Part shown: positions 1 through 64,000 of the stretch, one piece after another
Numbering within the stretch: the first letter of the stretch is position 1
How the letters are laid out: each line of letters starts with the position of its first letter
From: Pseudanabaena sp. PCC 7367
GTDB lineage: Bacteria; Cyanobacteriota; Cyanobacteriia; Pseudanabaenales; Pseudanabaenaceae
DNA: 64,000 bases
NCBI RefSeq assembly: GCF_000317065.1
Contig: NC_019701.1
Location: 4,350,001-4,414,000 of the forward strand
Reading direction: 5' to 3'
The notes under the pieces: generated by a model
Told to the model about the DNA's origin: nothing
What the model saw: the letters and a program-made list of their open reading frames with translations, nothing else
Database searches by the model: none
Translations under genes and position numbers: made by a program

Positions 1-228
1 GACTGCGGAAGATGTCCCAGCTACGATCACTAGCATCGTAAAAACTTTTAATTGGGGGGAGTCAAGGGCGCGCACTTCACCATAACCAACCCCAAAAATG
101 GTTATGACTACCATATAAATCGCATCAAGGAAGCTCCAACCAGCGAGTTTATAGCCCACTACTGCCGTAACGATCGTAACGACGAAGAATGATAGGCCGA
201 TAATGATCCGCTGTAATGAACCTTGCAT
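1..228 (-). CDS. Potassium channel family protein (N-terminal part, cut by window edge)
   Basis: Reading the minus strand from an ATG at 228 gives a peptide beginning MQGSLQRIIIGLSFF with a first membrane helix (about residues 9-27), a short pore helix and the filter-like motif FGVGYGE near residue 50, followed by the start of a second helix. This two-helix/pore pattern is that of Ion_trans_2 K+ channels, which in cyanobacteria usually carry a cytoplasmic TrkA-N (RCK) domain. That part lies outside the window. A GTG at 288 in the same frame would add about 20 polar residues. I prefer the ATG because homologues as I remember them begin near MQ-SLQRI. Family confidence is good; the exact start is uncertain. 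Confidence 0.7.
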   Translation of the reverse strand, partial: MQGSLQRIIIGLSFFVVTIVTAVVGYKLAGWSFLDAIYMVVITIFGVGYGEVRALDSPQLKVFTMLVIVAGTSSAV

Positions 229-861
229 CGAACCAGAGCGGTTTTGGGACTCTAGGAGTTCAGATTTGATACTTGATTTAACAGTCACAGGATCGCTAAT
301 TGGGTGATTAGATGTTTGGGGTTAGTCAATGTCAACAACTATAAGCAGGGTGATTTGCGCCTTTCGGAGACTATTGGCCTGGACTTTGAATAAATCAATC
401 AAAAATAATTGTGCGGCAGTTGAGTGCCAGCTAGGGGATATTCATCCACTAATAATTTGGCAGCAGATTATTTTTAACTTAGAGATTTAGAGGTAGGGAT
501 AGGATTCTTTGCAAATTTGTGAAGCTTGGTAGATTTATTAGTAGATGTAGATATTAGAACTGGGTTTGGAAAGTAACATAATCAGCCTTCATTCGGCTCT
601 ACCAATTAAGACCAATTAAGACCAATTAAGATAAACTTAGCCACACTACATTGACCTAAACGATCGCACTTGCCTAGATTTATATTGTTATTGTTCCTTA
701 CTTAAGCCTGATTGGTTTGTATCAATTATTGCTTAAATCCTAGATTGCCTAAGTCCCAGGCTGTCGGCTCAAGTTGATTTGGGGATATGTCTATCCACAA
801 TCCCACAGCAGCAATCGCTATTCTTGCCAAGGGGTGGTTGAAATTTGTATTAATGCCTTAA
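229..861. other. Gene-free spacer
   Basis: About 630 bases without a convincing gene. It holds the possible 5' extension of the channel gene (GTG at 288) and a triplicated 10-bp repeat at 601-630. No tRNA, strong terminator or clear promoter was recognised. Confidence 0.5.
601..630. repeat. 10-bp tandem repeat, three copies
   Basis: Three perfect consecutive copies of ACCAATTAAG inside the spacer. It is one of many short tandem duplications in this window and looks like a replication-slippage product. Confidence 0.9.
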
Positions 862-1758
862 TTACAATGTGGCTAAAAAATCACTTACCACCTGTTTGAC
901 ATCCTGTTCTTCTACATCCACCAAGTAGTTCAAGCGCCGCATTTCCACCGCATCAAGCCGACCCGCCAAACTGCTCAGGGCTGGTTCCAATTCTGGATGT
1001 TCTGCCAATGTGTCTAAACGCACAACCGGGGCGGCGGTATAGGTGGGGAAGTAGTTGCGATCGTCTTTGAGCACTACTAAATCTAACGATTCGATCAAAG
1101 CGTCGGTAGTGCCAACGGAGATTAGATCCACCTGCCCATCTGCCAGGGCACGATAGGTAAGGCTGTAGTCCATTGTTTTGGGCGTACCAGCAAAGACCAT
1201 TTCATAGGTACTCAGCAATCCATCCAGGCCGTCTTTGCGTTCAATGAATTCAAAGTCAAACCCAGCTTGCCACTCAGGTGTATAGGCAGTGACATCGGAA
1301 ATAGTTGCGATCGCAAATTGGCGGGCATCTTCCCCCCGAATCACGATCGCTTGATTGTTGGCAAACCCAAACGAGGGCAGCCAGGTAAGCTGAAAATCCT
1401 CTTGGTATTGTTTTTGCAGTTGCGAGGCTACCGCATCAGCGTTGCTGCTCGGTTCATTCTTCAGGATCGCCACAAAAGCAGTGCCCGTATATTCGGGATA
1501 AATATCTAGCTCACCGGTGGTGATCGCCTGATGGCAAATGAAAGTACCGCCCAGATTCAAGCGCCGTTTCACTTCTAAATCCGTGCTGGCTTCGATTTGC
1601 TGAGCAATCAATTCACCTAGAATAATACTCTCGGTAAAGTTTTTGGAACCAACTACGATCGCCTTAGCCTGGTTGGTCTGATCATTACAAGCCACGATCG
1701 CCACAGTCACTACAAGCATGGTTAGCAGCAAACCGATTGTTTGTTTAAACCTTCTCAT
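862..1758 (-). CDS. Osmoprotectant/choline-type ABC transporter substrate-binding lipoprotein
   Basis: 298 residues. The N-terminus is a lipoprotein signal: RR, a hydrophobic stretch, then lipobox-like AIVAC with the lipidated Cys near residue 24. The mature part starts with VGSKNFTESIILGEL, the hallmark of the OpuAC/ProX-OsmF quaternary-amine binding family, and contains the DIYPEYTGTA motif typical of these proteins. It should bind a quaternary amine or similar solute outside the inner membrane and deliver it to an ABC permease. No permease or ATPase gene lies beside it, so it is an orphan here or works with a distant transporter. The start at 1758 (MRRFKQ) fits the signal peptide. Family assignment is firm; the substrate is inference. 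Confidence 0.88.
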   Translation of the reverse strand: MRRFKQTIGLLLTMLVVTVAIVACNDQTNQAKAIVVGSKNFTESIILGELIAQQIEASTDLEVKRRLNLGGTFICHQAITTGELDIYPEYTGTAFVAILKNEPSSNADAVASQLQKQYQEDFQLTWLPSFGFANNQAIVIRGEDARQFAIATISDVTAYTPEWQAGFDFEFIERKDGLDGLLSTYEMVFAGTPKTMDYSLTYRALADGQVDLISVGTTDALIESLDLVVLKDDRNYFPTYTAAPVVRLDTLAEHPELEPALSSLAGRLDAVEMRRLNYLVDVEEQDVKQVVSDFLATL

Positions 1759-2512
1759 TCGCTACCTCTGCCTAAAATCTGATGAAACACGATCTTGATC
1801 ATTCATATAAGTGATATTCATATAAGTGATTAAGCACCCAACCGAAATTGGCTGGCACAAATAGTAAGCGAATTTACTACCTAATCCGATTAACTATTAA
1901 GTATCTTTACGGTCACGCAACAAAAGTTAAACAAAAAACATGAAGAAACTCTATAGAATATTAAGTTAGATGAGGTTCTTTAGGTTACACTAGCTACCAA
2001 TCTAATTAGTAATTGGGTTAGTAATAAATCAAGCTGAAGCTAATTAATTACTCTGTAGTTTCTGCAGGTAATTATGGTAACAAAAGAGTTTCAGATTATC
2101 CTTTTTAATTCTTGATTAAAAGCAATAATTGCTTAAGTCTAAATTGCTAAATCCACTTTGCTTCAGGTTATTTGATTAATTAAAATAAACTATTCAAAAT
2201 TAGCTCTGTCGGCTATTTATAGTTCTAAGGCAATAATGGTAAACCTAGTCAGTGAATTGGTTCATAAAAGTGAATTGGTTCATAAAACTGATATCTCAGA
2301 CAATTGCAAGACTAGATTATTGGTAGTAAGAACATAGTTTAGTTTATGAGTAGGCGATCGCAGATGATTTAGAACATTATTAAATGTCTATTTGTGATGC
2401 TAATTAAATTTTCAATATAGTTTCAATTCAGGCTTGCTCAAAGCTTTTTTAGCTAGTGCATAGGCCAGGGTAAAAAATTAAAATCTTGTAAATATATTTT
2501 TAGGTGATAGCT
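1759..2512. other. A+T-rich spacer with two tandem duplications
   Basis: No gene seen. It contains a perfect 15-bp duplication at 1801-1830 (unit ATTCATATAAGTGAT) and a perfect 18-bp duplication at 2251-2286 (unit AGTGAATTGGTTCATAAA). The promoter of the following small membrane-protein gene must lie near its end, but no convincing box could be picked. Confidence 0.6.
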
Positions 2513-2827
2513 ATGAATGAATTTGGTAATTATCAATTTAAATGTACCCTCAAGCTAGGTGATATCTACGGTCAAATAATTATCTGGCTGGCGGTAATTT
2601 TTGCTAGTTTGGCTGCGGCTTTGTCGCTAATGAGCCATCCGATCTATTCCCTTGCTGCGGTTGGCCTAATCATTGTGCTATCGCTACCATTCTTGCTGTT
2701 TGCGTTTGTGACTACTTTGTTTAACCACATTGAAATTTCGCCGATCGATCAAACTGCAAAGGTGAAAGCCGTGCGATCGAATGTAGTTGCTCAGCCTGGA
2801 ACTGGTGTGGTTAAGGCGGCAATTTAG
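2513..2827 (+). CDS. Small two-helix membrane protein, unknown function
   Basis: 104 residues from the ATG at 2513. An in-frame GTG at 2504 would add three residues, but AGGTGAT just upstream of 2513 works as a ribosome binding site for the ATG. After a polar start (MNEFGNYQFKCTLKLGDIYG) come two hydrophobic helices (about 20-42 and 49-71) and a hydrophilic tail. It resembles small conserved cyanobacterial membrane proteins I cannot name. No operon partner: the next gene is convergent. Probably inner or thylakoid membrane. Function unknown. Confidence 0.65.
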   Translation: MNEFGNYQFKCTLKLGDIYGQIIIWLAVIFASLAAALSLMSHPIYSLAAVGLIIVLSLPFLLFAFVTTLFNHIEISPIDQTAKVKAVRSNVVAQPGTGVVKAAI

Positions 2828-2988
2828 GCCTGATTTTAAAGTGAGCTAGCGATCGCAACTAGTTTTAGTTTAATTCTAGTTTAAGAATTAGCCATAATAT
2901 TTCTTCGTAATGTCCTGGGGTAATTAACGCTCCAGGATATTTTGATGGTTTGCATCATTTATATGACTGGACGGCAAGCGGGAAGGGA

Positions 2989-3609
2989 CTATTGATTGAG
3001 GCGATCGAGCGGTTTTTTTTGCCTTCTCTTTTGCCACCATCGCCATGAAATAACCAAGCTGGCCAGATAGAGCAGGACAACAATTATTAATATCCCCCTG
3101 GCGATCGCGGTGTCTGCCCCTGGCCACAGATAGCCACAAAGGGCTAGCACTAAACACCTCTCAACGATCGAAACTTGCAAACCATAGTGCTTTGGGTCCC
3201 AATAGGAAAGGGGACTAATAAACCGATAGTTGCTGAAAGGATAGAAGTGACGATGGGCATCACTGTTATGGACAGGTAGGTCAAACAGCGAATGCAAAAC
3301 TGCACTGATTAAACAAATGCCGATCACGCTAGCTCCAGCCCAGTAGGCGATCGTTGCGCCAATCATGGCCAGGGGAATTGAATGAAAGGCTGCTACTAAA
3401 TTTTGCCAGAGCGGTAACTCATAGGTAATCCCCCAGATTTCGCGCTCCGGCTGCCGCTTGATCCATTTGGCCCAGAAATACATCCCAAAAATTGGTAGGT
3501 CGGGTAGCACTGCCCCAAAGGCGATCGCCAGCCCCAATGAGTTATGGTGGGTGGCAGCAAGCACACTGAAGCAGGAAAGATTAACGATCGCGTGGCTAGG
3601 AGTATTCAC
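2989..3609 (-). CDS. YdjM/DUF457-like integral membrane protein, putative metal-dependent hydrolase
   Basis: 206 residues with about four to five hydrophobic helices. Near the N-terminus is SHAIVN, then DLPIFGMYFWAK, and a central HSLFDLPVHNSDAHRHFYPF motif rich in His and Asp. This spacing recalls the membrane-bound YdjM/DUF457 proteins, considered metal-dependent hydrolase relatives. The start is a GTG at 3609 that falls inside a four-copy octanucleotide repeat, and the frame is closed just upstream by a TGA in the repeat. The Lys/Arg-rich C-terminus is probably cytoplasmic. It lies downstream of, and on the same strand as, the sensor kinase gene with a short gap. Function is inferred from family resemblance only. 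Confidence 0.6.
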   Translation of the reverse strand: MNTPSHAIVNLSCFSVLAATHHNSLGLAIAFGAVLPDLPIFGMYFWAKWIKRQPEREIWGITYELPLWQNLVAAFHSIPLAMIGATIAYWAGASVIGICLISAVLHSLFDLPVHNSDAHRHFYPFSNYRFISPLSYWDPKHYGLQVSIVERCLVLALCGYLWPGADTAIARGILIIVVLLYLASLVISWRWWQKRRQKKPLDRLNQ

Positions 3610-3633
3610 GTATTCACGTATTCACGTATTCAC
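3602..3633. repeat. Octanucleotide repeat, four copies, overlapping a start codon
   Basis: Four perfect copies of GTATTCAC. On the minus strand the unit reads GTGAATAC, so each copy offers a GTG, and the GTG of the last copy starts the YdjM-like gene. Each upstream GTG opens a three-codon frame (GTG AAT ACG) closed by a TGA overlapping the next GTG. Confidence 0.9.
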
Positions 3634-3658
3634 GATTACCGCTACATAATTAGACCAA

Positions 3659-5581
3659 TTAAGCTATCTGCAATGGCAACTCAATTATAAACTCAGTCCC
3701 CTGATCCGGTTCAGAGTTGCAATAAAGACTACCCTGGTGTTTTTCGGTCACAATTTGATAGCTGATCGATAACCCTAGGCCAGTTCCCTTGCCCACTGCC
3801 TTAGTGGTGAAAAAGGGATCAAATAAACGCGCCTTTGCCTGTTCCGGAATGCCAGGGCCATTATCGGCAATCCGAATTTGCAACCGATCGTCATCGTTTA
3901 CGATCGTGCTGATATTAATCAAACTAGCTTTAAACGGTTGCCCCTGCGATCGCCGTTCCATATTCTCGGCCTCGATCGCATCGATCGCATTACTCAGAAT
4001 ATTCATAAATACCTGGTTAAGCTGCCCAGCATAGCAATTAATCCGAGGCAGATCGTTATATTCCTTGACCACCTTAATCTCTGGATGGTCAGACTTGGCC
4101 TTCAGCCGATTTTGCAGAATCATCAGGGTACTATCAATCCCCTCATGAATATCCACATTTTTAATTTCAGCCTCATCCATGCGCGAAAAATTGCGCAAGG
4201 AAATCACGATTTTTTGAATCCGATCCGCCCCCACCTTCATCGAGTTGAGTAAATTGGGCAAGTCTTCTTCGACAAAATCTAGTTCGACCGCCTCGATCTC
4301 TGCCTGAATTTCAGCGGCTGGTTCAGGGTAGTGCTTTTGGAATAAATTCAATACTCCTAGCAAGTCAGTCACATAGCGATTGGCATGGACTAAATTGCCA
4401 TAGATAAAATTAACCGGGTTGTTGATTTCGTGGGCAACCCCTGCCACTAACTGCCCCAGGCTAGACATTTTCTCAGTTTGGACTAGTTGCGATTGGGTTT
4501 TTTGGAGCTGATTTAAGGTATTTTGCAGATATTGAGTTTGGTCTCGCAGCAGTTTTTCCGATTCCGTTAGGGCTTCATTTGATTCCTGGAGTTCTCGCTG
4601 AGCATAAATCCGCTGCGCCACCTGGGTCTCTAGCTCTCCATTGGCATATTCCAGCTTTTCCACGGCCAGAATTTTTTCGCGGTTGATATCAATATAGTTA
4701 AGGCAGAGGCCACAAAATGGTACTAAATAAGCAATGATTTTGAGGAAGTGGGCAACGTTGAAATTACTGTCAAACAATGCTGATGAACCAAATGCCATGT
4801 GCAACTGGGTTACTACCTGGGGAATTACACCAATCAGCAGAGAAAGAGAGAACAGGCTGGGATATTTTTGATAAAAGCGCGGAAATACAAATATGCCGCC
4901 CACCAGAAAGAGCATCAATGGTGCCACATCCCAGGGGCGGGTAATCATGGCGCTAGGGAACATGGTTTGGGGTAGGCTATTGGATTTCACGCAGATCAGA
5001 ATAATCCCATAGGCGATCAGACCAGAGATGGTGCTAGCGATCGCAATAAACCAGGCATTTCCTTTCCACTCTTTGCGGTTGGTGAACAGAAATAAACTGG
5101 TGCCAGCGATCATAATTACCGCACTGAACAAACGACAAATCGCCCAGGTAAAAGGAATCAAGGAGCGATTATCAGCTACACCCTGGATCAGGCGATCGGC
5201 AGCGAGGGTATGAAATGCATCCATACAACCAGCATAGAAAAGCGCCACGCCAATAATAGGCGTAACCACGTCGCCGCTGAGGGCAAATTGAATAAACGCA
5301 AGTGCGGCGGTAAATGCCCCGGTACAAAAAGCAGACCACTCTAATATGGTGTGCGTAAAACTACCGGAAAGAGCATGGTGCAGCGCATCAATAAACTCCA
5401 CCCTGGTATCGGTTTCTAAAGCGTTTATGTCAAGTGGCGCACCGATCGTACTGAAACTAACTCCTGCAAGCTCTAACAAGAAAGGAATGGTACAAATAAC
5501 TAAAACTGACCAGAGCAGCTTATATGGAAATTTGGGATTACTAGTCAATTGTTCGTTTCCCCTGTCAATATCTAGATACAT
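3659..5581 (-). CDS. Membrane sensor histidine kinase, MASE3-like multi-helix input domain
   Basis: About 640 residues. The N-terminal half has about eight hydrophobic helices (residues 22-295) including TPIIGVALFYAGCMDAFHTL, resembling MASE3-type membrane sensor domains. A long coiled coil (about 305-375) leads to the transmitter: H-box GVAHEINNPVNF with phospho-accepting His near 384, N-box FMNILSNAIDAIE, G1 ADNGPGIP, F-box DPFFTT and G2 GKGTGLGLS. This H-box subtype is common in large cyanobacterial kinases. There is no receiver domain and no adjacent response regulator, so it is an orphan kinase with unknown signal. Start: ATG at 5581, with a GTG one codon upstream as alternative. Confidence 0.85.
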   Translation of the reverse strand: MYLDIDRGNEQLTSNPKFPYKLLWSVLVICTIPFLLELAGVSFSTIGAPLDINALETDTRVEFIDALHHALSGSFTHTILEWSAFCTGAFTAALAFIQFALSGDVVTPIIGVALFYAGCMDAFHTLAADRLIQGVADNRSLIPFTWAICRLFSAVIMIAGTSLFLFTNRKEWKGNAWFIAIASTISGLIAYGIILICVKSNSLPQTMFPSAMITRPWDVAPLMLFLVGGIFVFPRFYQKYPSLFSLSLLIGVIPQVVTQLHMAFGSSALFDSNFNVAHFLKIIAYLVPFCGLCLNYIDINREKILAVEKLEYANGELETQVAQRIYAQRELQESNEALTESEKLLRDQTQYLQNTLNQLQKTQSQLVQTEKMSSLGQLVAGVAHEINNPVNFIYGNLVHANRYVTDLLGVLNLFQKHYPEPAAEIQAEIEAVELDFVEEDLPNLLNSMKVGADRIQKIVISLRNFSRMDEAEIKNVDIHEGIDSTLMILQNRLKAKSDHPEIKVVKEYNDLPRINCYAGQLNQVFMNILSNAIDAIEAENMERRSQGQPFKASLINISTIVNDDDRLQIRIADNGPGIPEQAKARLFDPFFTTKAVGKGTGLGLSISYQIVTEKHQGSLYCNSEPDQGTEFIIELPLQIA

Positions 5582-6413
5582 CACACATATGTCATTAAGT
5601 ATATTGGAAATAGCAAATCTAGGACATTACACATTGGTGGGATGATTTAACGATTTGGTGAGCCTACATTTAGCGATCGAGCCAACTGAGATCTTAGATT
5701 AGATATATGCTGAATATTTGCAATAGCTGCATTTCCTACCCGGATTGGGCAACGCCAGTCTAGACAAGCCGGTTTTGTTGAATTAAGAACGGCTCAATGT
5801 AAGGTTCAGAGCCATCATTTACCAGTCAGTTGCATCAAATTATGCGGTAGCTTGAGCTAGCAAGTAATACCTGAACATGATGCATTGACAAAGCCCAGTG
5901 TGAGGAGTGGCCAGTCCAAAGCAACTTACTATATCGCTATTATTCCGTAGTTATTGTATATATGCCAACTAAACGCTCATATCCAAGCTCAGCATAAACG
6001 CTGTATATCAAATAATTATATATTTCAAGAATTTTTTAGGTGGTTTCCAATCTGGGAACTTAAACCTTATTTTTAGTTTTAATTGGGCTGATGAGCAACT
6101 TTTTGGACGTATTGCCGTCAAGATTAAAACTGCTGCAAATTTGACCGACCATTAAGTAACCTAATTCTCGTGTTGCCTAATTCAAGTATGGTAATAGCAG
6201 GAATATAAAATAGAATGTACAGCCGATCGCATTTTGCACTACGACAGCTTGTTGAATCATCCCATTTGTCGTCATCTTTATGGGCTAGTTATTTCAAGCT
6301 AAACACTAGCAGGCTCAGATCCAAACGGCAAAACCTGATCAGGCTTTTACAAATGGCCTAATTGCGATGAGCTTTTACGATCGATTATTGCGGAGTAAAT
6401 AACTATAAGCGAT
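5582..6413. other. Long spacer with a Yfr1-like core motif and an inverted repeat
   Basis: About 830 bases with no convincing protein gene. On the minus strand at 5908-5898 it contains ACTCCTCACAC, identical to the conserved unpaired core of the cyanobacterial small RNA Yfr1. Thirteen bases further on is an inverted repeat (TGCATCA/TGATGCA, 5831-5884). The expected U-rich terminator of Yfr1 is not visible, so an RNA gene is not called. Confidence 0.35.
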
Positions 6414-6911
6414 ATGTCTAAATCTAATCCCGATCGCCGCAGTGAAAAGCAGGTTTGGCGATATCTGGTTGTTGCCCTGCTTTGTATTTTGGGGTTAAGC
6501 ATGGGCGCAATGGCAGTAGTAGCCAAATCTACGCGGCTGGATCTGTGGACCTATTTAAACAGTCGCACCCACAAAACCATCACAGTGCAAGAGTTGCAGC
6601 AAGGCTTGGTTGAACCGCTGGTTTTAATTGATGTGCGATCGCCCCAGGAATATGCTGAAGATCACATTTTGGGCAGCGTTCTAGTGCCGATCGATGAGAT
6701 TGAGTCTGGCGACGGGGTGCAGCAAATCCAGGCAATTGTGGAGCAAAGTTTAGGCGCTGGCCAACCCCAACCAACTGTGGTGCTTTATTGCCGCACGGGG
6801 CCGCGATCGCATCGAGCCTATGCCAAACTTTCCAAAGCAGCAGACTTCAATTTTGTAGTGCTAGAGGGTGGGATCACCGCATGGCGCGAGACTGTTCAGG
6901 CCGGGCTCTAG
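6414..6911 (+). CDS. Membrane-anchored rhodanese-like domain protein
   Basis: 165 residues. A polar N-terminus and one hydrophobic helix (about 16-37) form a signal anchor. A single rhodanese domain follows: LIDVRSPQEYAEDHI (about 71-85) and the active-site loop CRTGPRS with the catalytic Cys at 126. The persulfide-carrying Cys and the anion-binding Arg of the CRxGxR loop are intact, so sulfurtransferase or related activity is plausible; the acceptor is unknown. The domain would face the periplasm or lumen if the anchor inserts N-in. It is convergent with the nuclease gene, ending 14 bases before it. Confidence 0.85.
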   Translation: MSKSNPDRRSEKQVWRYLVVALLCILGLSMGAMAVVAKSTRLDLWTYLNSRTHKTITVQELQQGLVEPLVLIDVRSPQEYAEDHILGSVLVPIDEIESGDGVQQIQAIVEQSLGAGQPQPTVVLYCRTGPRSHRAYAKLSKAADFNFVVLEGGITAWRETVQAGL

Positions 6912-6925
6912 ATCGAGATCGGGCT

Positions 6926-7948
6926 TTAGATTTCTATTTCGGGTATTTGCTCCAGACTGGTTGCCAATTGTTCCGGATGCTTAATTAGTTCAGTGGGTAG
7001 ATCAGAAATTTGGGGCGATCGAGATGTCAGCAGCTCCACTAATTCATTGTTTTTATTACTTGCATCAGCTTCTATCAGCGCGTCACGATCGCAGCGATAG
7101 GCAAAATCACAATGTTTACACACCTCAACAGCAGAACTAGTAAGCTCTATTTTGGGAAAATCGTTTGTTTGTTTGGCTTGGTCGATCGCCGCCAATATCT
7201 CTTTTAAATCTGCCCTAGTCCTTTCATGTTGCTCGGCATCATAGCCTAATGTAGTTGCTTTGGCCTTATTGGCAAACCAATAGGTGATTTTAAGTTGATC
7301 GGGCTGGTAGGCGGTGGTTTCCGCCAGCAAAAATAAATAGAGCCGAGTTTGCCAGCTTGCTCGTAATTGTGAGGTGGGAATTGGCTTTTGATGGGTCTTC
7401 CAATCTACAATCAGGGCTGAACTATCGGCAAAGAACACCAGATCATATACCGCCGTGAGGGTATAGACTTGGGCAGCCTTATCCCTCTCTGGTCTTTGTG
7501 CCAATATATTATCTAACTCACTGCCAGGCATACTCTCAGACATACTTCCAGACATACTTCCAGGCATACTCAATGTACGGCGATGTTCACTGTGGCGATC
7601 GCCACCGATCGATTGCTGTAATTGGGCAAGCCACTCCTGGGAGCAATCCAGCCATTTTTGCAACTTGCGATCCTGATAATTAACCACCAAAGGTTCAACA
7701 TCAAGTCCCAGGGCATGTTGTTGCATCAGCAGATGAAACTTTTGCCCCAACTGCATTTTTTCTTCTTGAATGCTAGAAATAGGGGTAGTTAGGCTATCAA
7801 TATAAGTATGCTGAAACTTACGCCGACAGGTTTGCCATTTGCTCAGATGACTCTGGGCGATCGCAATGGGGGCTGATTGATGACGAACGGGGTCAGCATC
7901 AACCTTAGTAGTGAAGGGGTCAGGAGCGATCGCAAGATCTTCTTGCAT
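6926..7948 (-). CDS. Single-domain PD-(D/E)XK nuclease of the RecB/Cas4 type with Fe-S cysteine pattern
   Basis: 340 residues. The RecB-family nuclease motifs are visible in order: GxxxH-like GQKFH (68-72), Asp169 in VYDLVF, DWK (182-184) and QTRLY (200-204, the QxxxY motif). One Cys near the N-terminus (Cys41, in TCRRKF) and a C-x2-C-x5-C group (277, 280, 286) match the arrangement that holds the 4Fe-4S cluster in Cas4 and AddB nucleases. There is no helicase domain and no cas gene nearby. A low-complexity Met/Ser/Gly segment (about 128-143), encoded by a degenerate 12-bp repeat, interrupts the fold before the catalytic core. Likely a DNA exonuclease or repair factor; substrate unknown. Confidence 0.8.
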   Translation of the reverse strand: MQEDLAIAPDPFTTKVDADPVRHQSAPIAIAQSHLSKWQTCRRKFQHTYIDSLTTPISSIQEEKMQLGQKFHLLMQQHALGLDVEPLVVNYQDRKLQKWLDCSQEWLAQLQQSIGGDRHSEHRRTLSMPGSMSGSMSESMPGSELDNILAQRPERDKAAQVYTLTAVYDLVFFADSSALIVDWKTHQKPIPTSQLRASWQTRLYLFLLAETTAYQPDQLKITYWFANKAKATTLGYDAEQHERTRADLKEILAAIDQAKQTNDFPKIELTSSAVEVCKHCDFAYRCDRDALIEADASNKNNELVELLTSRSPQISDLPTELIKHPEQLATSLEQIPEIEI

Positions 7949-8241
7949 GTTTTAAACTAATACAGCACTAATACAATTAATACAAGTTAACAAGCCAGAT
8001 ATTATTGTCACATCTTGAGCAACCTAAGTTCGACAGAGCTTTGCATTCCCTAACTTTATTGTTAGTGGGGATCATCAGGGAGCTCTATTGCTTTATTAGC
8101 GATCGTTTTTCATGGAACTGGTATTGGGCATGTTCCCCAGATTCAACTGGTGCATTTACCATGTTTTGTTCACAAATTAACTATAAATTGGCTTTTATTG
8201 TCTATCTCTGTTTCATCTTATTTCAACTAGTTTAGTATCGT

Positions 8242-9783
8242 ATGGAATTTTTAAGCTCCGAGTTCTTGATCCCTCATGGACATTGCTATCTGTGGAATCC
8301 TGGCCTATTGTCATTGCACGCGATCGCTGATTTGATTATTGTTCTTTCTTATTATGCGATTCCGATCACCTTGATTTATTTTGTGCGCAAACGTAAGGAT
8401 ATTCCGTTTGGTTTCACGTTTATCCTGTTTAGCTTATTTATTCTGGCCTGTGGGACTACCCATGCTTTCTCTATTTGGACATTGTGGCATCCTGATTACT
8501 GGGCTTCCGGCCTGATTAAGGCAATCACTGCGATCGTGTCGCTCTATACGGCAATGCACTTAGTGCCCCTTTTGCCTCAAGCCCTGGCGATGAAGAGTCC
8601 AGCTGAGCTAGAGAAAATCAACCAGGAACTCAATCTTGAAATTGCCAGACGCAAAGAAATCGAACAAGCCCTGCGGGAAAGCGAGCGAAACTATCGGTTA
8701 TTGATTGATAATATGCCTAATGGTGCAGTATTTATGTTCGATCGAGACCTGCGCTATACGATCGCTGGCGGTACTGAGCTACAGAAAGTTGGCTTCCCTA
8801 AAACATCTTTTGAGCACAAAACTATTTGGGAAGCTTTACCGATCGAAACCTGTGAAATGGTGGAGCCCATTTATCGACAGGCATTAGCAGGAGAAACGGC
8901 TCGATCAGAGATTGTATTTGCCGAACGAATTTATGAGGTTAATTCGATTCCAGTTACTGATCCAGATGGCATGGTAAATGCAGGTTTAATTCTGACTCAG
9001 AATATTACGCAGCGCAAGAAATCTGAATTACAGATGTTAAAAGCTTTGGAGCGACAAAAACAATTAAGTGATTTAAAATCGCACATCGTAACTACGATCT
9101 CCCATCAATTCCGCAATCCCCTGGCTGTGATTAATACTGCGGCGGAGACATTGAGTTCATACTTGGATAAATTAAGCAAGGAAAAAATTGATAAGCGATT
9201 GCAAAATATTATGCTCGCCACTCAAAGTATGACTATGTTGATGGATGAAATCATGGTTTTTGACAGGATTGAATCTGGTCAGCTAACATTCGCACCCCAA
9301 CTAGTCAACTTACCAAACTTTTACCAGGAAATGCTTCAGAGTTTGCCGGATGGTGCTGATGCAAGGCGATCGCAGGCTTCAGAAATGATCGAAATTGACA
9401 TCAATAATACTTGTCAGGAGGCTTACCTCGATCCCAAACTGGTTAGCCTGGCTCTAAAGAATCTAATTAGCAATGCATTGAAATACTCCGATCCCGATCT
9501 CCCAATCAAAATTACTGCTACTTGCGCGGAGAACTTAATTAAAATCAAGGTGATCGATGCAGGAATTGGCATAGCACCGGAGGAACTTGCATATATATTC
9601 GATCCTTTCTTTAGATCAGAGCGAGTTGAGAATATCCAGGGTACTGGGTTTGGCTTATCGATCGCCAAGCAAGCAATGCAGGTACACAATGGCACGATCG
9701 AAGTTGAAAGTGAACTAGGCAAAGGCTCTACATTCACACTCAATCTCCCCTATTTAACCAGACCAGCAAGCAACCAAGCCTAA
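8242..9783 (+). CDS. Ethylene-receptor-like sensor histidine kinase (EBD-PAS-HisKA-HATPase)
   Basis: 513 residues. The N-terminal three-helix domain (about 24-115) matches the ethylene-binding domain of plant ETR1 and Synechocystis SynEtr1. The copper/ethylene residues align: Asp30 and Tyr37 (D-x6-Y), Ile40-Pro41, Cys70 and His74 in CGTTH, and the following TAIVSLYTA helix. A coiled coil, a PAS domain (about 145-265) and a transmitter follow: H-box TISHQFRNPL with His288, N-box LKNLISNALKYS, G1 DAGIGIAP, F-box FDPFF and G2 GTGFGLSIA. It is a single-gene unit with no response regulator beside it. It begins with SEFLIPHGHCYLW, a motif common to bacterial members. Ligand binding is inferred from residue conservation. 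Confidence 0.85.
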   Translation: MEFLSSEFLIPHGHCYLWNPGLLSLHAIADLIIVLSYYAIPITLIYFVRKRKDIPFGFTFILFSLFILACGTTHAFSIWTLWHPDYWASGLIKAITAIVSLYTAMHLVPLLPQALAMKSPAELEKINQELNLEIARRKEIEQALRESERNYRLLIDNMPNGAVFMFDRDLRYTIAGGTELQKVGFPKTSFEHKTIWEALPIETCEMVEPIYRQALAGETARSEIVFAERIYEVNSIPVTDPDGMVNAGLILTQNITQRKKSELQMLKALERQKQLSDLKSHIVTTISHQFRNPLAVINTAAETLSSYLDKLSKEKIDKRLQNIMLATQSMTMLMDEIMVFDRIESGQLTFAPQLVNLPNFYQEMLQSLPDGADARRSQASEMIEIDINNTCQEAYLDPKLVSLALKNLISNALKYSDPDLPIKITATCAENLIKIKVIDAGIGIAPEELAYIFDPFFRSERVENIQGTGFGLSIAKQAMQVHNGTIEVESELGKGSTFTLNLPYLTRPASNQA

Positions 9784-9948
9784 GGGCTTAAGAGCTGTTT
9801 ATTTTGGCATTGCATAATCAAGGGATGGAAGTGTTGCTGTCAAAAATCTCGAACGCTTGTTTGATTTGAGCCTGACCGATCGCATGGTCGTTAAATCATC
9901 CCGCTAATGTGCAACGCCTTTATTTTAGGATAGACAAATCACAATCAA

Positions 9949-10620
9949 TTAGCTGGCCGATTGCTGCCGATCGAGGGCATAGCTAGCCGCCTGAGCCACA
10001 TGGTGGTGAGGGTCTTTGGCCAAATACTTCAATGCTGACAAAGCTTTCTCGCAGGGTAAATTGCCTAATGCCTCAGCAATGCGCTGTCTGATTAGCCAAT
10101 CCTCCGATTGCACAAACCGTAGAATATGTTCGCAGGCACGGGGATCGCCAATTTCACCCAGGGCAGCAATAATTCCCTGTCTTAAAACTATTTCCGGTGC
10201 ATCCAGCGCGCCAACCAATGCATCATAGGCACGCGGGTCTTGCAAGTTGCCCAGAGATACCGCCGCACTAAACCGTACTAGCCATTCCACACTTTCAAGG
10301 AAAGCCCGCATCAATGGCTCGAAGGCGCGAATATCACCAAGATAGCCCAGCGCTCCAGCGGCATCAGCGCGAATACCATAGTCTTCCTCTGTTTCCAGAA
10401 TATTTACCAGGGTTGGCAAACATGCTTCGGTTGGCTTCACGCCAAGGGTAAAAACCGCCATCGATCGCACCTGTAAATTATTGTCGTTGATTACTTTCAG
10501 GATCAAAGGCACAGCCCGATCGGCAGTAACATCCCGCAGGGCAGCCAGACCCAGGAGGCGATCGCGGGAGTTTTCACTTTCTAGTTGCTCTGTAACTTGA
10601 TTGAGGCTAGCTGATTCCAT
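9949..10620 (-). CDS. HEAT-repeat protein, NblB/phycobilin lyase-like
   Basis: 223 residues made almost entirely of about six HEAT-type helix pairs, with recurrent motifs such as LGYLGDIRAFEPL, LGNLQDPRAYDAL and LGEIGDPRACEHI. This length and repeat style match the NblB/CpcE-F group, which acts on bilins or phycobilisome attachment and breakdown in cyanobacteria. NblB is the closer guess because of its size, but no residue diagnostic for it could be checked. Start ATG at 10620. It stands alone, convergent with the kinase gene. Other HEAT scaffolds remain possible. Confidence 0.6.
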   Translation of the reverse strand: MESASLNQVTEQLESENSRDRLLGLAALRDVTADRAVPLILKVINDNNLQVRSMAVFTLGVKPTEACLPTLVNILETEEDYGIRADAAGALGYLGDIRAFEPLMRAFLESVEWLVRFSAAVSLGNLQDPRAYDALVGALDAPEIVLRQGIIAALGEIGDPRACEHILRFVQSEDWLIRQRIAEALGNLPCEKALSALKYLAKDPHHHVAQAASYALDRQQSAS

Positions 10621-10947
10621 AATCTAAATCTAATCCTGATTCCATAATTCAATTTCTTAGCTCTATCGATGCGATTCAATTTAAATTTAGATAATAAAAT
10701 CACGAAAATCACGATAGAAGCTGATCCTGTTTAGTTTGCCAGGATATTCAAACTTGGTTGAATTATAGAAAAACAAATGCCCATCTTGCTTCTAGCTACG
10801 GAAATAACCCCCAGTTAAATTTAACCTACCCTAAAGGCTAGCTCTTGGGAGGTAAGGGCTGCTATTTGAACATTCATAACAAACATTCATAAACAAAAAA
10901 ATAAGTCTGGCAAGTATGATCTTGGGTTTAGTTGATTTAAAAATCTG
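10621..10947. other. Spacer without recognisable features
   Basis: About 330 A+T-rich bases between two minus-strand genes. No gene, RNA or strong hairpin recognised. Confidence 0.5.
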
Positions 10948-11394
10948 CTATTGCAACAACCACATTAACGAAACCCCCAGGATTGCCCCCATCAAAACCT
11001 GGGCTGGGGTATGGCCTAATAGTTCTTTGAGCGGATCACCAGTAAGGACGTGATCATCCTCAAACATCTCAAAAATGATTTGGTTAATTACCTTAGCCTG
11101 TTTACCAGCCGCAAACCGAATCCCTGCCGCGTCATACATCACAATAAACGCCATCACTGAAGCGATCGCAAATGCCGGCGTATCCCAACCTTGCGATCGG
11201 CCAATCCCAGCAGCCAAAGCCGCCACCAAAGCCGAATGGGAACTGGGCATCCCGCCAGTTTCAAACAGGACACGCAATTCGATTTTGCGCACCCGAATAA
11301 ACACAATGATCAACTTGAGGAACTGAGCCAGAAAGCTAGCCAGCACCGCGATCAAGAGCAGTTGATTATCCAAGATTTCGCCAAACGGATGCAT
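10948..11394 (-). CDS. DUF212/YuiD-type divergent PAP2 family membrane protein
   Basis: 148 residues with three to four helices. The signature GGMPSSHSALVAALAAG (about 47-63) is the PAP2-like phosphatase motif with the SGH-type His, and MYDAAGIRFAAGKQA completes the DUF212 pattern. Proteins of this family are predicted lipid or isoprenoid phosphate phosphatases of the inner membrane. It lies 3 bases downstream of crtE on the same strand, so it is probably co-transcribed with folD-crtE. That position next to GGPP synthase fits a prenyl-phosphate substrate, but this is inference. Confidence 0.85.
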   Translation of the reverse strand: MHPFGEILDNQLLLIAVLASFLAQFLKLIIVFIRVRKIELRVLFETGGMPSSHSALVAALAAGIGRSQGWDTPAFAIASVMAFIVMYDAAGIRFAAGKQAKVINQIIFEMFEDDHVLTGDPLKELLGHTPAQVLMGAILGVSLMWLLQ

Positions 11395-11397
11395 GGT

Positions 11398-12333
11398 TTA
11401 GTTATTTCTTGCGGTAATGAAATTAGCGATCGCCTTTAATGGCATGGCAGCATTGCCATAGGGATCTAACTGGGCGTTAGCTTCTTCGACCAGGGCTTGG
11501 GCTTTGGCCTGGGAAGTGGGGATGCCCCACAGGCTGGGATAGGTAACTTTTTGAGCAGCCAGGTCTTTGCCAGCGGTTTTGCCCAGTTGCTCGGCTGTGG
11601 CCGTAATATCCAGAATATCGTCAATGATTTGAAAGGCGAGGCCAATATTATTGGCATAGGTGCTGAGTCGTTGCAGGTCGATTGCGGTAGCGCCAGCCAG
11701 AATCGCACCGCAACTAACGCAGGCTTCTAGGAGGGCGGCGGTTTTGTGCATATGAATAAAAGTAAGCGTTTCCGCAGTGGTGTCGGTTTTTCCTTCACAT
11801 TCAAGATCGACTACCTGGCCACCCACTAATCCGGTTGCTGCCACTGCATGGCCTAGATGGGCGATCACCCTGAGTACCTGTTTCGCCGTGGTGTGATCTG
11901 GGCTAGGAGTACGATCGGCAATATATTCAAAGGCGTAGGCCAACAAGCCATCGCCCGCCAGGATTGCCATATCTTCGCCATAAACTTTGTGATTAGTAGG
12001 CTTGCCGCGCCGAAAATCATCATTGTCCATGGCTGGTAAATCATCATGGATCAGCGACATAGTATGGATCATTTCCATCGCACAGGCCGTTGGCATCGCC
12101 ACTTCGATCGATCCGCCCAGCAATTCACAGGCCGCCAGGGTCAAAATTGGCCGCAACCGTTTACCACCCGCCATCAGCGAATAGCGCATTGCCTCGTAAA
12201 TTGTTTCCGGATAGGTAACAGCGATCGAGCGATCGAGAGCTTGCTCCACGATCACCTTGCGCTCTGCCAGATAGGCAGCCATATCAAAGTTATCTAACTT
12301 TGTGGTTTGGGAATCAACTGTACGATATGCCAT
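11398..12333 (-). CDS. crtE: Geranylgeranyl diphosphate synthase
   Basis: 311 residues, a complete trans-prenyltransferase. GGKRLRP (56-62) is the IPP-binding region, the first Asp-rich motif is HDDLPAMD (Asp97, 98, 103), and the second is IIDDILD (Asp238, 239, 242). It condenses IPP with allylic diphosphates to C20 for carotenoids, the phytyl chain of chlorophyll and quinones. The annotated start overlaps the end of folD by 20 bases; an internal Met at 12282 would remove the overlap but lose 17 residues. The order folD-crtE-DUF212 is compact and likely one operon. Confidence 0.92.
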
Positions 12334-13195
12334 GTTTACGGCAATAGCTCCAAATTGTATTGTGCAATAGCATGGTCACGGTCATCGGGCCAACCCCGCC
12401 AGGGACAGGGGTAATGTGGCCAGCCACTTCGGACACGGCAGCAAAATCAACATCGCCCACTAACCTTGATTTACCAGTAGCATCGGTAATCCGGTTAATG
12501 CCCACATCAATCACGATCGCGTCTGGTTTAATTAGTTCCGCCGTAATCAGGTTAGGTTTACCCACCGCAGCAACTAGAATATCAGCGTTTTGCACCACTG
12601 ACTTAAGATCTTTAGTGCGCGAGTGCGCCATCACCACGGTGGCATTGGCTTCTAGCAACATCATGGCGATCGGTTTGCCCACCAGAATACTGCGCCCGAT
12701 CACCACCGCCGTTTTACCAGCCGGATCGAGGTTATATTCATGCAGCAATGCCATTACGCCAGCAGGAGTACAACTGCGTAAACCCTCTTCACCACGCACC
12801 AACTTACCCAGATTAAAGGGATGCAAGCCATCGGCATCTTTGTTGGGGGCAATTCGATTTAGCAATGCAGTTGCATCGAGGTGTTCTGGCAGCGGCAATT
12901 GCACCAGAATGCCATCGACCCGATCGTCCTGGTTGAGGCGATCGATCACTTGTTCCAGCTCGGCCTGACCCACCTCGGCGGCAAAGTGCTGCCCCAAGGA
13001 AGCAATCCCCAGTTTTTGGCAAGCTCGCTCTTTGTTACGCACATAGGCGGCACTAGCGGGATTATCACCCACCATTAATACTGCCAACCCTGGTGGTCGA
13101 TCTATCTGCAGCGATAAATTGGCCACCACTTCAGCCATTTCCGCCTGTTTGCGTTGGGCGATCGCTTTGCCATCAATAATCTGCGCTGATGTCAT
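12314..13195 (-). CDS. folD: Bifunctional methylene-THF dehydrogenase / methenyl-THF cyclohydrolase
   Basis: 293 residues, the normal FolD length. Visible family motifs are the active-site [10 protein letters not shown] (YxxxK with the catalytic Lys), [12 protein letters not shown], the NADP-binding GRSILVGKP and the C-terminal [11 protein letters not shown]. It interconverts methylene-, methenyl- and formyl-tetrahydrofolate in the cytoplasm, supplying one-carbon units for purines and fMet. First gene of the probable folD-crtE-DUF212 unit. Start ATG at 13195. Confidence 0.95.
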
Positions 13196-13355
13196 AGGTT
13201 AGCTGAAGTATCTATCTATATCAATATCAATGGGCAAACCAATGCAAACGTTAAAGTGCAAATGCAATAAATAGATCTCAACTAGATCTAAAGATCTCAA
13301 ACCAATCACTTGTTGACCTGCTAATAGAATCCTATCAATAAACCTGCACAACAAA

Positions 13356-13396
13356 TAAGCATAGGCAAAGACTGAAATTCAATCTTCCTATGCTTA
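13356..13396 (-). terminator. Long stem-loop downstream of the 64-residue protein gene
   Basis: TAAGCATAGG (13356-13365) pairs perfectly with CCTATGCTTA (13387-13396), and inner bases AAAGA/TCTT can add to the stem. Read on the minus strand the stem is followed by the T-rich ATTTGTTGT. This fits a terminator for the small gene at 13538-13732. Confidence 0.6.
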
Positions 13397-13537
13397 AACT
13401 TAAGTGTTATTAAAATGTGGCGTGAAATTTTTAACTAGGCAGACTCGAAGCACTTTTAACCAAAATCTCTCTGAGGAGTAGATTTAACGGTTGTCTAACT
13501 AGTAATCGAGTTAGTTAATTATGCCGAAGGTGTTAAG

Positions 13538-13732
13538 TTATGCAGCAAAAAGCGCAACCTCAACGGCACCAGCAATCACAACCGACAACAAACCAATGGT
13601 TAGATAACGACCGATCATGGGATTCTCTCCTAGGAATGTATCTGCTTGACTGGCAGTGAAAAACAATGACCAGGCTTTGGTGGCATTGATGCTTTTGAAG
13701 CTATTGAAATCGGCGGTAAAAATGGGAGCCAT
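13538..13732 (-). CDS. Tiny single-helix protein, paralogue of the 17885 gene
   Basis: 64 residues. A hydrophilic N-terminal part with the block INATKAWSLFFT (about 15-26) is followed by one C-terminal hydrophobic helix (about 43-63). GAGAGGA a few bases upstream of the ATG at 13732 is a good ribosome binding site. The block D8-D31 is identical at 17 of 24 positions to D23-D46 of the 82-residue protein at 17885-18133. Size, a single helix and strong translation signals are typical of small photosynthetic-complex subunits, but I do not recognise the family and name no function. A stem-loop terminator follows. Confidence 0.75.
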   Translation of the reverse strand: MAPIFTADFNSFKSINATKAWSLFFTASQADTFLGENPMIGRYLTIGLLSVVIAGAVEVALFAA

Positions 13733-13980
13733 GTTGTCCTCTCGTAAAAATAAAAAAAGTAAGGTAAGTTAGCAGGCGCTCTAATAGTTAGATAACTGGA
13801 TAGTTGGTAATGGTAGGGGTTAGTTTGAATAGCGATCGCTGATAATTATCAGCAAACTAACGATCGCAATCAAGTAACCAATTCAAGGCTGCAATTCAGC
13901 AATGAATATTGAAATAGTTTTGCAATCATCAGTATTGTTAACTTATGTTGCGCAACTTGACTACAAGCTAACACAACTAA

Positions 13981-14007
13981 ACCCGCTGCTCAATCATTGC
14001 GGCGGGT
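13981..14007 (-). terminator. Possible terminator downstream of pfkA
   Basis: ACCCGC (13981-13986) and GCGGGT (14002-14007) form a G+C-rich 6-bp stem. On the minus strand it is followed by TTAGTTGTGTT, a weak T-rich stretch, about 70 bases after the pfkA stop. Confidence 0.45.
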
Positions 14008-14079
14008 AAACTAGCTATTTATATCTGCTGGCTTAGGTGTTTTTGCTCTATTGGCCTGGGGCTATCAAAAAATGGTGAC

Positions 14080-15204
14080 CTAGACTACCGAACTTTCGCC
14101 ATCATGCTGCGATTGGATATTTTCCACCTCACCAATATATGCGCCTACCCCCAAAGCGGTTTTGACCAGGGTGCCATCTACTTCCACGGCACGATACTGG
14201 GCAATCGCGTCGGCGATCGGCACATCCACAACCTGGCGTTGCTGCCATGCCACCATCCGATCGAATCTTTCTTCGGCAATTAGATCCACCACCCGCACGC
14301 CGAATGCAGTACCAATCAAGCGATCCATTGGTGAGGGTTTACCGCCCCGTTGCAGATGCCCCAGGGTGGTAACGCGAGTTTCTGCACCAGTACAGACACT
14401 AATGCGATCGGCAATATACTGGCCAATCCCACCATACAAAGATTGTCCCAGGCTATTAATAAACTTGACTGGCTCCCCTGTTTCGGTTTTGACTGCCTCC
14501 GCTACCACCACCAAACTATGATTGCGCCCCCGCTTAGCTCGATCTTCAATTCGATGGCAAAGCTTGTCCATGCTGTAGGGGATTTCGGGGATTAAAATCG
14601 CATCGGCTCCACCAGCGATCCCAGCACTAATTGCAATGTGTCCAGCATCCCGCCCCATTACTTCCAGAATCATCACCCGGCTGTGGCTGGCAGCGGTATA
14701 GTTAAGTCGATCGAGCGCTTCGGTGGCCACTTCTACGGCAGTAATAAAGCCGATCGAGCTTTCGGTAGCACCCAGATCATTGTCGATCGTTTTGGGTACC
14801 GCCACCAAATTCCAATTTCCCTGCTGGGCTAGTTTGCTCAAAATTGCCAAACTACCATCACCGCCAATCCCAATTAAGGCATCTAGCTCTAGCTCATGAT
14901 AGCCATTGGTAATTTCGTGGGAGCGATCGAGCAAACTACCGTCGGGCATCGGAAATGCAAAGGGATTGCCCTTATTGGTGGTGCCTAAAATTGTGCCACC
15001 ATAGCGCAAAATGCCAGAAATTCGCTTTAGGTCAAGCAACTCAGCATCAACCGGACGCGACATTAGTCCCAGGGTGGAATCTCTGATTCCAAACACGTCC
15101 ATGTTGTAATGACGTGCCCGATGGACAACCGCCCTAGTAACTGCATTCAAGCCACCGCAATCGCCGCCACTGGTGAGAATGCCAATCCGTTTCCGTTGTG
15201 TCAT
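14080..15204 (-). CDS. pfkA: 6-phosphofructokinase, probably ATP-dependent
   Basis: 374 residues. GGDCGGLN (13-20), GGTILGTTNKGNPF (69-82), GGDGS (114-118) and PKTIDND (137-143) define the PFK fold and active site. The phosphoryl-donor positions carry Gly117 (as in ATP enzymes; PPi enzymes have Asp) and Lys138 (bacterial ATP enzymes have Gly; PPi and plant-type ATP enzymes have Lys). The mixed pair matches plant/cyanobacterial-type enzymes usually annotated as ATP-dependent. It phosphorylates fructose 6-phosphate in glycolysis. Single-gene unit with a possible terminator behind it. Confidence 0.92.
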   Translation of the reverse strand: MTQRKRIGILTSGGDCGGLNAVTRAVVHRARHYNMDVFGIRDSTLGLMSRPVDAELLDLKRISGILRYGGTILGTTNKGNPFAFPMPDGSLLDRSHEITNGYHELELDALIGIGGDGSLAILSKLAQQGNWNLVAVPKTIDNDLGATESSIGFITAVEVATEALDRLNYTAASHSRVMILEVMGRDAGHIAISAGIAGGADAILIPEIPYSMDKLCHRIEDRAKRGRNHSLVVVAEAVKTETGEPVKFINSLGQSLYGGIGQYIADRISVCTGAETRVTTLGHLQRGGKPSPMDRLIGTAFGVRVVDLIAEERFDRMVAWQQRQVVDVPIADAIAQYRAVEVDGTLVKTALGVGAYIGEVENIQSQHDGESSVV

Positions 15205-15727
15205 AGGTTGAGTTACCGACTATATCTACTTATTTATTGAATTTAATTTATAAATTGAATTGAGTGAATCAAGGCAATTATGGGGAGCGAAGTTTGGAAC
15301 CAATCGCAACCTGACATCGCAACCTGAACTTGAAATTAGGCGATTATTAAGCCTCTGCTTCTACGCTAGTATCTTCTCAAACAAGTTCAAGCAAGGTACT
15401 GTACAAAAATTGGGCTAACTATCAGGAATTGCATCCAAGCGATCGTTATTCTTGCCCAATTGGTTACTTGAAACCGCACTAAGTTGCCAATCTCTTACGA
15501 TTGTTTTTGTCAAAAACTACCTTGGTATGAGGTATAGATGAAGATAAACCCTGAAGCTGTAATGATTGCTATATCGTTGGCCAGGATCTACAGGATCTAT
15601 TTGATGCGCTAACGAAATTATCGTCAATAATGGGATGGACGGGTAAAATTGCGGTTTATCTTTAGGATCACTGAGCCTGCCCCGAAAACTATTCCTGTCT
15701 TGCTAATAGCTGAATTATTTGGATTTT
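15205..15727. other. Divergent spacer between pfkA and the CRR6-like gene
   Basis: About 520 bases that must hold the promoters of both divergent genes. No clear box, operator or RNA could be identified. Confidence 0.45.
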
Positions 15728-16222
15728 ATGTCTACCGTAATAAATGTAAATGCCGATTGCATCGCCCAAATTGACATTGCCCCAGCGCGGGTAGTGGTGG
15801 ATAAATTATTAGCAACGATCGCTACGACCAATGGGGCGATCGCCACTCTGCCAGAAGATCAGGCGATCAAATTTAATATTATGTTTCCCCAAGAACCCAC
15901 CGACCCCCGTGAACTATCGGAAATTCCCGAAATTCGACTCTGGTTTATTCGGCTGGACGCGGTTTATCCCTGGCTGCCCTATTATCTCGATTGGCGTGAA
16001 GGCGAATTAACCCGCTATGCGGCGATGCTGGTGCCCCATGAATTCAAGAAAGCTGAGGGGATTGAGTTTAATGTGGAGGCGATCCAGATTTTTGTGATGC
16101 AAAAGGTGTTTATGATCCATGATTGGCTCGGACAGCAGGGCAGTAGTAATACGGCCAAGCTAAAACAAATGTCCCAGGCTCTGGGGTACGAGATCGATGC
16201 TGAGTTCTTTGAATTGCTATAG
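15728..16222 (+). CDS. CRR6-like NDH-1 assembly factor (DUF1817)
   Basis: 164 residues from the ATG at 15728; a TTG three codons upstream is possible. The central block IRLWFIRLDAVYPWLPYYLD followed by WREGELTRYAAMLVPHEF is the recognisable core of the cyanobacterial/plastid CRR6 family. CRR6 is needed to assemble the hydrophilic arm of the photosynthetic NDH-1 complex and is soluble. Length fits the cyanobacterial members. moeA starts 20 bases downstream, so the two may be co-transcribed although no functional link is known. Identification is by remembered motif, not by a search. Confidence 0.78.
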   Translation: MSTVINVNADCIAQIDIAPARVVVDKLLATIATTNGAIATLPEDQAIKFNIMFPQEPTDPRELSEIPEIRLWFIRLDAVYPWLPYYLDWREGELTRYAAMLVPHEFKKAEGIEFNVEAIQIFVMQKVFMIHDWLGQQGSSNTAKLKQMSQALGYEIDAEFFELL

Positions 16223-16242
16223 AAAATTGCTATAGAAACTAT

Positions 16243-17523
16243 ATGATTCCGGTTAGTGAGGCTGCGCAAATTATCCTCAATCTGGCGCGATCGCCTGATG
16301 CCAAGCAAGAACAAAATATTGAACAGATACAACTATCCCATGCATTAGGGCGGGTATTGGCGCAAGATCTAGTCAGCGATCCCTTGCCAGCATGGCCTAA
16401 CTCGGCAATGGATGGCTATGCACTACGCCACGTAGATCTAGAACAATATCAACAGTTACAAATAGTAGAAACGATCGCCGCCGCTGGGGAAGTAATCGCC
16501 GTAACCATTCAACCAGGGCAATGTATGCGGATCTTTACTGGGGGGATGTTGCCTGCTGGTGCTGATACGGTGGTGATGCAAGAGGAAACAATCCGCCAGG
16601 GCGATCGGCTAGAGTTAAAAACTCAACCAAAGTTAGCAGCATATGTGCGGCAGCGAGGTAGTTATTATGATGGCAAGCAACCATTAATCCAGCAGGGTAG
16701 CAAAATTAGCGCCACCGAAATTGGGCTGTTGGCTGCCATATCACGGGCAAAGGTGAAAGTACATCGCTTACCAAGGGTGGCGATCTTTTCCACTGGCAAC
16801 GAGTTAGTCGAGCTAGCCGCAAATGGCTCATCTATAAATACAGGATCAAAAAATACAGCATTAAAGCCAGGTCAAATTATAGATTCTAATAATCATGCGC
16901 TGACGGCTTTGGTGAATCAAGCGGGGGCGATCGCTCAACCTTTGGGGATTGTGTCCGATCGAGAAGCCGATCTCAAAGCGATGATTCAAACTGCAATTGC
17001 AAAAGCCGATCTAGTCATTTCCTCCGGTGGCGTATCGGTGGGTGATTATGACCTGGTCGATCGAGTCTTAGCCTCATTGGGCGCAATGATCCATGTGCGT
17101 GCCTGCGCGATCAAGCCTGGTAAACCCTTGACCGTGGCCACGATCGAACGAGCCGATCGCCAACCTTGTTTATATTTTGGTTTGCCTGGGAATCCAGCCT
17201 CGGCAATGGTGTGTTTTTGGCGGTTTATCAAAGGAGCGATCGCTAAGCTGCGGGGCGAGGCTGAGGCCAACTGGCAACCGCGTTTCATTCATGCCATTAC
17301 CACCGCCGATTTAAACGCCCAGGGTCGCCGCGAAACTTATCTCTGGGGCAAGCTCAGAATTGAAACAAGTGCAAAGGATAAATCTGAATGGCACTTCGAT
17401 CCAGCCCCCAATCACATTTCTGGCAATTTGGTTAGTCTGGCGGGTACTGATGCGCTGGCGGTTTTAAAAATCAATCAAACCTATGTCCCTGCTGGCGATC
17501 GGGTATTGGTAATGCTGGTATAG
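16243..17523 (+). CDS. moeA: Molybdopterin molybdenumtransferase
   Basis: 426 residues. Clear MoeA motifs: PAWPNSAMDGYA near 50, IFTGGMLPAGADTVVMQEE near 92, FSTGNELVE near 185, SSGGVSVGDYDLV near 265 and GLPGNPASAMVCFW near 318. It inserts molybdate into adenylylated molybdopterin to finish the molybdenum cofactor, needed for example by nitrate reductase. The family length is about 400. It has an insert (around residues 195-215, low-complexity Asn/Ser/Lys) after GNELVE. No other moa/moe genes lie nearby. Confidence 0.93.
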   Translation: MIPVSEAAQIILNLARSPDAKQEQNIEQIQLSHALGRVLAQDLVSDPLPAWPNSAMDGYALRHVDLEQYQQLQIVETIAAAGEVIAVTIQPGQCMRIFTGGMLPAGADTVVMQEETIRQGDRLELKTQPKLAAYVRQRGSYYDGKQPLIQQGSKISATEIGLLAAISRAKVKVHRLPRVAIFSTGNELVELAANGSSINTGSKNTALKPGQIIDSNNHALTALVNQAGAIAQPLGIVSDREADLKAMIQTAIAKADLVISSGGVSVGDYDLVDRVLASLGAMIHVRACAIKPGKPLTVATIERADRQPCLYFGLPGNPASAMVCFWRFIKGAIAKLRGEAEANWQPRFIHAITTADLNAQGRRETYLWGKLRIETSAKDKSEWHFDPAPNHISGNLVSLAGTDALAVLKINQTYVPAGDRVLVMLV

Positions 17524-17884
17524 CATCAGATTTCAAATTAAATCCAATCTAAGATTACTCCCAATCGTTATCTGGCATAGTGATATGCGTCTGAACTGCA
17601 AAATCTGCGATCGAGATTTGCATCGGATCTCAAGGAGCGATCGCCTTAATTCATATCATTCATTTCAATTATTATTGCTTGATCCTATATTATTTCTTGA
17701 TCCTATGCCATTTAGACTAGCTGGCATATGCCCAATGAAATAGGCACTACCTCGGTTGAAATACTTGCCAATACTGCGATCCACCACAAATGACAGATTG
17801 CGGCACCAGGGTTTAAGTTGCTAATCTTTACATAACTTAAACAAAGCTTTTCAAGCAAATCAAATCCTGGAAGGAGGAAAAATT
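17524..17884. other. Spacer and leader of the 82-residue protein gene
   Basis: About 360 bases. Near 17685-17707 the phrase TTGATCCTAT occurs twice. A 9-bp inverted repeat at 17811-17842 lies in the probable leader of the next gene, annotated separately. Confidence 0.5.
17811..17842 (+). promoter_or_regulatory. 9-bp inverted repeat in the leader of the 82-residue protein gene
   Basis: GTTTAAGTT (17811-17819) and AACTTAAAC (17834-17842) are perfect inverted copies separated by 14 bases, ending 42 bases before the ATG. It could be an operator or an RNA hairpin that protects or regulates the transcript. No similar element precedes the paralogue at 13732. Confidence 0.45.
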
Positions 17885-18133
17885 ATGGCTAAGCGTACTG
17901 GTTTTAATTATGAAGGTGACAATCGTGATGTGGCGGTTGCCTTCCGCGAGGACTTCAACAACTTCACCCCAATCAACGCCACCCAAGCCTGGTCCTTATT
18001 CTTCACAGGTAGTAAGGAAGACTATGCGATCGGCCTGAGCGATCAAGCTGGTCAGTTCTGGACTCAATCTTTGATTGGTGTCGTAGCCGCCGGTGTCCTG
18101 GGTGTGATTGTGTTCCAAGGTTTCCTTGCCTAA
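17885..18133 (+). CDS. Small single-helix protein, paralogue of the 13538 gene
   Basis: 82 residues. AAGGAGG seven bases upstream of the ATG is a near-perfect ribosome binding site, suggesting strong expression. The protein has a charged N-terminal part, the block INATQAWSLFFTG (30-42) shared with the 64-residue paralogue, and one hydrophobic C-terminal helix (about 58-80). It probably sits in the thylakoid or inner membrane with the shared motif on the cytoplasmic side. A good terminator follows, so it is monocistronic. The family is not recognised; a small subunit of a photosynthetic or respiratory complex is speculation. Confidence 0.8.
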   Translation: MAKRTGFNYEGDNRDVAVAFREDFNNFTPINATQAWSLFFTGSKEDYAIGLSDQAGQFWTQSLIGVVAAGVLGVIVFQGFLA

Positions 18134-18321
18134 TTAGCCTTGTAAATCAAAGTTGAAGTTACTTGATCGAGCGATCGGGCACAGCGTCAGCAGTAGTATG
18201 AGCATTGCAAGTAAATCCCGCTCATTTCAATCAAGTTAACTGTCATTCAGGTTTTCAAAGTTTCAATTCAAGACATTGAGTTGTCTCTCTCTATCTACAA
18301 ATCTCCTAAAAAGTGTGATCC

Positions 18322-18351
18322 GAGCCGAGCATATGTCCGGCTCCTTTTTTT
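18322..18351 (+). terminator. Rho-independent terminator
   Basis: GAGCCG (18322-18327) pairs with CGGCTC (18338-18343) and is followed by CTTTTTTT. It closes the 82-residue protein transcript. Confidence 0.85.
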
Positions 18352-18403
18352 GTTTGAATATAAAATAGTTACAGGCATTTTTACTGAGGACATTTAACCA
18401 GAC

Positions 18404-19120
18404 TTGATTTCAGATATAACAACAGCGCCATCTCTATTAATCACGGGCACCGATACGGAAATTGGCAAAACGATCGTCACCACCGCGATCGCTGCCTATT
18501 GGCAAACCTACCTGCAACCGGACAATCCAACTAGCCTGGGGATCTATAAACCAATTCAATGTGGCAGTGGCGATCGGGAGCTTTTTCAACGAGTTTTAAA
18601 CTTAGACCAAAGCCCTGAGCAAATCACACCGCAATATTTTGATGCTCCCTTAGCACCACCGATCGCCGCCCTGAAAGCTGGTCAAGAGATCGATCTGGGT
18701 TTGTTGTGGCAACAGTTCAATCAGTTACGATCGCAAAAGCAATTTGTGCTGGTCGAAGCGCTGGGTGGCCTGGGATCACCCCTGACCAATGAATATATTG
18801 TGGCGGATCTGGCCAGGGATTGGGCATTGCCGACCGTGCTGGTGGTGCCGGTCAAAATTGGCGCAGTGGGGCAAACAATTGCTAATGTGGCGTTGGCCAG
18901 GGCAAACAAGATTGATCTGCGCGGGATCATTCTCAACTGCCCGATCGCCGATCAAACCGAGGCGGAGATAGCAGATCTTGCGCCGATCGACATGATCGAA
19001 TCCCTGGCTAATTTACCTGTGCTGGGCAGAATCCCCCACCTGCAACCTCAAGATCGTGAAGATGTGACCAAGTTAGCCCATGCTGCAACAGGACTAGAAC
19101 TGGTTCGATTGGGGCTATAG
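18404..19120 (+). CDS. bioD: ATP-dependent dethiobiotin synthetase
   Basis: 238 residues. The P-loop ITGTDTEIGKT (13-23) and the conserved EALGGLGSPL segment identify BioD, which closes the ureido ring of dethiobiotin using CO2 and ATP. The start is a TTG at 18404: an in-frame TAA lies four codons upstream and no ATG is available before the P-loop. GAGGA at 18386-18390 is 13 bases before the TTG, a loose but usable spacing. No other bio genes are near. Confidence 0.88.
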   Translation: MISDITTAPSLLITGTDTEIGKTIVTTAIAAYWQTYLQPDNPTSLGIYKPIQCGSGDRELFQRVLNLDQSPEQITPQYFDAPLAPPIAALKAGQEIDLGLLWQQFNQLRSQKQFVLVEALGGLGSPLTNEYIVADLARDWALPTVLVVPVKIGAVGQTIANVALARANKIDLRGIILNCPIADQTEAEIADLAPIDMIESLANLPVLGRIPHLQPQDREDVTKLAHAATGLELVRLGL

Positions 19121-19258
19121 CTTTGCTTAATTATGGCCGGATTTAGCCAGGCGATCGCTTAACGCCTAATACTTAACCTCCCAGGGGCTAATCCCACTCC
19201 CCCAGAGTCACTACAATGCAACTACAATTTAGATAGACACATAAACACAGGAAATAAT

Positions 19259-19960
19259 ATGACAGCAGTTAATACTGATACTAAAGCCCGTGATCTGTTT
19301 CAGGCGGCCTATGAAAACCGTTATACCTGGGATGCTAACTTCCCCGGCATGACTGCTGATGTCTCGGCCAGAGTTAATGACGAAACTCGTACTGGTAAGG
19401 TACGCATCGACAGCGATCTGACCGTGGAAGTAACCATGGACGAACCCAAGCTAACTACCCGCACCACCAAAACCCCTGATGGGAGTGAAAAAACAGTGGA
19501 GGTAGACGAAGGCCATGAATGGCTGACCAACCAACTACGCGATGTAGTCACACACCGTCGCCGCAAGTCCTTTGAGGAAGCGCATGGTAAGTCTAGCTTT
19601 AGTTTTGGTGAATCTGATGATACTGGCGCGGTAGAAATTTTGGTTTCTGGCGATTCAATGGGCTCTAATTATAAGATCCGTGATAATCAGATTTCGCTGG
19701 TAAGTCGGGTAATGGGGCGGATCGCCTTTGTAATCAATCACCTCGCTAAGCTAGATACTGGCGAGGGTTATATCTCCTCTGCCTATAATGCGGTTTTCCG
19801 TAATCCCCAAACCGACGAAGTGGTTCGCCAGACTAAGTTTGAGGATTCCTACGAAAAATTTGGTAACTACTACCTGATGACGAAGCAGGTAGTGCATGCC
19901 AATGAAAAGGGTAAGCAGGACGAATATGAAATTGAGTTTTCGAATATTCAATTGATGTAG
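19259..19960 (+). CDS. DUF3386 family protein
   Basis: 233 residues, soluble, without signal peptide or membrane helices. It starts MTAVNTDTKARDLFQAAYENRYTW and ends with a repetitive beta-rich half (FEDSYEKFGNYYLMTKQV). I recognise this as the DUF3386 family, widespread in cyanobacteria and plants and of unknown function. AGGAAATAAT precedes the ATG. Monocistronic between bioD (same strand, 138 bases upstream) and a convergent small gene. Confidence 0.75.
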   Translation: MTAVNTDTKARDLFQAAYENRYTWDANFPGMTADVSARVNDETRTGKVRIDSDLTVEVTMDEPKLTTRTTKTPDGSEKTVEVDEGHEWLTNQLRDVVTHRRRKSFEEAHGKSSFSFGESDDTGAVEILVSGDSMGSNYKIRDNQISLVSRVMGRIAFVINHLAKLDTGEGYISSAYNAVFRNPQTDEVVRQTKFEDSYEKFGNYYLMTKQVVHANEKGKQDEYEIEFSNIQLM

Positions 19961-20104
19961 ATATTAGTTATCTATTTTTGATAAAAAAAAGTCTGATTCA
20001 GGGGCTGGATCTTACTTAAACAATTCAATTCATCCGATCGCTCTGGCTATGTTGGTGCTAGGGCGATCGTTATTTATTGGGTAATTCTAAATCGCTCCAG
20101 CTTT

Positions 20105-20470
20105 TTAAAGCATTTCCTTAACTTCTGGGTGGGCTTTCTCTGCCGCCGCAAAATTGCGATCGTACAAAATTGATTTGATCGCCTTATCCACCGTTGTGCC
20201 ACTGAGGGTTTCGATCGCCTCGATCAACTGCTCCGGCGTTTGATCGGAAATGTCAATCTTATAGTGAACTGCCAGGCGATTGATGTCAGTAATGCGATCG
20301 AGTTGGCCAGACACCTGATTGAGCAAATCGGCAAAATGGGTCGCCGTATTGAAATCAGGAATTTCCTGTTCTTCCTGGTTCAAATAGGCGTTCAGCCAGC
20401 CCCGAAAGGCAAAAACTGCCTCCACTTGCTCGGTGGAAAGGGTCAGATTAATGTGGGCTTCTTTAGTCAT
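20105..20470 (-). CDS. Conserved-looking small soluble protein, unknown function
   Basis: 121 residues, mainly helical and acidic, without Cys-clusters or membrane helices. It starts MTKEAHINLTLSTEQVEAVFAFRGWL. No motif I know. Codon use and HIP1 sites (two GCGATCG-type sites inside) match neighbouring native genes, so it is probably real. The IS1 element lies 276 bases upstream of its start and does not touch it. Confidence 0.6.
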   Translation of the reverse strand: MTKEAHINLTLSTEQVEAVFAFRGWLNAYLNQEEQEIPDFNTATHFADLLNQVSGQLDRITDINRLAVHYKIDISDQTPEQLIEAIETLSGTTVDKAIKSILYDRNFAAAEKAHPEVKEML

Positions 20471-20800
20471 ACCGGGTAAAAGATTTAATGATTTTGTGAT
20501 TTGTAGCCAGCGATCGCTAAGACCTATGAGCTATCTTAACCATTTTGGTTTTAGAACAGTCCCGAATAGGTATTCTCTATTCTCAATCAAGCGATTTTGA
20601 TCGTTTGCTCTAGCTGATTTCAGAGTGGACGTGAGCATGAGTAGCTCCTGAGACCAATTCTGGAATACTTGAATATTCTTATCTGCGCCAGGTTAACAAA
20701 CAAGCTAATAGATTTAGAGATTAAAGCTTTAACCAGAGTAACTATAGGTAGTCATGCAGAAGTAAGGATAATGGGATAGAAGATACAAAAATTCTCTCTC

Positions 20801-21112
20801 ATGGATACATCTAAGCTAACTTGTCCAAGATGCAATTCACTCAAAATTGTCAAAAATGGCAAAATTCACAACGGTAAACAAAACTTCAAATGTAAACAAT
20901 GCAATAGACAATTTGTAGCCAATTCTAAGAAGAAATATATCGCTAATGAGACTAAAGCTCAAATCGACAAGCTTCTGCTAGAGAGGGTTTCACTCGCAGG
21001 TATTGCCAGAGTTGTAGGTGTATCACCAAGATGGCTACAGCAATATGTTAATCACAAATATGCTCAAGTGCCCCAACAAGTGCAGGTACAGGCTAAAAAA
21101 AAGGGCACTTAA
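20801..21112 (+). CDS. IS1-family InsA-like protein (first frame of frameshifted transposase)
   Basis: 103 residues. The N-terminal zinc finger is CPRC...CKQC (residues 8-11 and 33-36), followed by a helix-turn-helix-like segment (about 64-86, VSLAGIARVVGVSPRWLQQYV). In IS1 this product binds the ends and, when alone, represses transposition. Near its end at 21095-21102 is an A8 run. A -1 slip there continues directly into the second frame as GHLTIQMDELW, giving the fused transposase. The frame otherwise stops with a TAA at 21110-21112. Confidence 0.9.
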   Translation: MDTSKLTCPRCNSLKIVKNGKIHNGKQNFKCKQCNRQFVANSKKKYIANETKAQIDKLLLERVSLAGIARVVGVSPRWLQQYVNHKYAQVPQQVQVQAKKKGT

Positions 21113-21120
21113 CCATTCAA

Positions 21121-21522
21121 ATGGATGAGCTGTGGTCTTTTGTAGGCAAGAAACGAGTCAAGGTTTGGGTTTGGTTAGCTATAGATGTTAATACTAAGGA
21201 GATCGTAGGAGTGTATATCGGTTCTAGAGATGAGGTTGGTGCTCAAGGATTATGGCAGTCTTTACCACCCGTTTATCGACAATGTGCGGTTTGTTACACT
21301 GATTTCTGGCGTGCCTATGCTCAGGTAGTTCCGAGTATGCGTCATCAACCAGTGGACAAAGGTTCAGGCTTGACAAACAAAATTGAGCGATTTAATTGCA
21401 CTCTTAGGCAAAGAGCTTCAAGACTGGTTCGCAAATCTCTTTCTTTCTCGAAAAAGTTAGCTAACCATGTTGGCGCTATCTGGTTATTTGTGCATCATTA
21501 CAACTCATCCTTACTTGTATAG
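21121..21522 (+). CDS. IS1-family InsB-like catalytic domain (second frame)
   Basis: 133 residues from the first ATG, normally made as an extension of InsA by -1 frameshifting at the A8 run. Catalytic DDE residues are visible: Asp in MDELWSFVG, Asp in YTDFWRAY and Glu in NKIERFN, followed by the LRQRASRLVRKSLSFSK segment typical of IS1. No internal stop, so the element looks intact and may be active. Confidence 0.9.
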   Translation: MDELWSFVGKKRVKVWVWLAIDVNTKEIVGVYIGSRDEVGAQGLWQSLPPVYRQCAVCYTDFWRAYAQVVPSMRHQPVDKGSGLTNKIERFNCTLRQRASRLVRKSLSFSKKLANHVGAIWLFVHHYNSSLLV

Positions 21523-21529
21523 CACTACC

Positions 21530-22181
21530 ACCCTTTGATTTTGTAAATGAGTTTTTCAAAATTCTGGCGGGAAAATTTGAAATTCTTAATCGTTATGGAA
21601 TCAAAAATTCTAACATTTGGTTTTGCCTAAACCATGAATATGACCAGGAGTGTAATTTAGAATTATCGCCAGCAGATATGGAGCGAATGGCCGATCACGA
21701 TATTCCACTATGTATTACATGCTGGAAAAATGATGGTGGCTACATCGATTTAGAAGCAGAGACAACATCTAAATATATCTACAAGCTGCAAATCAGAGCT
21801 GAGCAAGTAACGCCTTCGGAAATCTCATTAATTCTAGGTCAAAAAGCCAGTCGATCATTCACTAAAACCTGGGTGTATGAACTTACCGATACTTTATCGG
21901 ATGTCCCTTATTTGGTTGATGAGTTTTTAAAAATTCTGGATGGCAAATTTGAAATTCTCGAACAAAATGGGATTAAAAGATCCGATATTGTGTTTAGGTA
22001 TATTTACGAATATGACCAGCAATGCAACATGGAGTTTAATCCCAAAGAAATGAAGCGGATGGGGGAGAATGGCATCAAGCTGTGTATTACCTGCTGGGAA
22101 AGAGGTGATCCTCCTCCAGGCGATCAAGAAGATGTCCCCGATGATGATTCAGAATCATCTGATTATGGCCAAGCCGCTTAG
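21530..22181 (+). pseudogene. Tandem DUF4279-like protein gene, 5' end removed at the IS1 boundary
   Basis: The open frame runs straight out of the IS1 right end. The first piece (about 21533-21735) encodes a C-terminal half repeat (VNEFFKILAGKFEILNRYGI ... MERMADHDIPLCITCW). A complete second copy follows (about 21765-22110: YKLQIRAEQVTPSEISLILG ... MKRMGENGIKLCITCWERG). Pattern and length fit DUF4279. An acidic tail ends the protein. The first domain lacks its N-terminal half, and no matching sequence lies left of the IS. An ATG at 21678 could still give a 167-residue product with one whole domain, so residual function is possible. Confidence 0.75.
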
Positions 22182-22276
22182 TAAACTGGGCAACATGCAA
22201 TTAGAAGCTCAAAATCGATTATCTTAGGGGTAAGAGAAATAAGAGCGATCGCCCCTAGTTAGCAAAACATCAGCCA

Positions 22277-22543
22277 ATGAAATTCAAAGCCCAGGTATAC
22301 GTCACATTGCGCCCCTCCGTTCTCGATCCCGCTGGCACCGCTGTGCAATCAGCGATGAAGCAGATGGATTATCACGTCGAATCGGTGCGGATTGGTAAAT
22401 ATGTGGAAGTGGTGCTAGAGGCCGAAAACGAAGACCAGGCAAAGGAGCAACTCGATCAGGTGTGCGATCGCCTCTTGGCCAATCCCGTGATCGAGAATTA
22501 TTGCTTTGAGCTAACTAACTTGGCATTGGTGGAGGCCATCTAA
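22277..22543 (+). CDS. purS: Phosphoribosylformylglycinamidine synthase, PurS subunit
   Basis: 88 residues, the usual PurS size. It begins MKFKAQVYVTLRPSVLDPAGTAV, the canonical start of the family, and contains VRIGKYVEV. PurS bridges PurL and PurQ in the three-part FGAM synthase of purine synthesis. The stop lies 4 bases before purQ, so the two are co-transcribed; purL is not in the window. Confidence 0.95.
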   Translation: MKFKAQVYVTLRPSVLDPAGTAVQSAMKQMDYHVESVRIGKYVEVVLEAENEDQAKEQLDQVCDRLLANPVIENYCFELTNLALVEAI

Positions 22544-22547
22544 ATCA

Positions 22548-23246
22548 ATGAAATTTGGTATTTTAGTATTCCCCGGCTCCAACTGCGATCGAGACGTGGC
22601 CACCATTACCAGCAGCGTGATCGCGCAACCAACCAGGCTGATCTGGCACACCGAAACCGACTTGAGTGATATTGATGTGGTGGTGGTGCCCGGTGGGTTC
22701 AGCTATGGCGATTATTTGCGCTGTGGCGCGATCGCTCGGTTTGCTCCCGCCATGCAAGCGGTCAAAGAACATGCCGCCCAGGGAAAATATGTGCTGGGTA
22801 TTTGCAATGGGTTTCAGATTTTAACTGAGTCGGGGCTGTTGCCAGGGGCATTGGTGCGCAACCGCGATTTACACTTCATCTGCGATCGGGTCACCCTCAA
22901 GCTAGAACGCAACGATCTAGCCTGGAGTAATGCCTATGAGCAAGGCCAGGTGGTAACTATGCCGATCGCTCACGGCGAGGGTTGCTACTACGCCGATCCA
23001 GATACAATCAAAGCCCTGGAAGATAATCAGCAGGTGGTGTGGCGCTATTGCGATCGGCAAGGACAAACTACCCTAGCGGCAAATCCCAATGGCTCGATCA
23101 ATAATATTGCTGGCATTTGCAATCGGGCTGGCAATGTGTTGGGTATGATGCCCCATCCTGAACGTGCCGCCGATCCCATGCTGAATCACACCGATGGCAA
23201 GGGTATGTTTTCGAGTCTGTTAAATAGTGCCTTGCAACTAAACTAG
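22548..23246 (+). CDS. purQ: Phosphoribosylformylglycinamidine synthase, glutaminase subunit PurQ
   Basis: 232 residues, class I glutamine amidotransferase. FPGSNCDRD near the start, PGGFSYGDYLRCGA (48-61), the nucleophile elbow GICNGFQ with Cys86 and the C-terminal HPERA with the His and Glu of the triad are all present. It releases ammonia from glutamine for PurL. Full length, no oddities. Confidence 0.96.
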   Translation: MKFGILVFPGSNCDRDVATITSSVIAQPTRLIWHTETDLSDIDVVVVPGGFSYGDYLRCGAIARFAPAMQAVKEHAAQGKYVLGICNGFQILTESGLLPGALVRNRDLHFICDRVTLKLERNDLAWSNAYEQGQVVTMPIAHGEGCYYADPDTIKALEDNQQVVWRYCDRQGQTTLAANPNGSINNIAGICNRAGNVLGMMPHPERAADPMLNHTDGKGMFSSLLNSALQLN

Positions 23247-23281
23247 AGCGAGCGGGTGTAAACAAATCTGTCGAGCTTTGC

Positions 23282-23944
23282 TCAGAAATGATGGGGCAGT
23301 GGTAAGTCCACCATAACCGTCACGGCGATCGCCCCTGGCTGCTGCTCAACGTGCGATTTAGCAATATTTGGCTCTTTTTCCTGATGATCCTGGCTCTCGG
23401 TTACCAATAGGGATGTAAATTGCCAGCCAATTTTGGCCTGGTAATCGTTAATAATCGTCAAAATGCCTAAACCCGATTCCCCCATCTCCTCACTCATGGC
23501 ACTTTGTTCTAATTTATCGATATAAAGTTGATCGGGATCGGTATTGGTAATCTCATTAATGAAAGCTTCAAACTGCCTGGCACAAACACAATCAACATAG
23601 TTAGTGGCAATAAACACAATCCGATCGCTATATAGCATCAATTTCAGGGCGATCGCTTGATCCGGTTCGGCATTATTAAACTTAACCGCATTTTCCAAAA
23701 GCTCATTGGCAATATAACTAACTGCCCCCCTCACTTCATCGCGGATATCAATTTGATCGCCATTGATCACCACCTTGCTGTCATAGGGAAAAAAGGTGGC
23801 AAAATATTCAGCCACAAAATTGGCAGATGAACCGTTATGCTGCCACTTATGGCCATGCACCAACGCATTGGGCAAGAATCTAATTTGCAAATGCTCTTTG
23901 CAGGGTGGTAAATCAGTTAAATAGCTACCATAAATCCTGGTCAT
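23282..23944 (-). CDS. GHKL/HATPase-like protein, anti-sigma-factor type
   Basis: 220 residues, soluble. The middle holds an N-box-like IANELLENAVKFN (about 88-100), and SGLGILTIINDY (about 165-176) stands where a G2 box would be. There is no dimerisation/His domain, so it is not a sensor kinase by itself. This architecture matches small cyanobacterial ATP-binding proteins related to anti-sigma or Rsb/Sia-type regulators. A STAS protein exists at 60900-61235 but is far away. Convergent with purQ. The partner is unknown. Confidence 0.6.
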   Translation of the reverse strand: MTRIYGSYLTDLPPCKEHLQIRFLPNALVHGHKWQHNGSSANFVAEYFATFFPYDSKVVINGDQIDIRDEVRGAVSYIANELLENAVKFNNAEPDQAIALKLMLYSDRIVFIATNYVDCVCARQFEAFINEITNTDPDQLYIDKLEQSAMSEEMGESGLGILTIINDYQAKIGWQFTSLLVTESQDHQEKEPNIAKSHVEQQPGAIAVTVMVDLPLPHHF

Positions 23945-24818
23945 ATTTGCTACTTATCTTAAAATGCACCAATCACTAGGACTGGACAATGTTCTTACAA
24001 TCAAGAGAGCCAGCTTTAGTCAAAATCAAGAAAATTTATCAACATCGCTAAAATAGCCAATCAAGCAACTGGTAGTGGTACAGAAGCATTGACTCAATTT
24101 GCCATAACTCAAACAAATTAGGTCTTTTAAGATTGATGCTAAAGGGATGCTATAGAGGTTATAGGCGATCATCCTGGTTTGTGCAAATCACCGCCAAAAG
24201 TTATTAGACCCAAAGCTATTAGATCCGATTGCCTAATTCAAGGATGTTAATGCCAAGATCTTACCCAGCAACTCCGCAATCGATCGCAGCTTGCATTATT
24301 AATGATTTGTCAAAGCATTCCACTAACGCACAATGCCTACCAGATAGCCCAAGCCAGCTTAATTACAATATAATCATAATAATCATAGTCCAGGTCAAGT
24401 GCTGACCCAACCGCCAGTCTCAATGGCAATACGATTAATTCACGCTAATTTCTCGCTCTCCTGGCAAAATCAAACATCACTACAAAACCATAATGAACTT
24501 ATGTTTATAGGTTTGATCTAAAGGCAAGGAGTTTAATTATTAGGTAATACCTCTATTCTAGGGAATTTGCAAATAGATTTAAACATATAACCGTGAATAA
24601 TAACCTGATCGAGTGACTCAACCTGTGGTTTTAAGGATCAAATCAAATAGAACGAGCAATCGTGATTCTAGCGATCGGGTTGCCTCATACCTAAGCTATG
24701 AATTGAGGTTGATTTTTGAGGTTGGGACACTTAGGTTAATTCGCCACTAAATCAATCCAAGAGAGCAGCTAAGATGGATGGGAATGGAACTTAAGTGAAG
24801 TTTTTTTAAGAAGATTCA
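23945..24818. other. Long spacer, nothing recognised
   Basis: About 870 A+T-rich bases between divergently oriented genes. No tRNA, terminator-like hairpin or plausible small gene was identified, although both flanking promoters must lie here. Confidence 0.45.
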
Positions 24819-26033
24819 ATGCTGCAAAACACTCGCAAGTTCACTACCACCTGGATTAATAGTATTGGTCAGGTGGATGCTGAGGCGTGGAATACCTTAG
24901 CTAAGCCACTGGCTACGCCTTTTTTCCATTGGCAGTGGTTATCAAATATCGAATCTTCTGGCTGTGCGGTGCCCAAGGAAGGATGGTTACCGAATCATTT
25001 ATTGGTGTGGGATCAAGATGTATTGGTGGCCGCCGCTCCGCTTTACCTCAAAGGTCACAGCTATGGTGAATTTGTGTTTGACCATGAATGGGCCAGGTTG
25101 TCCTATCGCCTGGGGATTGAATATTACCCCAAGTTATTGGGCATGTCTCCCTTTACACCGGCGGTTGGCTATCGTTTTTTGATTCATCCCGATCTCAACG
25201 ATCGCATCAGTGAATATCAAGCTCTGACCGATTTGATCGTGGCAGAAATCGATCGATTTTGCGATCGTAATAATATTTCTGGCTGTCATTTTTTGTTTGT
25301 CGATCCGCAATGGCGCACCGAGCTAGAACATCGCGGCTTTAGTAGTTGGATGCACCACAGCTATACCTGGAGTAATCATAACTTTAGTGATTTTGACCAT
25401 TTTTTAGCTAGCTTTGATTCCAATCAACGCCGCAATATCAAAAAAGAGCGCAAAGGCGTGAGCAAGGCGGGGATCGAAATGCAAGTGTTTGCTGGCGATC
25501 AAATCCCGCACCACTATTTCAGCTTCATGTATGACCTCTATAGTGATACCTGTGATAAGTTCTGGGGTGGCAGTAAATATTTAAATCGGCGCTTTTTTGA
25601 ATCGCTCTATCATAATTTCAAAGAGCATATTGTGTTTGTGGTTGGCATCAAAGAGGATTGGCCTAAACCAGTTGGCATGTCATTTTGTATTCGCAAAGGC
25701 GATCGCCTCTATGGTCGCTATTGGGGCAGCACCCAGGATGTGAAATTTTTGCATTTTAATGCTTGCTACTATACGCCGATCGATTGGGCGATTAGTCAGG
25801 GGATTAACCTTTTCGATCCGGGTGCGGGTGGCCAGCATAAAAAACGGCGAGGCTTCCCGGCAACCAGCAATTATAGTTTGCATCGTTTTTATAATCCGCG
25901 TTTGAAGCAAATTTTGTTACCCCACATCCAAGAGGTGAATGAGTATAAACGCTGGGAAATCGATGCGATCAATGGGGAGTTGCCATTTGACCTACCAGAG
26001 CCTACTTTGGACAAAGAGAACAAGGAAGATTAA
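24819..26033 (+). CDS. FemAB-like/GNAT-fold acyltransferase (COG3146, DUF482 type)
   Basis: 404 residues. The N-terminal region FFHWQWLSNIE and LVAAAPLYLKGHSYGEFVFDHEWA and the C-terminal FDPGAGGQHKKRRGFPATSNYSLHRF are typical of the FemAB-like family PF04339, annotated as peptidoglycan or amino-acyl transferases. The fold would contain two GNAT-like domains. Substrate unknown. The downstream alpha/beta hydrolase begins 17 bases after its stop, with its ribosome binding site just beyond it, so the two are probably one operon. Confidence 0.8.
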   Translation: MLQNTRKFTTTWINSIGQVDAEAWNTLAKPLATPFFHWQWLSNIESSGCAVPKEGWLPNHLLVWDQDVLVAAAPLYLKGHSYGEFVFDHEWARLSYRLGIEYYPKLLGMSPFTPAVGYRFLIHPDLNDRISEYQALTDLIVAEIDRFCDRNNISGCHFLFVDPQWRTELEHRGFSSWMHHSYTWSNHNFSDFDHFLASFDSNQRRNIKKERKGVSKAGIEMQVFAGDQIPHHYFSFMYDLYSDTCDKFWGGSKYLNRRFFESLYHNFKEHIVFVVGIKEDWPKPVGMSFCIRKGDRLYGRYWGSTQDVKFLHFNACYYTPIDWAISQGINLFDPGAGGQHKKRRGFPATSNYSLHRFYNPRLKQILLPHIQEVNEYKRWEIDAINGELPFDLPEPTLDKENKED

Positions 26034-26050
26034 TCGAGGTGATTGATCCT

Positions 26051-26914
26051 ATGGCATTGTCCTGGCACCACGACTATATCCAAACCAATGGCGTGAGGCT
26101 GCATTATGTAACCGAAGGCGATGGCGGCTTGATGCTTTTGCTGCATGGTTTCCCAGAGTTCTGGTATTCCTGGCGCTATCAAATCCCCGCCTTTGCAAAA
26201 CAGTATCAGGTGGTGGCAGTTGATCTGCGGGGCTATAACAAAAGCGAAAGACCCGCTGCCCTCGAAGCCTATGAGATGAAGGAGTTGATTAAGGACATAG
26301 AGGGGGTGATCCAGGGACTTGGGTTCGATCGCTGTGTGTTGGTTGGTCATGATTGGGGCGGGGCGATCGCCTGGCATTTTGCCTATGCCCACCCAGAGCT
26401 GGTGGAATCATTGATTGTGATGAATCTGCCCCATCCAGCCAAGTTTTTAGCGGGGCTGCGATCGCCGATCCAGCTAATTCGTAGCAGCTATGTGTTTTTC
26501 TTTCAATTTCCCTGGCTACCGGAATTAGCACTGCAATGGAATGACTACGAATTTATTGATATTTTGTTTACGGGCATGGCTGTCAATCGTAGCACTTTTA
26601 CGCCAGAAGACATTGAGCGCTATAAGGACGCGGCGGCCAAGCGGGGCGCACTCACGGCGATGGTAAATTACTATCGCAATGCCTGGAAAGCTTTGCCAGA
26701 AGGAGAATGGGGCGTATTGCAAGTACCTACCCTGCTCATTTGGGGCGAGGATGATGCGGTGTTGGGCAAAGAATTAACCTATGGCACTGATGCCTATGTA
26801 CGCGATCTGCAGGTTAAATATATTCCCCGCTGTAGCCATTGGGTGCAACAGGAGCAACCGGAGTTAGTAAACGAGTATATGCGGGAGTTTTTGGCGATCG
26901 AGATGCTGTCTTAG
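26051..26914 (+). CDS. Alpha/beta hydrolase, epoxide hydrolase-like
   Basis: 287 residues from the ATG at 26051, preceded by GAGGTGAT; an in-frame GTG at 26039 overlaps that site and is less likely. The oxyanion motif HGFPEFWYSW (32-41), nucleophile elbow GHDWGG with Asp101, an acidic residue in WGEDD (234/235) and His263 in CSHW give a complete triad. An Asp nucleophile with HGFPE is characteristic of epoxide hydrolases and haloalkane dehalogenases. HGFP-E favours epoxide hydrolase. Natural substrate unknown. Confidence 0.88.
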   Translation: MALSWHHDYIQTNGVRLHYVTEGDGGLMLLLHGFPEFWYSWRYQIPAFAKQYQVVAVDLRGYNKSERPAALEAYEMKELIKDIEGVIQGLGFDRCVLVGHDWGGAIAWHFAYAHPELVESLIVMNLPHPAKFLAGLRSPIQLIRSSYVFFFQFPWLPELALQWNDYEFIDILFTGMAVNRSTFTPEDIERYKDAAAKRGALTAMVNYYRNAWKALPEGEWGVLQVPTLLIWGEDDAVLGKELTYGTDAYVRDLQVKYIPRCSHWVQQEQPELVNEYMREFLAIEMLS

Positions 26915-26943
26915 CAAAACTAGCAAGCTTAAAGTCTCAAACT

Positions 26944-27594
26944 TCAAGATGCTTCCTGTTGGCGCTGTTGTTGTAATTGATGCATATGATCAAACAATTT
27001 CCAGCAATAACTCTGGGGTAAACCACAGGTAATCGCCCCCCGCATCACCACACTAAAATACCAATCATTGGGGGCAATCTCATCGCTGAGCTTGTCAACC
27101 ACCACATAGGTACGCACATTGCCAAATATTTGACCATTGCATTCAATTTCGACCGTTTCATGGCGATAGCCCCGGTGGGGGATTTCTTCGCGGACATCGA
27201 GCCGATCGCTCAATCGCCAGGGTAGTTGATACAAAACACCATGCACATGAGCGCCAGGGGTAGGCACCACATCTAATACGCCACAATCACGCCGCAACGA
27301 TCGCCGCAAAAAACCTAGGCGATAGTTATGCAAAGTAGCAGTTCCAACCACATAGTCATGGGTATTTTCACCCAGCGATCGCTTTAGATCTACTGGGCAC
27401 ATGCAAGAACCATAGGCAAAGTAGAGAAACTTTGTTTCATCGGCTAAATTGGGATTGGCAATCTCCCGATTGGCGATCGACTCATTGTTTAGATCTTTCG
27501 CTAGCCCTTGACATAGCTCTGGCTGGCTTTCAAAAAAAGACGAATGTTGCTGGCGAGCAATAAAACTGCTGATCTTACCTGGCTGGAAACTCAT
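26944..27594 (-). CDS. Gamma-glutamylcyclotransferase-like protein
   Basis: 216 residues. FAYGSCMCPVDL (about 58-69) is the substrate-binding YGS loop of the GGCT fold, and GVLYQLPWRLSDRLDVREEI carries the conserved Asp/Glu region. The N-terminal 45 residues are extra and polar. Family members cyclise gamma-glutamyl amides or act on other gamma-glutamyl compounds; the substrate is not predictable. Monocistronic, convergent with the hydrolase gene. Confidence 0.8.
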   Translation of the reverse strand: MSFQPGKISSFIARQQHSSFFESQPELCQGLAKDLNNESIANREIANPNLADETKFLYFAYGSCMCPVDLKRSLGENTHDYVVGTATLHNYRLGFLRRSLRRDCGVLDVVPTPGAHVHGVLYQLPWRLSDRLDVREEIPHRGYRHETVEIECNGQIFGNVRTYVVVDKLSDEIAPNDWYFSVVMRGAITCGLPQSYCWKLFDHMHQLQQQRQQEAS

Positions 27595-27864
27595 GAAAAC
27601 TTATCAGGGTTTAATAGTAACTATGCTTTGTCAACTAATTGCCAGTCCATGTTGCATTGAGCATTTTCAATTAGATCCAAAACCTTATCTTCCTTAAGAT
27701 AGAGTTTACAACAAAACTGGATGGTGCTGTTGGGCACATGTTTAGTCTGGCATTAGGTAGGCAAGACCAATCTGCTCAGCCTAATTCAAACCGGTGCTAG
27801 CGATCGCTAGAATTGAAGTTAGATTAAATAAGCACTAATGAGCACTAAGTAGATATAAGTAAAT

Positions 27865-28866
27865 ATGCCAACCTACACGGGAATTTCCAGCGAAGCCTTC
27901 AGACACCCACTCGATCTTCAAGCCGAGCAATCGCTCCGCAGTGTGCCAGGGTTTGATCTCCTAGCGCGTAAGTTTATTGAATTTCTAGCCGAACGTCCTG
28001 GGATTATTTATAACTCCGGCAGCTTTATTCAGGCTGGGCCACGTCAATATGCCACGATCTATCGCATATTTCGTGAGTGCGCCCATGATCTGGATGTTTA
28101 TCCTGAGCCAACTTTGTTTGTAGCGCAGAACCCGATCGTAAATAGCTATGCCCTGGGTAAAGATAAGCCCTACATCATGCTCTATACCGGGGTTTTAGAA
28201 TTACTCAATGAAGATGAGATCCGCGCTGTCCTTGCCCATGAACTGGGACATATTAAATGCGGCCATTCGGTTTTGATCCAGATGGCGATCTGGGTGATGA
28301 ATATAGCCCATACAATCAGCGAATTTACCTTCGGTCTGGGCGACCTGGCCACACTTGGTTTGCTGGTGGCATTTTTTGAGTGGCGGCGCAAAGCAGAGTT
28401 GTCCTGCGATCGGGCAGCTTTGTTGGTAACCGACGATCTTGAGTTGGTAATGACTTCGCTCATGAAGCTATCTGGTGGCAGCAAAGCCTTTGGCCATGAA
28501 TTGAGTTTGCCTGAATTCAAGCACCAGTCCGATGAATTTCAAGATCTCGATAAAGAAACCCTCAATCAGATTTATAAGTTTTTGATCTATAACGGCGTGG
28601 GTAATACCAGTACATTTCTATCGCATCCATTGCCAGTGGAGCGGATTCGTTATGTGGGGCAGTGGGCTGATTCCTTTGAATATGCTGAGATCAAAGCGGG
28701 TAACTATAAACGTGAGGGCGCGACGGGCTCAGTGGAAGTAGAAATCGAACAGCCTGATGCGCAAACTAGTAGTAAGGCTAGTGAAGCCGGTGAGTTGCGC
28801 CGCCAAATCGAGGATTTGCAAAATGAGATCGATCGCCTCCGGCGGGAACGGGGCGAGGATAGTTAA
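27865..28866 (+). CDS. M48-family zinc metallopeptidase
   Basis: 333 residues. The zinc motif HELGH is at 125-129, and the third ligand is Glu177 in [12 protein letters not shown], both in the M48/Ste24-HtpX arrangement. Unlike HtpX there is no N-terminal membrane helix pair. One or two hydrophobic stretches (about 134-170) sit between the zinc motifs. A basic/acidic coiled coil (about 308-331) ends the protein. Probably a membrane-associated peptidase in protein quality control. queG follows after 11 bases and may share the transcript. Confidence 0.87.
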
Positions 28867-28877
28867 CTATTTACCCC

Positions 28878-29825
28878 ATGAATCAACCAGAGATTACCGC
28901 AGCAAAGGTAAAAGATAAAGCCCGATCGCTAGGGTTCGATCGAGTCGGGATCGCGGCGGCGGTTTCGGGCACAGAAACAGAGCGATTGCAAACCTGGCTG
29001 GCAATGGGTTACCACGCTGATATGGCATGGATGCATAACCCCAAGCGTCAGGATATTAGCCTGTGTTTACCTGGGGTCAAGTCGGTTATTTGTGTAGCGC
29101 TTAATTACTATACAAAGGTTGAGCATAGTGAAGATGGCGATCGCGCCAAAATTTCCCGCTATGGTTGGGGACGTGACTATCACCGGGTTTTGGGCAAACG
29201 GCTCAAGGCGCTGAGCAGGTGGCTGGAATCGCTGGCAGATGATATTACCACTCGGTATTATGTGGATACGGGGCCGATCGCCGAGAAAGCCTGGGCACAG
29301 CGGGCGGGAATTGGCTGGATTGGCAAGCACAGCAATATCATCAGTCGGGATTATGGTTCCTGGCTGTTTTTGGGCGAAGTGCTCACAAACCTGGAACTAG
29401 AAACCGATCGCCCCCATGCCGAGCATTGCGGTAGTTGCACCCGTTGTATTGAAGCTTGTCCCACCAATGCGATCGCTCAACCGTTTGTGGTCGATGCCAA
29501 TCGCTGCATTGCCTACCACACGATCGAAAATCGTGCCGAGCAGATCCCCGAAGCCATTACTGCTAATCTAAATAACTGGGTGGCAGGCTGTGATATTTGT
29601 CAGGATGTATGCCCCTGGAATCAGCGCTTTGCCAAGGAAACCACGATCGCCGATTTTCAACCCTATCCCGATCACGTTGCCCCAAAGCTGGCCGAACTTG
29701 CTGAACTTTCCGAACCAAGCTGGGATGAAAACCTAACTGGTTCAGCATTACGCCGAATTAAGCTAAAGCAATGGCAACGTAATGCCCAGGCAATTATCGA
29801 TCGCAATGGGACACATAAAGATTGA
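28878..29825 (+). CDS. queG: Epoxyqueuosine reductase
   Basis: 315 residues. It has the N-terminal corrinoid-binding half and two 4Fe-4S motifs: [12 protein letters not shown] (about 188-199) and [12 protein letters not shown] (about 235-246). This is the QueG signature. The enzyme performs the last step of queuosine synthesis, reducing epoxyqueuosine in the tRNA wobble position using cobalamin. Complete in length (family about 310-380, with shorter forms lacking a C-terminal HEAT extension). Confidence 0.92.
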
Positions 29826-30042
29826 AGATCATAGTTAGTTCGATCGCTGTAAATACTCCGCGCTATTTGGAGGAGTAAGTCATGAAAATATAAGCTTGTC
29901 TCACAGAGCATTTTTTGTAGCGATTGTAACAAAATACTACCGGATTGTAGTTTTCTGGGGAGCTTGCCCCATAATTAAAAAGGGAATCTAATCGCAACTC
30001 AGTTAGGCAAAAATGCCCGTTGCTGGGGGCAAGGAGGCTAGT

Positions 30043-30294
30043 ATGGCATTGCTAGAAAGAAAGGCAGAAACTACTAAACAGCCTACAGTTTGCACGATCG
30101 ATGCAATTCGAGATCAGGTCTGTGAGTTGGTTTGTGAGGGCAGGCTGAGTCGTCTATCGCCATTGTGCACAATTTGTAATTACTTCTCCGATCGGGAATG
30201 GCCCGCAATTGAATCTGAATTAGAACGCAATGATTTTCTACTCAGAGATCTGGTAATTGATCTAATTGGCAAAGAGCAGTGGACTAATGATTAG
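30043..30294 (+). CDS. DUF4327 family protein
   Basis: 83 residues from the ATG at 30043. AAGGAGG seven bases upstream decides this start over the ATG at 30013. The sequence IDAIRDQVCELVCEGRLSRL ... CTICNYFSDREW ... ELERNDFLLRDLVIDLIG matches the cyanobacterial DUF4327 family as I know it. Small, soluble, no membrane helix. Function unknown. A terminator lies about 115 bases downstream, so it is monocistronic and probably well expressed. Confidence 0.78.
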   Translation: MALLERKAETTKQPTVCTIDAIRDQVCELVCEGRLSRLSPLCTICNYFSDREWPAIESELERNDFLLRDLVIDLIGKEQWTND

Positions 30295-30410
30295 TTGCAT
30301 TAGTTAAGCAATATTAATCAAGCAGTCTACGGGTATTAATCCTGAGTTGATGTTGAGTCGCAGTCCATGCGGCTGATTGTCAACCTGATATTTTTGACGC
30401 TGCTTGCTGA

Positions 30411-30435
30411 TCCGCTAGCGGCGGAATTTTTTTTT
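30411..30435 (+). terminator. Rho-independent terminator
   Basis: TCCGC (30411-30415) pairs with GCGGA (30421-30425) around a 5-base loop and is followed by a run of nine T. It ends the DUF4327 transcript. Confidence 0.8.
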
Positions 30436-30464
30436 AGAATAATGCGAAGGTAACAAACTTGCAG

Positions 30465-30500
30465 CGATCAAACCGATCATACCGATCAAACCGATCAAGA
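30465..30500. repeat. Degenerate 9-bp tandem repeat, four copies
   Basis: Four consecutive CGATCA-containing units (consensus CGATCAAAC), with two or three mismatches in total, lying between the terminator and cax. The rest of the spacer 30295-30666 shows nothing else. Confidence 0.75.
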
Positions 30501-30666
30501 GAAATAGCCTTATGCAAATAAAAATCATAGATAGGCTCTGCCGATCGGTAGCAGCATAAGTAAGTAAAAATACTAGAAACGGTATGTATTCTGCTAATCA
30601 TGCCAAATGATGGGATTTTTGATGGGATTTGAGCTAAACTCACTCTTATCAACCTAGGTTTTGGTC

Positions 30667-31773
30667 ATGATCACCAGATATATCCTTTCTTTCGGCTTGC
30701 TGATATTTGTGCCTATTGCGATCGCATCACATCTTTTAGAGTGGGGGGCTACCATTACTTTCATCACCGCTGCCCTGGCGATCATTCCGCTGGCAGGTTG
30801 GATGGGAAATGCCACCGAAAAAATTGCCACTGTCGTCGGTTCCAGCCTGGGGGGATTTCTAAATGCTACTTTTGGTAATGCCACAGAATTAATTATTGCG
30901 ATCATTGCGCTGCGAGCAGGGTTGGTGGATGTGGTTAAAGCCAGTATTACGGGCTCAATTATTAGCAACCTGTTGCTGGTGATGGGGCTATCAATGTTTT
31001 TGGGTGGTTTGCGCTATAAAGAACAAGAATTTCAGCCTACCGTGGCCAGGGTTAATGCTTCGGCAATGAATCTGGCGGTAATTGCGATCCTGTTACCCAC
31101 AGCGGTTAACTTCACTTCGATCGGTATTGATGAGCCAACGCTTCAGGGTTTATCAGTGGCAGTGGCGGGGGTGTTAATTGTGGTATATGGATTAACCCTA
31201 TTGTTTTCGATGAAAACCCATACCTATTTGTTTGAAGGGGATGCGATCGAGCTTTCTGAAAGCGATGCGGAGACAGGCGAGCTGGTTACAGAACATGGCG
31301 CTGAAAATGTAAATGTGTGGCTATGGGTGGGGGTATTGCTTGGTATTACCTTATTAGTCGCTTTTGAGTCAGAAATTTTGGTCGATAGCCTGGAAGTGGC
31401 AACCGAGAGCCTGGGCTTAACTGCTTTATTTACTGGCGTAATTGTATTACCGGTAATTGGTAATGCCGCTGAACATACTACCGCCGTAACAGTGGCGATG
31501 AAAAATAATATGGAGCTATCGGTATCAGTGGCAGTGGGCTCCAGCTTGCAGATCGCATTATTTGTAGCTCCAATCCTGATTCTGGTGGGGTGGCTGCTGA
31601 ATCAACCAATGGATTTAAATTTCAATCCGTTTGAATTAGTAGCAGTGGGCGTGGCTGTTTTGATCGCTAATTCGATTAGTAGTGACGGGCGATCGAACTG
31701 GCTAGAGGGAATCTTGCTGCTGGCTACCTATGCAATTTTGGGACTGGCTTTTTACTTCCATCCGGTTGTTTAG
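30667..31773 (+). CDS. cax: Calcium/proton antiporter
   Basis: 368 residues from the ATG at 30667 (a TTG two codons upstream is possible). About eleven membrane helices. The two inverted c-repeats of the CAX family are clear: GNATELIIAIIAL (about 76-88) and GNAAEHTTAVTVAM (about 258-271), each with the ion-binding Glu. An acidic loop (about 196-216, DAIELSESDAETGE) separates the halves as in other CAX proteins. It exports or sequesters Ca2+ in exchange for protons across the plasma membrane. Confidence 0.93.
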   Translation: MITRYILSFGLLIFVPIAIASHLLEWGATITFITAALAIIPLAGWMGNATEKIATVVGSSLGGFLNATFGNATELIIAIIALRAGLVDVVKASITGSIISNLLLVMGLSMFLGGLRYKEQEFQPTVARVNASAMNLAVIAILLPTAVNFTSIGIDEPTLQGLSVAVAGVLIVVYGLTLLFSMKTHTYLFEGDAIELSESDAETGELVTEHGAENVNVWLWVGVLLGITLLVAFESEILVDSLEVATESLGLTALFTGVIVLPVIGNAAEHTTAVTVAMKNNMELSVSVAVGSSLQIALFVAPILILVGWLLNQPMDLNFNPFELVAVGVAVLIANSISSDGRSNWLEGILLLATYAILGLAFYFHPVV

Positions 31774-32046
31774 AGTAAGACCTAAAAAAATAAGCTAGAG
31801 CCGATCGCCCTAACTTTTCTTTAGTTCATTCTTTAATTCAATCGCTTTAGGCTTGGCTATAGCCTGAACCTGTTGACTCACCAAGTAAACTTCGTGATCT
31901 ACTTTTAGTGAGCTTGATCCATCTTAATTAGAAGGATAGAGCTAGTTAATCAATCATCTAGATTTAGATCATTGCTCCAAAGTCTCCAAACAGCCTAATT
32001 ATTGGCATATTTAGCCCCTTGTGCGAGATCTACAGCAAGTCCTAAT

Positions 32047-32079
32047 AATGACTAATTAATGACTAATTAATGACTAATT
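32047..32079. repeat. 11-bp tandem repeat, three copies, containing the mscS stop codon
   Basis: Three perfect copies of AATGACTAATT. On the minus strand the first copy reached by mscS supplies its TAG stop. The upstream spacer from 31774 (about 270 bases) shows nothing else. Confidence 0.9.
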
Positions 32080-32904
32080 GTTGTTATTAAACGTTTTGAC
32101 ATATACATCCTGCTGTGGGAACGGAATGCTTATACCTTCAGCATCAAAGCGTTTTTTGACCGTTTCATTCATATAAAACATGACATCAAAATAATCAGCT
32201 CCAGCAACCCAGATCCAAACTGCAAAGTTAACGCTGCTGTCAGCTAGCTCAGAGATGCCGATCGTGGGGGCAGGGTCAGTAAGGATTTTGTTATTTTCCG
32301 CGATCACCTGCTCAATCAAGCTTTTGGCTTTGTCAATATCATCTTCATAGCCAATCCCAAAGGTGAGATCGAGGCGACGGGTGGGCATTGCCGAAAAATT
32401 AGTAATATTACCACCGGTAATACTGGCATTGGGGACGATTACCTTTTTGTTATCTGGAGTAGTCAGGATTGTAGAAAAAATTTGGATTTCTTTGACTACA
32501 CCCATTGTTCCGGCTGCATCGATGAAGTCCCCCACCTTAAATGGCCGGAAGATAATCATTAATACACCGGACGCAAAATTAGACAGCGATCCTTGCAGAG
32601 CCAGACCCACTGCCAAACCAGCAGCACCAAGAACGGCAATAAACGAAGTAGTTTGAATGCCAAGTTGAGCCAAAGCGGCGATCGCCACGAAAGTTACGGC
32701 GGCAATATAAACAAGGTTGCTCACAAACGAGATCAAAATCGGGTCATTGTCGCTCTTACCCATCACCCGCTCAACAATGCCACGGATTTGCTTGGCAATC
32801 CACATCCCGGCAATGAGGATAATCAGAGCGGACAGGAGCTTGATCCCAAATACCGCGACTATCTCAGTTAGCCTTGTGTAAAGCTGCTCAAGATTTATGT
32901 TCAT
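32074..32904 (-). CDS. mscS: Small-conductance mechanosensitive channel MscS
   Basis: 276 residues. Three N-terminal helices; the third is the Gly/Ala-rich pore helix (VLGAAGLAVGLALQGSLSNFASG, about 94-116). The beta domain with FRPFKVGDFID and the cytoplasmic vestibule follow. Length equals E. coli MscS (286). It opens under membrane tension to release solutes on hypo-osmotic shock. The Asn-rich end (FNNNN) is read into a triplicated 11-bp repeat that contains the stop. Confidence 0.93.
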   Translation of the reverse strand: MNINLEQLYTRLTEIVAVFGIKLLSALIILIAGMWIAKQIRGIVERVMGKSDNDPILISFVSNLVYIAAVTFVAIAALAQLGIQTTSFIAVLGAAGLAVGLALQGSLSNFASGVLMIIFRPFKVGDFIDAAGTMGVVKEIQIFSTILTTPDNKKVIVPNASITGGNITNFSAMPTRRLDLTFGIGYEDDIDKAKSLIEQVIAENNKILTDPAPTIGISELADSSVNFAVWIWVAGADYFDVMFYMNETVKKRFDAEGISIPFPQQDVYVKTFNNNN

Positions 32905-33200
32905 TGATTTTCCCCTTTATCAAAATTTAGGATCGATATTCAATATCAATTTTGTTTGACTGCATACTACGTCAGCCAATTTAGATCTAATCTCTGCGTG
33001 GTTAGATAGCTGGTAATTATGCGATCGATTAGGTAATCATAACTATCCACTAAGCAATATATAGTATCTAAGTGAGTATGTGCTAGTCATGCCGCGATCG
33101 AATCCAACAAAATGTCTTGCTTTGCGATTATGTTACGGGGATCTAGCTAATCTAGACCGCACCAATAGCATTGTAATTTTAAGCGATTGCCCCAAAGCCA

Positions 33201-33806
33201 GTGCCATATCGTTATTTATTGTTCTATAAGCCCTATGGAGTGATCAGCCAATTCAGCGATCGCCCCGCAGGTGATGGAAAACAGACCGATCGCCCAACCC
33301 TCAAAGATTACATCGATGTACCTGATGTATATCCGGTGGGTAGGCTCGATCGAGATAGTGAGGGCTTGCTGCTGCTGACTGATCATGGAGCTTTGCAACA
33401 TCGCCTGATTGAACCCAAATTTGGCCATGCGCGGACTTATCTGGTGCAGGTGGAACGGATTCCTGACTCAGAGGCGATCGCACAGCTCGAACAGGGCATA
33501 AAGATCAAAAACTATCGCACCAAACCCACCCAGATAAAGTTATTAAGCCAGTCACCAGACTTGCCACCGCGCAACCCACCCATCCGGCATCGCCTCAATG
33601 TACCCACAGCCTGGTTAGAAATCACCCTAACAGAAGGCAAAAACCGACAGGTACGCCGTATGACCGCAGCCGTAGGTTTTCCCACGCTGAGATTGGTAAG
33701 GGTGGCGATCGCTAATTTAACCCTGGCTGATCTGCAACCTGGTCAGTGGCGTGATTTGACCAGTGCTGAGTTAAAAAAGTTGAAAAAAACTATCGGACTA
33801 GCCTAA
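33201..33806 (+). CDS. RsuA/RluE-family ribosomal large-subunit pseudouridine synthase
   Basis: 201 residues from a GTG at 33201. [14 protein letters not shown] with the catalytic Asp50 and KPYGVISQF near the start identify the RsuA/RluB/E/F group. It lacks an S4 domain and has the length of RluE, which modifies 23S rRNA U2457. Position specificity is inferred from length and lack of S4. C-terminal [12 protein letters not shown] is conserved. Confidence 0.87.
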
Positions 33807-34009
33807 CCTTGATATCAATGTGAGGAAGCAAGTATTAGCAATAATTGTGTCTCAGAGATGAAAAGAGTAATCAATTGTGCAACGTGCGGCATCGTATAGT
33901 ATGTGAGTGATATTGCTGTCAACAAGGATGGCTAACATATGCCTGATATCAGTTTGACTGATCACTAGATCTTTAAATCATCCAGCCAATGGGCAACCCC
34001 TAAAAAGCA

Positions 34010-35494
34010 TTAATCTAAATCACCTGCCATCAACGTAGCGATCGCCTCCTCGGCAGAAGCCTTAAACTCCTTCACATTAACCCGCTGCAACAATACGATC
34101 GCCGCCACCAACGCCATAATCTGGCAAATGAATACCAAGCCATAGGCAGTCAGCAAATTATCCACAAAAATACCCTTACCCAAATTCAAAAGCCCACCAC
34201 CAAAGACCGTCGCCAAGCCGCGTGCCATTGCCTGTGCCAACCCCCAAGCACCAATGAACGTACCTGCGGTTTCTACGGCGGTGAGATCTAGCATCAAGCT
34301 CAATGCACCGGTAGTGGCGATCCCACTGGCGATCCCAAATATCAACATCACCAATTTGAGCAGCATCGGGTTACCGATCGTGCCAGAAACCATCAGCAGC
34401 GCCAGGGACACGGCAAGGGAGATGCAACCCACCTGCGCCGTATTATTTTTGCCGATCCGGGGCACAATCAAAAAGCCAGCCAGGGCAATACTTACCAGCG
34501 TGCCTGAACCTGAAAAAGCATTGAGCTTGGCCGTATCCGATACACTCATGCCAAACAGATCGCCGCCGTAGGGTTCTAGCACCGGGTCTTGCATAAAAAT
34601 GCCCAGAGTGAGCAACAGCAAAAAACCAAAGAAAATCCCGGTCTGGCGATTGCTAGTAAGGACTTTGAAAGCCCTGCCAAAGGTGATTTGATCCTCTCGT
34701 TCTACCCGATCGCCCTGTTCAAGTCGCGCCCTGAACCGCGAATATTTAGGCTCGATCCCAAAGGTCGCAATTACAGCCAAGCCCAGCACCACTAGAGGAA
34801 TAATCACAAAAATGCGGTTAACCCCGGCTTGCAATGCGGCCAGTTCATCGGGGCGGGCAAACAACGAAAGTTTCGTAATTTCTGTGGTTGCTTCGGCGGC
34901 AGGGGGCAACAGATTAGAAATGGTAATTGCACCAATCACAATCCCCACCATCAACATTGACCAGACAACCCCAATCAAGCGCGATCGCTCTTCATCATCG
35001 CTAATATCCACCAAAAGTGCCGCGAAGGGCGTAGAACCAGCACTCAGCGTGAGCCCATAGGCTGCCGAAACACCCGCCAGCAAAAACGCCCAACCATAGG
35101 AACCCGCCGACCAACTACCGCCCCCATCGGCATAGACGCTAGCACCAAATTGCCACATGCTCTGCACCAGTAAGAATGAGCAAACAGCCAGAAAACCAGT
35201 GCCAATCCAGATATAGCCAGTGCGGTGCATTTTTAAAACACGGCGTTGATCGGACATTTGGCCAAACCAGACCCGCGCCGGGGACATAAACTGATGGGCA
35301 GCAATGATTAGGGCAGCGATCAAGGCTGGGATCGCCAACTCCTTAATCATGACCCGATTGAGCACCCCCAGGGTCAAGAGCGACATCATGCCCAAGCCCA
35401 TTTGATACAGACCCAGGCGGAACATGGTGAGTAAAGTTATTTTTGGTGGTTGTGGCTGCGCCAAGCTTTCGGGCGTTGAGACTTCGTTGGTCAT
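34010..35494 (-). CDS. BCD/PucC-family MFS transporter
   Basis: 494 residues, twelve predicted helices. Starts with a polar tail then LLTMFRLGLYQMGLGMMSLLTLGVLNRVMIKEL and RVWFGQMSDQRR, characteristic of the BCD (PucC/LhaA) family. Members are linked to bacteriochlorophyll or chlorophyll and light-harvesting complex assembly. The charged loop at about 255-270 lies between helices 6 and 7. In cyanobacteria the exact cargo is unproven. Monocistronic. Confidence 0.88.
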   Translation of the reverse strand: MTNEVSTPESLAQPQPPKITLLTMFRLGLYQMGLGMMSLLTLGVLNRVMIKELAIPALIAALIIAAHQFMSPARVWFGQMSDQRRVLKMHRTGYIWIGTGFLAVCSFLLVQSMWQFGASVYADGGGSWSAGSYGWAFLLAGVSAAYGLTLSAGSTPFAALLVDISDDEERSRLIGVVWSMLMVGIVIGAITISNLLPPAAEATTEITKLSLFARPDELAALQAGVNRIFVIIPLVVLGLAVIATFGIEPKYSRFRARLEQGDRVEREDQITFGRAFKVLTSNRQTGIFFGFLLLLTLGIFMQDPVLEPYGGDLFGMSVSDTAKLNAFSGSGTLVSIALAGFLIVPRIGKNNTAQVGCISLAVSLALLMVSGTIGNPMLLKLVMLIFGIASGIATTGALSLMLDLTAVETAGTFIGAWGLAQAMARGLATVFGGGLLNLGKGIFVDNLLTAYGLVFICQIMALVAAIVLLQRVNVKEFKASAEEAIATLMAGDLD

Positions 35495-36173
35495 AGCGAT
35501 CGAGTAGAAATTTGGTAGGTATTTTGTAGATTTTTTAAAAGTGCGTTTAAATCGTTGATCTATTATCGATGATTCAGGTTGGGATTTATGGGACTTAATT
35601 TTAAAGAGATTCGATCGATCGTCACAATCTGATCACACAAGAGAGCTAAAAATTATGCGGGGCTCGGCTCCGAATCTTTAAATCTATTCAAAAATTCACT
35701 ACTTAATATAGATGCTTGATCATCCCTTAGTTCGATAAAACTATAATTATACGAATCAAGTATAAATACTCATCGAAATAGCTAAAGCTGGATTGTGAGT
35801 TAGCTTCGATAGGACTCCTTGGCAAGAATTACGATCGCTTGGGTGCAATCACTGATAGTTATATCAATTAGTTATATCAATCTTGCAAAATACATCGTTT
35901 GAGAAACACTAGTTAGATTCAGCTTAGGATTTGGCCTAAAAGCTCATATAGCGCCTGAGATCGTGATTAGGCGATGACAAAATTGAACTTTTGCGGCATC
36001 TCTATTTATTAGCATCACAATTCCCGAATCATTGATTGTGCTAATCAAAAGGTTTTAGAGTCAATATCGAACTAAACCCAAACAGCCACCGATCAAAAGC
36101 TACACTGAGTAGATAAGCTTAGATAAGCTACATAAGCATTAAGAAGCATTAAGTTAGTAGGGAGGCATTACAT
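35495..36173. other. Divergent spacer upstream of flv3
   Basis: About 680 bases containing the promoters for the PucC-like gene and flv3. CGGGGC/GCTCCG at 35658-35672 forms a tight 6-bp hairpin (one G-T pair, 3-base loop) without a T-run. GGGAGG lies 9 bases before the flv3 ATG. No operator recognised. Confidence 0.5.
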
Positions 36174-37910
36174 ATGGTTGCCACAGTCACCACCAACAAA
36201 CCCGCCAAAAAGCCCGGTAAATTGACCATGCAGGTAGCCGAAATCGCTGCCGATACCACCGCCATGCGATCGCTAGATTGGGATCGCGATCGGTTTGATA
36301 TTGAGTTTGGCCTGCAAAATGGCACTACCTACAACTCATTTATTATTCGTGGTGAAAAGGTGGCATTGGTGGACACCTCCCACGCCAAATTTAGAGAATT
36401 ATATTTAGCTACACTTCAAGGCGAAATCGATCCAACCCAAATTGATTACCTGGTGATTAGCCACACTGAGCCCGATCATAGTGGTTTGGTGCGTGATGTA
36501 TTGGCGCTAATTGGCGATCGCGTCACCGTAGTTGGCACCAAGGTAGCAATTAAATTCCTAGAAGACCTGGTGCATGTACCGTTTGAACGCCAGGTGGTTA
36601 AAAACGGCGATCAAATTGATCTGGGCAATGGCCATATCTTGCAGTTTGTGAATGCGCCTAATTTGCATTGGCCGGACACAATGATGACCTATGACCACAA
36701 AACAGAAATTGTCTATACCTGCGATATTTTTGGGATGCATTTCTGTGACGATCGCCTCTACGATGAAGAACTTAAAGACCTTGCCCCCGACTACCGCTTT
36801 TACTACGATTGCTTGATGGCTCCCAATGCGCGATCGGTGATCTCGGCAATGAAGCGAATGGATGATCTGCCCCAAATCACCACAGTGGCAAATGGTCATG
36901 GCCCATTATTGAAATATAACCTGAAGGAATTAACCGAAAACTATCGCACCTGGAGCCAATCGCAAACCAAGGGTGAAACTACCGTAGCGGTTTTCTATAC
37001 CTCTGATTATGGCTATAGCGATCGGATTAGTCAGGCAATTGCCCGTGGGATTACCAAAACCGGCGTGGCCGTAGAGATGATGGATCTCAAGTCGTCGGAT
37101 ATGCAGGAATTGCGGGAGCTAGTTGAACATGCGGCAGGAATTGCGATCGCCATGCCACCTAGTAATTCTCAGGCCACAGAGCTAGCATTGGGCACAATCC
37201 TGGCCGCTGCCCACAGCAAGCAAGCCTTTGGTCTGTTCGAGTCCTATGGCGGTGATGATACCTCGATCGATATTGTCGCTAATAACTTAACTGACCTGGG
37301 GCTAAAGCCAGCCTTCCCCCAAATTCGGATCAAAGAAGAACCCTCCGAAATGATTTACCAGCTCTGCGATGAGTCGGGCACGGACATGGGGCAATTGCTG
37401 AGCCTGAAGCAGAATATTAAAAAGATGAAGTCCCTGGATGCGGATGTGGATAAAGCGGTGGGTCGCCTAGCTGGTGGTTTGTACATTATTACCGCTCAAA
37501 AAGGCGAAGTGAAAAGTGCGATGCTGGCTTCCTGGGTGGCTCAGGCTAGTTTTAAGCCCCTGGGATTGACGATCGCAGTGGCCAAAGATCGGGCGATCGA
37601 ATCATTGATGCAGGTGGGTGATAGCTTTGTGTTGAATATCTTGGAAGAGGGTAATTACAGCAAACTAATGCAGCATTTTCTGAAGCGCTTTCCACCTGGA
37701 GCCGATCGATTTGAGGGGGTGAAAACGCGGATTGCGGAAAATGATTCGCCAATCCTGGCTGATGCTCTGGCATACATTGAATGCAAGGTGGTAAGCAGAA
37801 TGGAATGTAGCGATCATTGGATCGTTTATTCCACAGCCGAACTAGGTCGAGTGTCTAAGACCGATACCCTGACTGCAACCCACCACCGTAAAGTGGGTAA
37901 TCATTATTAG
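36174..37910 (+). CDS. flv3: Class C flavodiiron protein Flv3 (canonical iron ligands)
   Basis: 578 residues in three domains: metallo-beta-lactamase-like diiron domain (about 30-260), flavodoxin-like FMN domain (about 270-410) and NAD(P)H:flavin reductase-like domain (about 425-578). All diiron ligands are present: His97, Glu99, Asp101 and His102 in SHTEPDHSG, His165 in NLHWPD, Asp184, and His242 in NGHGPL. The sequence closely matches Synechocystis Flv3 from memory. With Flv1 it reduces O2 to water on the acceptor side of photosystem I, protecting it under fluctuating light. flv1 follows on the same strand after 287 bases. Confidence 0.93.
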   Translation: MVATVTTNKPAKKPGKLTMQVAEIAADTTAMRSLDWDRDRFDIEFGLQNGTTYNSFIIRGEKVALVDTSHAKFRELYLATLQGEIDPTQIDYLVISHTEPDHSGLVRDVLALIGDRVTVVGTKVAIKFLEDLVHVPFERQVVKNGDQIDLGNGHILQFVNAPNLHWPDTMMTYDHKTEIVYTCDIFGMHFCDDRLYDEELKDLAPDYRFYYDCLMAPNARSVISAMKRMDDLPQITTVANGHGPLLKYNLKELTENYRTWSQSQTKGETTVAVFYTSDYGYSDRISQAIARGITKTGVAVEMMDLKSSDMQELRELVEHAAGIAIAMPPSNSQATELALGTILAAAHSKQAFGLFESYGGDDTSIDIVANNLTDLGLKPAFPQIRIKEEPSEMIYQLCDESGTDMGQLLSLKQNIKKMKSLDADVDKAVGRLAGGLYIITAQKGEVKSAMLASWVAQASFKPLGLTIAVAKDRAIESLMQVGDSFVLNILEEGNYSKLMQHFLKRFPPGADRFEGVKTRIAENDSPILADALAYIECKVVSRMECSDHWIVYSTAELGRVSKTDTLTATHHRKVGNHY

Positions 37911-38197
37911 GTTTTTAGTTCTATTAGTTTTTAGTTCTTAAATATTTATTATTGATAGGCGATTATCCATGGATTTTTGTAAGTGAGTCAGAACAAAGCT
38001 TTTGATCATTTGCACTCTCATGTACTCTCAATCCACTTAGTCGGCAAGGGATCAAGAATTTGTGCGATCGCCCTCATTCCTTCTCCGTTCCATCTGAAAG
38101 TCAAATATTTAAGCTAGTGGATTAGACTCCCTGAGTTTGCCGATTGTCTAGCTCATTCCTTTTCGTAGAAAAGCTAACCTTTCTGAGGTAAAAAAGA

Positions 38198-39931
38198 ATG
38201 CCACAAAATAAACCCCGTGATGTTCAAGCCGCCCCGATCGCGGAGGGAATTCTAGCTCTGCGGGCGCGGAGTTGGAATCGATTGCGTTTTGAGATTGAAT
38301 ATGCACTGGAGCGGGGCACGACGGCGAATTCCTTTGTGCTTCAGGGCGATCGGATGGCTATTATCGATCCACCGGGCGGCACTTTCACCCAGATTTACCT
38401 CGCAGCCCTGCAAAGTCGCATCGATATTCGTCGCGTAGATTATGTAATCCTGGGGCACGTTAACCCGAACCGGATCGAGACGATCAAGGAATTACTCAAG
38501 CTCAATCCAAACATTACCTTAGTTTGTACTAACCCTGGTGCGATTACCCTGAAGGAAGGTTTCGGCAAGGATGAAAATGAAAATGGGATTAGCCCAGAGC
38601 CGCTCAAGCTGCAAATTATGCGTGGTGGTGAAGAGTTAGATCTGGGTAAAGGGAAAGTATTGCAGTTTTATCCTACCCCTACGCCACGCTGGCCCGACGG
38701 CATGTGTACCTACGATCGCCAGGCGGGGATTTTGTTTACTGATAAGCTCTTTGGTTGTCATACCTGTAGTGATCAAGTCTTTGATGAGGGTTGGCAGGTG
38801 TTCTCCGCCGATCGCCGTTATTACTTCGATTGCCTGATGGCGAACCAAACTCGCCAGGTAGAAACTGCCCTTGATAAAATCACGCCTTTGGCTACGCAGT
38901 TCTATGCGCCAGGACATGGGCCGATGCTGCGCTATGGTCTGCATGAATTGGTGGGTTCATATCGGCATTGGTGTGAGACCCAAAAACAACAAAGTATTTT
39001 AGTAACATTGCTCTATGCTTCCGCCTATGGGAATACGGCAACCCTAGGAGATGCGATCGCCAGGGGCATCAATAAAGCCGGGATCGCGGTGGAAATTATT
39101 AACTGCGAGAATGCCGAACCAGCGGAAATAAAAGAATCGATCGAGAAGTGCGCCGGATTCCTAATTGGATCGCCAACCCTGGGTGGCCATCTGCCTACCC
39201 AAGTTCAAACCGCGTTGGGAATTGTCTTGGCGAATGCGCCCAAGAGTTGCCCAGCGGGTGTATTTGGTTCCTATGGTTGGAGTGGAGAGGCGGTAGATAT
39301 CTTAACGAGTAAGCTCCAGGATGCAGGCTATAACATGGGGTTTGAGCCGATCAAAATTAAATTCAAGCCCACCCAGGCTACGCTGCAAATTTGTGAAGAA
39401 ACTGGCACTGACTTCGCCCAGAACATTAAACGAGCCAAAAAAGTTAAGAAAACAATGTCGCCTACTACCACGGTGGAAGAAGCCGTAGGGCGGATCGTTG
39501 GTTCGCTTAGCGTCGTTACGGTCAAGCGCGAAGAGGTTAGTTCGGCGATGTTGGCCTCATGGGTGTCGCAAGCAACTTTTAACCCACCCGGTTTAACTGT
39601 ATCGGTGGCAAAGGAACGGGCGATCGAAAGCTATATGCATCAAGGCGATCGTTTTGTGTTGAATATTTTGGAAGAAGAGAAGCAGCTATATCGTCACTTC
39701 CTCAAGAAATTTGCCCCTGGCGAAGATCGCTTCGTTGATGTGGAAACAGAACCCGCTCAAAATGGTTCACCAATCCTTAAAGATGCCTTAGCCTATCTGG
39801 AATGTAAGGTAGAACAACGAATGGAGTGCGGCGATCACTGGGTGGTATATGCCAAGGTTGAAGATGGCAAGGTATTGGAGCCTAATGGCCTGACAGCACT
39901 GCACCATCGCAAGTCGGGCAGCCATTACTAA
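38198..39931 (+). CDS. flv1: Class C flavodiiron protein Flv1 (non-canonical iron site)
   Basis: 577 residues, same three domains as Flv3. The iron-site positions are changed: HVNPNR (87-92) replaces HxExDH, Arg164 replaces the His in RWPDG, and Lys183 stands at the Asp position. Only His87 and the GHGP His remain. This is normal for Flv1/Flv2-type partners. The start and C-terminus (ARSWNRLRFEIEYALERGTT, GDHWVVYA) match Flv1 rather than Flv2, and the sll0218-like gene found between flv4 and flv2 is absent here. GAGGTAAAAAAGA before the ATG is the binding site. Forms a heteromer with Flv3. Confidence 0.92.
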   Translation: MPQNKPRDVQAAPIAEGILALRARSWNRLRFEIEYALERGTTANSFVLQGDRMAIIDPPGGTFTQIYLAALQSRIDIRRVDYVILGHVNPNRIETIKELLKLNPNITLVCTNPGAITLKEGFGKDENENGISPEPLKLQIMRGGEELDLGKGKVLQFYPTPTPRWPDGMCTYDRQAGILFTDKLFGCHTCSDQVFDEGWQVFSADRRYYFDCLMANQTRQVETALDKITPLATQFYAPGHGPMLRYGLHELVGSYRHWCETQKQQSILVTLLYASAYGNTATLGDAIARGINKAGIAVEIINCENAEPAEIKESIEKCAGFLIGSPTLGGHLPTQVQTALGIVLANAPKSCPAGVFGSYGWSGEAVDILTSKLQDAGYNMGFEPIKIKFKPTQATLQICEETGTDFAQNIKRAKKVKKTMSPTTTVEEAVGRIVGSLSVVTVKREEVSSAMLASWVSQATFNPPGLTVSVAKERAIESYMHQGDRFVLNILEEEKQLYRHFLKKFAPGEDRFVDVETEPAQNGSPILKDALAYLECKVEQRMECGDHWVVYAKVEDGKVLEPNGLTALHHRKSGSHY

Positions 39932-40039
39932 TCACTTACCTATGCCTAAGGATAGATGTAGTTTGGCGATCGCTCCTTTTGTAATCCTCGTTACATTCAG
40001 CGTGGTATATTGGCAGGTGGCAACTATGCACTGTTATCA

Positions 40040-41242
40040 ATGCACATCGCTTGGCTAGGGAAAAAAACACCTGTTTGTGGCAACGTTACCTATGGCCGCG
40101 AAATTACTAATGCCTTGCTCGATCGAGGTCACAGGGTAAGCTTTTTGCACTTTGCCAGTGATACGGAAAGTATGGCTCATGGCAATAATTCTAGTAACAC
40201 CCATCACAGTCAGAACCATGCTGTGCCAAACGGTGGAGCGATTGTCGATCGACAGGATGTACCCTTACCTTTTTTATATAAATCCACAATTTTTACAGTG
40301 CCATCGCTGAGCGCCAGTAAAATTCTGGTGGAATCGTTGCGCGAACTCAAGCCCGATCTGGTTCATGCTTCACTGGCACTTTCGCCACTGGATTTCATGC
40401 TGCCAGAAATCTGCGCTGATCTTAATTTGCCACTGCTCGCCACTTTTCATTTACCCTTCGATCTCAAGCGTCGCAACATCACTTCCAGCACCCAACAGTT
40501 TACCTATCAAATCTATGCCCCATCGCTGGCTGACTACCATCAGGTAATCATTTTTTCGCAGGTGCAGCGGGATTTACTTAAAAAACTAGGTGTGCCCGAT
40601 AGTCGCATTTCGATTATTCCCAACGGGGTCGATCCCGATCGCTATTCCCCCGGCACTTCCAATATTAAAGCGGAATTAGGCGCAGAACATTTATTCGTCT
40701 ATCAAGGTCGTTTGGCGCTCGAAAAGAATGTGGAAGCAATGCTGCGGGCGTGGCGGAAACTGAAACTACCAGATACTTGCAAGTTGGCGATCGTGGGTGA
40801 TGGCCCATCGGGAACAACGCTTAAATCTACCTATGGCAGTGATTCAAATATAGTCTGGATGGGCTTTATTGCCGATGAGAAACGCCGGATTGAGATTCTG
40901 CGTGGTGCAGATGGGTTCATTCTGCCTTCGCTGGTAGAAGGGCTTTCGCTTTCGTTGTTGGAAGCAATGTCCTGTGGGGTTGCCTGTCTGGCAACGGATG
41001 TAGGCGCAGATGGTGAAGTTTTGGCAAATGGGGCGGGAATCGTGCTCGATCCGCGTAAAGTCACTTCGCAGTTGGTTAATTTTTTACCGCTATTGATTAC
41101 CCATCCTGAATTTGCCAAGCTGTTGGGAAAGAAGGCTAGGCAACGGGTTTTGGAGAAATATACATTGAATAAGAATATTACAATCCTAGAAGACCTCTAT
41201 CGGCAGGTTCTTAAAAAACCGCAGGTTAGTTATATTAATTAG
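40040..41242 (+). CDS. GT4-family glycosyltransferase, DgdA-like
   Basis: 400 residues from the ATG at 40040 (MHIAWLGKKTPVCGNVTYGRE); a TTG ten codons upstream is possible. Two Rossmann domains; the donor-binding half shows FVYQGRLALEKNVEAML and the E-x7-E motif in EGLSLSLLEAMSCG. The N-terminus resembles the cyanobacterial digalactosyldiacylglycerol synthase DgdA (Synechocystis slr1508) as I remember it, which adds a galactose to MGDG in thylakoid lipid synthesis. GT4 membership is firm, DgdA identity moderate. It overlaps the convergent esterase gene by 8 bases. Confidence 0.82.
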   Translation: MHIAWLGKKTPVCGNVTYGREITNALLDRGHRVSFLHFASDTESMAHGNNSSNTHHSQNHAVPNGGAIVDRQDVPLPFLYKSTIFTVPSLSASKILVESLRELKPDLVHASLALSPLDFMLPEICADLNLPLLATFHLPFDLKRRNITSSTQQFTYQIYAPSLADYHQVIIFSQVQRDLLKKLGVPDSRISIIPNGVDPDRYSPGTSNIKAELGAEHLFVYQGRLALEKNVEAMLRAWRKLKLPDTCKLAIVGDGPSGTTLKSTYGSDSNIVWMGFIADEKRRIEILRGADGFILPSLVEGLSLSLLEAMSCGVACLATDVGADGEVLANGAGIVLDPRKVTSQLVNFLPLLITHPEFAKLLGKKARQRVLEKYTLNKNITILEDLYRQVLKKPQVSYIN

Positions 41243-41882
41243 TCTGTGATAGTTCTAGGAAATTGCGCACAGACTGCCACAGGAATAACAACATCTCTCG
41301 ATCGGCCAGACGATGATCGCTATCCACCAGCTTTAATTCCACATTGGCGTACTTACTGGCATAGTCTTCACTTAACCTGGGCGGAATCACATCATCGTGA
41401 ATACCATGAATAATTAAGATCGGTACAGCCGGATCGGTGATTGGATCTCGATAGGAATTAGCATCCAGCCAGAACTTATACTGTAAAGGAACCTGGCGAT
41501 CGCTACCATAATGATAAAACATTATCTCCCCATCAGTTCGCCATTGTGTCATTAATTCCGCCCCCACCCTCTGAGCCACACAATCGCTAAATTGAAATGC
41601 TGGTGCGAATAGAACTAACTTCCTAACCTGGGTCGTTTCGATCGCGGCAAAATGAGCTGCTAAAAATCCCCCTAGACTAGAGCCAATCACGCAAACTGGT
41701 CGATCGCCATATTCCTTTACTAAAAACTGTAATTGCTTCGTAATTGTGAGACTACTAAAATCATCCAAATTCAAGTCCGGCACATGCAAGGTTAAACCCT
41801 GCCCAGCAAATTGCGATCGCAGAAATTGAGCTTTAGAAGAAGCAGGCGCAGAAGCAAACCCATGTAGATATAAATATTCCAT
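41235..41882 (-). CDS. YqiA/YcfP-type alpha/beta-fold esterase
   Basis: 215 residues from the ATG at 41882 (MEYLYLHGFAS); a GTG four codons upstream is possible. HGFAS oxyanion loop, nucleophile elbow GSSLGG (Ser near 71), acid in HGIHDDVIPP and His in DSDHRL near the C-terminus complete the triad. Such small esterases act on short acyl esters in vitro; the natural substrate is unknown. Convergent overlap of 8 bases with the glycosyltransferase gene. Confidence 0.85.
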   Translation of the reverse strand: MEYLYLHGFASAPASSKAQFLRSQFAGQGLTLHVPDLNLDDFSSLTITKQLQFLVKEYGDRPVCVIGSSLGGFLAAHFAAIETTQVRKLVLFAPAFQFSDCVAQRVGAELMTQWRTDGEIMFYHYGSDRQVPLQYKFWLDANSYRDPITDPAVPILIIHGIHDDVIPPRLSEDYASKYANVELKLVDSDHRLADREMLLFLWQSVRNFLELSQTN

Positions 41883-41955
41883 ACCGATCGCCACTTGAGT
41901 GGATTCTCACCTTAGATTACAGATATTACAGCATGTCCTCAACTATCTTAGCCGC

Positions 41956-42651
41956 TTAATAACTGGTTTTTGAGAGTACCACAACACCAGCAACCTTAAT
42001 TTTAGCCTTGTTCAGGGCGGCGATCGCCGATCGAATCGTCGCTCCCGAAGTATAGATATCATCTAAAAGAAGCACCGAAAAGTTAGTTTGCGAATATAAG
42101 GATTGAAATTTGCGATCGACCATAAAGGCATTATTTAAATTCTCTTCTCGTTCTTGCCTGCTTTTGGTTTCAAACTGGGGCTTCGTGTTCTTAATTCGTT
42201 TCAATAGATGGGGAAGAACCCTTAAGCCAGTGCGATCGCCAAACCGACTAGCAATCAATTCTGCTTGATTAAACCCGCGCATTCTCAGCTTTTGGGGATG
42301 GAGCGGAATTGGCACAATATTTAAGCGAGGATTAGCAATAATTGATTTAGGAACGAGTTCCTGGGCTTGAGCCATCTTCTCACCCAAAAATCTGGCAATA
42401 TTTGGTTGTTGATTGAATTTGCAGATCGTAATTGCCCGTTTTAGCTGGCGATCGTATTGTCCCCAGGCAAATAAGGGAACTTGGTTTAATTCATGGCTAT
42501 GTCTTGAAGCGGGATAGCGACAGGCTTCGATCTGGCGATCGCAATCGATGCAAACAATATTTCTGGCCGATCGTCCGCATAGAGGACAGTTGGGCTGCAA
42601 GAAAAGATCCAAGAGGCCACGCCAGATTTGGGAAGGGTGAGGCGATCGCAT
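41956..42651 (-). CDS. comF: ComF-family phosphoribosyltransferase-like protein
   Basis: 231 residues. N-terminal zinc ribbon CPLCGR...CIDC (about 20-38) and C-terminal PRTase domain with the PRPP loop VLLLDDIYTSGATIRSA. ComF/GntX proteins are involved in DNA uptake during natural transformation; cyanobacterial ComF is also linked to phototaxis. It begins 14 bases after the end of the DUF3226 gene on the same strand, so transcription may be shared with the ATPase/TOPRIM pair. Confidence 0.9.
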   Translation of the reverse strand: MRSPHPSQIWRGLLDLFLQPNCPLCGRSARNIVCIDCDRQIEACRYPASRHSHELNQVPLFAWGQYDRQLKRAITICKFNQQPNIARFLGEKMAQAQELVPKSIIANPRLNIVPIPLHPQKLRMRGFNQAELIASRFGDRTGLRVLPHLLKRIKNTKPQFETKSRQEREENLNNAFMVDRKFQSLYSQTNFSVLLLDDIYTSGATIRSAIAALNKAKIKVAGVVVLSKTSY

Positions 42652-42665
42652 AGTCTGCTCCTTTC

Positions 42666-43421
42666 TTATTCCTGCACAATAGCTTCAGAAACGGTGAGCT
42701 CAAACAATTGGATTAGCCATTGCACAAAAGATGCTGCGATCGCTGAATCATGCATTAACACCCCAGCAGTTATTGATTGTCCCATTGGCATACCTGGCTT
42801 TCTCTGCCAAGCTAACCAAGTATGGATTAACGCTTTGGGGCGATGAGCGCTTGTATACTTGTTTAAACCATCTTGCTCTATTTCTGTCAAAATTTGCTCT
42901 GCTTTTGGCAATAAATAATCATCTTCTGGGATCATCTGCTTGGCAAAGTCTTCTAACATACCCATACCCTGATTATCTGGCATGATCCACACTCCTATTC
43001 TAGGAGCCAAAAACTTATCACTAGACGAAGCTATATATTCATGAATTAGTCCCTCTCTTGGTATATCTTCGGGTAAATTTGTATAACCTACTTTTGTTAA
43101 CCTGCCTTTTACCGATTGCCATCTAGCAGATACATCAATATCAGCATCTACAACTACACCAAGGGTTTTAAGATCTGGCGTTTTTGGCATGGACTCCAAT
43201 TCTTCTAGAAGTATTTCAACACCACGAGTCTTTGGAGCAGATTCTAAGTCCTCAAAAGATGCTTCAATACTATTCTTCTTAAAGCTTTCAGGTATCTTTA
43301 TCTCAAATCCTTTCGGCAATTTGCTTTGCTTGCATAAGGTTGCAATAACCCGTGCATCATTGTCTCCTTCAACGAGTAGGATTTTGGGTTCGTTACTATC
43401 TGATTGTTTAGGTCGAGCCAT
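42666..43421 (-). CDS. DUF3226 TOPRIM-like protein, partner of the AAA ATPase
   Basis: 251 residues. TOPRIM residues are visible: Glu18 in ILLVEGDND and Asp92-x-Asp94-x-Asp96 in VVVDADID, the metal-binding set of OLD nucleases, primases and topoisomerases. The segment between them carries a duplicated phrase (LESAPKT at 59-65, LESMPKT at 75-81), apparently a local duplication absent from the usual family length. The start ATG overlaps the ATPase stop as TAATG, indicating translational coupling. It probably forms the nuclease half of a two-protein ATPase/TOPRIM complex. Nuclease activity is inferred. Confidence 0.8.
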   Translation of the reverse strand: MARPKQSDSNEPKILLVEGDNDARVIATLCKQSKLPKGFEIKIPESFKKNSIEASFEDLESAPKTRGVEILLEELESMPKTPDLKTLGVVVDADIDVSARWQSVKGRLTKVGYTNLPEDIPREGLIHEYIASSSDKFLAPRIGVWIMPDNQGMGMLEDFAKQMIPEDDYLLPKAEQILTEIEQDGLNKYTSAHRPKALIHTWLAWQRKPGMPMGQSITAGVLMHDSAIAASFVQWLIQLFELTVSEAIVQE

Positions 43422-44503
43422 TAACGCACCTCGATCCCGTGATCTACAGCGATCGCTAATTCTCTGGCACTATATTCAACCGGTTGAGTACCATTATCGC
43501 GGCGCTCCATTCGTAGCAATCGCCCATAGGCAGGATCGCCAATTTCTTCTAGGGCTTCCTGAAATGCCGCCACACAATCCCAACTGTGGGTAGTAGCAAA
43601 TACCTGAATATTGAGTTCTTTAGCTACCTGCATGATCCAGCGCCACATATCGAGCTGAGCACCATGATATAAGCCTGTATCAATATCATCAACTAAGAGA
43701 AAACCGTTCTCTACGCTAACGGCATGGATCGCCAGGGTTAGGATTCGCTGTACGCCTTCGCCAAGGGTTCCGATCGGCACTTTCTGTCCTTTGAATAGAA
43801 CTGAAATACTGTTACTACTAGATGCGCTACTAAAGTGTATACCACTGATATCAGGTTCTAATATTTTAAGAGATTTAATGACTTTATCTTCTTTACTAGT
43901 AAGTCTTATGTCATCCCATAGCGAAGAAAGTTTTCCCAAGCTTAATCCCTTGGGTGAAATAAATAAACAACTTGCTTTTCTACTATAGGCTAATCTATTT
44001 CTGTAAGACGGAGCTTGCATTATTCCTTGATCATCAACATAAATACTCTCTCCTGTAGGAGGATAATGATTTGAAATAACAAGATAATAGAGGGCTCTAT
44101 TAATATCATCAGAGCTTAAATCAGTATCAAAGAGAGGTAACTGAGCTTGCTTTTGAAATTCACTTCTTAGAGCGACACTAAGGTTTAGAACGCTTTCTGA
44201 ACTAGATGACAATTCTACAAATTTATTACTTATGAAAGGTTCCCGACCATAGAAAATATTGGTGATATCATAAAACAAGCCCGACTTATCCCTGAAAGAG
44301 GCTGAACTTGCATATTCCTCACGCCTATCAAGCATATCCGTCATGTAATGAAGCCATCCTCCATTAGTTAACAAATAAATCGCTTCTAAGAAACAAGTCT
44401 TACCACTATTATTCTTACCCACGATCAAATTAACCCTGGCCAAGTCATCGATCTGGAAGTCCTGGAAACAGCGAAAATTTTTGATAGAGAGATCGTGCAG
44501 CAT
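43421..44503 (-). CDS. AAA15/OLD-type ABC-class ATPase
   Basis: 360 residues. N-terminal LSIKNFRCFQDF strand, Walker A GKNNSGKT (29-36), ABC-like signature LGEGVQRIL (247-255), Walker B FLLVDDID (268-275) and a switch His in TTHSWD (His306). The order is that of SMC/RecF/OLD-like ATPases. The position after the Walker B Asp is Asp273 rather than Glu, unusual for active members. The middle region (about 85-235) is A+T-rich and poor in HIP1. A perfect 12-bp palindrome lies 11 bases before the ATG. Coupled by TAATG to the TOPRIM gene. Confidence 0.85.
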   Translation of the reverse strand: MLHDLSIKNFRCFQDFQIDDLARVNLIVGKNNSGKTCFLEAIYLLTNGGWLHYMTDMLDRREEYASSASFRDKSGLFYDITNIFYGREPFISNKFVELSSSSESVLNLSVALRSEFQKQAQLPLFDTDLSSDDINRALYYLVISNHYPPTGESIYVDDQGIMQAPSYRNRLAYSRKASCLFISPKGLSLGKLSSLWDDIRLTSKEDKVIKSLKILEPDISGIHFSSASSSNSISVLFKGQKVPIGTLGEGVQRILTLAIHAVSVENGFLLVDDIDTGLYHGAQLDMWRWIMQVAKELNIQVFATTHSWDCVAAFQEALEEIGDPAYGRLLRMERRDNGTQPVEYSARELAIAVDHGIEVR

Positions 44504-44916
44504 AGGAGTTTAGAGCCGTACGGCTATCGAATGGGGTAAAGCGATCGCCCCTGGCAAAATTGTTACCAAAAATGCAACCGCGCCAAAAAGCAATCTATCT
44601 GCAATTATACTTTGCCTATCACTGTTCCAGCCCCTCAGCAATATAGCCACCTAGCCATAAACAAAGCTGGGTAGTTTAATAGGACATGTTCGATGAATAT
44701 TTTGTCAATTGCCTAACCATCAATTGTCTAGTTATGCAATTGAGCGTGGGTGGGCTTCGTGCCCATCCTTACCCCCACAATATTGCTGTAAAGAAGTTAA
44801 ATAATAAGTTTTCGATCGCCCCTCCCCTCAGTCATTGGCCAGGTCACAGAGTATTCCCCTATAAATTAACGCAAGCAAAGCTAAATCAAATCACCATACG
44901 TGAGCGAGTAAGAGTA
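44504..44916. other. Divergent spacer between the ATPase and RnfD-like genes
   Basis: About 410 bases that must contain both promoters. The frame from 44686 that leads into the RnfD-like gene has unlikely residue content and is not called. A 12-bp palindrome next to the ATPase start is listed separately. Confidence 0.5.
44514..44525 (-). promoter_or_regulatory. 12-bp perfect palindrome before the ATPase gene
   Basis: AGCCGTACGGCT, centred 16-17 bases upstream of the ATPase ATG. It may be an operator or a small hairpin at the translation start; the gene lacks a clear Shine-Dalgarno sequence (the leader there is CTCCT). Function is inference. Confidence 0.5.
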
Positions 44917-45873
44917 ATGATCTTAGAACTCCAAAAACTGTTTAAGAAGGTTAAGCAGGATGCCCGCATTTATCAAATTCTATTCCTATCTAGCTTCCTA
45001 TTATTGGGGATCGGCTCCAGGGACTGGACGCTCAAGCCTGGAATTGTGGGTGTAATGTTAATTACTTGTTGGGTTACGCAAGCGATCGCTCTGTTCCTAT
45101 TATCATGGCGCGATCGTTTATCATTTTCACCACAGCATCAGGAGCCAAAGGCAAAATCAATAGGTTCTGTAAATCAGTCGATCGCTACTTCTTTTTATCG
45201 TTTCATATCACCTTTGTTTAGCGCTTCCATTACAGCCCTGGCAATCTGTTTGCTGTTGCGATCGCAAAGCTATAGCACCATGATCTTTGCGGGGATTTTA
45301 GCGATCGGCAGTAAATTTATGTTCCGTTTGCATCATCCAAATGGTAGCGGTAAGCATTGGTTTAATCCCGCTAACTTCGGCATCATCGCCGTTCTCTTGC
45401 TCACTAACGATGCCTGGATTTCGCCTGGCCAATGGGGTGAAGACTGGTGGTATGCGATTCTTTTTCTTAGTGCTGGGGGCATGGTGCTCAAAAAGGTAGG
45501 ACGCTTAGATACTACCTTTGCTTTCTTAGGAACTTATGCCCTCTTAGAGGCAGTGCGTAATCTTTACCTGGGCTGGACTTGGGATGTGTTTGGTCACCAT
45601 CTAATGAGTGGATCGCTGCTCTTATTTGCTTTCTTTATGATTACCGACCCGCGATCGATTCCTAATGCCAGGGCTGGCCGACTGGTTTGGGCGGCTGCGA
45701 TCGCTCTGCTTAGCTTTGTTCTCCGCCATCAATTTTATGTGCCAGAGGCAATCTTCTGGGCTTTGTTTGCAATGTCACCGCTGACGATCGGAATTGATTA
45801 CATGTGGCGATCGCCAAGGTTCAACTGGTTCAAGCCCAAGCAATTATTATTAACCCCTCATTCTGCTCTTTAG
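44917..45873 (+). CDS. RnfD/NqrB-like integral membrane protein
   Basis: 318 residues from the ATG at 44917 (MILELQKLFKKV); the frame is open further up, but that part is not protein-like. About eight to nine helices. LHHPNGSGKHWFNPANFGIIAVL and FFMITDPRSIPNARAGRLVW match the NqrB/RnfD/RnfE family. The TDPRS segment corresponds to the region where FMN is covalently attached to Thr in RnfD/NqrB (here Ser). No other rnf genes are present. The DUF2330 gene follows after 108 bases on the same strand. Confidence 0.78.
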   Translation: MILELQKLFKKVKQDARIYQILFLSSFLLLGIGSRDWTLKPGIVGVMLITCWVTQAIALFLLSWRDRLSFSPQHQEPKAKSIGSVNQSIATSFYRFISPLFSASITALAICLLLRSQSYSTMIFAGILAIGSKFMFRLHHPNGSGKHWFNPANFGIIAVLLLTNDAWISPGQWGEDWWYAILFLSAGGMVLKKVGRLDTTFAFLGTYALLEAVRNLYLGWTWDVFGHHLMSGSLLLFAFFMITDPRSIPNARAGRLVWAAAIALLSFVLRHQFYVPEAIFWALFAMSPLTIGIDYMWRSPRFNWFKPKQLLLTPHSAL

Positions 45874-45981
45874 CTGTTCTATGCCAAAAAAGCAGTAATT
45901 ATAGTTTGTTATTCAAAGGATTCTTTTTGAGCATATCTCTGGACTACTAAGAATGACTACCAAGAAAACGAGTATTTAACC

Positions 45982-47358
45982 ATGCGACTATTACGAACCT
46001 GTCTTGCAGCGATCGCTGTCTGTTTAATCTTTCTGACCGCTGCTCCGGCGGCCTGGGCATTTTGTGGCTTTTATGTTTCCAAAGCCGATGCCAAGCTTTA
46101 TAACCAAGCTTCCCAGGTTGTGCTAGCGCGTGATGGCGATCGCACTATTCTAACAATGGCGAATGACTATCAGGGGGAAGTAAAAGATTTTGCGATCGTG
46201 GTGCCAGTACCGACAGTTTTAGAGAAAGAACAGGTGCGGATCGGTGAGCAAAAAATCATTGAGCGGCTGGATGAATTCAGTGCGCCGCGATTGGTGGAAT
46301 ATTTTGATGCTGATCCCTGTGCGCCAGTTTTATATGAGGATAGGCTAAGGCGATCGGCTAACTTACCTGCTTCTGCTCCTCTGGAAAGTTCATCAGATCA
46401 GGCTCTAGGCGTAACGATCGAATCAAAGTTCTTGGTGGGAGAATATGACATTCTCATCCTTAGTGCCAAGGAATCAAGTGGCCTAGAAACCTGGCTGCGT
46501 CAAAATAATTATCGGATTCCTGATGGAGCCAGAGAATTACTACAGCCATATATCCGCCAGGGCTTAAAGTTTTTCGTGGCGAAGGTAAATCTGGAACAGT
46601 TTCAGCGGAGCGATTTTCAATTCCTACGACCAATTATGATCGCCTATGAATCACCGCGATTCATGCTACCAATTCGATTGGGGATGGCAAACGCCAATCA
46701 AGCTCAAGATCTTTTGGTTTATGTTCTTTCGCCGAAGGGGCAGGCAGAGCTTACTAACTATCGCCTGGTGAAGATTCCCTCGAATAGCGAGATCCCTGTT
46801 TATATTAAAAATAAATTTGGGGATTTCTATAAGGCCATGTTTAGCACTGCTTATCAAAGGGAGGGGAGGAAAGTAGCTTTTCTGGAATATGCCTGGGATA
46901 TGGCAAGTTGCGATCCCTGTTCAGCAAATCCCTTAACGCCGCAGGAATTGCGTCAGGCTGGGGTATTTTGGCTTGATGATCCTGGTAGTAACACGATGCC
47001 AATTATGCCTCCCATGCCAAGGGGTCGGATTAGACCAATGCCAACCCGTCGCAGTGTTTTCATGACGCGCATTCATGTGCGCTACAGCCGCGATCGCTTT
47101 CCTGCGGATTTGATCTTCCAGGAAACCGGCAATCGCCAATTCTTTCAGGGGCGCTATGTGCTCAGACATGCTTTTACCGGCGAGGCAAATTGTGATGCTG
47201 GTAGGGAATATCGGCGATCGCTACCAGCTAGATTTGAACGTGAAGCCCAAACTCTGGCCAGCCTGACTGGGTGGGATATTAATCAAATTCGTCGCGAGGC
47301 CAATGTGCCAAATTTACCAGCGAGTGATGTTCCTTTCTGGCAAAGGATCTGGCGCTAA
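45982..47358 (+). CDS. DUF2330 family exported protein
   Basis: 458 residues. Signal peptide 1-29 (MRLLRTCLA...AAPAAWA) with cleavage before FCGFYV. The mature part begins CGFYVSKADAKLYNQASQVVLARDGDRT, the recognisable DUF2330 start, and contains VVPVPTVL. A long extracytoplasmic domain with several Cys (for example CDPCSANPL) and a Pro/Met/Arg-rich linker at about 335-355 (MPPMPRGRIRPMPTRRS). No membrane anchor at the C-terminus. It follows the RnfD-like gene and probably forms a pair with it at the membrane's outer face. Function unknown. Confidence 0.83.
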   Translation: MRLLRTCLAAIAVCLIFLTAAPAAWAFCGFYVSKADAKLYNQASQVVLARDGDRTILTMANDYQGEVKDFAIVVPVPTVLEKEQVRIGEQKIIERLDEFSAPRLVEYFDADPCAPVLYEDRLRRSANLPASAPLESSSDQALGVTIESKFLVGEYDILILSAKESSGLETWLRQNNYRIPDGARELLQPYIRQGLKFFVAKVNLEQFQRSDFQFLRPIMIAYESPRFMLPIRLGMANANQAQDLLVYVLSPKGQAELTNYRLVKIPSNSEIPVYIKNKFGDFYKAMFSTAYQREGRKVAFLEYAWDMASCDPCSANPLTPQELRQAGVFWLDDPGSNTMPIMPPMPRGRIRPMPTRRSVFMTRIHVRYSRDRFPADLIFQETGNRQFFQGRYVLRHAFTGEANCDAGREYRRSLPARFEREAQTLASLTGWDINQIRREANVPNLPASDVPFWQRIWR

Positions 47359-47383
47359 ATAATCTAGATAAAATAATCTAGAT
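47357..47383. repeat. 14-bp tandem duplication at the DUF2330 stop
   Basis: AAATAATCTAGAT is repeated with a 14-bp period directly at the stop codon. Confidence 0.8.
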
Positions 47384-47577
47384 ATAGGTATAGAGCTTAA
47401 GGGGATAGTCAGAACGATGATTATTCCCTTATGGTATATGTGAGAACTTGGCGATCGTTTTTATCTGAGGAAGCAAGAAGAATATGAAGATAGATGCTAA
47501 ACAGTCTCTACACATATATGTCTATTTCGTTGAGAGCTGCTAGTTTTAATTTAATCGTAATTAGCTTAGCAAACGAA

Positions 47578-49191
47578 CTACTGAATTTCACCTAACATGC
47601 GCTGGCGAAACTGATCGGCATGGGTGGGACTGGGAATCCGACGGGCGATCGATTCGACAAAATCCTGCGGCATAAGTTTGCGATTCGCATTCTGCACAAT
47701 CAACTTCGCCATTGGGCCAATAAAGTGAGCTAATTCCGCTTCGCATTTACTTAAGAATGCCTGGTCAATCTGGGTAATACCTGACAGAGGAGCAGAAGAA
47801 TGCCTGGATTCTGATGATAGGGCTGAGGTTAAGTTGGTATATTGTGGCCTAGTCCCTGGCTCAGTGTCATCATGGGTATTCTTGAGCAAGGCATTTACCT
47901 GCGATCGAAACTTAGCCCTATGCCCATCTGGCAAATTATGTACTAGATGCTCAACTAAATCTTTAATCGTTGTCGATCTAGCAATTGCTTTTTTAATTAA
48001 GATCGTGGCGATTGGCCCAACATGGGAAAGCATTAGTTGTTCTAAATGAGCTTTGGTTTGATCCGGCAATCGCTGCGGAGTTATTTCCTGGGTTTCCGGT
48101 GTTGCCTCAGTTCGTTGCTCCCGATCAACTAGTTCGCGGGATTCACGCCCATATTGTGGGGCAGAATTAGTTACATTGGCAATGGGCGATTGCGGATAAG
48201 GTGGCATGATCATCGATCGCGCCACAGTCGCATCATCAATTCTATGCTCTAGCGAAGTTCGCAACGCTGTCATTAAATCATTCACCGAAGCAAAGCGATC
48301 GTTACGATCTTTCTCCAGGCAGCGCATTACGATCGCTTCCAAGGCAGGGGGTAAACTCTCACTACCTGGTTGATCCCTGAGCGGAATTGGCGCTTGAATC
48401 GAATGGGCACGCACCCAGCGCATACCACTAGAATCCTTCTTCCCAGCAGCATCAAACCCAAATGGATCATGGCCACTGATCATCTCATACATAATCATGC
48501 CAAGACTATAAATATCAGCACGACCATCAATATCCTTGATCGCCTCTAGCTGTTCAGGCGAGGCATACTGAAATGTACCAATGAAAGTACCAGTATTAGT
48601 GGCATCGGATTCTTCATCATCGAATCGTCCAGAAATTTTGGCGATCCCGAAGTCAAGAATTTTAACCAATTCACCCATACTAGTTGGCATCAGGAAGATA
48701 TTTGCTGGTTTGAGATCACGATGCACCACTTGCACCACCTCACTGCGACCTACTTCGCTATCCCACATCGACACACCCTGGTGGGCAAACTGCAAACCAT
48801 TACAAATCTGATTAATAATATAAATAGTGCGCTCTAGACTAACTCGCTTCTCTCGGCGCAAAACTCTGCCCAGGGTTTGGCCTTGTAAATATTCCATAAT
48901 GTAGTAGGGATAACCCTTGTTGGTGAGGCCATAATCTCTCACCTGCACTACATTTTCGCTTTTAATTCCAGCGCATAGAAGAACTTCGCGCTCGAATCGC
49001 TTCTTCAGATTCCCTTTGTTGGCCAGTCGCTCTTTGAGGAGCTTAATCGCTACATCTTGCCCCAGAATTGTATCGACTGCCAGAAACACATCACCCATGC
49101 CACCGCCGCCAATATGCTCGGTGATGCGATAGCGATCGCGGTCACCAACAATAGTACCAATCCAAGAACTTATACGGGTAGAGGGACTCAT
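47578..49191 (-). CDS. Hanks-type serine/threonine protein kinase with duplicated C-terminal helical domain
   Basis: 537 residues. Kinase domain about 20-310: Gly-loop IGGGGMGDVF, Lys50 in VAIK, HRDLKPAN with catalytic Asp159, DFG at 180-182. About 16 residues (139-154) are inserted just before the HRD loop. A Pro/Glu-rich linker (about 335-375) leads to two copies of a helical unit: HVGPIATILIKKAIA...LVEHLVHNLP (about 393-425) and FIGPMAKLIVQNANR...FVESIARRIP (about 488-520), a cyanobacterial C-terminal domain (DUF8082-like). No transmembrane helix, so cytoplasmic. Targets unknown. Confidence 0.88.
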   Translation of the reverse strand: MSPSTRISSWIGTIVGDRDRYRITEHIGGGGMGDVFLAVDTILGQDVAIKLLKERLANKGNLKKRFEREVLLCAGIKSENVVQVRDYGLTNKGYPYYIMEYLQGQTLGRVLRREKRVSLERTIYIINQICNGLQFAHQGVSMWDSEVGRSEVVQVVHRDLKPANIFLMPTSMGELVKILDFGIAKISGRFDDEESDATNTGTFIGTFQYASPEQLEAIKDIDGRADIYSLGMIMYEMISGHDPFGFDAAGKKDSSGMRWVRAHSIQAPIPLRDQPGSESLPPALEAIVMRCLEKDRNDRFASVNDLMTALRTSLEHRIDDATVARSMIMPPYPQSPIANVTNSAPQYGRESRELVDREQRTEATPETQEITPQRLPDQTKAHLEQLMLSHVGPIATILIKKAIARSTTIKDLVEHLVHNLPDGHRAKFRSQVNALLKNTHDDTEPGTRPQYTNLTSALSSESRHSSAPLSGITQIDQAFLSKCEAELAHFIGPMAKLIVQNANRKLMPQDFVESIARRIPSPTHADQFRQRMLGEIQ

Positions 49192-50111
49192 TGAGCAAAA
49201 TTTAAATCAATCGGGCAATTGGCTTTTCAACAAATGGGAATCAGATTTGGATAGTTGATTCTCGATCGCTATTTCTACTTTAAGTAAACCCACGATCCAG
49301 ATTCAAAAGAGTAATCAAGAGCAATCAATTACTTTCGGGCAAAAAGCTAATCTTACAAGCAGAGGCTTAATCGCTCCGTTGTGGATATAACATTTAAGCA
49401 AGAAATTGAATCTAGCTCTTTTAACTCTAAGCAAATAGAACTTAGCTACACTTCAATCTGTCTCTCTGTCTCGGAATCATCAATAACCATATCGTTGCAA
49501 ACAGGAATAACAGAAATCTACTCAGGGAAGAACCTACAGGAATCTATAGGGACTAAAGGATCGATTTCTACTTTTCACGCAACAACTAAGTTAATCAACT
49601 ATCACAATATGGTAATAATAGACCGATAAACTGATTCCATACCTGACGCTGCGCACGCGATCGTGGTAATTCCAATCACACCCTAATCAGCCCATTACAT
49701 CTTTGCTAACCGCTAAACCAGGCGAAACTGGCCGCCTGAAATAGTTAGTATGTTTATTTAGTTGATTTAGTTTATTTATTATGATGCGATCGATCTAGTG
49801 AAGGTTTCCAGATTATTACTTTTACTGATTATTTCTTGATCCGATTTGTTGCTAATCTTCAAAAAATAGCCGATCGCCTTTTCAAATAATTGCTTAGATA
49901 TTGCTCACTATTGCTCACTATTGCTCACTATTGCTCACTTTCAGCTTTGTGTTACTAATCAGACCAGGCCAAAGCGGTTCTTTATACTAGTTACCTTTAA
50001 TTACTGATATTAGTTTGATATTAGTTAATGATATCGATCAAATATCAATCAACCTAATTTCCTTAATAAGTAGCCTATTTTCGTTTTGGATCTTAACTTG
50101 CTTGCAGACCG
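49192..50111. other. Long spacer with a four-copy 10-bp repeat
   Basis: About 920 bases. The only clear structure is the tandem repeat at 49900-49939. A Ser/Thr-rich open frame at 49381-49629 has no binding site or family resemblance and is not called. Confidence 0.5.
49900..49939. repeat. 10-bp tandem repeat, four copies
   Basis: Four perfect copies of ATTGCTCACT in a row. No spacers separate them, so it is not a CRISPR array. Confidence 0.92.
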
Positions 50112-50402
50112 CTAACTAGCTCTCACCAAGGGTAAATCTTGCTGATCTTTGCCTACCAACTCATCTGGGCCTACCAACTCATCTGGTAGTGGACTCCAGA
50201 TCCTGATCTGACCATTTTCATTAACCACGATCGACATTAAGCCCACATCCAGGTCGCGCCGACATACGGCGATCGCTTCATTGAGGCTAGGATAGTGCTG
50301 CACAGGTAAAAAGTTAGCACCCTGATAAGAGATCCCACTTTCACGCCCCCAGGGAGTAAGCAAGGAGACAGGATTAGCATCTGATAACGACAATATGACC
50401 AT
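50112..50402 (-). CDS. Small conserved-looking protein, unknown function
   Basis: 96 residues, starting MVILSLSDANPVSLLTPWGRESGISYQGANFLPVQ. Soluble, no Cys pairs. The phrasing SLNEAIAVCRRDLDVGLMSIVV and RIWSPLP resembles small cyanobacterial proteins I have seen without known role. Near the C-terminus the hexapeptide PDELVG occurs twice, encoded by an 18-bp tandem duplication at 50152-50186. Monocistronic, weakly supported start (ATG at 50402). Confidence 0.6.
   Translation of the reverse strand: MVILSLSDANPVSLLTPWGRESGISYQGANFLPVQHYPSLNEAIAVCRRDLDVGLMSIVVNENGQIRIWSPLPDELVGPDELVGKDQQDLPLVRAS
50152..50186. repeat. 18-bp in-frame tandem duplication
   Basis: CCTACCAACTCATCTGG is repeated with an 18-bp period inside the 96-residue protein gene, adding six residues (PDELVG) without breaking the frame. 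Confidence 0.85.
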
Positions 50403-50893
50403 GGGCTTATTTAATATTTGATATTTATTTTGAGACGGAATCGTATTTTATCCTTCATCTAAGCAGAAAGATCAATAGTTTGTATCTTTTTATACAGAAT
50501 TTAAAACATTTTTTATTACTTAGAAAATACAGCATTTCATGACAGGAGGTCAATAGCAGCACTTGGATTGTCATAATATTTACTATTTGCTGGACAATTT
50601 GCTAGGGGTGAATATGGGCGATCGCCACTGAAATCGCCACTGAAGCTGAAATTAGCAATCCTATTTTCTCGATCTAGGATTAGGCTTTCCTAGCCAGCTT
50701 TTGGTCGCTGAAGCCATCGCCCCCTGCCCTAAGTGGTGTAAACATCACTTGAAGAAGCGGATTCTAGCAGGCACAATCTTATGTATGTTCCAGATTAAAT
50801 CTTTGCAAACACCAAAAATCAGATTTTCGATAAACATAGGCTTATCAAGCATCAAGATACATTAGTAAGTTGATTTTCTAGTGGAGGTATAAG
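50403..50893. other. Divergent spacer, nothing firm
   Basis: About 490 bases between divergent genes. It contains the phrase ATCGCCACTGAA twice in close succession (about 50620-50645). GGAGGT lies six bases before the next gene. No RNA or operator recognised. Confidence 0.45.
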
Positions 50894-51583
50894 ATGTATT
50901 TCGATCCCATGTATTTACTGTTTGTGGCGATCCCCGGCATGTTGTTGATTGGCTGGGCGCAATTTCAGGTTAAGGGCACTTACCAAAAATATGCTCAGGT
51001 AGAATCAAGCCTGGGAATGACTGGTAAGCAGGTAGCAGAAGCAATCCTCAATAAGATGGGCGTGCAGGATGTGAAGGTGGAGCCGATCCCTGGCGAGCTT
51101 TCCGATCACTATGATCCCTCGGCCAAGGCGGTGCGACTTTCAGAAGGGATCTATGGCTCCCGATCGATCGCGGCGGCAACGATCGCTGCCCATGAGTGTG
51201 GTCATGTGTTGCAGGATGTGAAAGGCTATAAGCCCATGAATATTCGCGCCTCGCTGGTGCCTGCGGCTAATATTGGTTCGCAATTAGGGCCAATACTGGT
51301 GATTGGTGGCCTGGTGTTGGGGCTCAGTCCTATTTTTGTTAACATTGGCATTGCCCTATTCCTGGCGGCGATCCTGTTCCATGTGGTGACTTTACCGGTT
51401 GAGTTCGATGCCTCTAACCGTGCCTTACGCATCATTGATGATTTAAATATCTTGCAAGGCGAAGAACATAAGGCCGCCAAAAAGATTCTCAGTGCTGCCG
51501 CTTTTACCTATGTCGCCACGGCAATTTCGGCATTGCTGCAACTGGCTTACTATTTCATGCTGAGCAGACGGCAGGAAAATTAA
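50894..51583 (+). CDS. YugP-type zinc metallopeptidase (neutral, membrane-bound)
   Basis: 229 residues. One N-terminal helix (6-22) and two to three C-terminal helices (about 131-175 and 198-218) surround the zinc motif HECGH (100-104). MYFDPMYLLFVAIPG at the start and DHYDPSAKAVRLSEGIYGSRS before the motif are typical of the YugP/DUF2268-like family. A third acidic ligand is expected in EFDASNRAL (about 170). GGAGGTATAAG upstream supports the ATG. Substrate unknown. Confidence 0.88.
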   Translation: MYFDPMYLLFVAIPGMLLIGWAQFQVKGTYQKYAQVESSLGMTGKQVAEAILNKMGVQDVKVEPIPGELSDHYDPSAKAVRLSEGIYGSRSIAAATIAAHECGHVLQDVKGYKPMNIRASLVPAANIGSQLGPILVIGGLVLGLSPIFVNIGIALFLAAILFHVVTLPVEFDASNRALRIIDDLNILQGEEHKAAKKILSAAAFTYVATAISALLQLAYYFMLSRRQEN

Positions 51584-51738
51584 CTGGCAACGATTATTAC
51601 TCAATGGGATCGACTTGAATTCAATTTGTTACCAATTAGGATGTAGGCTGGAAGGCATCAATATTTTCTACTCCCTTAAATCTAAATCAAGAGATAAGCA
51701 GTGAGTAGCTAACCTCCAGAAATTAATTAGGATCAATC

Positions 51739-53220
51739 TTGCCAACTAATTCCAGACAACTAGCCCTAGATGCCCTCCGTTTCATCCACAAGCGGGGGGC
51801 TTATGCTGATATGGCCGTGGATAAAATTTTGAGCAAGAATCTAGATTTGGGTAGTAGCGATCGCCGCCTGTTCACGGAGCTGGTCTATGGCATTGTGCGT
51901 CGTCAGCGTAGCTTGAATGCTTTGATTGATAAATTTGCCCGCAAGCCAGCCACTCAGCAACCGCCTGATTTATTAATGGCCTTGCAAATTGGCAGCTATC
52001 AAATTGTATATCTAGACCAGGTGCCTGATTCCGCTGCGGTTAACACTACGGTTGAACTGGCCAAGCAAAATAAAATGTCTGGACTGGCGGGATTGGTGAA
52101 TGCGATCCTGCGAAATATTAGCCGCGCCAAGGAAAAGGATAGCCTGTGGGCAACGATCGTAGATGGGGAATTAATCGATCGAGAGCTAAATCTTAACGGA
52201 GTGGAGCAAAAGGAAATTAAGGAAGAAATTGCCTTTGATGTTTCCATATCAAAATCAGAACTAACAGATTCTCAAACCAATAAACCGCCCCAAACTGAAC
52301 TAGTCCGATCGCTGGGAATTATGCATAGCTTCCCCGATTGGATTGTTGAACTATGGTTAGCGCAATTTGGCCTTGCTGCCACCAACCAGCTATGTGAGTG
52401 GTTTAATCGATCGCCCCATATTGACTTGCGCGTAAACAAGTTACAGATCGATCGCCCACAGCTATTGCAAGCCCTTGCCGATCGCGGGATCGCTGCCCAA
52501 GCACTTGATTATATTCCCAATGCAATCCGCCTGAGCCAGGGAGCCGGTAAAATCAGCAACCTACCTGGGTTTGAGCTAGGCTGGTGGGTAGTTCAGGATG
52601 CCAGTGCCCAATTGGCTGGTTTTCTGCTCGACCCGCAGCCCCAGGAAACAATCATTGATGCCTGCGCCGCACCGGGCGGCAAAACTACCCATCTGGCTGA
52701 ATTGATGGACAATAGGGGCAAAATCTGGGCGATTGATCGGGCGGCTTCACGGTTGAAGAAAGTTAAGCAAAATTGCGATCGCTTGCAGGTTACCAATGTG
52801 CAGACCAGGGCGATCGATCTGCGCGAAATCGAGGATTGGCAGGATTATGGCGATCGGCTCTTGCTAGACGTACCCTGCTCTGGCCTGGGCACATTGCACC
52901 GCCATGCCGATGCCCGCTGGCGACAATCCCCGGAGCAGATCGTTGAGCTGGCGCAATTACAGCAAGAATTAATTACCAAAGCGGCCACCTGGGTCAAACC
53001 CAATGGGATCATGGTTTATTCCACCTGCACGCTGCATCCAGCAGAGAATGAAGCAATAGTAACTAAATTCCTGGCTGAGCATTCCCACTGGCAACTAGAG
53101 CCACCGGAGCAAAATAACCCTGCCTATTCGTTCATCACTGAACAGGGCTGGATCAAGGTGCTACCCCACCTCCATGATATGGATGGATTTTTTATGGCAC
53201 GGCTGAGACGGGTTAAATAA
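51739..53220 (+). CDS. rsmB: 16S rRNA (cytosine-C5)-methyltransferase RsmB
   Basis: 493 residues from a TTG at 51739, the only start consistent with the N-terminal homology. N-terminal NusB-like RNA-binding domain (about 1-135), then a SAM-dependent methyltransferase domain: DACAAPGGKTTHLAEL (SAM binding), LLLDVPCSGLGTLHRH and the catalytic-Cys loop STCTLHPAENE. It methylates C967 of 16S rRNA. An unusual hydrophilic insert of about 55 residues (about 130-185, rich in Glu, Lys and Ser) separates the two domains and lengthens it beyond the typical 430-450. Confidence 0.93.
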   Translation: MPTNSRQLALDALRFIHKRGAYADMAVDKILSKNLDLGSSDRRLFTELVYGIVRRQRSLNALIDKFARKPATQQPPDLLMALQIGSYQIVYLDQVPDSAAVNTTVELAKQNKMSGLAGLVNAILRNISRAKEKDSLWATIVDGELIDRELNLNGVEQKEIKEEIAFDVSISKSELTDSQTNKPPQTELVRSLGIMHSFPDWIVELWLAQFGLAATNQLCEWFNRSPHIDLRVNKLQIDRPQLLQALADRGIAAQALDYIPNAIRLSQGAGKISNLPGFELGWWVVQDASAQLAGFLLDPQPQETIIDACAAPGGKTTHLAELMDNRGKIWAIDRAASRLKKVKQNCDRLQVTNVQTRAIDLREIEDWQDYGDRLLLDVPCSGLGTLHRHADARWRQSPEQIVELAQLQQELITKAATWVKPNGIMVYSTCTLHPAENEAIVTKFLAEHSHWQLEPPEQNNPAYSFITEQGWIKVLPHLHDMDGFFMARLRRVK

Positions 53221-53239
53221 TTTCGATCGGCAATTGCGA

Positions 53240-54424
53240 TCATGCAAACCTAATACCAGCCTTGTCCATGCGATCGATCGCCTCAGCCAAGCGGTCTCGA
53301 TCGGCAATCAAACTAATTCGCACAAAACCTTCACCACCCTTACCAAAGGCACTACCAGGAGTCATCACCACGCCAGTATTTTGCAAAACTTCCAGGGCAA
53401 AATCAGTGGAATCCTTGGCGCTAGGTGGAATTGGAATCCATAAATACATCGTCGCGTAGGTTTTGGGAATATGCCAACCCAGCTTGGCCAACCCCTCGAT
53501 CAAAAAGTCCCGCCGCTCCCGATAGCGGGTTCTGACAATGTCTAAATAAGAGTCGGGCAAATTCAGCGCTGTTTCTGCCGCAGTCTGAATCACCGAAAAA
53601 ATGCCATAGTCTAAATTGGTTTTGAGGGTGCGTAAACCCTGGATTACATGGCGATTGCCCACCACGAAGCCAACCCGCCAGCCCGCCATATGATAGGTCT
53701 TTGACAGGGTATGGAACTCTACGCCAATGTCAATTCCACCGGGGATTTCCAGCAGGCTAGTTGGTTCGTAGCCATCAAAGGCAAGTTCGGCATAACAAAG
53801 ATCATGGATCAACAGGATCTTATACTTTTGCGCAAACGCGACAATCTGTTCAAAAAATTCCTTGGGAGCAACCGCAGCAGTGGGATTGCCAGGGTAGTTA
53901 AAATAAAGTACCTTGGCGCGTTCGGCAATTTCGACCGGGATCGCATCCAGGTCAATTACCCAGTTGCTTTCTGGCTTCAGTACCATTTCATATAGCTCAG
54001 CGCCAGCAATCAAGGGCCCTCGAAAATGGGCAGGATAGGCTGGGCTGGGCACCAACACCAGATCGCCTGGATTGATAAACGCCAATGCCAGATGGGTTAA
54101 ACCTTCCTTCGAACCAATTAGGGGCAGCGCTTCGCCATCGGGATCAAGCACCACATCATAACGTCGGTGATACCACTTGGTGATCGCTTGTCGAAAACTG
54201 GCTGTGCCTTCAAAGGGCGGATAGCCATGATTATCGGGGTCTTTGAGCGCAGCGATCGCACTTTCTACAACCGCCTCCGGGGTGGGGCCGCCAGGGTTTC
54301 CCATCCCCAAATCAATTAAATCCAAGCCCTGCTCTCTGGCACGTTGCTTGAGCTCATCCAAACGAGCAAATACATAGGGAGGCAAAATGCCCAGGCGATC
54401 GGCGGTCTGTAGCCAGGTTTTCAT
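53240..54424 (-). CDS. Class I/II PLP-dependent aminotransferase (aspartate/alanine or LL-DAP type)
   Basis: 394 residues. GMGNPGGPTPEAV near 40, FNYPGNPTAA near 175 and SKTYHMAGWRVGF with the PLP-binding Lys242 define the fold type I subgroup that includes AlaC and LL-diaminopimelate aminotransferase. Many cyanobacterial proteins with this motif are annotated as LL-diaminopimelate aminotransferase or aspartate aminotransferase. Substrate cannot be settled from the sequence. Convergent with rsmB, with 19 bases between stops. Confidence 0.88.
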   Translation of the reverse strand: MKTWLQTADRLGILPPYVFARLDELKQRAREQGLDLIDLGMGNPGGPTPEAVVESAIAALKDPDNHGYPPFEGTASFRQAITKWYHRRYDVVLDPDGEALPLIGSKEGLTHLALAFINPGDLVLVPSPAYPAHFRGPLIAGAELYEMVLKPESNWVIDLDAIPVEIAERAKVLYFNYPGNPTAAVAPKEFFEQIVAFAQKYKILLIHDLCYAELAFDGYEPTSLLEIPGGIDIGVEFHTLSKTYHMAGWRVGFVVGNRHVIQGLRTLKTNLDYGIFSVIQTAAETALNLPDSYLDIVRTRYRERRDFLIEGLAKLGWHIPKTYATMYLWIPIPPSAKDSTDFALEVLQNTGVVMTPGSAFGKGGEGFVRISLIADRDRLAEAIDRMDKAGIRFA

Positions 54425-54863
54425 TACTGGAAATTTAGGTTAATACTTAAGTTGATAATTGCTGATTCTGTTGTTCTGCTACTCAATGTAATTAAGCCAT
54501 TAAAGTCAATTAAAGCGAAATTAATTGATTGTGCTAGCCTTTGCTGCTACTGAAACCTGTAATCGTATGAGGCTGTTGCCGCGCCAGAATTTAAATAATA
54601 AATAGCATCAAATGCCATATCTGCTCTGAATTGGGCAATGCTATTTTCTAGCTTTTCTAGCTAAAGTCTAAATCTCTAGCTTAGATGGAACTGAATTAGA
54701 CAAGGCTATAACTGGCTATAACTATACAGTTAAGTAAATAAAGATTAGTTACTTAATTACCTAGCTAAATGGGGTTCAGGACAAAATAATCATTTAAAGA
54801 CTGGTTAAACATTTTAATACTCTTGCCCCCACTTTGTATCAAAGCAAACCAAATTATTAACTG
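54425..54863. other. Divergent spacer, nothing recognised
   Basis: About 440 bases carrying the promoters of the aminotransferase and fetB genes. No hairpin with T-run, RNA gene or repeat beyond short A+T duplications (for example GGCTATAACT) was found. Confidence 0.45.
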
Positions 54864-55640
54864 ATGAATTTATCTTTTCAGGTTAACCTCGAAGCGATCG
54901 CCCTAACGATTGGCCTAGTTACGATCGCGCTTGGCCTGGATCAATGGCAACAATTGGGGCTAACTAAAAATATTGCGATCGCCGTGGTTCGTGCGGCGGT
55001 GCAACTGGCAATCATTGGTTACTTTTTGGATGCGATCTTTGCCCTGTCTGAACCGATTGTGACGTTGTTTATGGTGGGCTTGCTGAGTTTTATTGTGGTG
55101 CGAGAATCGCAAAACCGTCTGCCTCGCAAAATCAAATCGGCGCTGCCACTGCTATGGACAGTAGTATTCCTCAGCACTGCCGCTGTTCTGCTCTATGTCT
55201 TGCTGTTAATTATTCAACCGGAGCCCTGGCATGAACCTAGGTTTTTAGTACCGTTGGCTAGCTTGATGTTGGGGAGTGCCACCAGTGCTGGGGCGATCGC
55301 AGCCGATCGTCTGGTCACCGAGATTACCAACCGTCGCCATGAGATCGAAACCCATTTATGTCTGGGGGCTAGTCCTAACCAGGCGATTAAAGCTTTGCAA
55401 AATCAAGCGATCAAATCAGCGATGCTACCAGCGCTCAATAGCATGACTGTGGCTGCCGTGATTACAATCCCTGCGCTAACTGCGGGACAGTTAATCGGTG
55501 GCGTTACTCCATTTATGGCGATCGCGCTGCAATTTTGGGTGATGCTGGCGATCGTGGTGACTAATTTGCTGGTGACGATTTTGTTAACTAAACTGGTGGC
55601 AAGGCAAATGTTTAACCGCGATTGGCAATTAACCATCTAG
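54864..55640 (+). CDS. fetB: UPF0014/FetB-type iron export ABC permease
   Basis: 258 residues with about seven helices. RESQNRLPRK, LASLMLGSATSAGAIAADRL and HLCLGASPNQAIKAL followed by the PALNSMTVAAVITIPALTAGQLIGG region are characteristic of UPF0014. In E. coli FetA/FetB exports iron and protects against oxidative stress. The ATPase FetA is not adjacent. Convergent with the HlyD-type gene, with 18 bases between. Confidence 0.88.
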   Translation: MNLSFQVNLEAIALTIGLVTIALGLDQWQQLGLTKNIAIAVVRAAVQLAIIGYFLDAIFALSEPIVTLFMVGLLSFIVVRESQNRLPRKIKSALPLLWTVVFLSTAAVLLYVLLLIIQPEPWHEPRFLVPLASLMLGSATSAGAIAADRLVTEITNRRHEIETHLCLGASPNQAIKALQNQAIKSAMLPALNSMTVAAVITIPALTAGQLIGGVTPFMAIALQFWVMLAIVVTNLLVTILLTKLVARQMFNRDWQLTI

Positions 55641-55658
55641 ATCCTAGGGATCAGGCTA

Positions 55659-56984
55659 TTAATTTTGTTCAAACTGACGGCGACGTTTTTCCGCTTCCGG
55701 TAGCTCAATATAAACCTCAGTGCCGGCTTCAATCCCATCTAAAATCTGGGTCTGGTTATCTACGCTAATGCCGATCGTGACCGGTTGAAACTCTACCCTA
55801 TTCCGATCGGCCGGGAGCAACAAGCCAGTTTGTCCTTTTTCGGTGACGATCGCCACAGTGGGCACCACCAAAGTATCAGCGAGCCGTTCGCCAATGAAAA
55901 CCGCATCCACATTCATGCCCGATTGCAACTCTTCTTGACCCGATTCGATCGCAATGCGCACCTCAAAGGAAGTCACATTTTGTTCGATTACCGCTTCTGG
56001 CGCAATCAATCTTACCCGGCCAGTAAATACCTGATCGGGGTAGGCATCGGCTAAGATTTCTACTTCCTGGTCGATCTTAATCTGGCTAATGTCGATTTCT
56101 GGTACTTTTGCCAACACTTCCAGTTCACTGGCGATCGCCACGATTGACGAAGAAGTCGCTGAGCTGGTAGTTGAGGCGGAGGTAGTAGGCGTAACGATCG
56201 CCCCTTCGTTAGTAAATTTCTGGGTGATGATGCCCGCAAATGGAGCCGTAATTAGGGTATCGTCTAGCTGCGCTTCTACGTTTCGTAAACTAGCTCTGGC
56301 CTGCTCAACCTGAGCCTCAGCGATCGCAATATCTTCATAGCGGCTGCCATTACGCAATAATTCAAGCTGGCGTTGTTGTTCACGCAAACTGGCGAGGCTG
56401 GTTTGGTAGTCGGTTTTAATTTCATCGAAGCGATCGCGGTTAATTACCCCTTCTGCCACCAAACTACGATTGCGGTCTACCTTGGCACTACTCAGCTCCA
56501 TGCGTTCTCTGGCTGCATCTACCCTGGCGATCGCCGCATCAATATCTTCCTGGCGGCTACCATTGCGCAGTTTTTCTAAATTTGCCTCAGCATTAGCTAA
56601 GCTGGCTTTAGCTTGCAACACCTGGGGCACAATGTTCGAGTCATCCATTTTGGCGATCAGCTGCCCTTTACTAACCCGATCGCCCTGCTCTACATATAGT
56701 TCTGTTAATCGGCCAGTCACTTTGGGGCTCAGGTTAACAGTTTTAATTGGTACTACTGTGCCACTGGATCTAATTTTGACACTTAGTGCCTGAGATTGTA
56801 CTGGTACAGTCAGATCCGCGATCGCCACTTCACTATTTGGATTGCTGAAGATACGGGCAGCCGTCACTCCACTACCAATCAAAACCGCAGCAACCAGCAC
56901 GATCGCCCAGGGTTTTTGCCCCGATTTGTCTTTTTCCGCTTGTGACTTTTTACCAGTCAGATTACCGATCAAAGGAATTTGCAT
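55659..56984 (-). CDS. HlyD/RND-type periplasmic adaptor (membrane fusion protein)
   Basis: 441 residues from the ATG at 56984; the frame is open 23 codons further only to a TTG. One N-terminal helix (about 25-45), a lipoyl/barrel-sandwich half (VKIRSSGTVVPIKTVNLSPKVTG, LYVEQGDRVSKGQLIAKMDD), a coiled-coil hairpin with two LRNGSR motifs (about 111-116 and 190-195), then the returning lipoyl half and beta-barrel. A Ser/Thr/Ala run (about 262-275) interrupts the barrel. No RND or ABC exporter gene adjoins, so the partner is elsewhere. It spans the periplasm in an efflux pump. Confidence 0.88.
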   Translation of the reverse strand: MQIPLIGNLTGKKSQAEKDKSGQKPWAIVLVAAVLIGSGVTAARIFSNPNSEVAIADLTVPVQSQALSVKIRSSGTVVPIKTVNLSPKVTGRLTELYVEQGDRVSKGQLIAKMDDSNIVPQVLQAKASLANAEANLEKLRNGSRQEDIDAAIARVDAARERMELSSAKVDRNRSLVAEGVINRDRFDEIKTDYQTSLASLREQQRQLELLRNGSRYEDIAIAEAQVEQARASLRNVEAQLDDTLITAPFAGIITQKFTNEGAIVTPTTSASTTSSATSSSIVAIASELEVLAKVPEIDISQIKIDQEVEILADAYPDQVFTGRVRLIAPEAVIEQNVTSFEVRIAIESGQEELQSGMNVDAVFIGERLADTLVVPTVAIVTEKGQTGLLLPADRNRVEFQPVTIGISVDNQTQILDGIEAGTEVYIELPEAEKRRRQFEQN

Positions 56985-57366
56985 TTTTCTAAACCTTGAT
57001 CCTGAGCATAAAAACTTACCACTCAAGAACTTAAATTTTGTCCCTATTCCCAACCACTGACTTCCAGGAATTAATAATTAATATTTGATGTTAATATTTG
57101 ATATTAATAAAAATAACCTTGTCAGCAGCCGCTTAAACTTCAAAAATTGGCACTAAGCAGAACAGTGAATTAATGGGCTCTAATATAGTAATTGACCTGC
57201 TTGAATTGCCTATAGTTCCAACTTATAGCCAAACCTCAGTTTGCTCATCACTCCGTAGTGTGAATCGCTGAGACCAGTTGGGTGAAACTTTAGACCTTGA
57301 CCTAGAGGGTTGACTTAATTTTTGAATACCTTCTACTTTAATGATTAAGGAAATACTGCTGAGGCC
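56985..57366. other. Spacer upstream of ackA
   Basis: About 380 bases between divergent genes. TTAATATTTGAT occurs twice near 57078-57105 (13-bp spacing). No clear promoter or RNA. Confidence 0.45.
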
Positions 57367-58611
57367 ATGAAAATACTGGTTATGAACGCTGGCTCTAGCA
57401 GTCAGAAAAGTTGTTTATATGAAATCTTAGATCATTTGCCCACCCAGCCGCCTGTCCCTCTTTGGGAATGTGCGATCGACTTGAGTCATCAGCAGGGCAA
57501 GGCTGAGCTAGAGCTTAAAACCAAACCAGGCCGCAAGTTAGAGATCGAGCTAGAGGTTAACGATCGCGCCGCCGCAATTACTTATATGCTTGAAACCCTG
57601 ACCAAAGGCGAAACCCAAGTAATTGAGACTCTAACTGAAATTGATTTAGTCGGACACCGGGTAGTACATGGGGGGCAGCAATACCGCCAGGCTACTTTGA
57701 TTGATCCAGCAGTTAAGCAGACAATCGCCGATCTGGCCAGGTTTGCACCGTTGCATAATCCCGTGAACCTGGAAGGAATCGAAGCGATCGAGCAGGCACT
57801 AGGAGCAAACATCCCCCAACTTGCAGTGTTTGATACCGCTTTTCATAGCAGTTTGCCGGATGCGGCGGCGATCTATGCCGGCCCCTATGCATGGCAACAG
57901 GAAGGGATCCGTCGTTATGGGTTTCATGGCATCAGTCATCAATATTGCGCTGTCCAGGCTGCCCAAATTCTCGATCGAGATTTTGCCCAACTCAAGCTGA
58001 TCACTTGCCACCTTGGCAATGGTTGTTCCCTGGCGGCGATCGAAAATGGGCATAGTGTTGACACCACCATGGGATTCACGCCCCTGGCTGGGCTAATGAT
58101 GGGGACGCGCTGCGGTGATGTAGATCCTGGGATCTTGATTCACCTGCTCCAACAGCAGCAATATAGCGCTGAGCAGCTTAACCAGCTTAACCACTTGCTT
58201 AATTATGAATCAGGCTTAAAGGGGATTTCGGGCATATCCAGTGATATGCGACAGATCTCATTGGCGATCGAAGCAGGCAGCGATCGAGCACAGCTTGCCT
58301 ATGCTATTTACCTGCATCGCCTAAAATCTCAAATTGGCGCAATGCTGGCCAGCCTGGGGGGAGTTGATGCCCTGATTTTTACTGCGGGGGTGGGCGAAAA
58401 TCATGCTCAATTGCGCCAGGATGTCTGTGCGGCTTTTGCATTTCTGGGGTTAGAGATAGATCCAGAGAAAAATTCGCAGACTGCTGGAAACGGAAAAATA
58501 GATCGAGATATTGCCACCGCCAATTCATCGGTAAGAGTTCTAGTGATTCATACCCAAGAAGATTGGGCGATCGCCAAAGAATGCTGGCAATATAGGGCAA
58601 CTAATCATTGA
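57367..58611 (+). CDS. ackA: Acetate kinase
   Basis: 414 residues. Starts MKILVMNAGSSSQKS, the ATP/substrate motif of the family; GHRVVHGG, FDTAFH, GFHGISHQY, CHLGNGCSLAAIENG, DTTMGFTPLAGLMMGTRCGDVDPG and FTAGVGEN are all intact. It interconverts acetate + ATP with acetyl phosphate + ADP. No pta gene adjoins. Convergent with the Fur-family gene. Confidence 0.95.
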   Translation: MKILVMNAGSSSQKSCLYEILDHLPTQPPVPLWECAIDLSHQQGKAELELKTKPGRKLEIELEVNDRAAAITYMLETLTKGETQVIETLTEIDLVGHRVVHGGQQYRQATLIDPAVKQTIADLARFAPLHNPVNLEGIEAIEQALGANIPQLAVFDTAFHSSLPDAAAIYAGPYAWQQEGIRRYGFHGISHQYCAVQAAQILDRDFAQLKLITCHLGNGCSLAAIENGHSVDTTMGFTPLAGLMMGTRCGDVDPGILIHLLQQQQYSAEQLNQLNHLLNYESGLKGISGISSDMRQISLAIEAGSDRAQLAYAIYLHRLKSQIGAMLASLGGVDALIFTAGVGENHAQLRQDVCAAFAFLGLEIDPEKNSQTAGNGKIDRDIATANSSVRVLVIHTQEDWAIAKECWQYRATNH

Positions 58612-58711
58612 GCCAAAATTACCCAATAACGAACTAATAACCACTGGAAGAAGATTCACCATAGGATCGCAGTCAGAAAAAATTAGCGATCTACCATTTT
58701 CCTCAAACAAC

Positions 58712-59110
58712 CTAATCAGTCTGTTCCTGTTGGCAATTGTGGCAAAGCCCAAAAAACTCCAAGGTATGATAATAAACCTTAAAATCATAATCAGAGTCCA
58801 GTTGATGCTCTAGCTCATGCACCGGACAATCATCGATCGGCACTGAAGCGCCACAGTTCACACAATTTAAATGGTGGCGATCGCTATGGGTCAATCCATA
58901 TACAGTCTCGCCACTAGGCAAAGTAAGGGCTTTAATTCGTCCTTGAATTTTCATCGCATCCAAGGCTCGATAAACCGTGGCCAAGCCGATCGACTGGCGG
59001 CGATCGCGTAACTCGGCATATATATCCTGAGCCGACAAAGACTTATGCAACTCCTGCAAAAGCGCCAGAACTCGCTGTTGGTTTTTGCTTAACTTCTCTT
59101 TCATCGCCAT
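58712..59110 (-). CDS. Fur-family metal-responsive transcription regulator
   Basis: 132 residues. N-terminal winged helix with the recognition region RDRRQSIGLATVYRALD (about 35-51), then a metal-binding half: HSDRHHLNCVNCG (regulatory His and first CxxC) and CHNCQQ (second CxxC for structural zinc). The start could be the ATG at 59110 or the Met two codons later. Fur, Zur and PerR cannot be separated by eye; the DCPVHELEHQLDSDYDFKVYYHTLEFFGLC stretch with several His leans to Zur. Monocistronic. Confidence 0.88.
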   Translation of the reverse strand: MAMKEKLSKNQQRVLALLQELHKSLSAQDIYAELRDRRQSIGLATVYRALDAMKIQGRIKALTLPSGETVYGLTHSDRHHLNCVNCGASVPIDDCPVHELEHQLDSDYDFKVYYHTLEFFGLCHNCQQEQTD

Positions 59111-59389
59111 CCTTTAATTCCTGGCTCAGATTCCCTGCTTTTTACTCCTTGACATCTACTGAAGCAACTCGATCACTCGATTGTTAGTATCTCTAATGCT
59201 CTAATGCCAGGTTTAATGAATTCTAACAATAAATTCTATTTGTTTCGGAAACCCGAAATTGCTAACTGGATAGTTTGAGCTATTATGATCGCACGATATC
59301 GAAATCGAATTACGATCGCCCCTAAGTAGGTTCCATTAGTTAAACGACCAGCTAAGCAACCTGTTTCCTGACTTCATAGCTCAAAAGAC

Positions 59390-60406
59390 ATGCGCAATTT
59401 CCGTAACTACTATGAGATTCTGGGTGTCCCCAAAGGGTCTTCAGCCGCAGAAATCAAAAAATCCTATCGTAAACTAGCTCGGAAATACCACCCTGATATG
59501 AATCCGGGGGACGCAGTGGCAGAGGAGCGATTCAAGGATATTGGCGAGGCTTATGAAGTTTTGTCTGATCCCACCAAACGTCGTCAGTATGACCAGTTTG
59601 GCCAATATTGGAAACAAGGTGGCTTCCAAGGCGCTGCACCACGTACCAGTAGTACCTATCGGCCTGGATATTCTTCCTGGGATTCTGATTACGATCGCGG
59701 CGTTGGTAATGATGTAGATTTCAGCCAATTTAGCGATTTCCAGGAGTTTATCGATCAGCTCCTCGGCAAGTTTCGCACCACTGGTGTTGATCCGCGTACC
59801 ACCGACCCTGGTTATAGCTATCGCCCTGGCTATAAATCAGCCAAGTCCACCACCAAATCACCGCCGCCGCCACCTCGCACTAGCAGCAAACGAGATGCTG
59901 AGGCATTGCTGAATCTGCCCCTTGAACGTGCCTACACTGGCGGCAGAGAAAGAATTAGGCTTGAAGATGGGCGATCGCTAGAAGTGAATATGCCCAAAGG
60001 GGTGATGACTGGTCAGCGCATTCGCCTCAAGGGACAAGGCCCCTCTGGTGGGGATTTATATCTAAAGATTAATCTTTCACCCCATCATTTTTTTACGTTG
60101 GATGGTTACAACATTCGCTGCCAGCTACCGGTCACTCCCAGTGAAGCGGCACTAGGGGTTCAGGTTGATGTACCAACCCTCAGCGGTCAGGTCAGATTGA
60201 CAATTCCGGCTGGCGTAAAATCGGGGCAACAACTGCGATTGTCTGGGAAGGGCTTCCCTAAAGATTCACGCAGTTTTGGCGATCAATATGTTGAAATTCA
60301 AATTGTAGTGCCCAAGAACCCTACCGACCTGGAGCGTGATCTCTATGAGAAGCTGCTGCGGGCGCAGTCATTTGATCCCCGCGAAAATTTATTAAAGGTT
60401 AAGTAG
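59390..60406 (+). CDS. DnaJ/CbpA-type co-chaperone (no zinc finger)
   Basis: 338 residues. J-domain about 5-70 with HPD at 34-36, then a Gly/Ser/Tyr-rich linker (about 80-175), and two C-terminal substrate-binding domains (about 175-325) with [15 protein letters not shown] and [19 protein letters not shown]. The Cys-rich zinc domain of DnaJ is missing, making it type II (CbpA-like, DnaJ2/3 of cyanobacteria). It recruits DnaK to substrates. Start ATG at 59390 ([13 protein letters not shown]). Confidence 0.92.
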
Positions 60407-60899
60407 CCAGGTTTCCATTCACAGCCAGGTGAATAAGGCGAATACATAAATATTACGTTGTGGCAGGAGCCTTTTAAAAGACTAAAAGACTCTATGTATT
60501 TATTAGGGTATTTATTAGGCAAAATTAATGCCAATGTTGACGATCGCCCTTGATGCAAAATGCTCGATCGGTTCTAATTCTCTGTTGGGCTCAAATTAAT
60601 TCGTAGGGCTTTAAGAAAAAGTTTGCCATACCAGAATTTCAAAATACGGTACTAATTACAATCAGCTTACAACTAGATCGATAAAGTTTTAGCTCATAGC
60701 CAGAAACTTTGATTGATATTTTTTTGCCACCGATCGCATCCCACAACAGTATGAATTATAAAACCTAATTGAATGAACAGTTAATCACTCAATCCGTTCA
60801 TCCAACCAGGGGAGTTAGCCATCCCCCGATCGGTCTAGGGTAGGATTGCTTACCATTTAAACATTCTGAGCTAAACTATTAGCATTGCAACCAAGAGAT
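60407..60899. other. Spacer, nothing recognised
   Basis: About 490 bases between two plus-strand genes. AAGACTAAAAGACT (about 60478) is a small duplication; no terminator of good quality or RNA was seen. Confidence 0.45.
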
Positions 60900-61235
60900 A
60901 TGGGAGAGATTAAGATCGCAGAGGTTTGTTTGGAGGGCAGATTTGATGCCGCCAACCATAACCAGATATGTCAAGAACTTAACAACACGTTAAAAGAACA
61001 ACCACAACTTTTACTCATCAATCTTGAAGCACTAGACTTTCTTGATAGCAGGGGATTGAGTGGCATCATCTCTGTCCATAACCAGCTTAAGAACTGGAAT
61101 GGAGGCTTGGCAATTTTGTGTCCACCGGGTCAGGTCAGGGATATATTTAATCTCACCAATGTGAGTCGGTTAGTTGAAATATTTGATTCACGGGCTCAGG
61201 TAGAAATTTTGATCAATAAAATCCGTGACAGTTAA
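60900..61235 (+). CDS. STAS-domain anti-sigma factor antagonist-like protein
   Basis: 111 residues from the ATG at 60900; a TTG at 60885 would add five residues. A single STAS domain: beta-strand IAEVCLEGRFDA, then LLINLEALDFLDSRGLSGII, where the Ser after Asp in LDSRG corresponds to the phosphorylatable Ser of SpoIIAA. Acts in partner-switching with a HATPase anti-sigma kinase. A candidate partner (23282-23944) is distant. Monocistronic. Confidence 0.85.
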   Translation: MGEIKIAEVCLEGRFDAANHNQICQELNNTLKEQPQLLLINLEALDFLDSRGLSGIISVHNQLKNWNGGLAILCPPGQVRDIFNLTNVSRLVEIFDSRAQVEILINKIRDS

Positions 61236-61451
61236 AAATGAAATTTAAGGTTAGGCTTTTTTTGCTTCTTTTCTCTAAGATACCTAAATCCAAATGCCTG
61301 ATTTAGCCTCTTAAACAGCGATCGAGATTTTCAAACAGCTAACCTAAAAACTCAAGCCATTTTGCGGAGTAGAGCAGGAATTGCCCTATGGCAAACTAGA
61401 TCCAGGGGAGTAGCTGACTCAGTAGTTGTTTTCACGAGGCGATCGCTAGCT

Positions 61452-61742
61452 ATGAATCAATCTAAATATCTTTCCTCAGAACAGTATCGACAAATGCTGG
61501 TGAAAGACGGCCAAAGACGTTTCCAGGAATGGCATGGGCGCTTTCTGCAATATCAACAAAAGTTTCTGCGATCGCAAAAAGAAACTCAGGCCAACTATAA
61601 AAAACGATCGGATGGCTCTACCTTTGATTCCGAAAAATACCGCCAGATGCTAGTCAAAGACGGCCAGCAGCGCTTCCAGGAATGGCATAGCCAGTTTTTG
61701 CAATATCAAGACGAGTTCTTGCGTAAGAACCATGATTCTTAG
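61452..61742 (+). CDS. Small protein made of two copies of a 29-residue unit
   Basis: 96 residues from the ATG at 61452. The open frame begins earlier only at a TTG (61362) with implausible content. The unit YRQMLVKDGQRRFQEWH plus FLQYQQKFLR occurs at about 12-41 and again at 62-91, differing at only a few positions. The linker is basic and Ser-rich. Aromatic/Gln/Arg-rich amphipathic helices suggest a binding role. No family recognised; no membrane helix. The nucleotide sequences of the two units also agree well, pointing to a recent duplication. Confidence 0.7.
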   Translation: MNQSKYLSSEQYRQMLVKDGQRRFQEWHGRFLQYQQKFLRSQKETQANYKKRSDGSTFDSEKYRQMLVKDGQQRFQEWHSQFLQYQDEFLRKNHDS

Positions 61743-62237
61743 GCAACCTTAGGCAACATCGTTTATGTTGGTTAAGAGAAAAGCGATCGTCTATTAATTG
61801 TCTATTAATTGTCTATTAAACTACAGATGTTCCTGTGCGATCGGCATTAACGCAAGTTTAGTGGCAGGTTTGCTTAGATCTTAAATTTTAGATCTTAAAT
61901 CTTAGATCTTAAATTAGGCTTAATGACTGAATAGCAAAAATTGCGATCGCTAGATCTCTACCCCTATGGCATTATCTATATGGGCGATCGTGAGGATTTA
62001 AGGTTAGATCTGCGATCAAAAAATTGATATAGCTTTGGCTGTTCAATTACCAAATTGGAAATCATTGATGAACATTGTTAATTAATCCGGTGACAGCTTT
62101 TTAATTAGACTAGAATATTTAAATCTACCCAGCAATTGCTCTAAAATTTGTGTCGTTGCTGAAATAGCCAGGTTAGCTTAGATATTTCTATTCGCCACTG
62201 CATTTTTTAATTTAATAACCGTTTTCAAGTAATCACA
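61743..62237. other. Spacer with two tandem repeats upstream of trpB
   Basis: About 495 bases. Contains an 11-bp repeat (unit TCTATTAATTG, almost three copies, 61790-61820) and a 14-bp repeat (unit TTAGATCTTAAATT, three copies with one mismatch, 61874-61915). No trp leader peptide or attenuator was seen. Confidence 0.55.
61874..61915. repeat. 14-bp tandem repeat, three copies
   Basis: TTAGATCTTAAAT[T/C] three times in direct succession. Each unit contains the palindrome AGATCT, so the array could form hairpins or bind a protein cooperatively. It lies about 320 bases before trpB. Confidence 0.85.
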
Positions 62238-63500
62238 ATGACGCAAACCCCTGCTGCTCAAAACTTTAATACCCCTGTCAATCCTGCCGAGCTAGACGCT
62301 GATTTCCATAATGTCGATCGCCCCGATCAGCTCGGTCGATTTGGCATCTTCGGTGGTAAGTATGTCCCAGAAACACTAATGAGTGCCCTGGCTGAGTTAG
62401 AGCAGGCGTTTGCCTACTATAAGCAAGATGCTGAATTCAATCAGGAACTAAATAGTTACCTGCGCGATTATGTCGGTCGCCCTAGTCCGCTTTATTTTGC
62501 GGAGCGATTGACCGCCCACTATGGTACTGCCCAAATTTATCTCAAACGTGAAGACTTAAACCACACTGGTGCCCATAAGATCAATAACGCCCTAGCCCAG
62601 GCACTACTAGCAAAACGCATGGGTAAACAACGGATTATTGCGGAAACTGGCGCGGGTCAGCATGGTGTAGCCACAGCCACCGCTTGCGCTCGGTTTGGGC
62701 TCGATTGCGTCATTTATATGGGCGTACATGACATGGAGCGGCAGGCACTGAATGTGTTCCGGATGCGATTGATGGGTGCAGAAGTGAAACCAGTTGAAGC
62801 TGGCACAGGCACACTTAAGGATGCTACCTCCGAAGCGATCCGCGATTGGGTTACCAATGTACGAACTACCCACTACATCCTTGGCTCGGTGGCTGGCCCC
62901 CATCCCTATCCGATGATGGTGCGCGACTTTCATGCGATCATTGGCCAAGAGACCCGCCGTCAGTGCATGGAAAAGTGGGGCGGATTACCGGATATCCTGT
63001 TGGCTTGTATTGGCGGTGGTTCAAATGCCATGGGTCTGTTTCATGAGTTTGTGAATGAACCCAGCATTAGGATGATTGGCGTGGAAGCGGCTGGTAAAGG
63101 CGTAGACACTGATAAACACGCAGCTACCCTAACCCAGGGTACTGTTGGTGTTTTGCATGGTGCAATGAGCTATTTGCTCCAGGATGAAGAAGGGCAAGTG
63201 CAGGAAGCTCATTCGATCAGTGCTGGCCTAGATTATCCTGGCGTGGGCCCTGAGCATAGCTATTTTAAGGATGCTGGGCGCGCAGAATATTACAGCGTTA
63301 CTGATGCTGAGGCTTTGACTGCATTTCAACAACTCTCGCGCTTAGAGGGAATCATCCCGGCGCTGGAAACTGCCCATGCGATCGCCTACCTCGAAACTCT
63401 CTGCCCCCAACTAACCGCTCAGCAAAAACTGGTGATTAATTGCTCTGGGCGTGGTGACAAGGATGTGCAGGCGGTTGCTAAGCACTTAGCAATGGAATAA
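62238..63500 (+). CDS. trpB: Tryptophan synthase beta subunit
   Basis: 420 residues. [14 protein letters not shown] near 34, [18 protein letters not shown] with the PLP Lys114, and AETGAGQHG and [12 protein letters not shown] (PLP phosphate site) are intact. It joins indole and serine to tryptophan with TrpA. trpA is not adjacent, as usual in cyanobacteria. A short N-terminal extension (about 1-22) precedes the conserved region. A stem-loop follows the stop. Confidence 0.96.
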
Positions 63501-63524
63501 CAGGAATCATAAAACAAGCGAAAT

Positions 63525-63565
63525 AATAAGGGATATTTGGGTAACTAAACTAAGCATCCCTTATT
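63525..63565 (+). terminator. Stem-loop after trpB
   Basis: AATAAGGGAT (63525-63534) and ATCCCTTATT (63556-63565) form a perfect 10-bp stem with a 21-base loop, 25 bases after the trpB stop. The stem's own TTATT end is its only U-rich part, so termination is likely but not certain. Confidence 0.6.
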
Positions 63566-63736
63566 GCGTTGCATATTGCTAAGATAATTTAACAATTAAG
63601 CGATCGGTCTAACTGAGTATCAGACATATGTTTGATATTTTTGTTGATGGCATTTTTATCCTTGGGTTATGAAATGCCCCTTATTAAGCACAATCCAATT
63701 TATATTGCACAACTGCTCAAATTTACTCAAATCTAA

Positions 63737-63809
63737 TGGAGGTAAGCGGACTCGAACCGCTGACTTTCACAATGCCATTGTGACACTCTACCAACTGAGT
63801 TATACCCCC
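63737..63809 (-). tRNA. tRNA-Ala (anticodon GGC)
   Basis: On the minus strand the acceptor arm GGGGGTA pairs with TACCTCC, including the G3-U70 pair that marks alanine tRNAs. The D-arm (AACTCAGTTGGTAGAGT), anticodon stem TCACA/TGTGA with loop ATGGCAT (anticodon GGC) and T-arm (GCGGTTCGAGTCCGC) are complete. No CCA is encoded. The variable loop is short. Confidence 0.95.
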
Positions 63810-64000
63810 AGGTTCATTGCGGTTTTAAATCATAACAAGGTTTAGGTAATAAGGCAATAATTCTTTTCAAGATTAGTTATTTGCATTCTGAGTAGTCAAA
63901 ATCACACCTCAACTATGCAAGATTAGGGGTTTTGACTTTTGAGTCGTAACATCCGCAGGGAGAGGCGATCGGCACTTATGCAACAAAAAAATTGCCAGCA
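63810..64000. other. Window end, no gene called
   Basis: An ATG at 63977 follows GGGAGAGG at a wide spacing and could begin a gene that continues beyond the window, but only eight codons are visible. Confidence 0.3.

Follow-up and report, generated by a model that had tools for sequence, protein, structure and literature searches.

Two small related proteins in one window

The window analysed here, a 64,000-nucleotide stretch of the Pseudanabaena sp. PCC 7367 genome, encodes two very small proteins, and raises the question of which family they belong to and what they do in the photosynthetic membrane. An earlier, sequence-only reading took them for paralogues from a family that it did not know, perhaps an undescribed subunit or assembly factor, and likened their signals to those of highly expressed photosynthetic small subunits. 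Translation confirmed both open reading frames, each with an ATG start:

13538..13732, minus strand: short protein, 64 amino acids, almost certainly of the LilA family (translation, BLASTP; short clade, support 100/100)
17885..18133, plus strand: long protein, 82 amino acids, almost certainly of the LilA family (translation, BLASTP; long Pseudanabaenaceae clade, support 98/98)

The 17 identities in 24 residues claimed for FTADFNSFKSINATKAWSLFFTAS and FREDFNNFTPINATQAWSLFFTGS were recovered when counted by eye, and BLASTP of the pair aligned 29 identical residues out of 62 (47%) with E = 1e-17, a value at which the likeness is not attributable to chance; the two are thus homologous and, as proposed, real paralogues. 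The short protein lacks an N-terminal segment of about 16 residues that is present in the long form. In the tree of 94 homologues, a set also used for dN/dS and column entropy and from which fragments below 55 amino acids were excluded, each copy falls within its own well-supported clade, and on this topology they are two deeply separated paralogues. Only these two family copies were found in the genome; a third matching row was noise (E = 1.14).

A conserved block ahead of a variable membrane helix

The following segments were delimited in the two proteins:

13655..13690, minus strand: INATKAWSLFFT block, short protein, residues 15-26 (translation, alignment, column entropy)
17972..18007, plus strand: INATQAWSLFFT block, long protein, residues 30-41, with a modelled short helix at 32-40 (structure model, column entropy)
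13541..13597, minus strand: predicted membrane helix, short protein, residues 46-64 (Kyte-Doolittle maximum)
18041..18127, plus strand: long C-terminal helix, long protein, residues 53-81 in the model, with a hydrophobic core at 63-81 (model, Kyte-Doolittle)

Each protein has a single C-terminal hydrophobic stretch, the best 19-residue Kyte-Doolittle mean being 2.31 in the short and 2.39 in the long protein. The INATxAWSLFFT block had been described as soluble-facing and more conserved than the helix, and the 94 homologues bear this out: mean column entropy is 0.56 bits in the block, on the predicted soluble side, against 2.28 bits in the helix. The family pattern, which precedes the single membrane helix, reads F-x3-FN-x4-IN-A-x-QAWSLFFT-x4-D. 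Confidence in the structure model is moderate (pLDDT 71.6, pTM 0.42).

Gene order points to LilA

Three Synechocystis-type genomes (loci L120, L123 and L209) share the gene order MatE, desaturase, HliB-type high-light-inducible protein (HLIP), family gene and ECF sigma factor, in which the family gene follows the HliB-type gene and precedes the sigma gene. This is the place of lilA: PMC7372957 gives the hliB-lilA pair as ssr2595-slr1544, and PMC2758279 equates SigG with Slr1545. Because the order matches ssr2595 (hliB), slr1544 (lilA) and slr1545 (sigG), the family is almost certainly LilA (Slr1544), an assignment made by gene order rather than by alignment to Slr1544. The window proteins and the Synechocystis-type members share a common profile (A2). 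The family is therefore not undescribed, since LilA, though little studied, is already named in the literature, with a putative function and without a Pfam or NCBIfam model. The search for a named family succeeded through synteny and failed through curated models, as no Pfam or NCBIfam model matched either window protein above its cut-off. The MgtS-like rows from these two collections (E = 0.06 and 0.024) and the PHROGs rows (E = 0.13 and 0.19) were noise, and three Erwinia phage rows in a phage tblastn search (E = 5) were chance matches.

LilA expression is reported to rise in high light and under most stresses. In one microarray experiment that combined high light with high CO2, scpB, scpD and lilA were the most up-regulated genes (PMC6331805), and LilA is reported to associate with HliB/HliC in Synechocystis (PMC7496141, citing Kufryk 2008). 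As in Synechocystis sp. PCC 6803, the HliB-type HLIP, family gene and ECF sigma order is kept in the three Synechocystis-type genomes, with an HLR1 element before the operon. The window copies, in contrast, stand alone.

Association with HLIP genes and relation to the HLIP family

In a profile scan of genome contigs, 34 of 54 candidate stretches were confirmed. Of the 60 family regions, 32 had an HLIP gene close by; of 40 shifted control regions from the same genomes, 1 did (Fisher p = 1.7e-8, uncorrected for relatedness). In 31 of the 32 HLIP-bearing regions it was within 200 bp and on the same strand, upstream of the family gene in 29 of those 31, and the linked loci came from at least 8 GTDB families. 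The remaining 28 regions had no HLIP gene within the stretch, and by the open reading frame list neither window copy adjoins one, the HLIPs of this genome being located elsewhere. Among genomes picked by hand and not at random, 20 from the 48 LilA-positive ones and 20 LilA-negative ones, a HliA/B-type protein was present in 19 of the positive and 12 of the negative set (p = 0.02).

These joint operons, together with literature (including PMC7372957) that calls LilA a light-harvesting-like member of the extended family, would fit a divergent, pigment-binding one-helix protein of the chlorophyll a/b-binding (HLIP-like) type. The LilA family does resemble the HLIP/SCP family (HliA-HliD, PF00504) in small size, a single helix and high-light-type promoter elements, and the two share operons. 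It differs in profile similarity and motif: profile-profile comparison with 14 HLIPs gave an hhalign probability of 0.4%, PF00504 matched none of the five members scanned, and the ExxNxR pigment motif of the CAB helix is absent from the family, whose helix is its least conserved part. By profile comparison LilA is not a chlorophyll a/b-binding-type protein, and we consider pigment binding of the HLIP kind unlikely. Psb34 (Ssl1498 family, NF033486), tied to photosystem II assembly, is likewise a small one-helix protein; the family proteins do not match the NF033486 model over its cut-off. A Psb34-like gene adjoins the family gene at two loci (L038 and L040).

Distribution and expression signals

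The family is patchy, with members in 48 of 386 sampled genomes (profile search, E <= 0.001) and no match in the other 338. A narrow first profile does not account for this, since widening it from 12 to 28 rows raised the count only to 50 of 386, the two extra genomes being fragment or noise cases. The signals flanking the window genes were as follows:

17871..17877, plus strand: AAGGAGG, a strong ribosome-binding site ahead of the long gene (direct sequence reading)
13737..13742, minus strand: AGAGGA, a ribosome-binding site of moderate strength ahead of the short gene (direct sequence reading)
13356..13396, minus strand: terminator-like hairpin past the end of the short gene (folding, z = -4.57 for an 81-nt stretch)
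18322..18343, plus strand: terminator-like hairpin followed by seven T, downstream of the long gene (folding, z = -2.01 for a 66-nt stretch)
17817..17834, plus strand: HLR1-like element GTTGCTAATCTTTACATA at -68 of the long gene, matching the consensus at 14 of 16 positions (HLR1 scoring)

The claim that both genes have strong ribosome-binding sites was half right, because AGAGGA of the short gene is only moderate. That each has its own terminator agrees with folding, which placed a hairpin about 140 (short gene) and 190 (long gene) bases past the stop codon; a consensus scan recovered no terminator at either hairpin site.

HLR1 scores cover 26 leading hli genes and, of the 60 family genes, 49; the others dropped out because no start codon could be assigned to them automatically. 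Among the 26 leading hli genes, 24 had an upstream score of at least 14/16, as did 14 of the 25 family genes not led by an hli gene; none of the 24 internal family genes did. Taken alone, the element of the long copy is weak, because 13 of 285 control upstream regions also reach 14/16. No element lies close to the short copy, where the best score within -120 to -30 is 11/16.

A single helix, terminator-like hairpins and the strong ribosome site of the long gene would all suit a constitutive, highly expressed low-mass subunit of photosystem I, photosystem II or NDH-1, as had been suggested from the sequence. The absence of matches at E <= 0.001 from 338 of 386 genomes and the HLR1-type stress promoters before many copies argue against it, as do the PDB searches, in which no chain matched even the family profile (only a noise row, E = 0.75) and the solved photosystem and NDH small subunits gave no sequence match. 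A constitutive subunit is thus improbable. The link to the photosynthetic membrane made in that reading holds up, supported by the HLIP neighbours and the HLR1 elements.

In several Nostocales loci the family gene lies near OCP, NblA, allophycocyanin-alpha-like and FtsH-like genes (the last labelled by eye), a setting that would suit an anchor or adaptor at the membrane while phycobilisomes are detached or turned over, instead of one in photosystem II repair. This neighbourhood was seen in only a few Nostocales loci, whereas the common neighbour across lineages is the HLIP gene, and there is little to favour such a role. In the Pseudanabaena lineage, GlnB-like, Tat-signal sulfite-dehydrogenase-like and P-type ATPase-like genes (labels partly by eye) recur by the short copy; none adjoins the short copy of the window, and no function is therefore drawn from them. 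That the window copies are functionless relics, given the loss of the operon from both and broken gene copies in some relatives (L064-L066), is very improbable in view of the purifying selection on both proteins (median dN/dS about 0.1, low in both groups) and the intact ribosome sites and block.

Proposed role of LilA

HliA and HliB protect photosystem II in assembly and repair. The best reading of the two window proteins is that of stress-induced accessories of HliA/HliB at photosystem II, rather than constitutive subunits; that both are LilA-family small thylakoid proteins of the HliA/HliB operon-partner type, acting at photosystem II under repair, we hold with a probability of about 0.65. 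For the window copies, the LilA function, thylakoid location, topology and binding partner are all inferred. LilA, mostly an operon partner of HliA/HliB-type proteins, would be freed from RpaB/HLR1 repression in strong light. The block could then form a short amphipathic helix on the stromal membrane surface while the C-terminal helix packs on HliA/HliB or CP47; such packing would bring LilA to photosystem II complexes under repair. There, in an accessory role tied to assembly or repair, LilA may help to draw in the HLIP pair or keep it stable. Compared with LilA of PCC 6803, the long copy appears to retain the light-stress-type promoter element, and the short copy, an old paralogue, is without both the N-terminal residues and the HLR1 element and is for that reason probably differently expressed.

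A wider proposal, made tentatively and at slightly less than even odds, is that LilA forms a separate family unrelated to light-harvesting proteins, a dedicated, non-pigment-binding partner of HliA/HliB conserved in an HLR1-controlled operon of at least eight cyanobacterial families, and that an ancient split in the Pseudanabaena type produced two paralogues, of which one remains in the light-stress regulon while the other has lost its N-terminus and left the regulon. The "light-harvesting-like" label of LilA is unsupported by the profile comparison made here. The near-invariant soluble-side motif QAWSLFF of a widely conserved operon partner could be targeted specifically by mutagenesis and pull-down, and the Pseudanabaena-type paralogues provide a natural contrast between a stress-regulated and a differently regulated copy.

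Probable LilA identity of the two window proteins

Translation recovered both of the small ORFs proposed by the sequence-only reading, and pairwise comparison bore out their paralogy (29 of 62 residues identical, E = 1e-17). A genome search found no further family copy in Pseudanabaena sp. PCC 7367.

13538-13732, minus strand: short copy, 64 aa
17885-18133, plus strand: long copy, 82 aa

Compared with the short protein, the long one is extended at the N-terminus by about 16 residues. After the N-terminal part, both contain F-x3-FN-x4-IN-A-T-(Q/K)-AWSLFFT, then a linker that includes D and (L/I)G, and finally a single hydrophobic helix. An AlphaFold2 model from 25 sequences, of moderate confidence (pLDDT 71.6), predicts two helices, a short one (32-40) and a long one (53-81). 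F20, F24, A35 and W36 never vary among 94 distinct homologues (effective number 52), S37 hardly does, and the INATxAWSLFFT block is indeed more conserved than the helix, as had been claimed (mean entropy 0.56 versus 2.28 bits). The low median dN/dS of the long form (0.10; 41 usable pairs) and the short form (0.08; 56 usable pairs) shows that both are proteins under selection.

The observation itself was confirmed. The family, which the same reading thought might be undescribed, has a name in the literature. The gene order at L123, a locus of a Synechocystis-type genome, is MatE, fatty-acid-desaturase-family protein, high-light-inducible protein (HLIP), family gene and ECF sigma factor (Pfam), and two further such loci (L120 and L209) have the same order. 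In published work, ssr2595-slr1544 is the hliB-lilA operon (PMC7372957) and Slr1545 is SigG (PMC2758279). By gene position, the family is therefore almost certainly LilA, which is little studied and has no curated model.

Distribution and phylogeny

The family was matched at E <= 0.001 in 48 of 386 genomes drawn evenly from the cyanobacterial phylum, and a broader profile added just two, both marginal. Among the named carriers are Pseudanabaena, Fischerella thermalis PCC 7521, Nostoc sp. FACHB-973, Oscillatoria sp. SIO1A7 and Picosynechococcus PCC 7117. Many forks of the tree are unresolved because the alignment has only 79 columns. The window short copy falls inside a 19-row clade (support 100/100), 17 rows of which are short forms; the long copy, on a long end branch (0.7), belongs to a separate 13-row Pseudanabaenaceae clade (98/98). 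These separate, well-supported clades show that the window genes are old paralogues and not products of a recent duplication.

Second family copies in two Picosynechococcus-type genomes (L151 in G243 and L152 in G119) are very divergent (branch length 1.57), and family genes on Brasilonema and Nostoc contigs (L064-L066) are apparently broken beyond the QAWSLFFT block. The window also holds, at 20801-21522, two adjoining ORFs of 103 and 133 aa, which we take, by eye, to resemble an IS1-type transposase pair.

Association with hli genes

Of 60 regions surrounding family members, each 18 kb or shorter, 32 contained an HLIP ORF, compared with 1 of 40 shifted control regions from the same genomes (counts that ignore relatedness). 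In 31 of the 32 the HLIP lies less than 200 bp from the family gene on the same strand (29 upstream, two downstream), and the one exception is separated from it by 5.4 kb. Among the 31, those at L143 and L150 seem to be degenerate HLIP remnants. The upstream HLIPs are presumably mostly of the HliA/HliB kind, with the leader xNNFAIEP...YVD. The adjacent pairs are spread over GTDB families f7, f21, f22, f25, f27, f32, f33 and f37. In Oscillatoria sp. SIO1A7 (L037:7956-9085), two family genes flank an hli gene with a Psb34/HliA-like leader; the identical proteins of the two flanking copies suggest a very recent duplication.

In a hand-picked sample, an HliA/B-type protein (E <= 1e-12) was present in 19 of 20 LilA-positive versus 12 of 20 LilA-negative genomes (p = 0.02), LilA without HliA/B being rare and HliA/B without LilA frequent. 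The window genome encodes at least one HliA/B-like protein elsewhere (L201).

The wider neighbourhood of several Nostocales loci contains OCP, NblA, allophycocyanin-alpha-like and FtsH-like genes. Three Nostocales islands (L036:5943-9953, L039:7926-9260 and L064:673-4223) combine the family gene with NblA and an allophycocyanin-alpha-like gene, some additionally with OCP or an FtsH-like protease. In Fischerella (L041:7656-9469) and an f22 genome (L143), a decayed HliA/B-like remnant lies 5' and an intact HLIP 3' of the family gene, which may mean that the operon partner has been exchanged; in Fischerella an OCP gene comes after the intact HLIP.

When a profile of 28 family members was set against one of 14 HLIPs, the probability was 0.4% and the CAB motif was not sensibly aligned; none of five family members scanned matched PF00504. 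By sequence, LilA is not a CAB protein, and 'light-harvesting-like' refers to the company it keeps and not to kinship. The two may share a remote origin.

HLR1 elements

Each gene was scored against the HLR1 consensus as given in PMC11633204, taking its best site on either strand of the preceding 200 bases and counting the 16 defined positions. A score of 14 or more was reached by 24 of the 26 leading hli genes, chiefly at about -50 (p = 2e-24 versus controls, ignoring relatedness), by 14 of the 25 family genes not led by an hli gene (p = 9e-11, likewise ignoring relatedness) and by none of 24 internal to hli operons, against a background of 13 of 285 control genes. Perfect 16/16 matches numbered 10, 6, 0 and 0, respectively.

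At -68 the window long copy has an HLR1-like site with a score of 14, which shares its strand and nearly its position with the 16/16 site (-67) of another family locus, L004. All eleven other Pseudanabaenaceae long copies listed reach 14 within -120 to -30, ten on the opposite strand. Within that interval the window short copy scores 11, and in the set of 19 short copies to which it belongs 4 reach 14. Judged from these scores, the long copy is probably in the RpaB regulon and the short copy probably outside it.

A search of mainly open-access literature found no prior paper on the four points added here for LilA: that its sequence sets it apart from HLIPs, that the hli-lilA operon is broadly distributed, that HLR1 elements also precede stand-alone copies, and that the long and short forms of Pseudanabaena-type genomes separated long ago.

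Follow-up and report, generated by a model that had tools for sequence, protein, structure and literature searches.

A DUF3226 gene pair of Pseudanabaena sp. PCC 7367 resembles an OLD nuclease divided between two genes and matches the candidate defence system PDC-M38

Two overlapping genes on the minus strand

The window analysed here is the whole stretch of 64,000 nucleotides from Pseudanabaena sp. PCC 7367 (NC_019701.1, positions 4,350,001 to 4,414,000). Two open reading frames lie on its minus strand exactly where the earlier note had placed them, the ATPase gene first and the DUF3226 gene second, and they overlap in TAATG (Table 1). At the junction (...ATC GAG GTG CGT TAATG GCT...), the A at 43421 is common to both genes. 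This overlap suggests translational coupling, as had been proposed. The fixed stoichiometry read from it does not follow, since in the two-gene PARIS system a hexamer of AriA goes with three AriB (PMC12409363).

Table 1. Features of the gene pair in the window, with their support
Feature	Position	Strand	Support
AAA_15/ABC-type (SMC-Rad50-head-like) ATPase, 360 aa; PADLOC PDC-M38A	43421..44503	-	Pfam, PADLOC, AF2 model
DUF3226 protein, 251 aa; OLD-type TOPRIM nuclease (predicted); PADLOC PDC-M38B	42666..43421	-	Pfam, PADLOC, AF2 model
TAATG stop-start overlap, 1 base	43419..43423	-	sequence; 1-base overlap in 38/83 pairs, 4-base in 10
Walker A GKNNSGKT (residues 29-36)	44396..44419	-	K35 in 49/49
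ABC signature-like GEGVQR (residues 248-253)	43745..43762	-	G248 and G250 invariant
Walker B LLVDD (residues 269-273), catalytic Glu to Asp (D273)	43685..43699	-	Glu in 48/49 aligned ATPases
Switch-His motif ATTHS (residues 303-307)	43583..43597	-	H306 in 49/49
Conserved ATPase C-terminus IEVR-stop (residues 357-360)	43424..43435	-	R360 in 49/49
TOPRIM E18...D22	43356..43370	-	both 58/58; cf. BpOLD E400/E404, Eco2 E374/D378
TOPRIM DxD, D92 and D94	43140..43148	-	58/58 and 57/58; cf. BpOLD D455/D457, Eco2 D460/D462
E157, first helix of the helical insert (helix 156-161)	42951..42953	-	58/58; cf. BpOLD E508, Eco2 E515
K196, candidate catalytic lysine (helix 191-204)	42834..42836	-	58/58; cf. BpOLD K562, Eco2 catalytic lysine

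The composition of the pair had been described as A+T-rich with few HIP1 sites. The first part holds: GC content is 0.40, at about the 3.5th percentile, whereas the window has 0.454. The second does not: the HIP1 octamer was not depleted in the pair (2 found vs 2.6 expected), and only its core CGATCG was low (3 vs 9.0 expected, Poisson 0.02). We therefore rejected HIP1 depletion as a sign of acquisition.

An ATPase with a predicted Rad50-like head

The upstream protein matched the Pfam families AAA_15 (E=1.2e-27, 98 bits) and AAA_21 (8.8e-15, 56 bits). In PADLOC it matched the PDC-M38A profile PDLC04611 at E=6.6e-79, with residues 1-360 aligned to positions 1-383 of 383, as well as the profiles of AbiLi (6.2e-59, full length) and AriA (1.1e-27). 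The AF2 model (pLDDT 89.5) showed an SMC/Rad50-type head, and its matches among PDB structures included PtuA (Z 18.5) and residues 2-371 of GajA (Z 17.3). An alignment of 49 ATPases confirmed the Walker A motif, the ABC-like signature and the switch His reported earlier.

Two further features had escaped the earlier note. One is the Asp at the end of Walker B (D273): across 133 scanned ATPases this position was Glu in 131 and Asp in only 2, so ATP hydrolysis may be slow in the window copy, and the protein may act mainly via ATP binding, as reported for GajA. The other is a near-invariant C-terminus, -E-[VI]-R-stop. Endings of the [IV]E[VI]R type were found in about 80 of 83 pairs, and 127 of 137 ATPase ORFs ended in Arg; because this terminus is nearly fixed while many junctions differ, the ending itself is probably under selection. 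At another position the window ATPase carries L236, where 45 of the 49 aligned proteins have Lys.

The DUF3226 protein is a predicted OLD-type TOPRIM nuclease

The downstream protein matched the Pfam family DUF3226 (E=2.7e-72, 243 bits) and, with residues 8-241, positions 9-219 of 220 of the PDC-M38B profile PDLC04624 (E=9e-65). Searches of PDB sequences with the single protein and with a profile gave no relative, and plain Foldseek of the model vs the PDB gave no match at E <= 0.001. The AlphaFold model, built with 58 aligned sequences, reached a pLDDT of 90.9, and we realigned the same Foldseek candidates (998 chains) to it with VIA-align, which brought the TOPRIMs to the head of the list. 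The top eight entries were all TOPRIM nucleases (OLD class 2, retron-Eco2 and PARIS AriB; Z 9.6 to 6.5) and covered most of the model, and unrelated folds appeared from Z 6.5 down. The best match was the C-terminal region of BpOLD (391-594), which aligned with model residues 9-243 at Z 9.6; a second OLD entry followed at 8.3, retron-Eco2 at 8.0 and PARIS AriB (8ux9_A) at 7.0, the last not decisive alone since a Z under 8 may reflect a common arrangement only. The TOPRIM assignment accordingly draws on the whole top of the list being one superfamily, with OLD at the two highest of these values. The order of elements in the model was also that of OLD, with four strands and then a helical insert ahead of the last helix. 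These results support the earlier proposal that the second protein has a TOPRIM fold of the OLD/PARIS type; the lack of such a fold, which the earlier note had named as refuting its reading, was not what the model showed.

Invariant or nearly invariant residues of the DUF3226 alignment could be mapped onto BpOLD and Eco2 by order, rough spacing, topology and alignment rather than by superposed coordinates (Table 1). The BpOLD counterparts are active-site residues, together with T506 (PMC6755086), for which the DUF3226 alignment showed no conserved counterpart; substitutions of the Eco2 counterparts, the lysine included, abolish defence (PMC12405507). Judged from the alignment, E18, D22, D92, D94, E157 and K196 would thus recreate the two-metal-plus-lysine set of OLD and Eco2. 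The residues named in the earlier note, Glu18 and a DxDxD at 92-96, were correct for E18, D92 and D94, but D96 is Asp in just 34 of 58 sequences and falls outside the conserved set.

The two genes are inherited and transferred as one unit

To follow the pair beyond the window we used 84 loci found by profile. They come from two collections, with 80 loci in named genomes of many phyla and four on viral contigs. The ATPase gene was directly upstream of the DUF3226 gene and in the same direction in 83 of them, a linkage far in excess of chance. The distance matrices of the two proteins correlated at r 0.78, vs at most 0.12 in 500 permutations.

DUF3226 was found on ten plasmid records, among them a 6.4-kb ColE10 plasmid of Citrobacter and Acinetobacter plasmids of 9.7-40 kb, several of the latter with BrnT/BrnA adjoining. 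On a 4.07-kb ColRNAI plasmid of Klebsiella the ATPase gene was annotated, with a partial DUF3226 match at the edge of the record, and in Plesiomonas the pair lay on a replicon near P2-like tail genes. Phage records gave no DUF3226 match. Among IMG/VR contigs, a scan with the single protein gave none and the profile scan gave four, on which the pair was near an integrase (one), a filamentous-phage Zot gene (one) or tail genes (two); in one of the tail-gene contigs it sat between the tail genes and a BsuBI/PstI-type restriction-modification gene about 1.1 kb away. Transfer of the two genes alone was seen between Parabacteroides distasonis and yak-gut Bacteroidales bins, which shared 93% DNA identity over about 2.1 kb holding only the pair, with unrelated flanks; the two yak bins agree at 99.9% over 8.4 kb and may stem from a single source. 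These results show that the two genes are inherited as a single unit that moves between replicons and genomes.

Presence was patchy. Of 39 relatives, 16 had DUF3226; the phylum gave 59 of 292 genomes and the class 67 of 291, which amounts to 20-23% of cyanobacterial genomes. Copies numbered 1-5, and some of them were broken by stops. The conserved single copy in all relatives that the earlier note had set against its own reading was therefore not what we found. The window genome holds one DUF3226 copy and no second full-length relative of the ATPase. By blastn DUF3226 was absent from E. coli genomes. Taken together, plasmid and prophage carriage, patchy presence and the shared 2.1-kb segment fit a mobile defence module, and the carriage itself supports a role that is either defensive or selfish.

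In the tree, the window pair was on a long branch (1.15) within a clade of Cyanobacteria and Chloroflexota, where it grouped with a Chloroflexota bin (88% support), and a recent acquisition from a distant phylum was rejected on this placement. In seven related cyanobacterial genomes (loci L149-L153, L156 and L157) the pair had an ORF of exactly 2643 bp (880 aa) close by, which points to vertical retention at a single site among these genomes' lineage. We also noticed a second DUF3226 subfamily (loci L018, L015, L019 and similar ones) with a longer N-terminal insert, ILPNN replacing MPNN, and its own divergent ATPase, which occurs alongside the main type in some genomes. A DUF3226 match was present in the archaeon Methanocaldococcus jannaschii as well, a control genome of the distribution searches.

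Genomic neighbourhood

In the window, the neighbours of the pair are housekeeping genes (comF, esterase, flavodiiron proteins, kinase), with comF, the esterase gene and a divergent membrane-protein gene immediately around it. The comF-like phosphoribosyltransferase gene (41956-42651) starts 14 bp past the DUF3226 stop on the same strand, and one transcript may therefore cover the pair, comF and the esterase gene that follows. In the relatives checked comF was sited elsewhere than DUF3226, and an empty-site test found comF and the divergent membrane-protein gene not close together in these relatives, none of which is of the same genus; for this reason no insertion boundary can be drawn. No flanking repeats were conspicuous as a mark of insertion. 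In the ORF list of the window a single obvious remnant of a mobile element was seen, an IS1-type transposase-like ORF of 133 aa at 21121-21522.

Enrichment near known defence genes, a check proposed in the earlier note, was examined with PADLOC, the matches being aggregated per set and not by single locus. Around 20 cyanobacterial pairs we found genes of CRISPR type III, BREX, Shango, DISARM and Mokosh, but there was no enrichment, as 20 control stretches of the same contigs also had restriction, Csx1 and other matches. Around 20 pairs from other phyla there were about 8-11 specific defence matches among 174 neighbours vs 3 among 186 neighbours in controls (one-sided p 0.09-0.02), a count that varies with the profiles called noise (kinase PD-T4-6, UvrD, GlgB and mads matches were treated as such). 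These neighbours included Thoeris ThsB, AbiEii, HEC-02, a DRT reverse transcriptase, AriA and several PDCs. Enrichment outside cyanobacteria is thus suggestive only.

Relation to known systems

The earlier note had suggested that the pair would be a distinct variant. In the sense of the catalogues it is not, for precisely this combination is listed in PADLOC-DB 2.0 as the candidate PDC-M38 (M38A + M38B), a two-gene unit of these two families from which we could find no difference; adjacency, which we assume to be part of the PADLOC system rule, is provided here by the 1-base overlap. By its profile matches, then, the pair is not new as a system and belongs to a candidate already catalogued. 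Most putative defence candidates of PADLOC are without experimental validation (PMC12988326), and among the papers that we searched none names PDC-M38 and none assays a DUF3226 pair against phage or for toxicity.

The other claim, that of a split OLD-like module, was supported: the pair corresponds to an OLD protein cut where its two domains join. The ATPase aligns with GajA 2-371 and the TOPRIM protein with BpOLD 391-594, so the two predicted folds stand in the order of the broad OLD nuclease family, an ABC-type ATPase and then TOPRIM, distributed over two genes. With class 2 OLD proteins and Gabija GajA the pair also has its catalytic residue pattern in common; it differs in being two genes rather than one fused polypeptide, and no GajB (UvrD-like) helicase gene adjoins it.

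PARIS (AriA + AriB, class 4 OLD) likewise has separate AAA_15 ATPase and TOPRIM genes with a similar TOPRIM fold. Its definition calls for AAA_15 at >= 32 bits or AAA_21 at >= 27 bits and for DUF4435 at >= 27 bits in the partner (PMC9122126). The window ATPase exceeds both ATPase thresholds; however, its partner is a DUF3226 protein with no DUF4435 match at E up to 1, structurally nearer class 2 OLD than AriB, and membership in PARIS was rejected. PARIS is further marked by its trigger, phage anti-restriction proteins, and by the tRNA cleavage that its TOPRIM carries out. AbiL (AbiLi + AbiLii/RloB), a two-gene system of an ATPase and an OLD_TOPRIM-like effector (PMC10440598), resembles the pair in the full-length AbiLi match of the ATPase, but was rejected too, as the DUF3226 protein had no AbiLii match at E up to 1. 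The ATPase fold is very similar to those of Septu PtuA and the retron Ec78 ATPase (Z about 18), but the partner of PtuA is an HNH nuclease (PtuB), not TOPRIM. The TOPRIM effector of retron-Eco2 shares the E/D+4/DxD/E/K set with the DUF3226 model, but forms one protein with a reverse transcriptase and is under the control of msDNA rather than of an ATPase (PMC12405507).

Proposed function and alternatives

We consider it likely that the pair is a two-gene OLD-type ATPase and TOPRIM nuclease module of PDC-M38 that works as an abortive-infection cassette, a toxin with a sensor. Its defence function is inferred by analogy with systems in which the same parts have been studied. Oligomers of the ATP-bound ATPase would bind the TOPRIM subunit and keep it inactive; a trigger made by the phage would alter the ATPase, and the nuclease, freed or activated, would cut RNA or tRNA (as AriB and Eco2 do) or DNA (as GajA does), so that growth stops before phage release. 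In PARIS, AriB stays bound to AriA, three copies per hexamer, until a phage protein sets it free (PMC12409363); the Eco2 TOPRIM is an RNase (PMC12405507), and in other two-gene AAA + TOPRIM_OLD pairs the partners act as neutraliser and toxin (PMC10440598). The listing of PDC-M38 as a defence candidate also speaks for this reading. Against it stand the housekeeping neighbours of the window pair and the lack of defence-gene enrichment in cyanobacteria. OLD architecture alone is no proof of defence either, for Cran1, of OLD class 5, acts in the cell cycle (PMC12796447).

The predicted structure and the signs of mobility define this candidate more sharply but do not turn it into a new system. DUF3226, an uncharacterised domain, gains a predicted fold, a set of likely catalytic residues and a role that can be tested, and PDC-M38 takes its place as a split OLD system alongside PARIS and AbiL. 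Since such pairs are spread over many phyla and carried by small plasmids and prophages, a working assay would reveal the role of a common cassette and whether OLD was split more than once.

The most serious alternative, which we nonetheless hold to be unlikely, is a selfish toxin-antitoxin or plasmid-addiction module, with the TOPRIM protein as toxin and the ATPase as neutraliser, kept because its loss is lethal and not for blocking phage. Carriage on very small plasmids and next to BrnT/BrnA would suit such a module, and two-gene AAA + TOPRIM_OLD pairs of Clostridium algidicarnis and Streptococcus agalactiae have been validated as neutraliser and toxin (PMC10440598). However, deletion of either gene is non-toxic in PARIS, the closest architecture (PMC9122126), broken copies of the pair are tolerated, and a place in a prophage beside restriction-modification suits defence better. 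The two roles are compatible and do not exclude each other.

Given its long branch and the Walker B change, the window copy itself may be altered or decaying. That it is degenerate outright, an old acquisition whose ATPase has lost its switching and which no longer functions, seems improbable: D273, so rare among the scanned ATPases, the branch length and L236 in place of Lys point that way, but neither frame is interrupted, the set of TOPRIM catalytic residues is complete, and the C-terminal IEVR is conserved, as is the junction. More improbable still is a RecF/Rad50/OLD-type nuclease with a housekeeping task in DNA repair or chromosome maintenance and no defence role, as a head like those of Rad50 and SMC, housekeeping neighbours in the window, retention near the 2643-bp ORF in several related genomes and the precedent of Cran1 are set against presence in only a minority of relatives and of the class, variable copy number with broken copies, plasmid and prophage carriage, and the Bacteroidales transfer in which only the two genes moved.

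A bolder reading, somewhat less likely than not, can be put forward tentatively. DUF3226 pairs would then represent a second, independent split of OLD, from a class 1/2-like lineage and not from class 3/PARIS, with a phage trigger and a nucleic-acid target of their own, and the window ATPase would serve as a clamp that binds ATP but hydrolyses it inefficiently.

Cyanobacteria also encode fused OLD proteins, each about 660 aa long (L185:503-2485, L186:1189-3171 and L187:768-2741). The start of their TOPRIM region weakly matches the DUF3226 profile, and on this similarity they may form a bridge between the split and fused forms.
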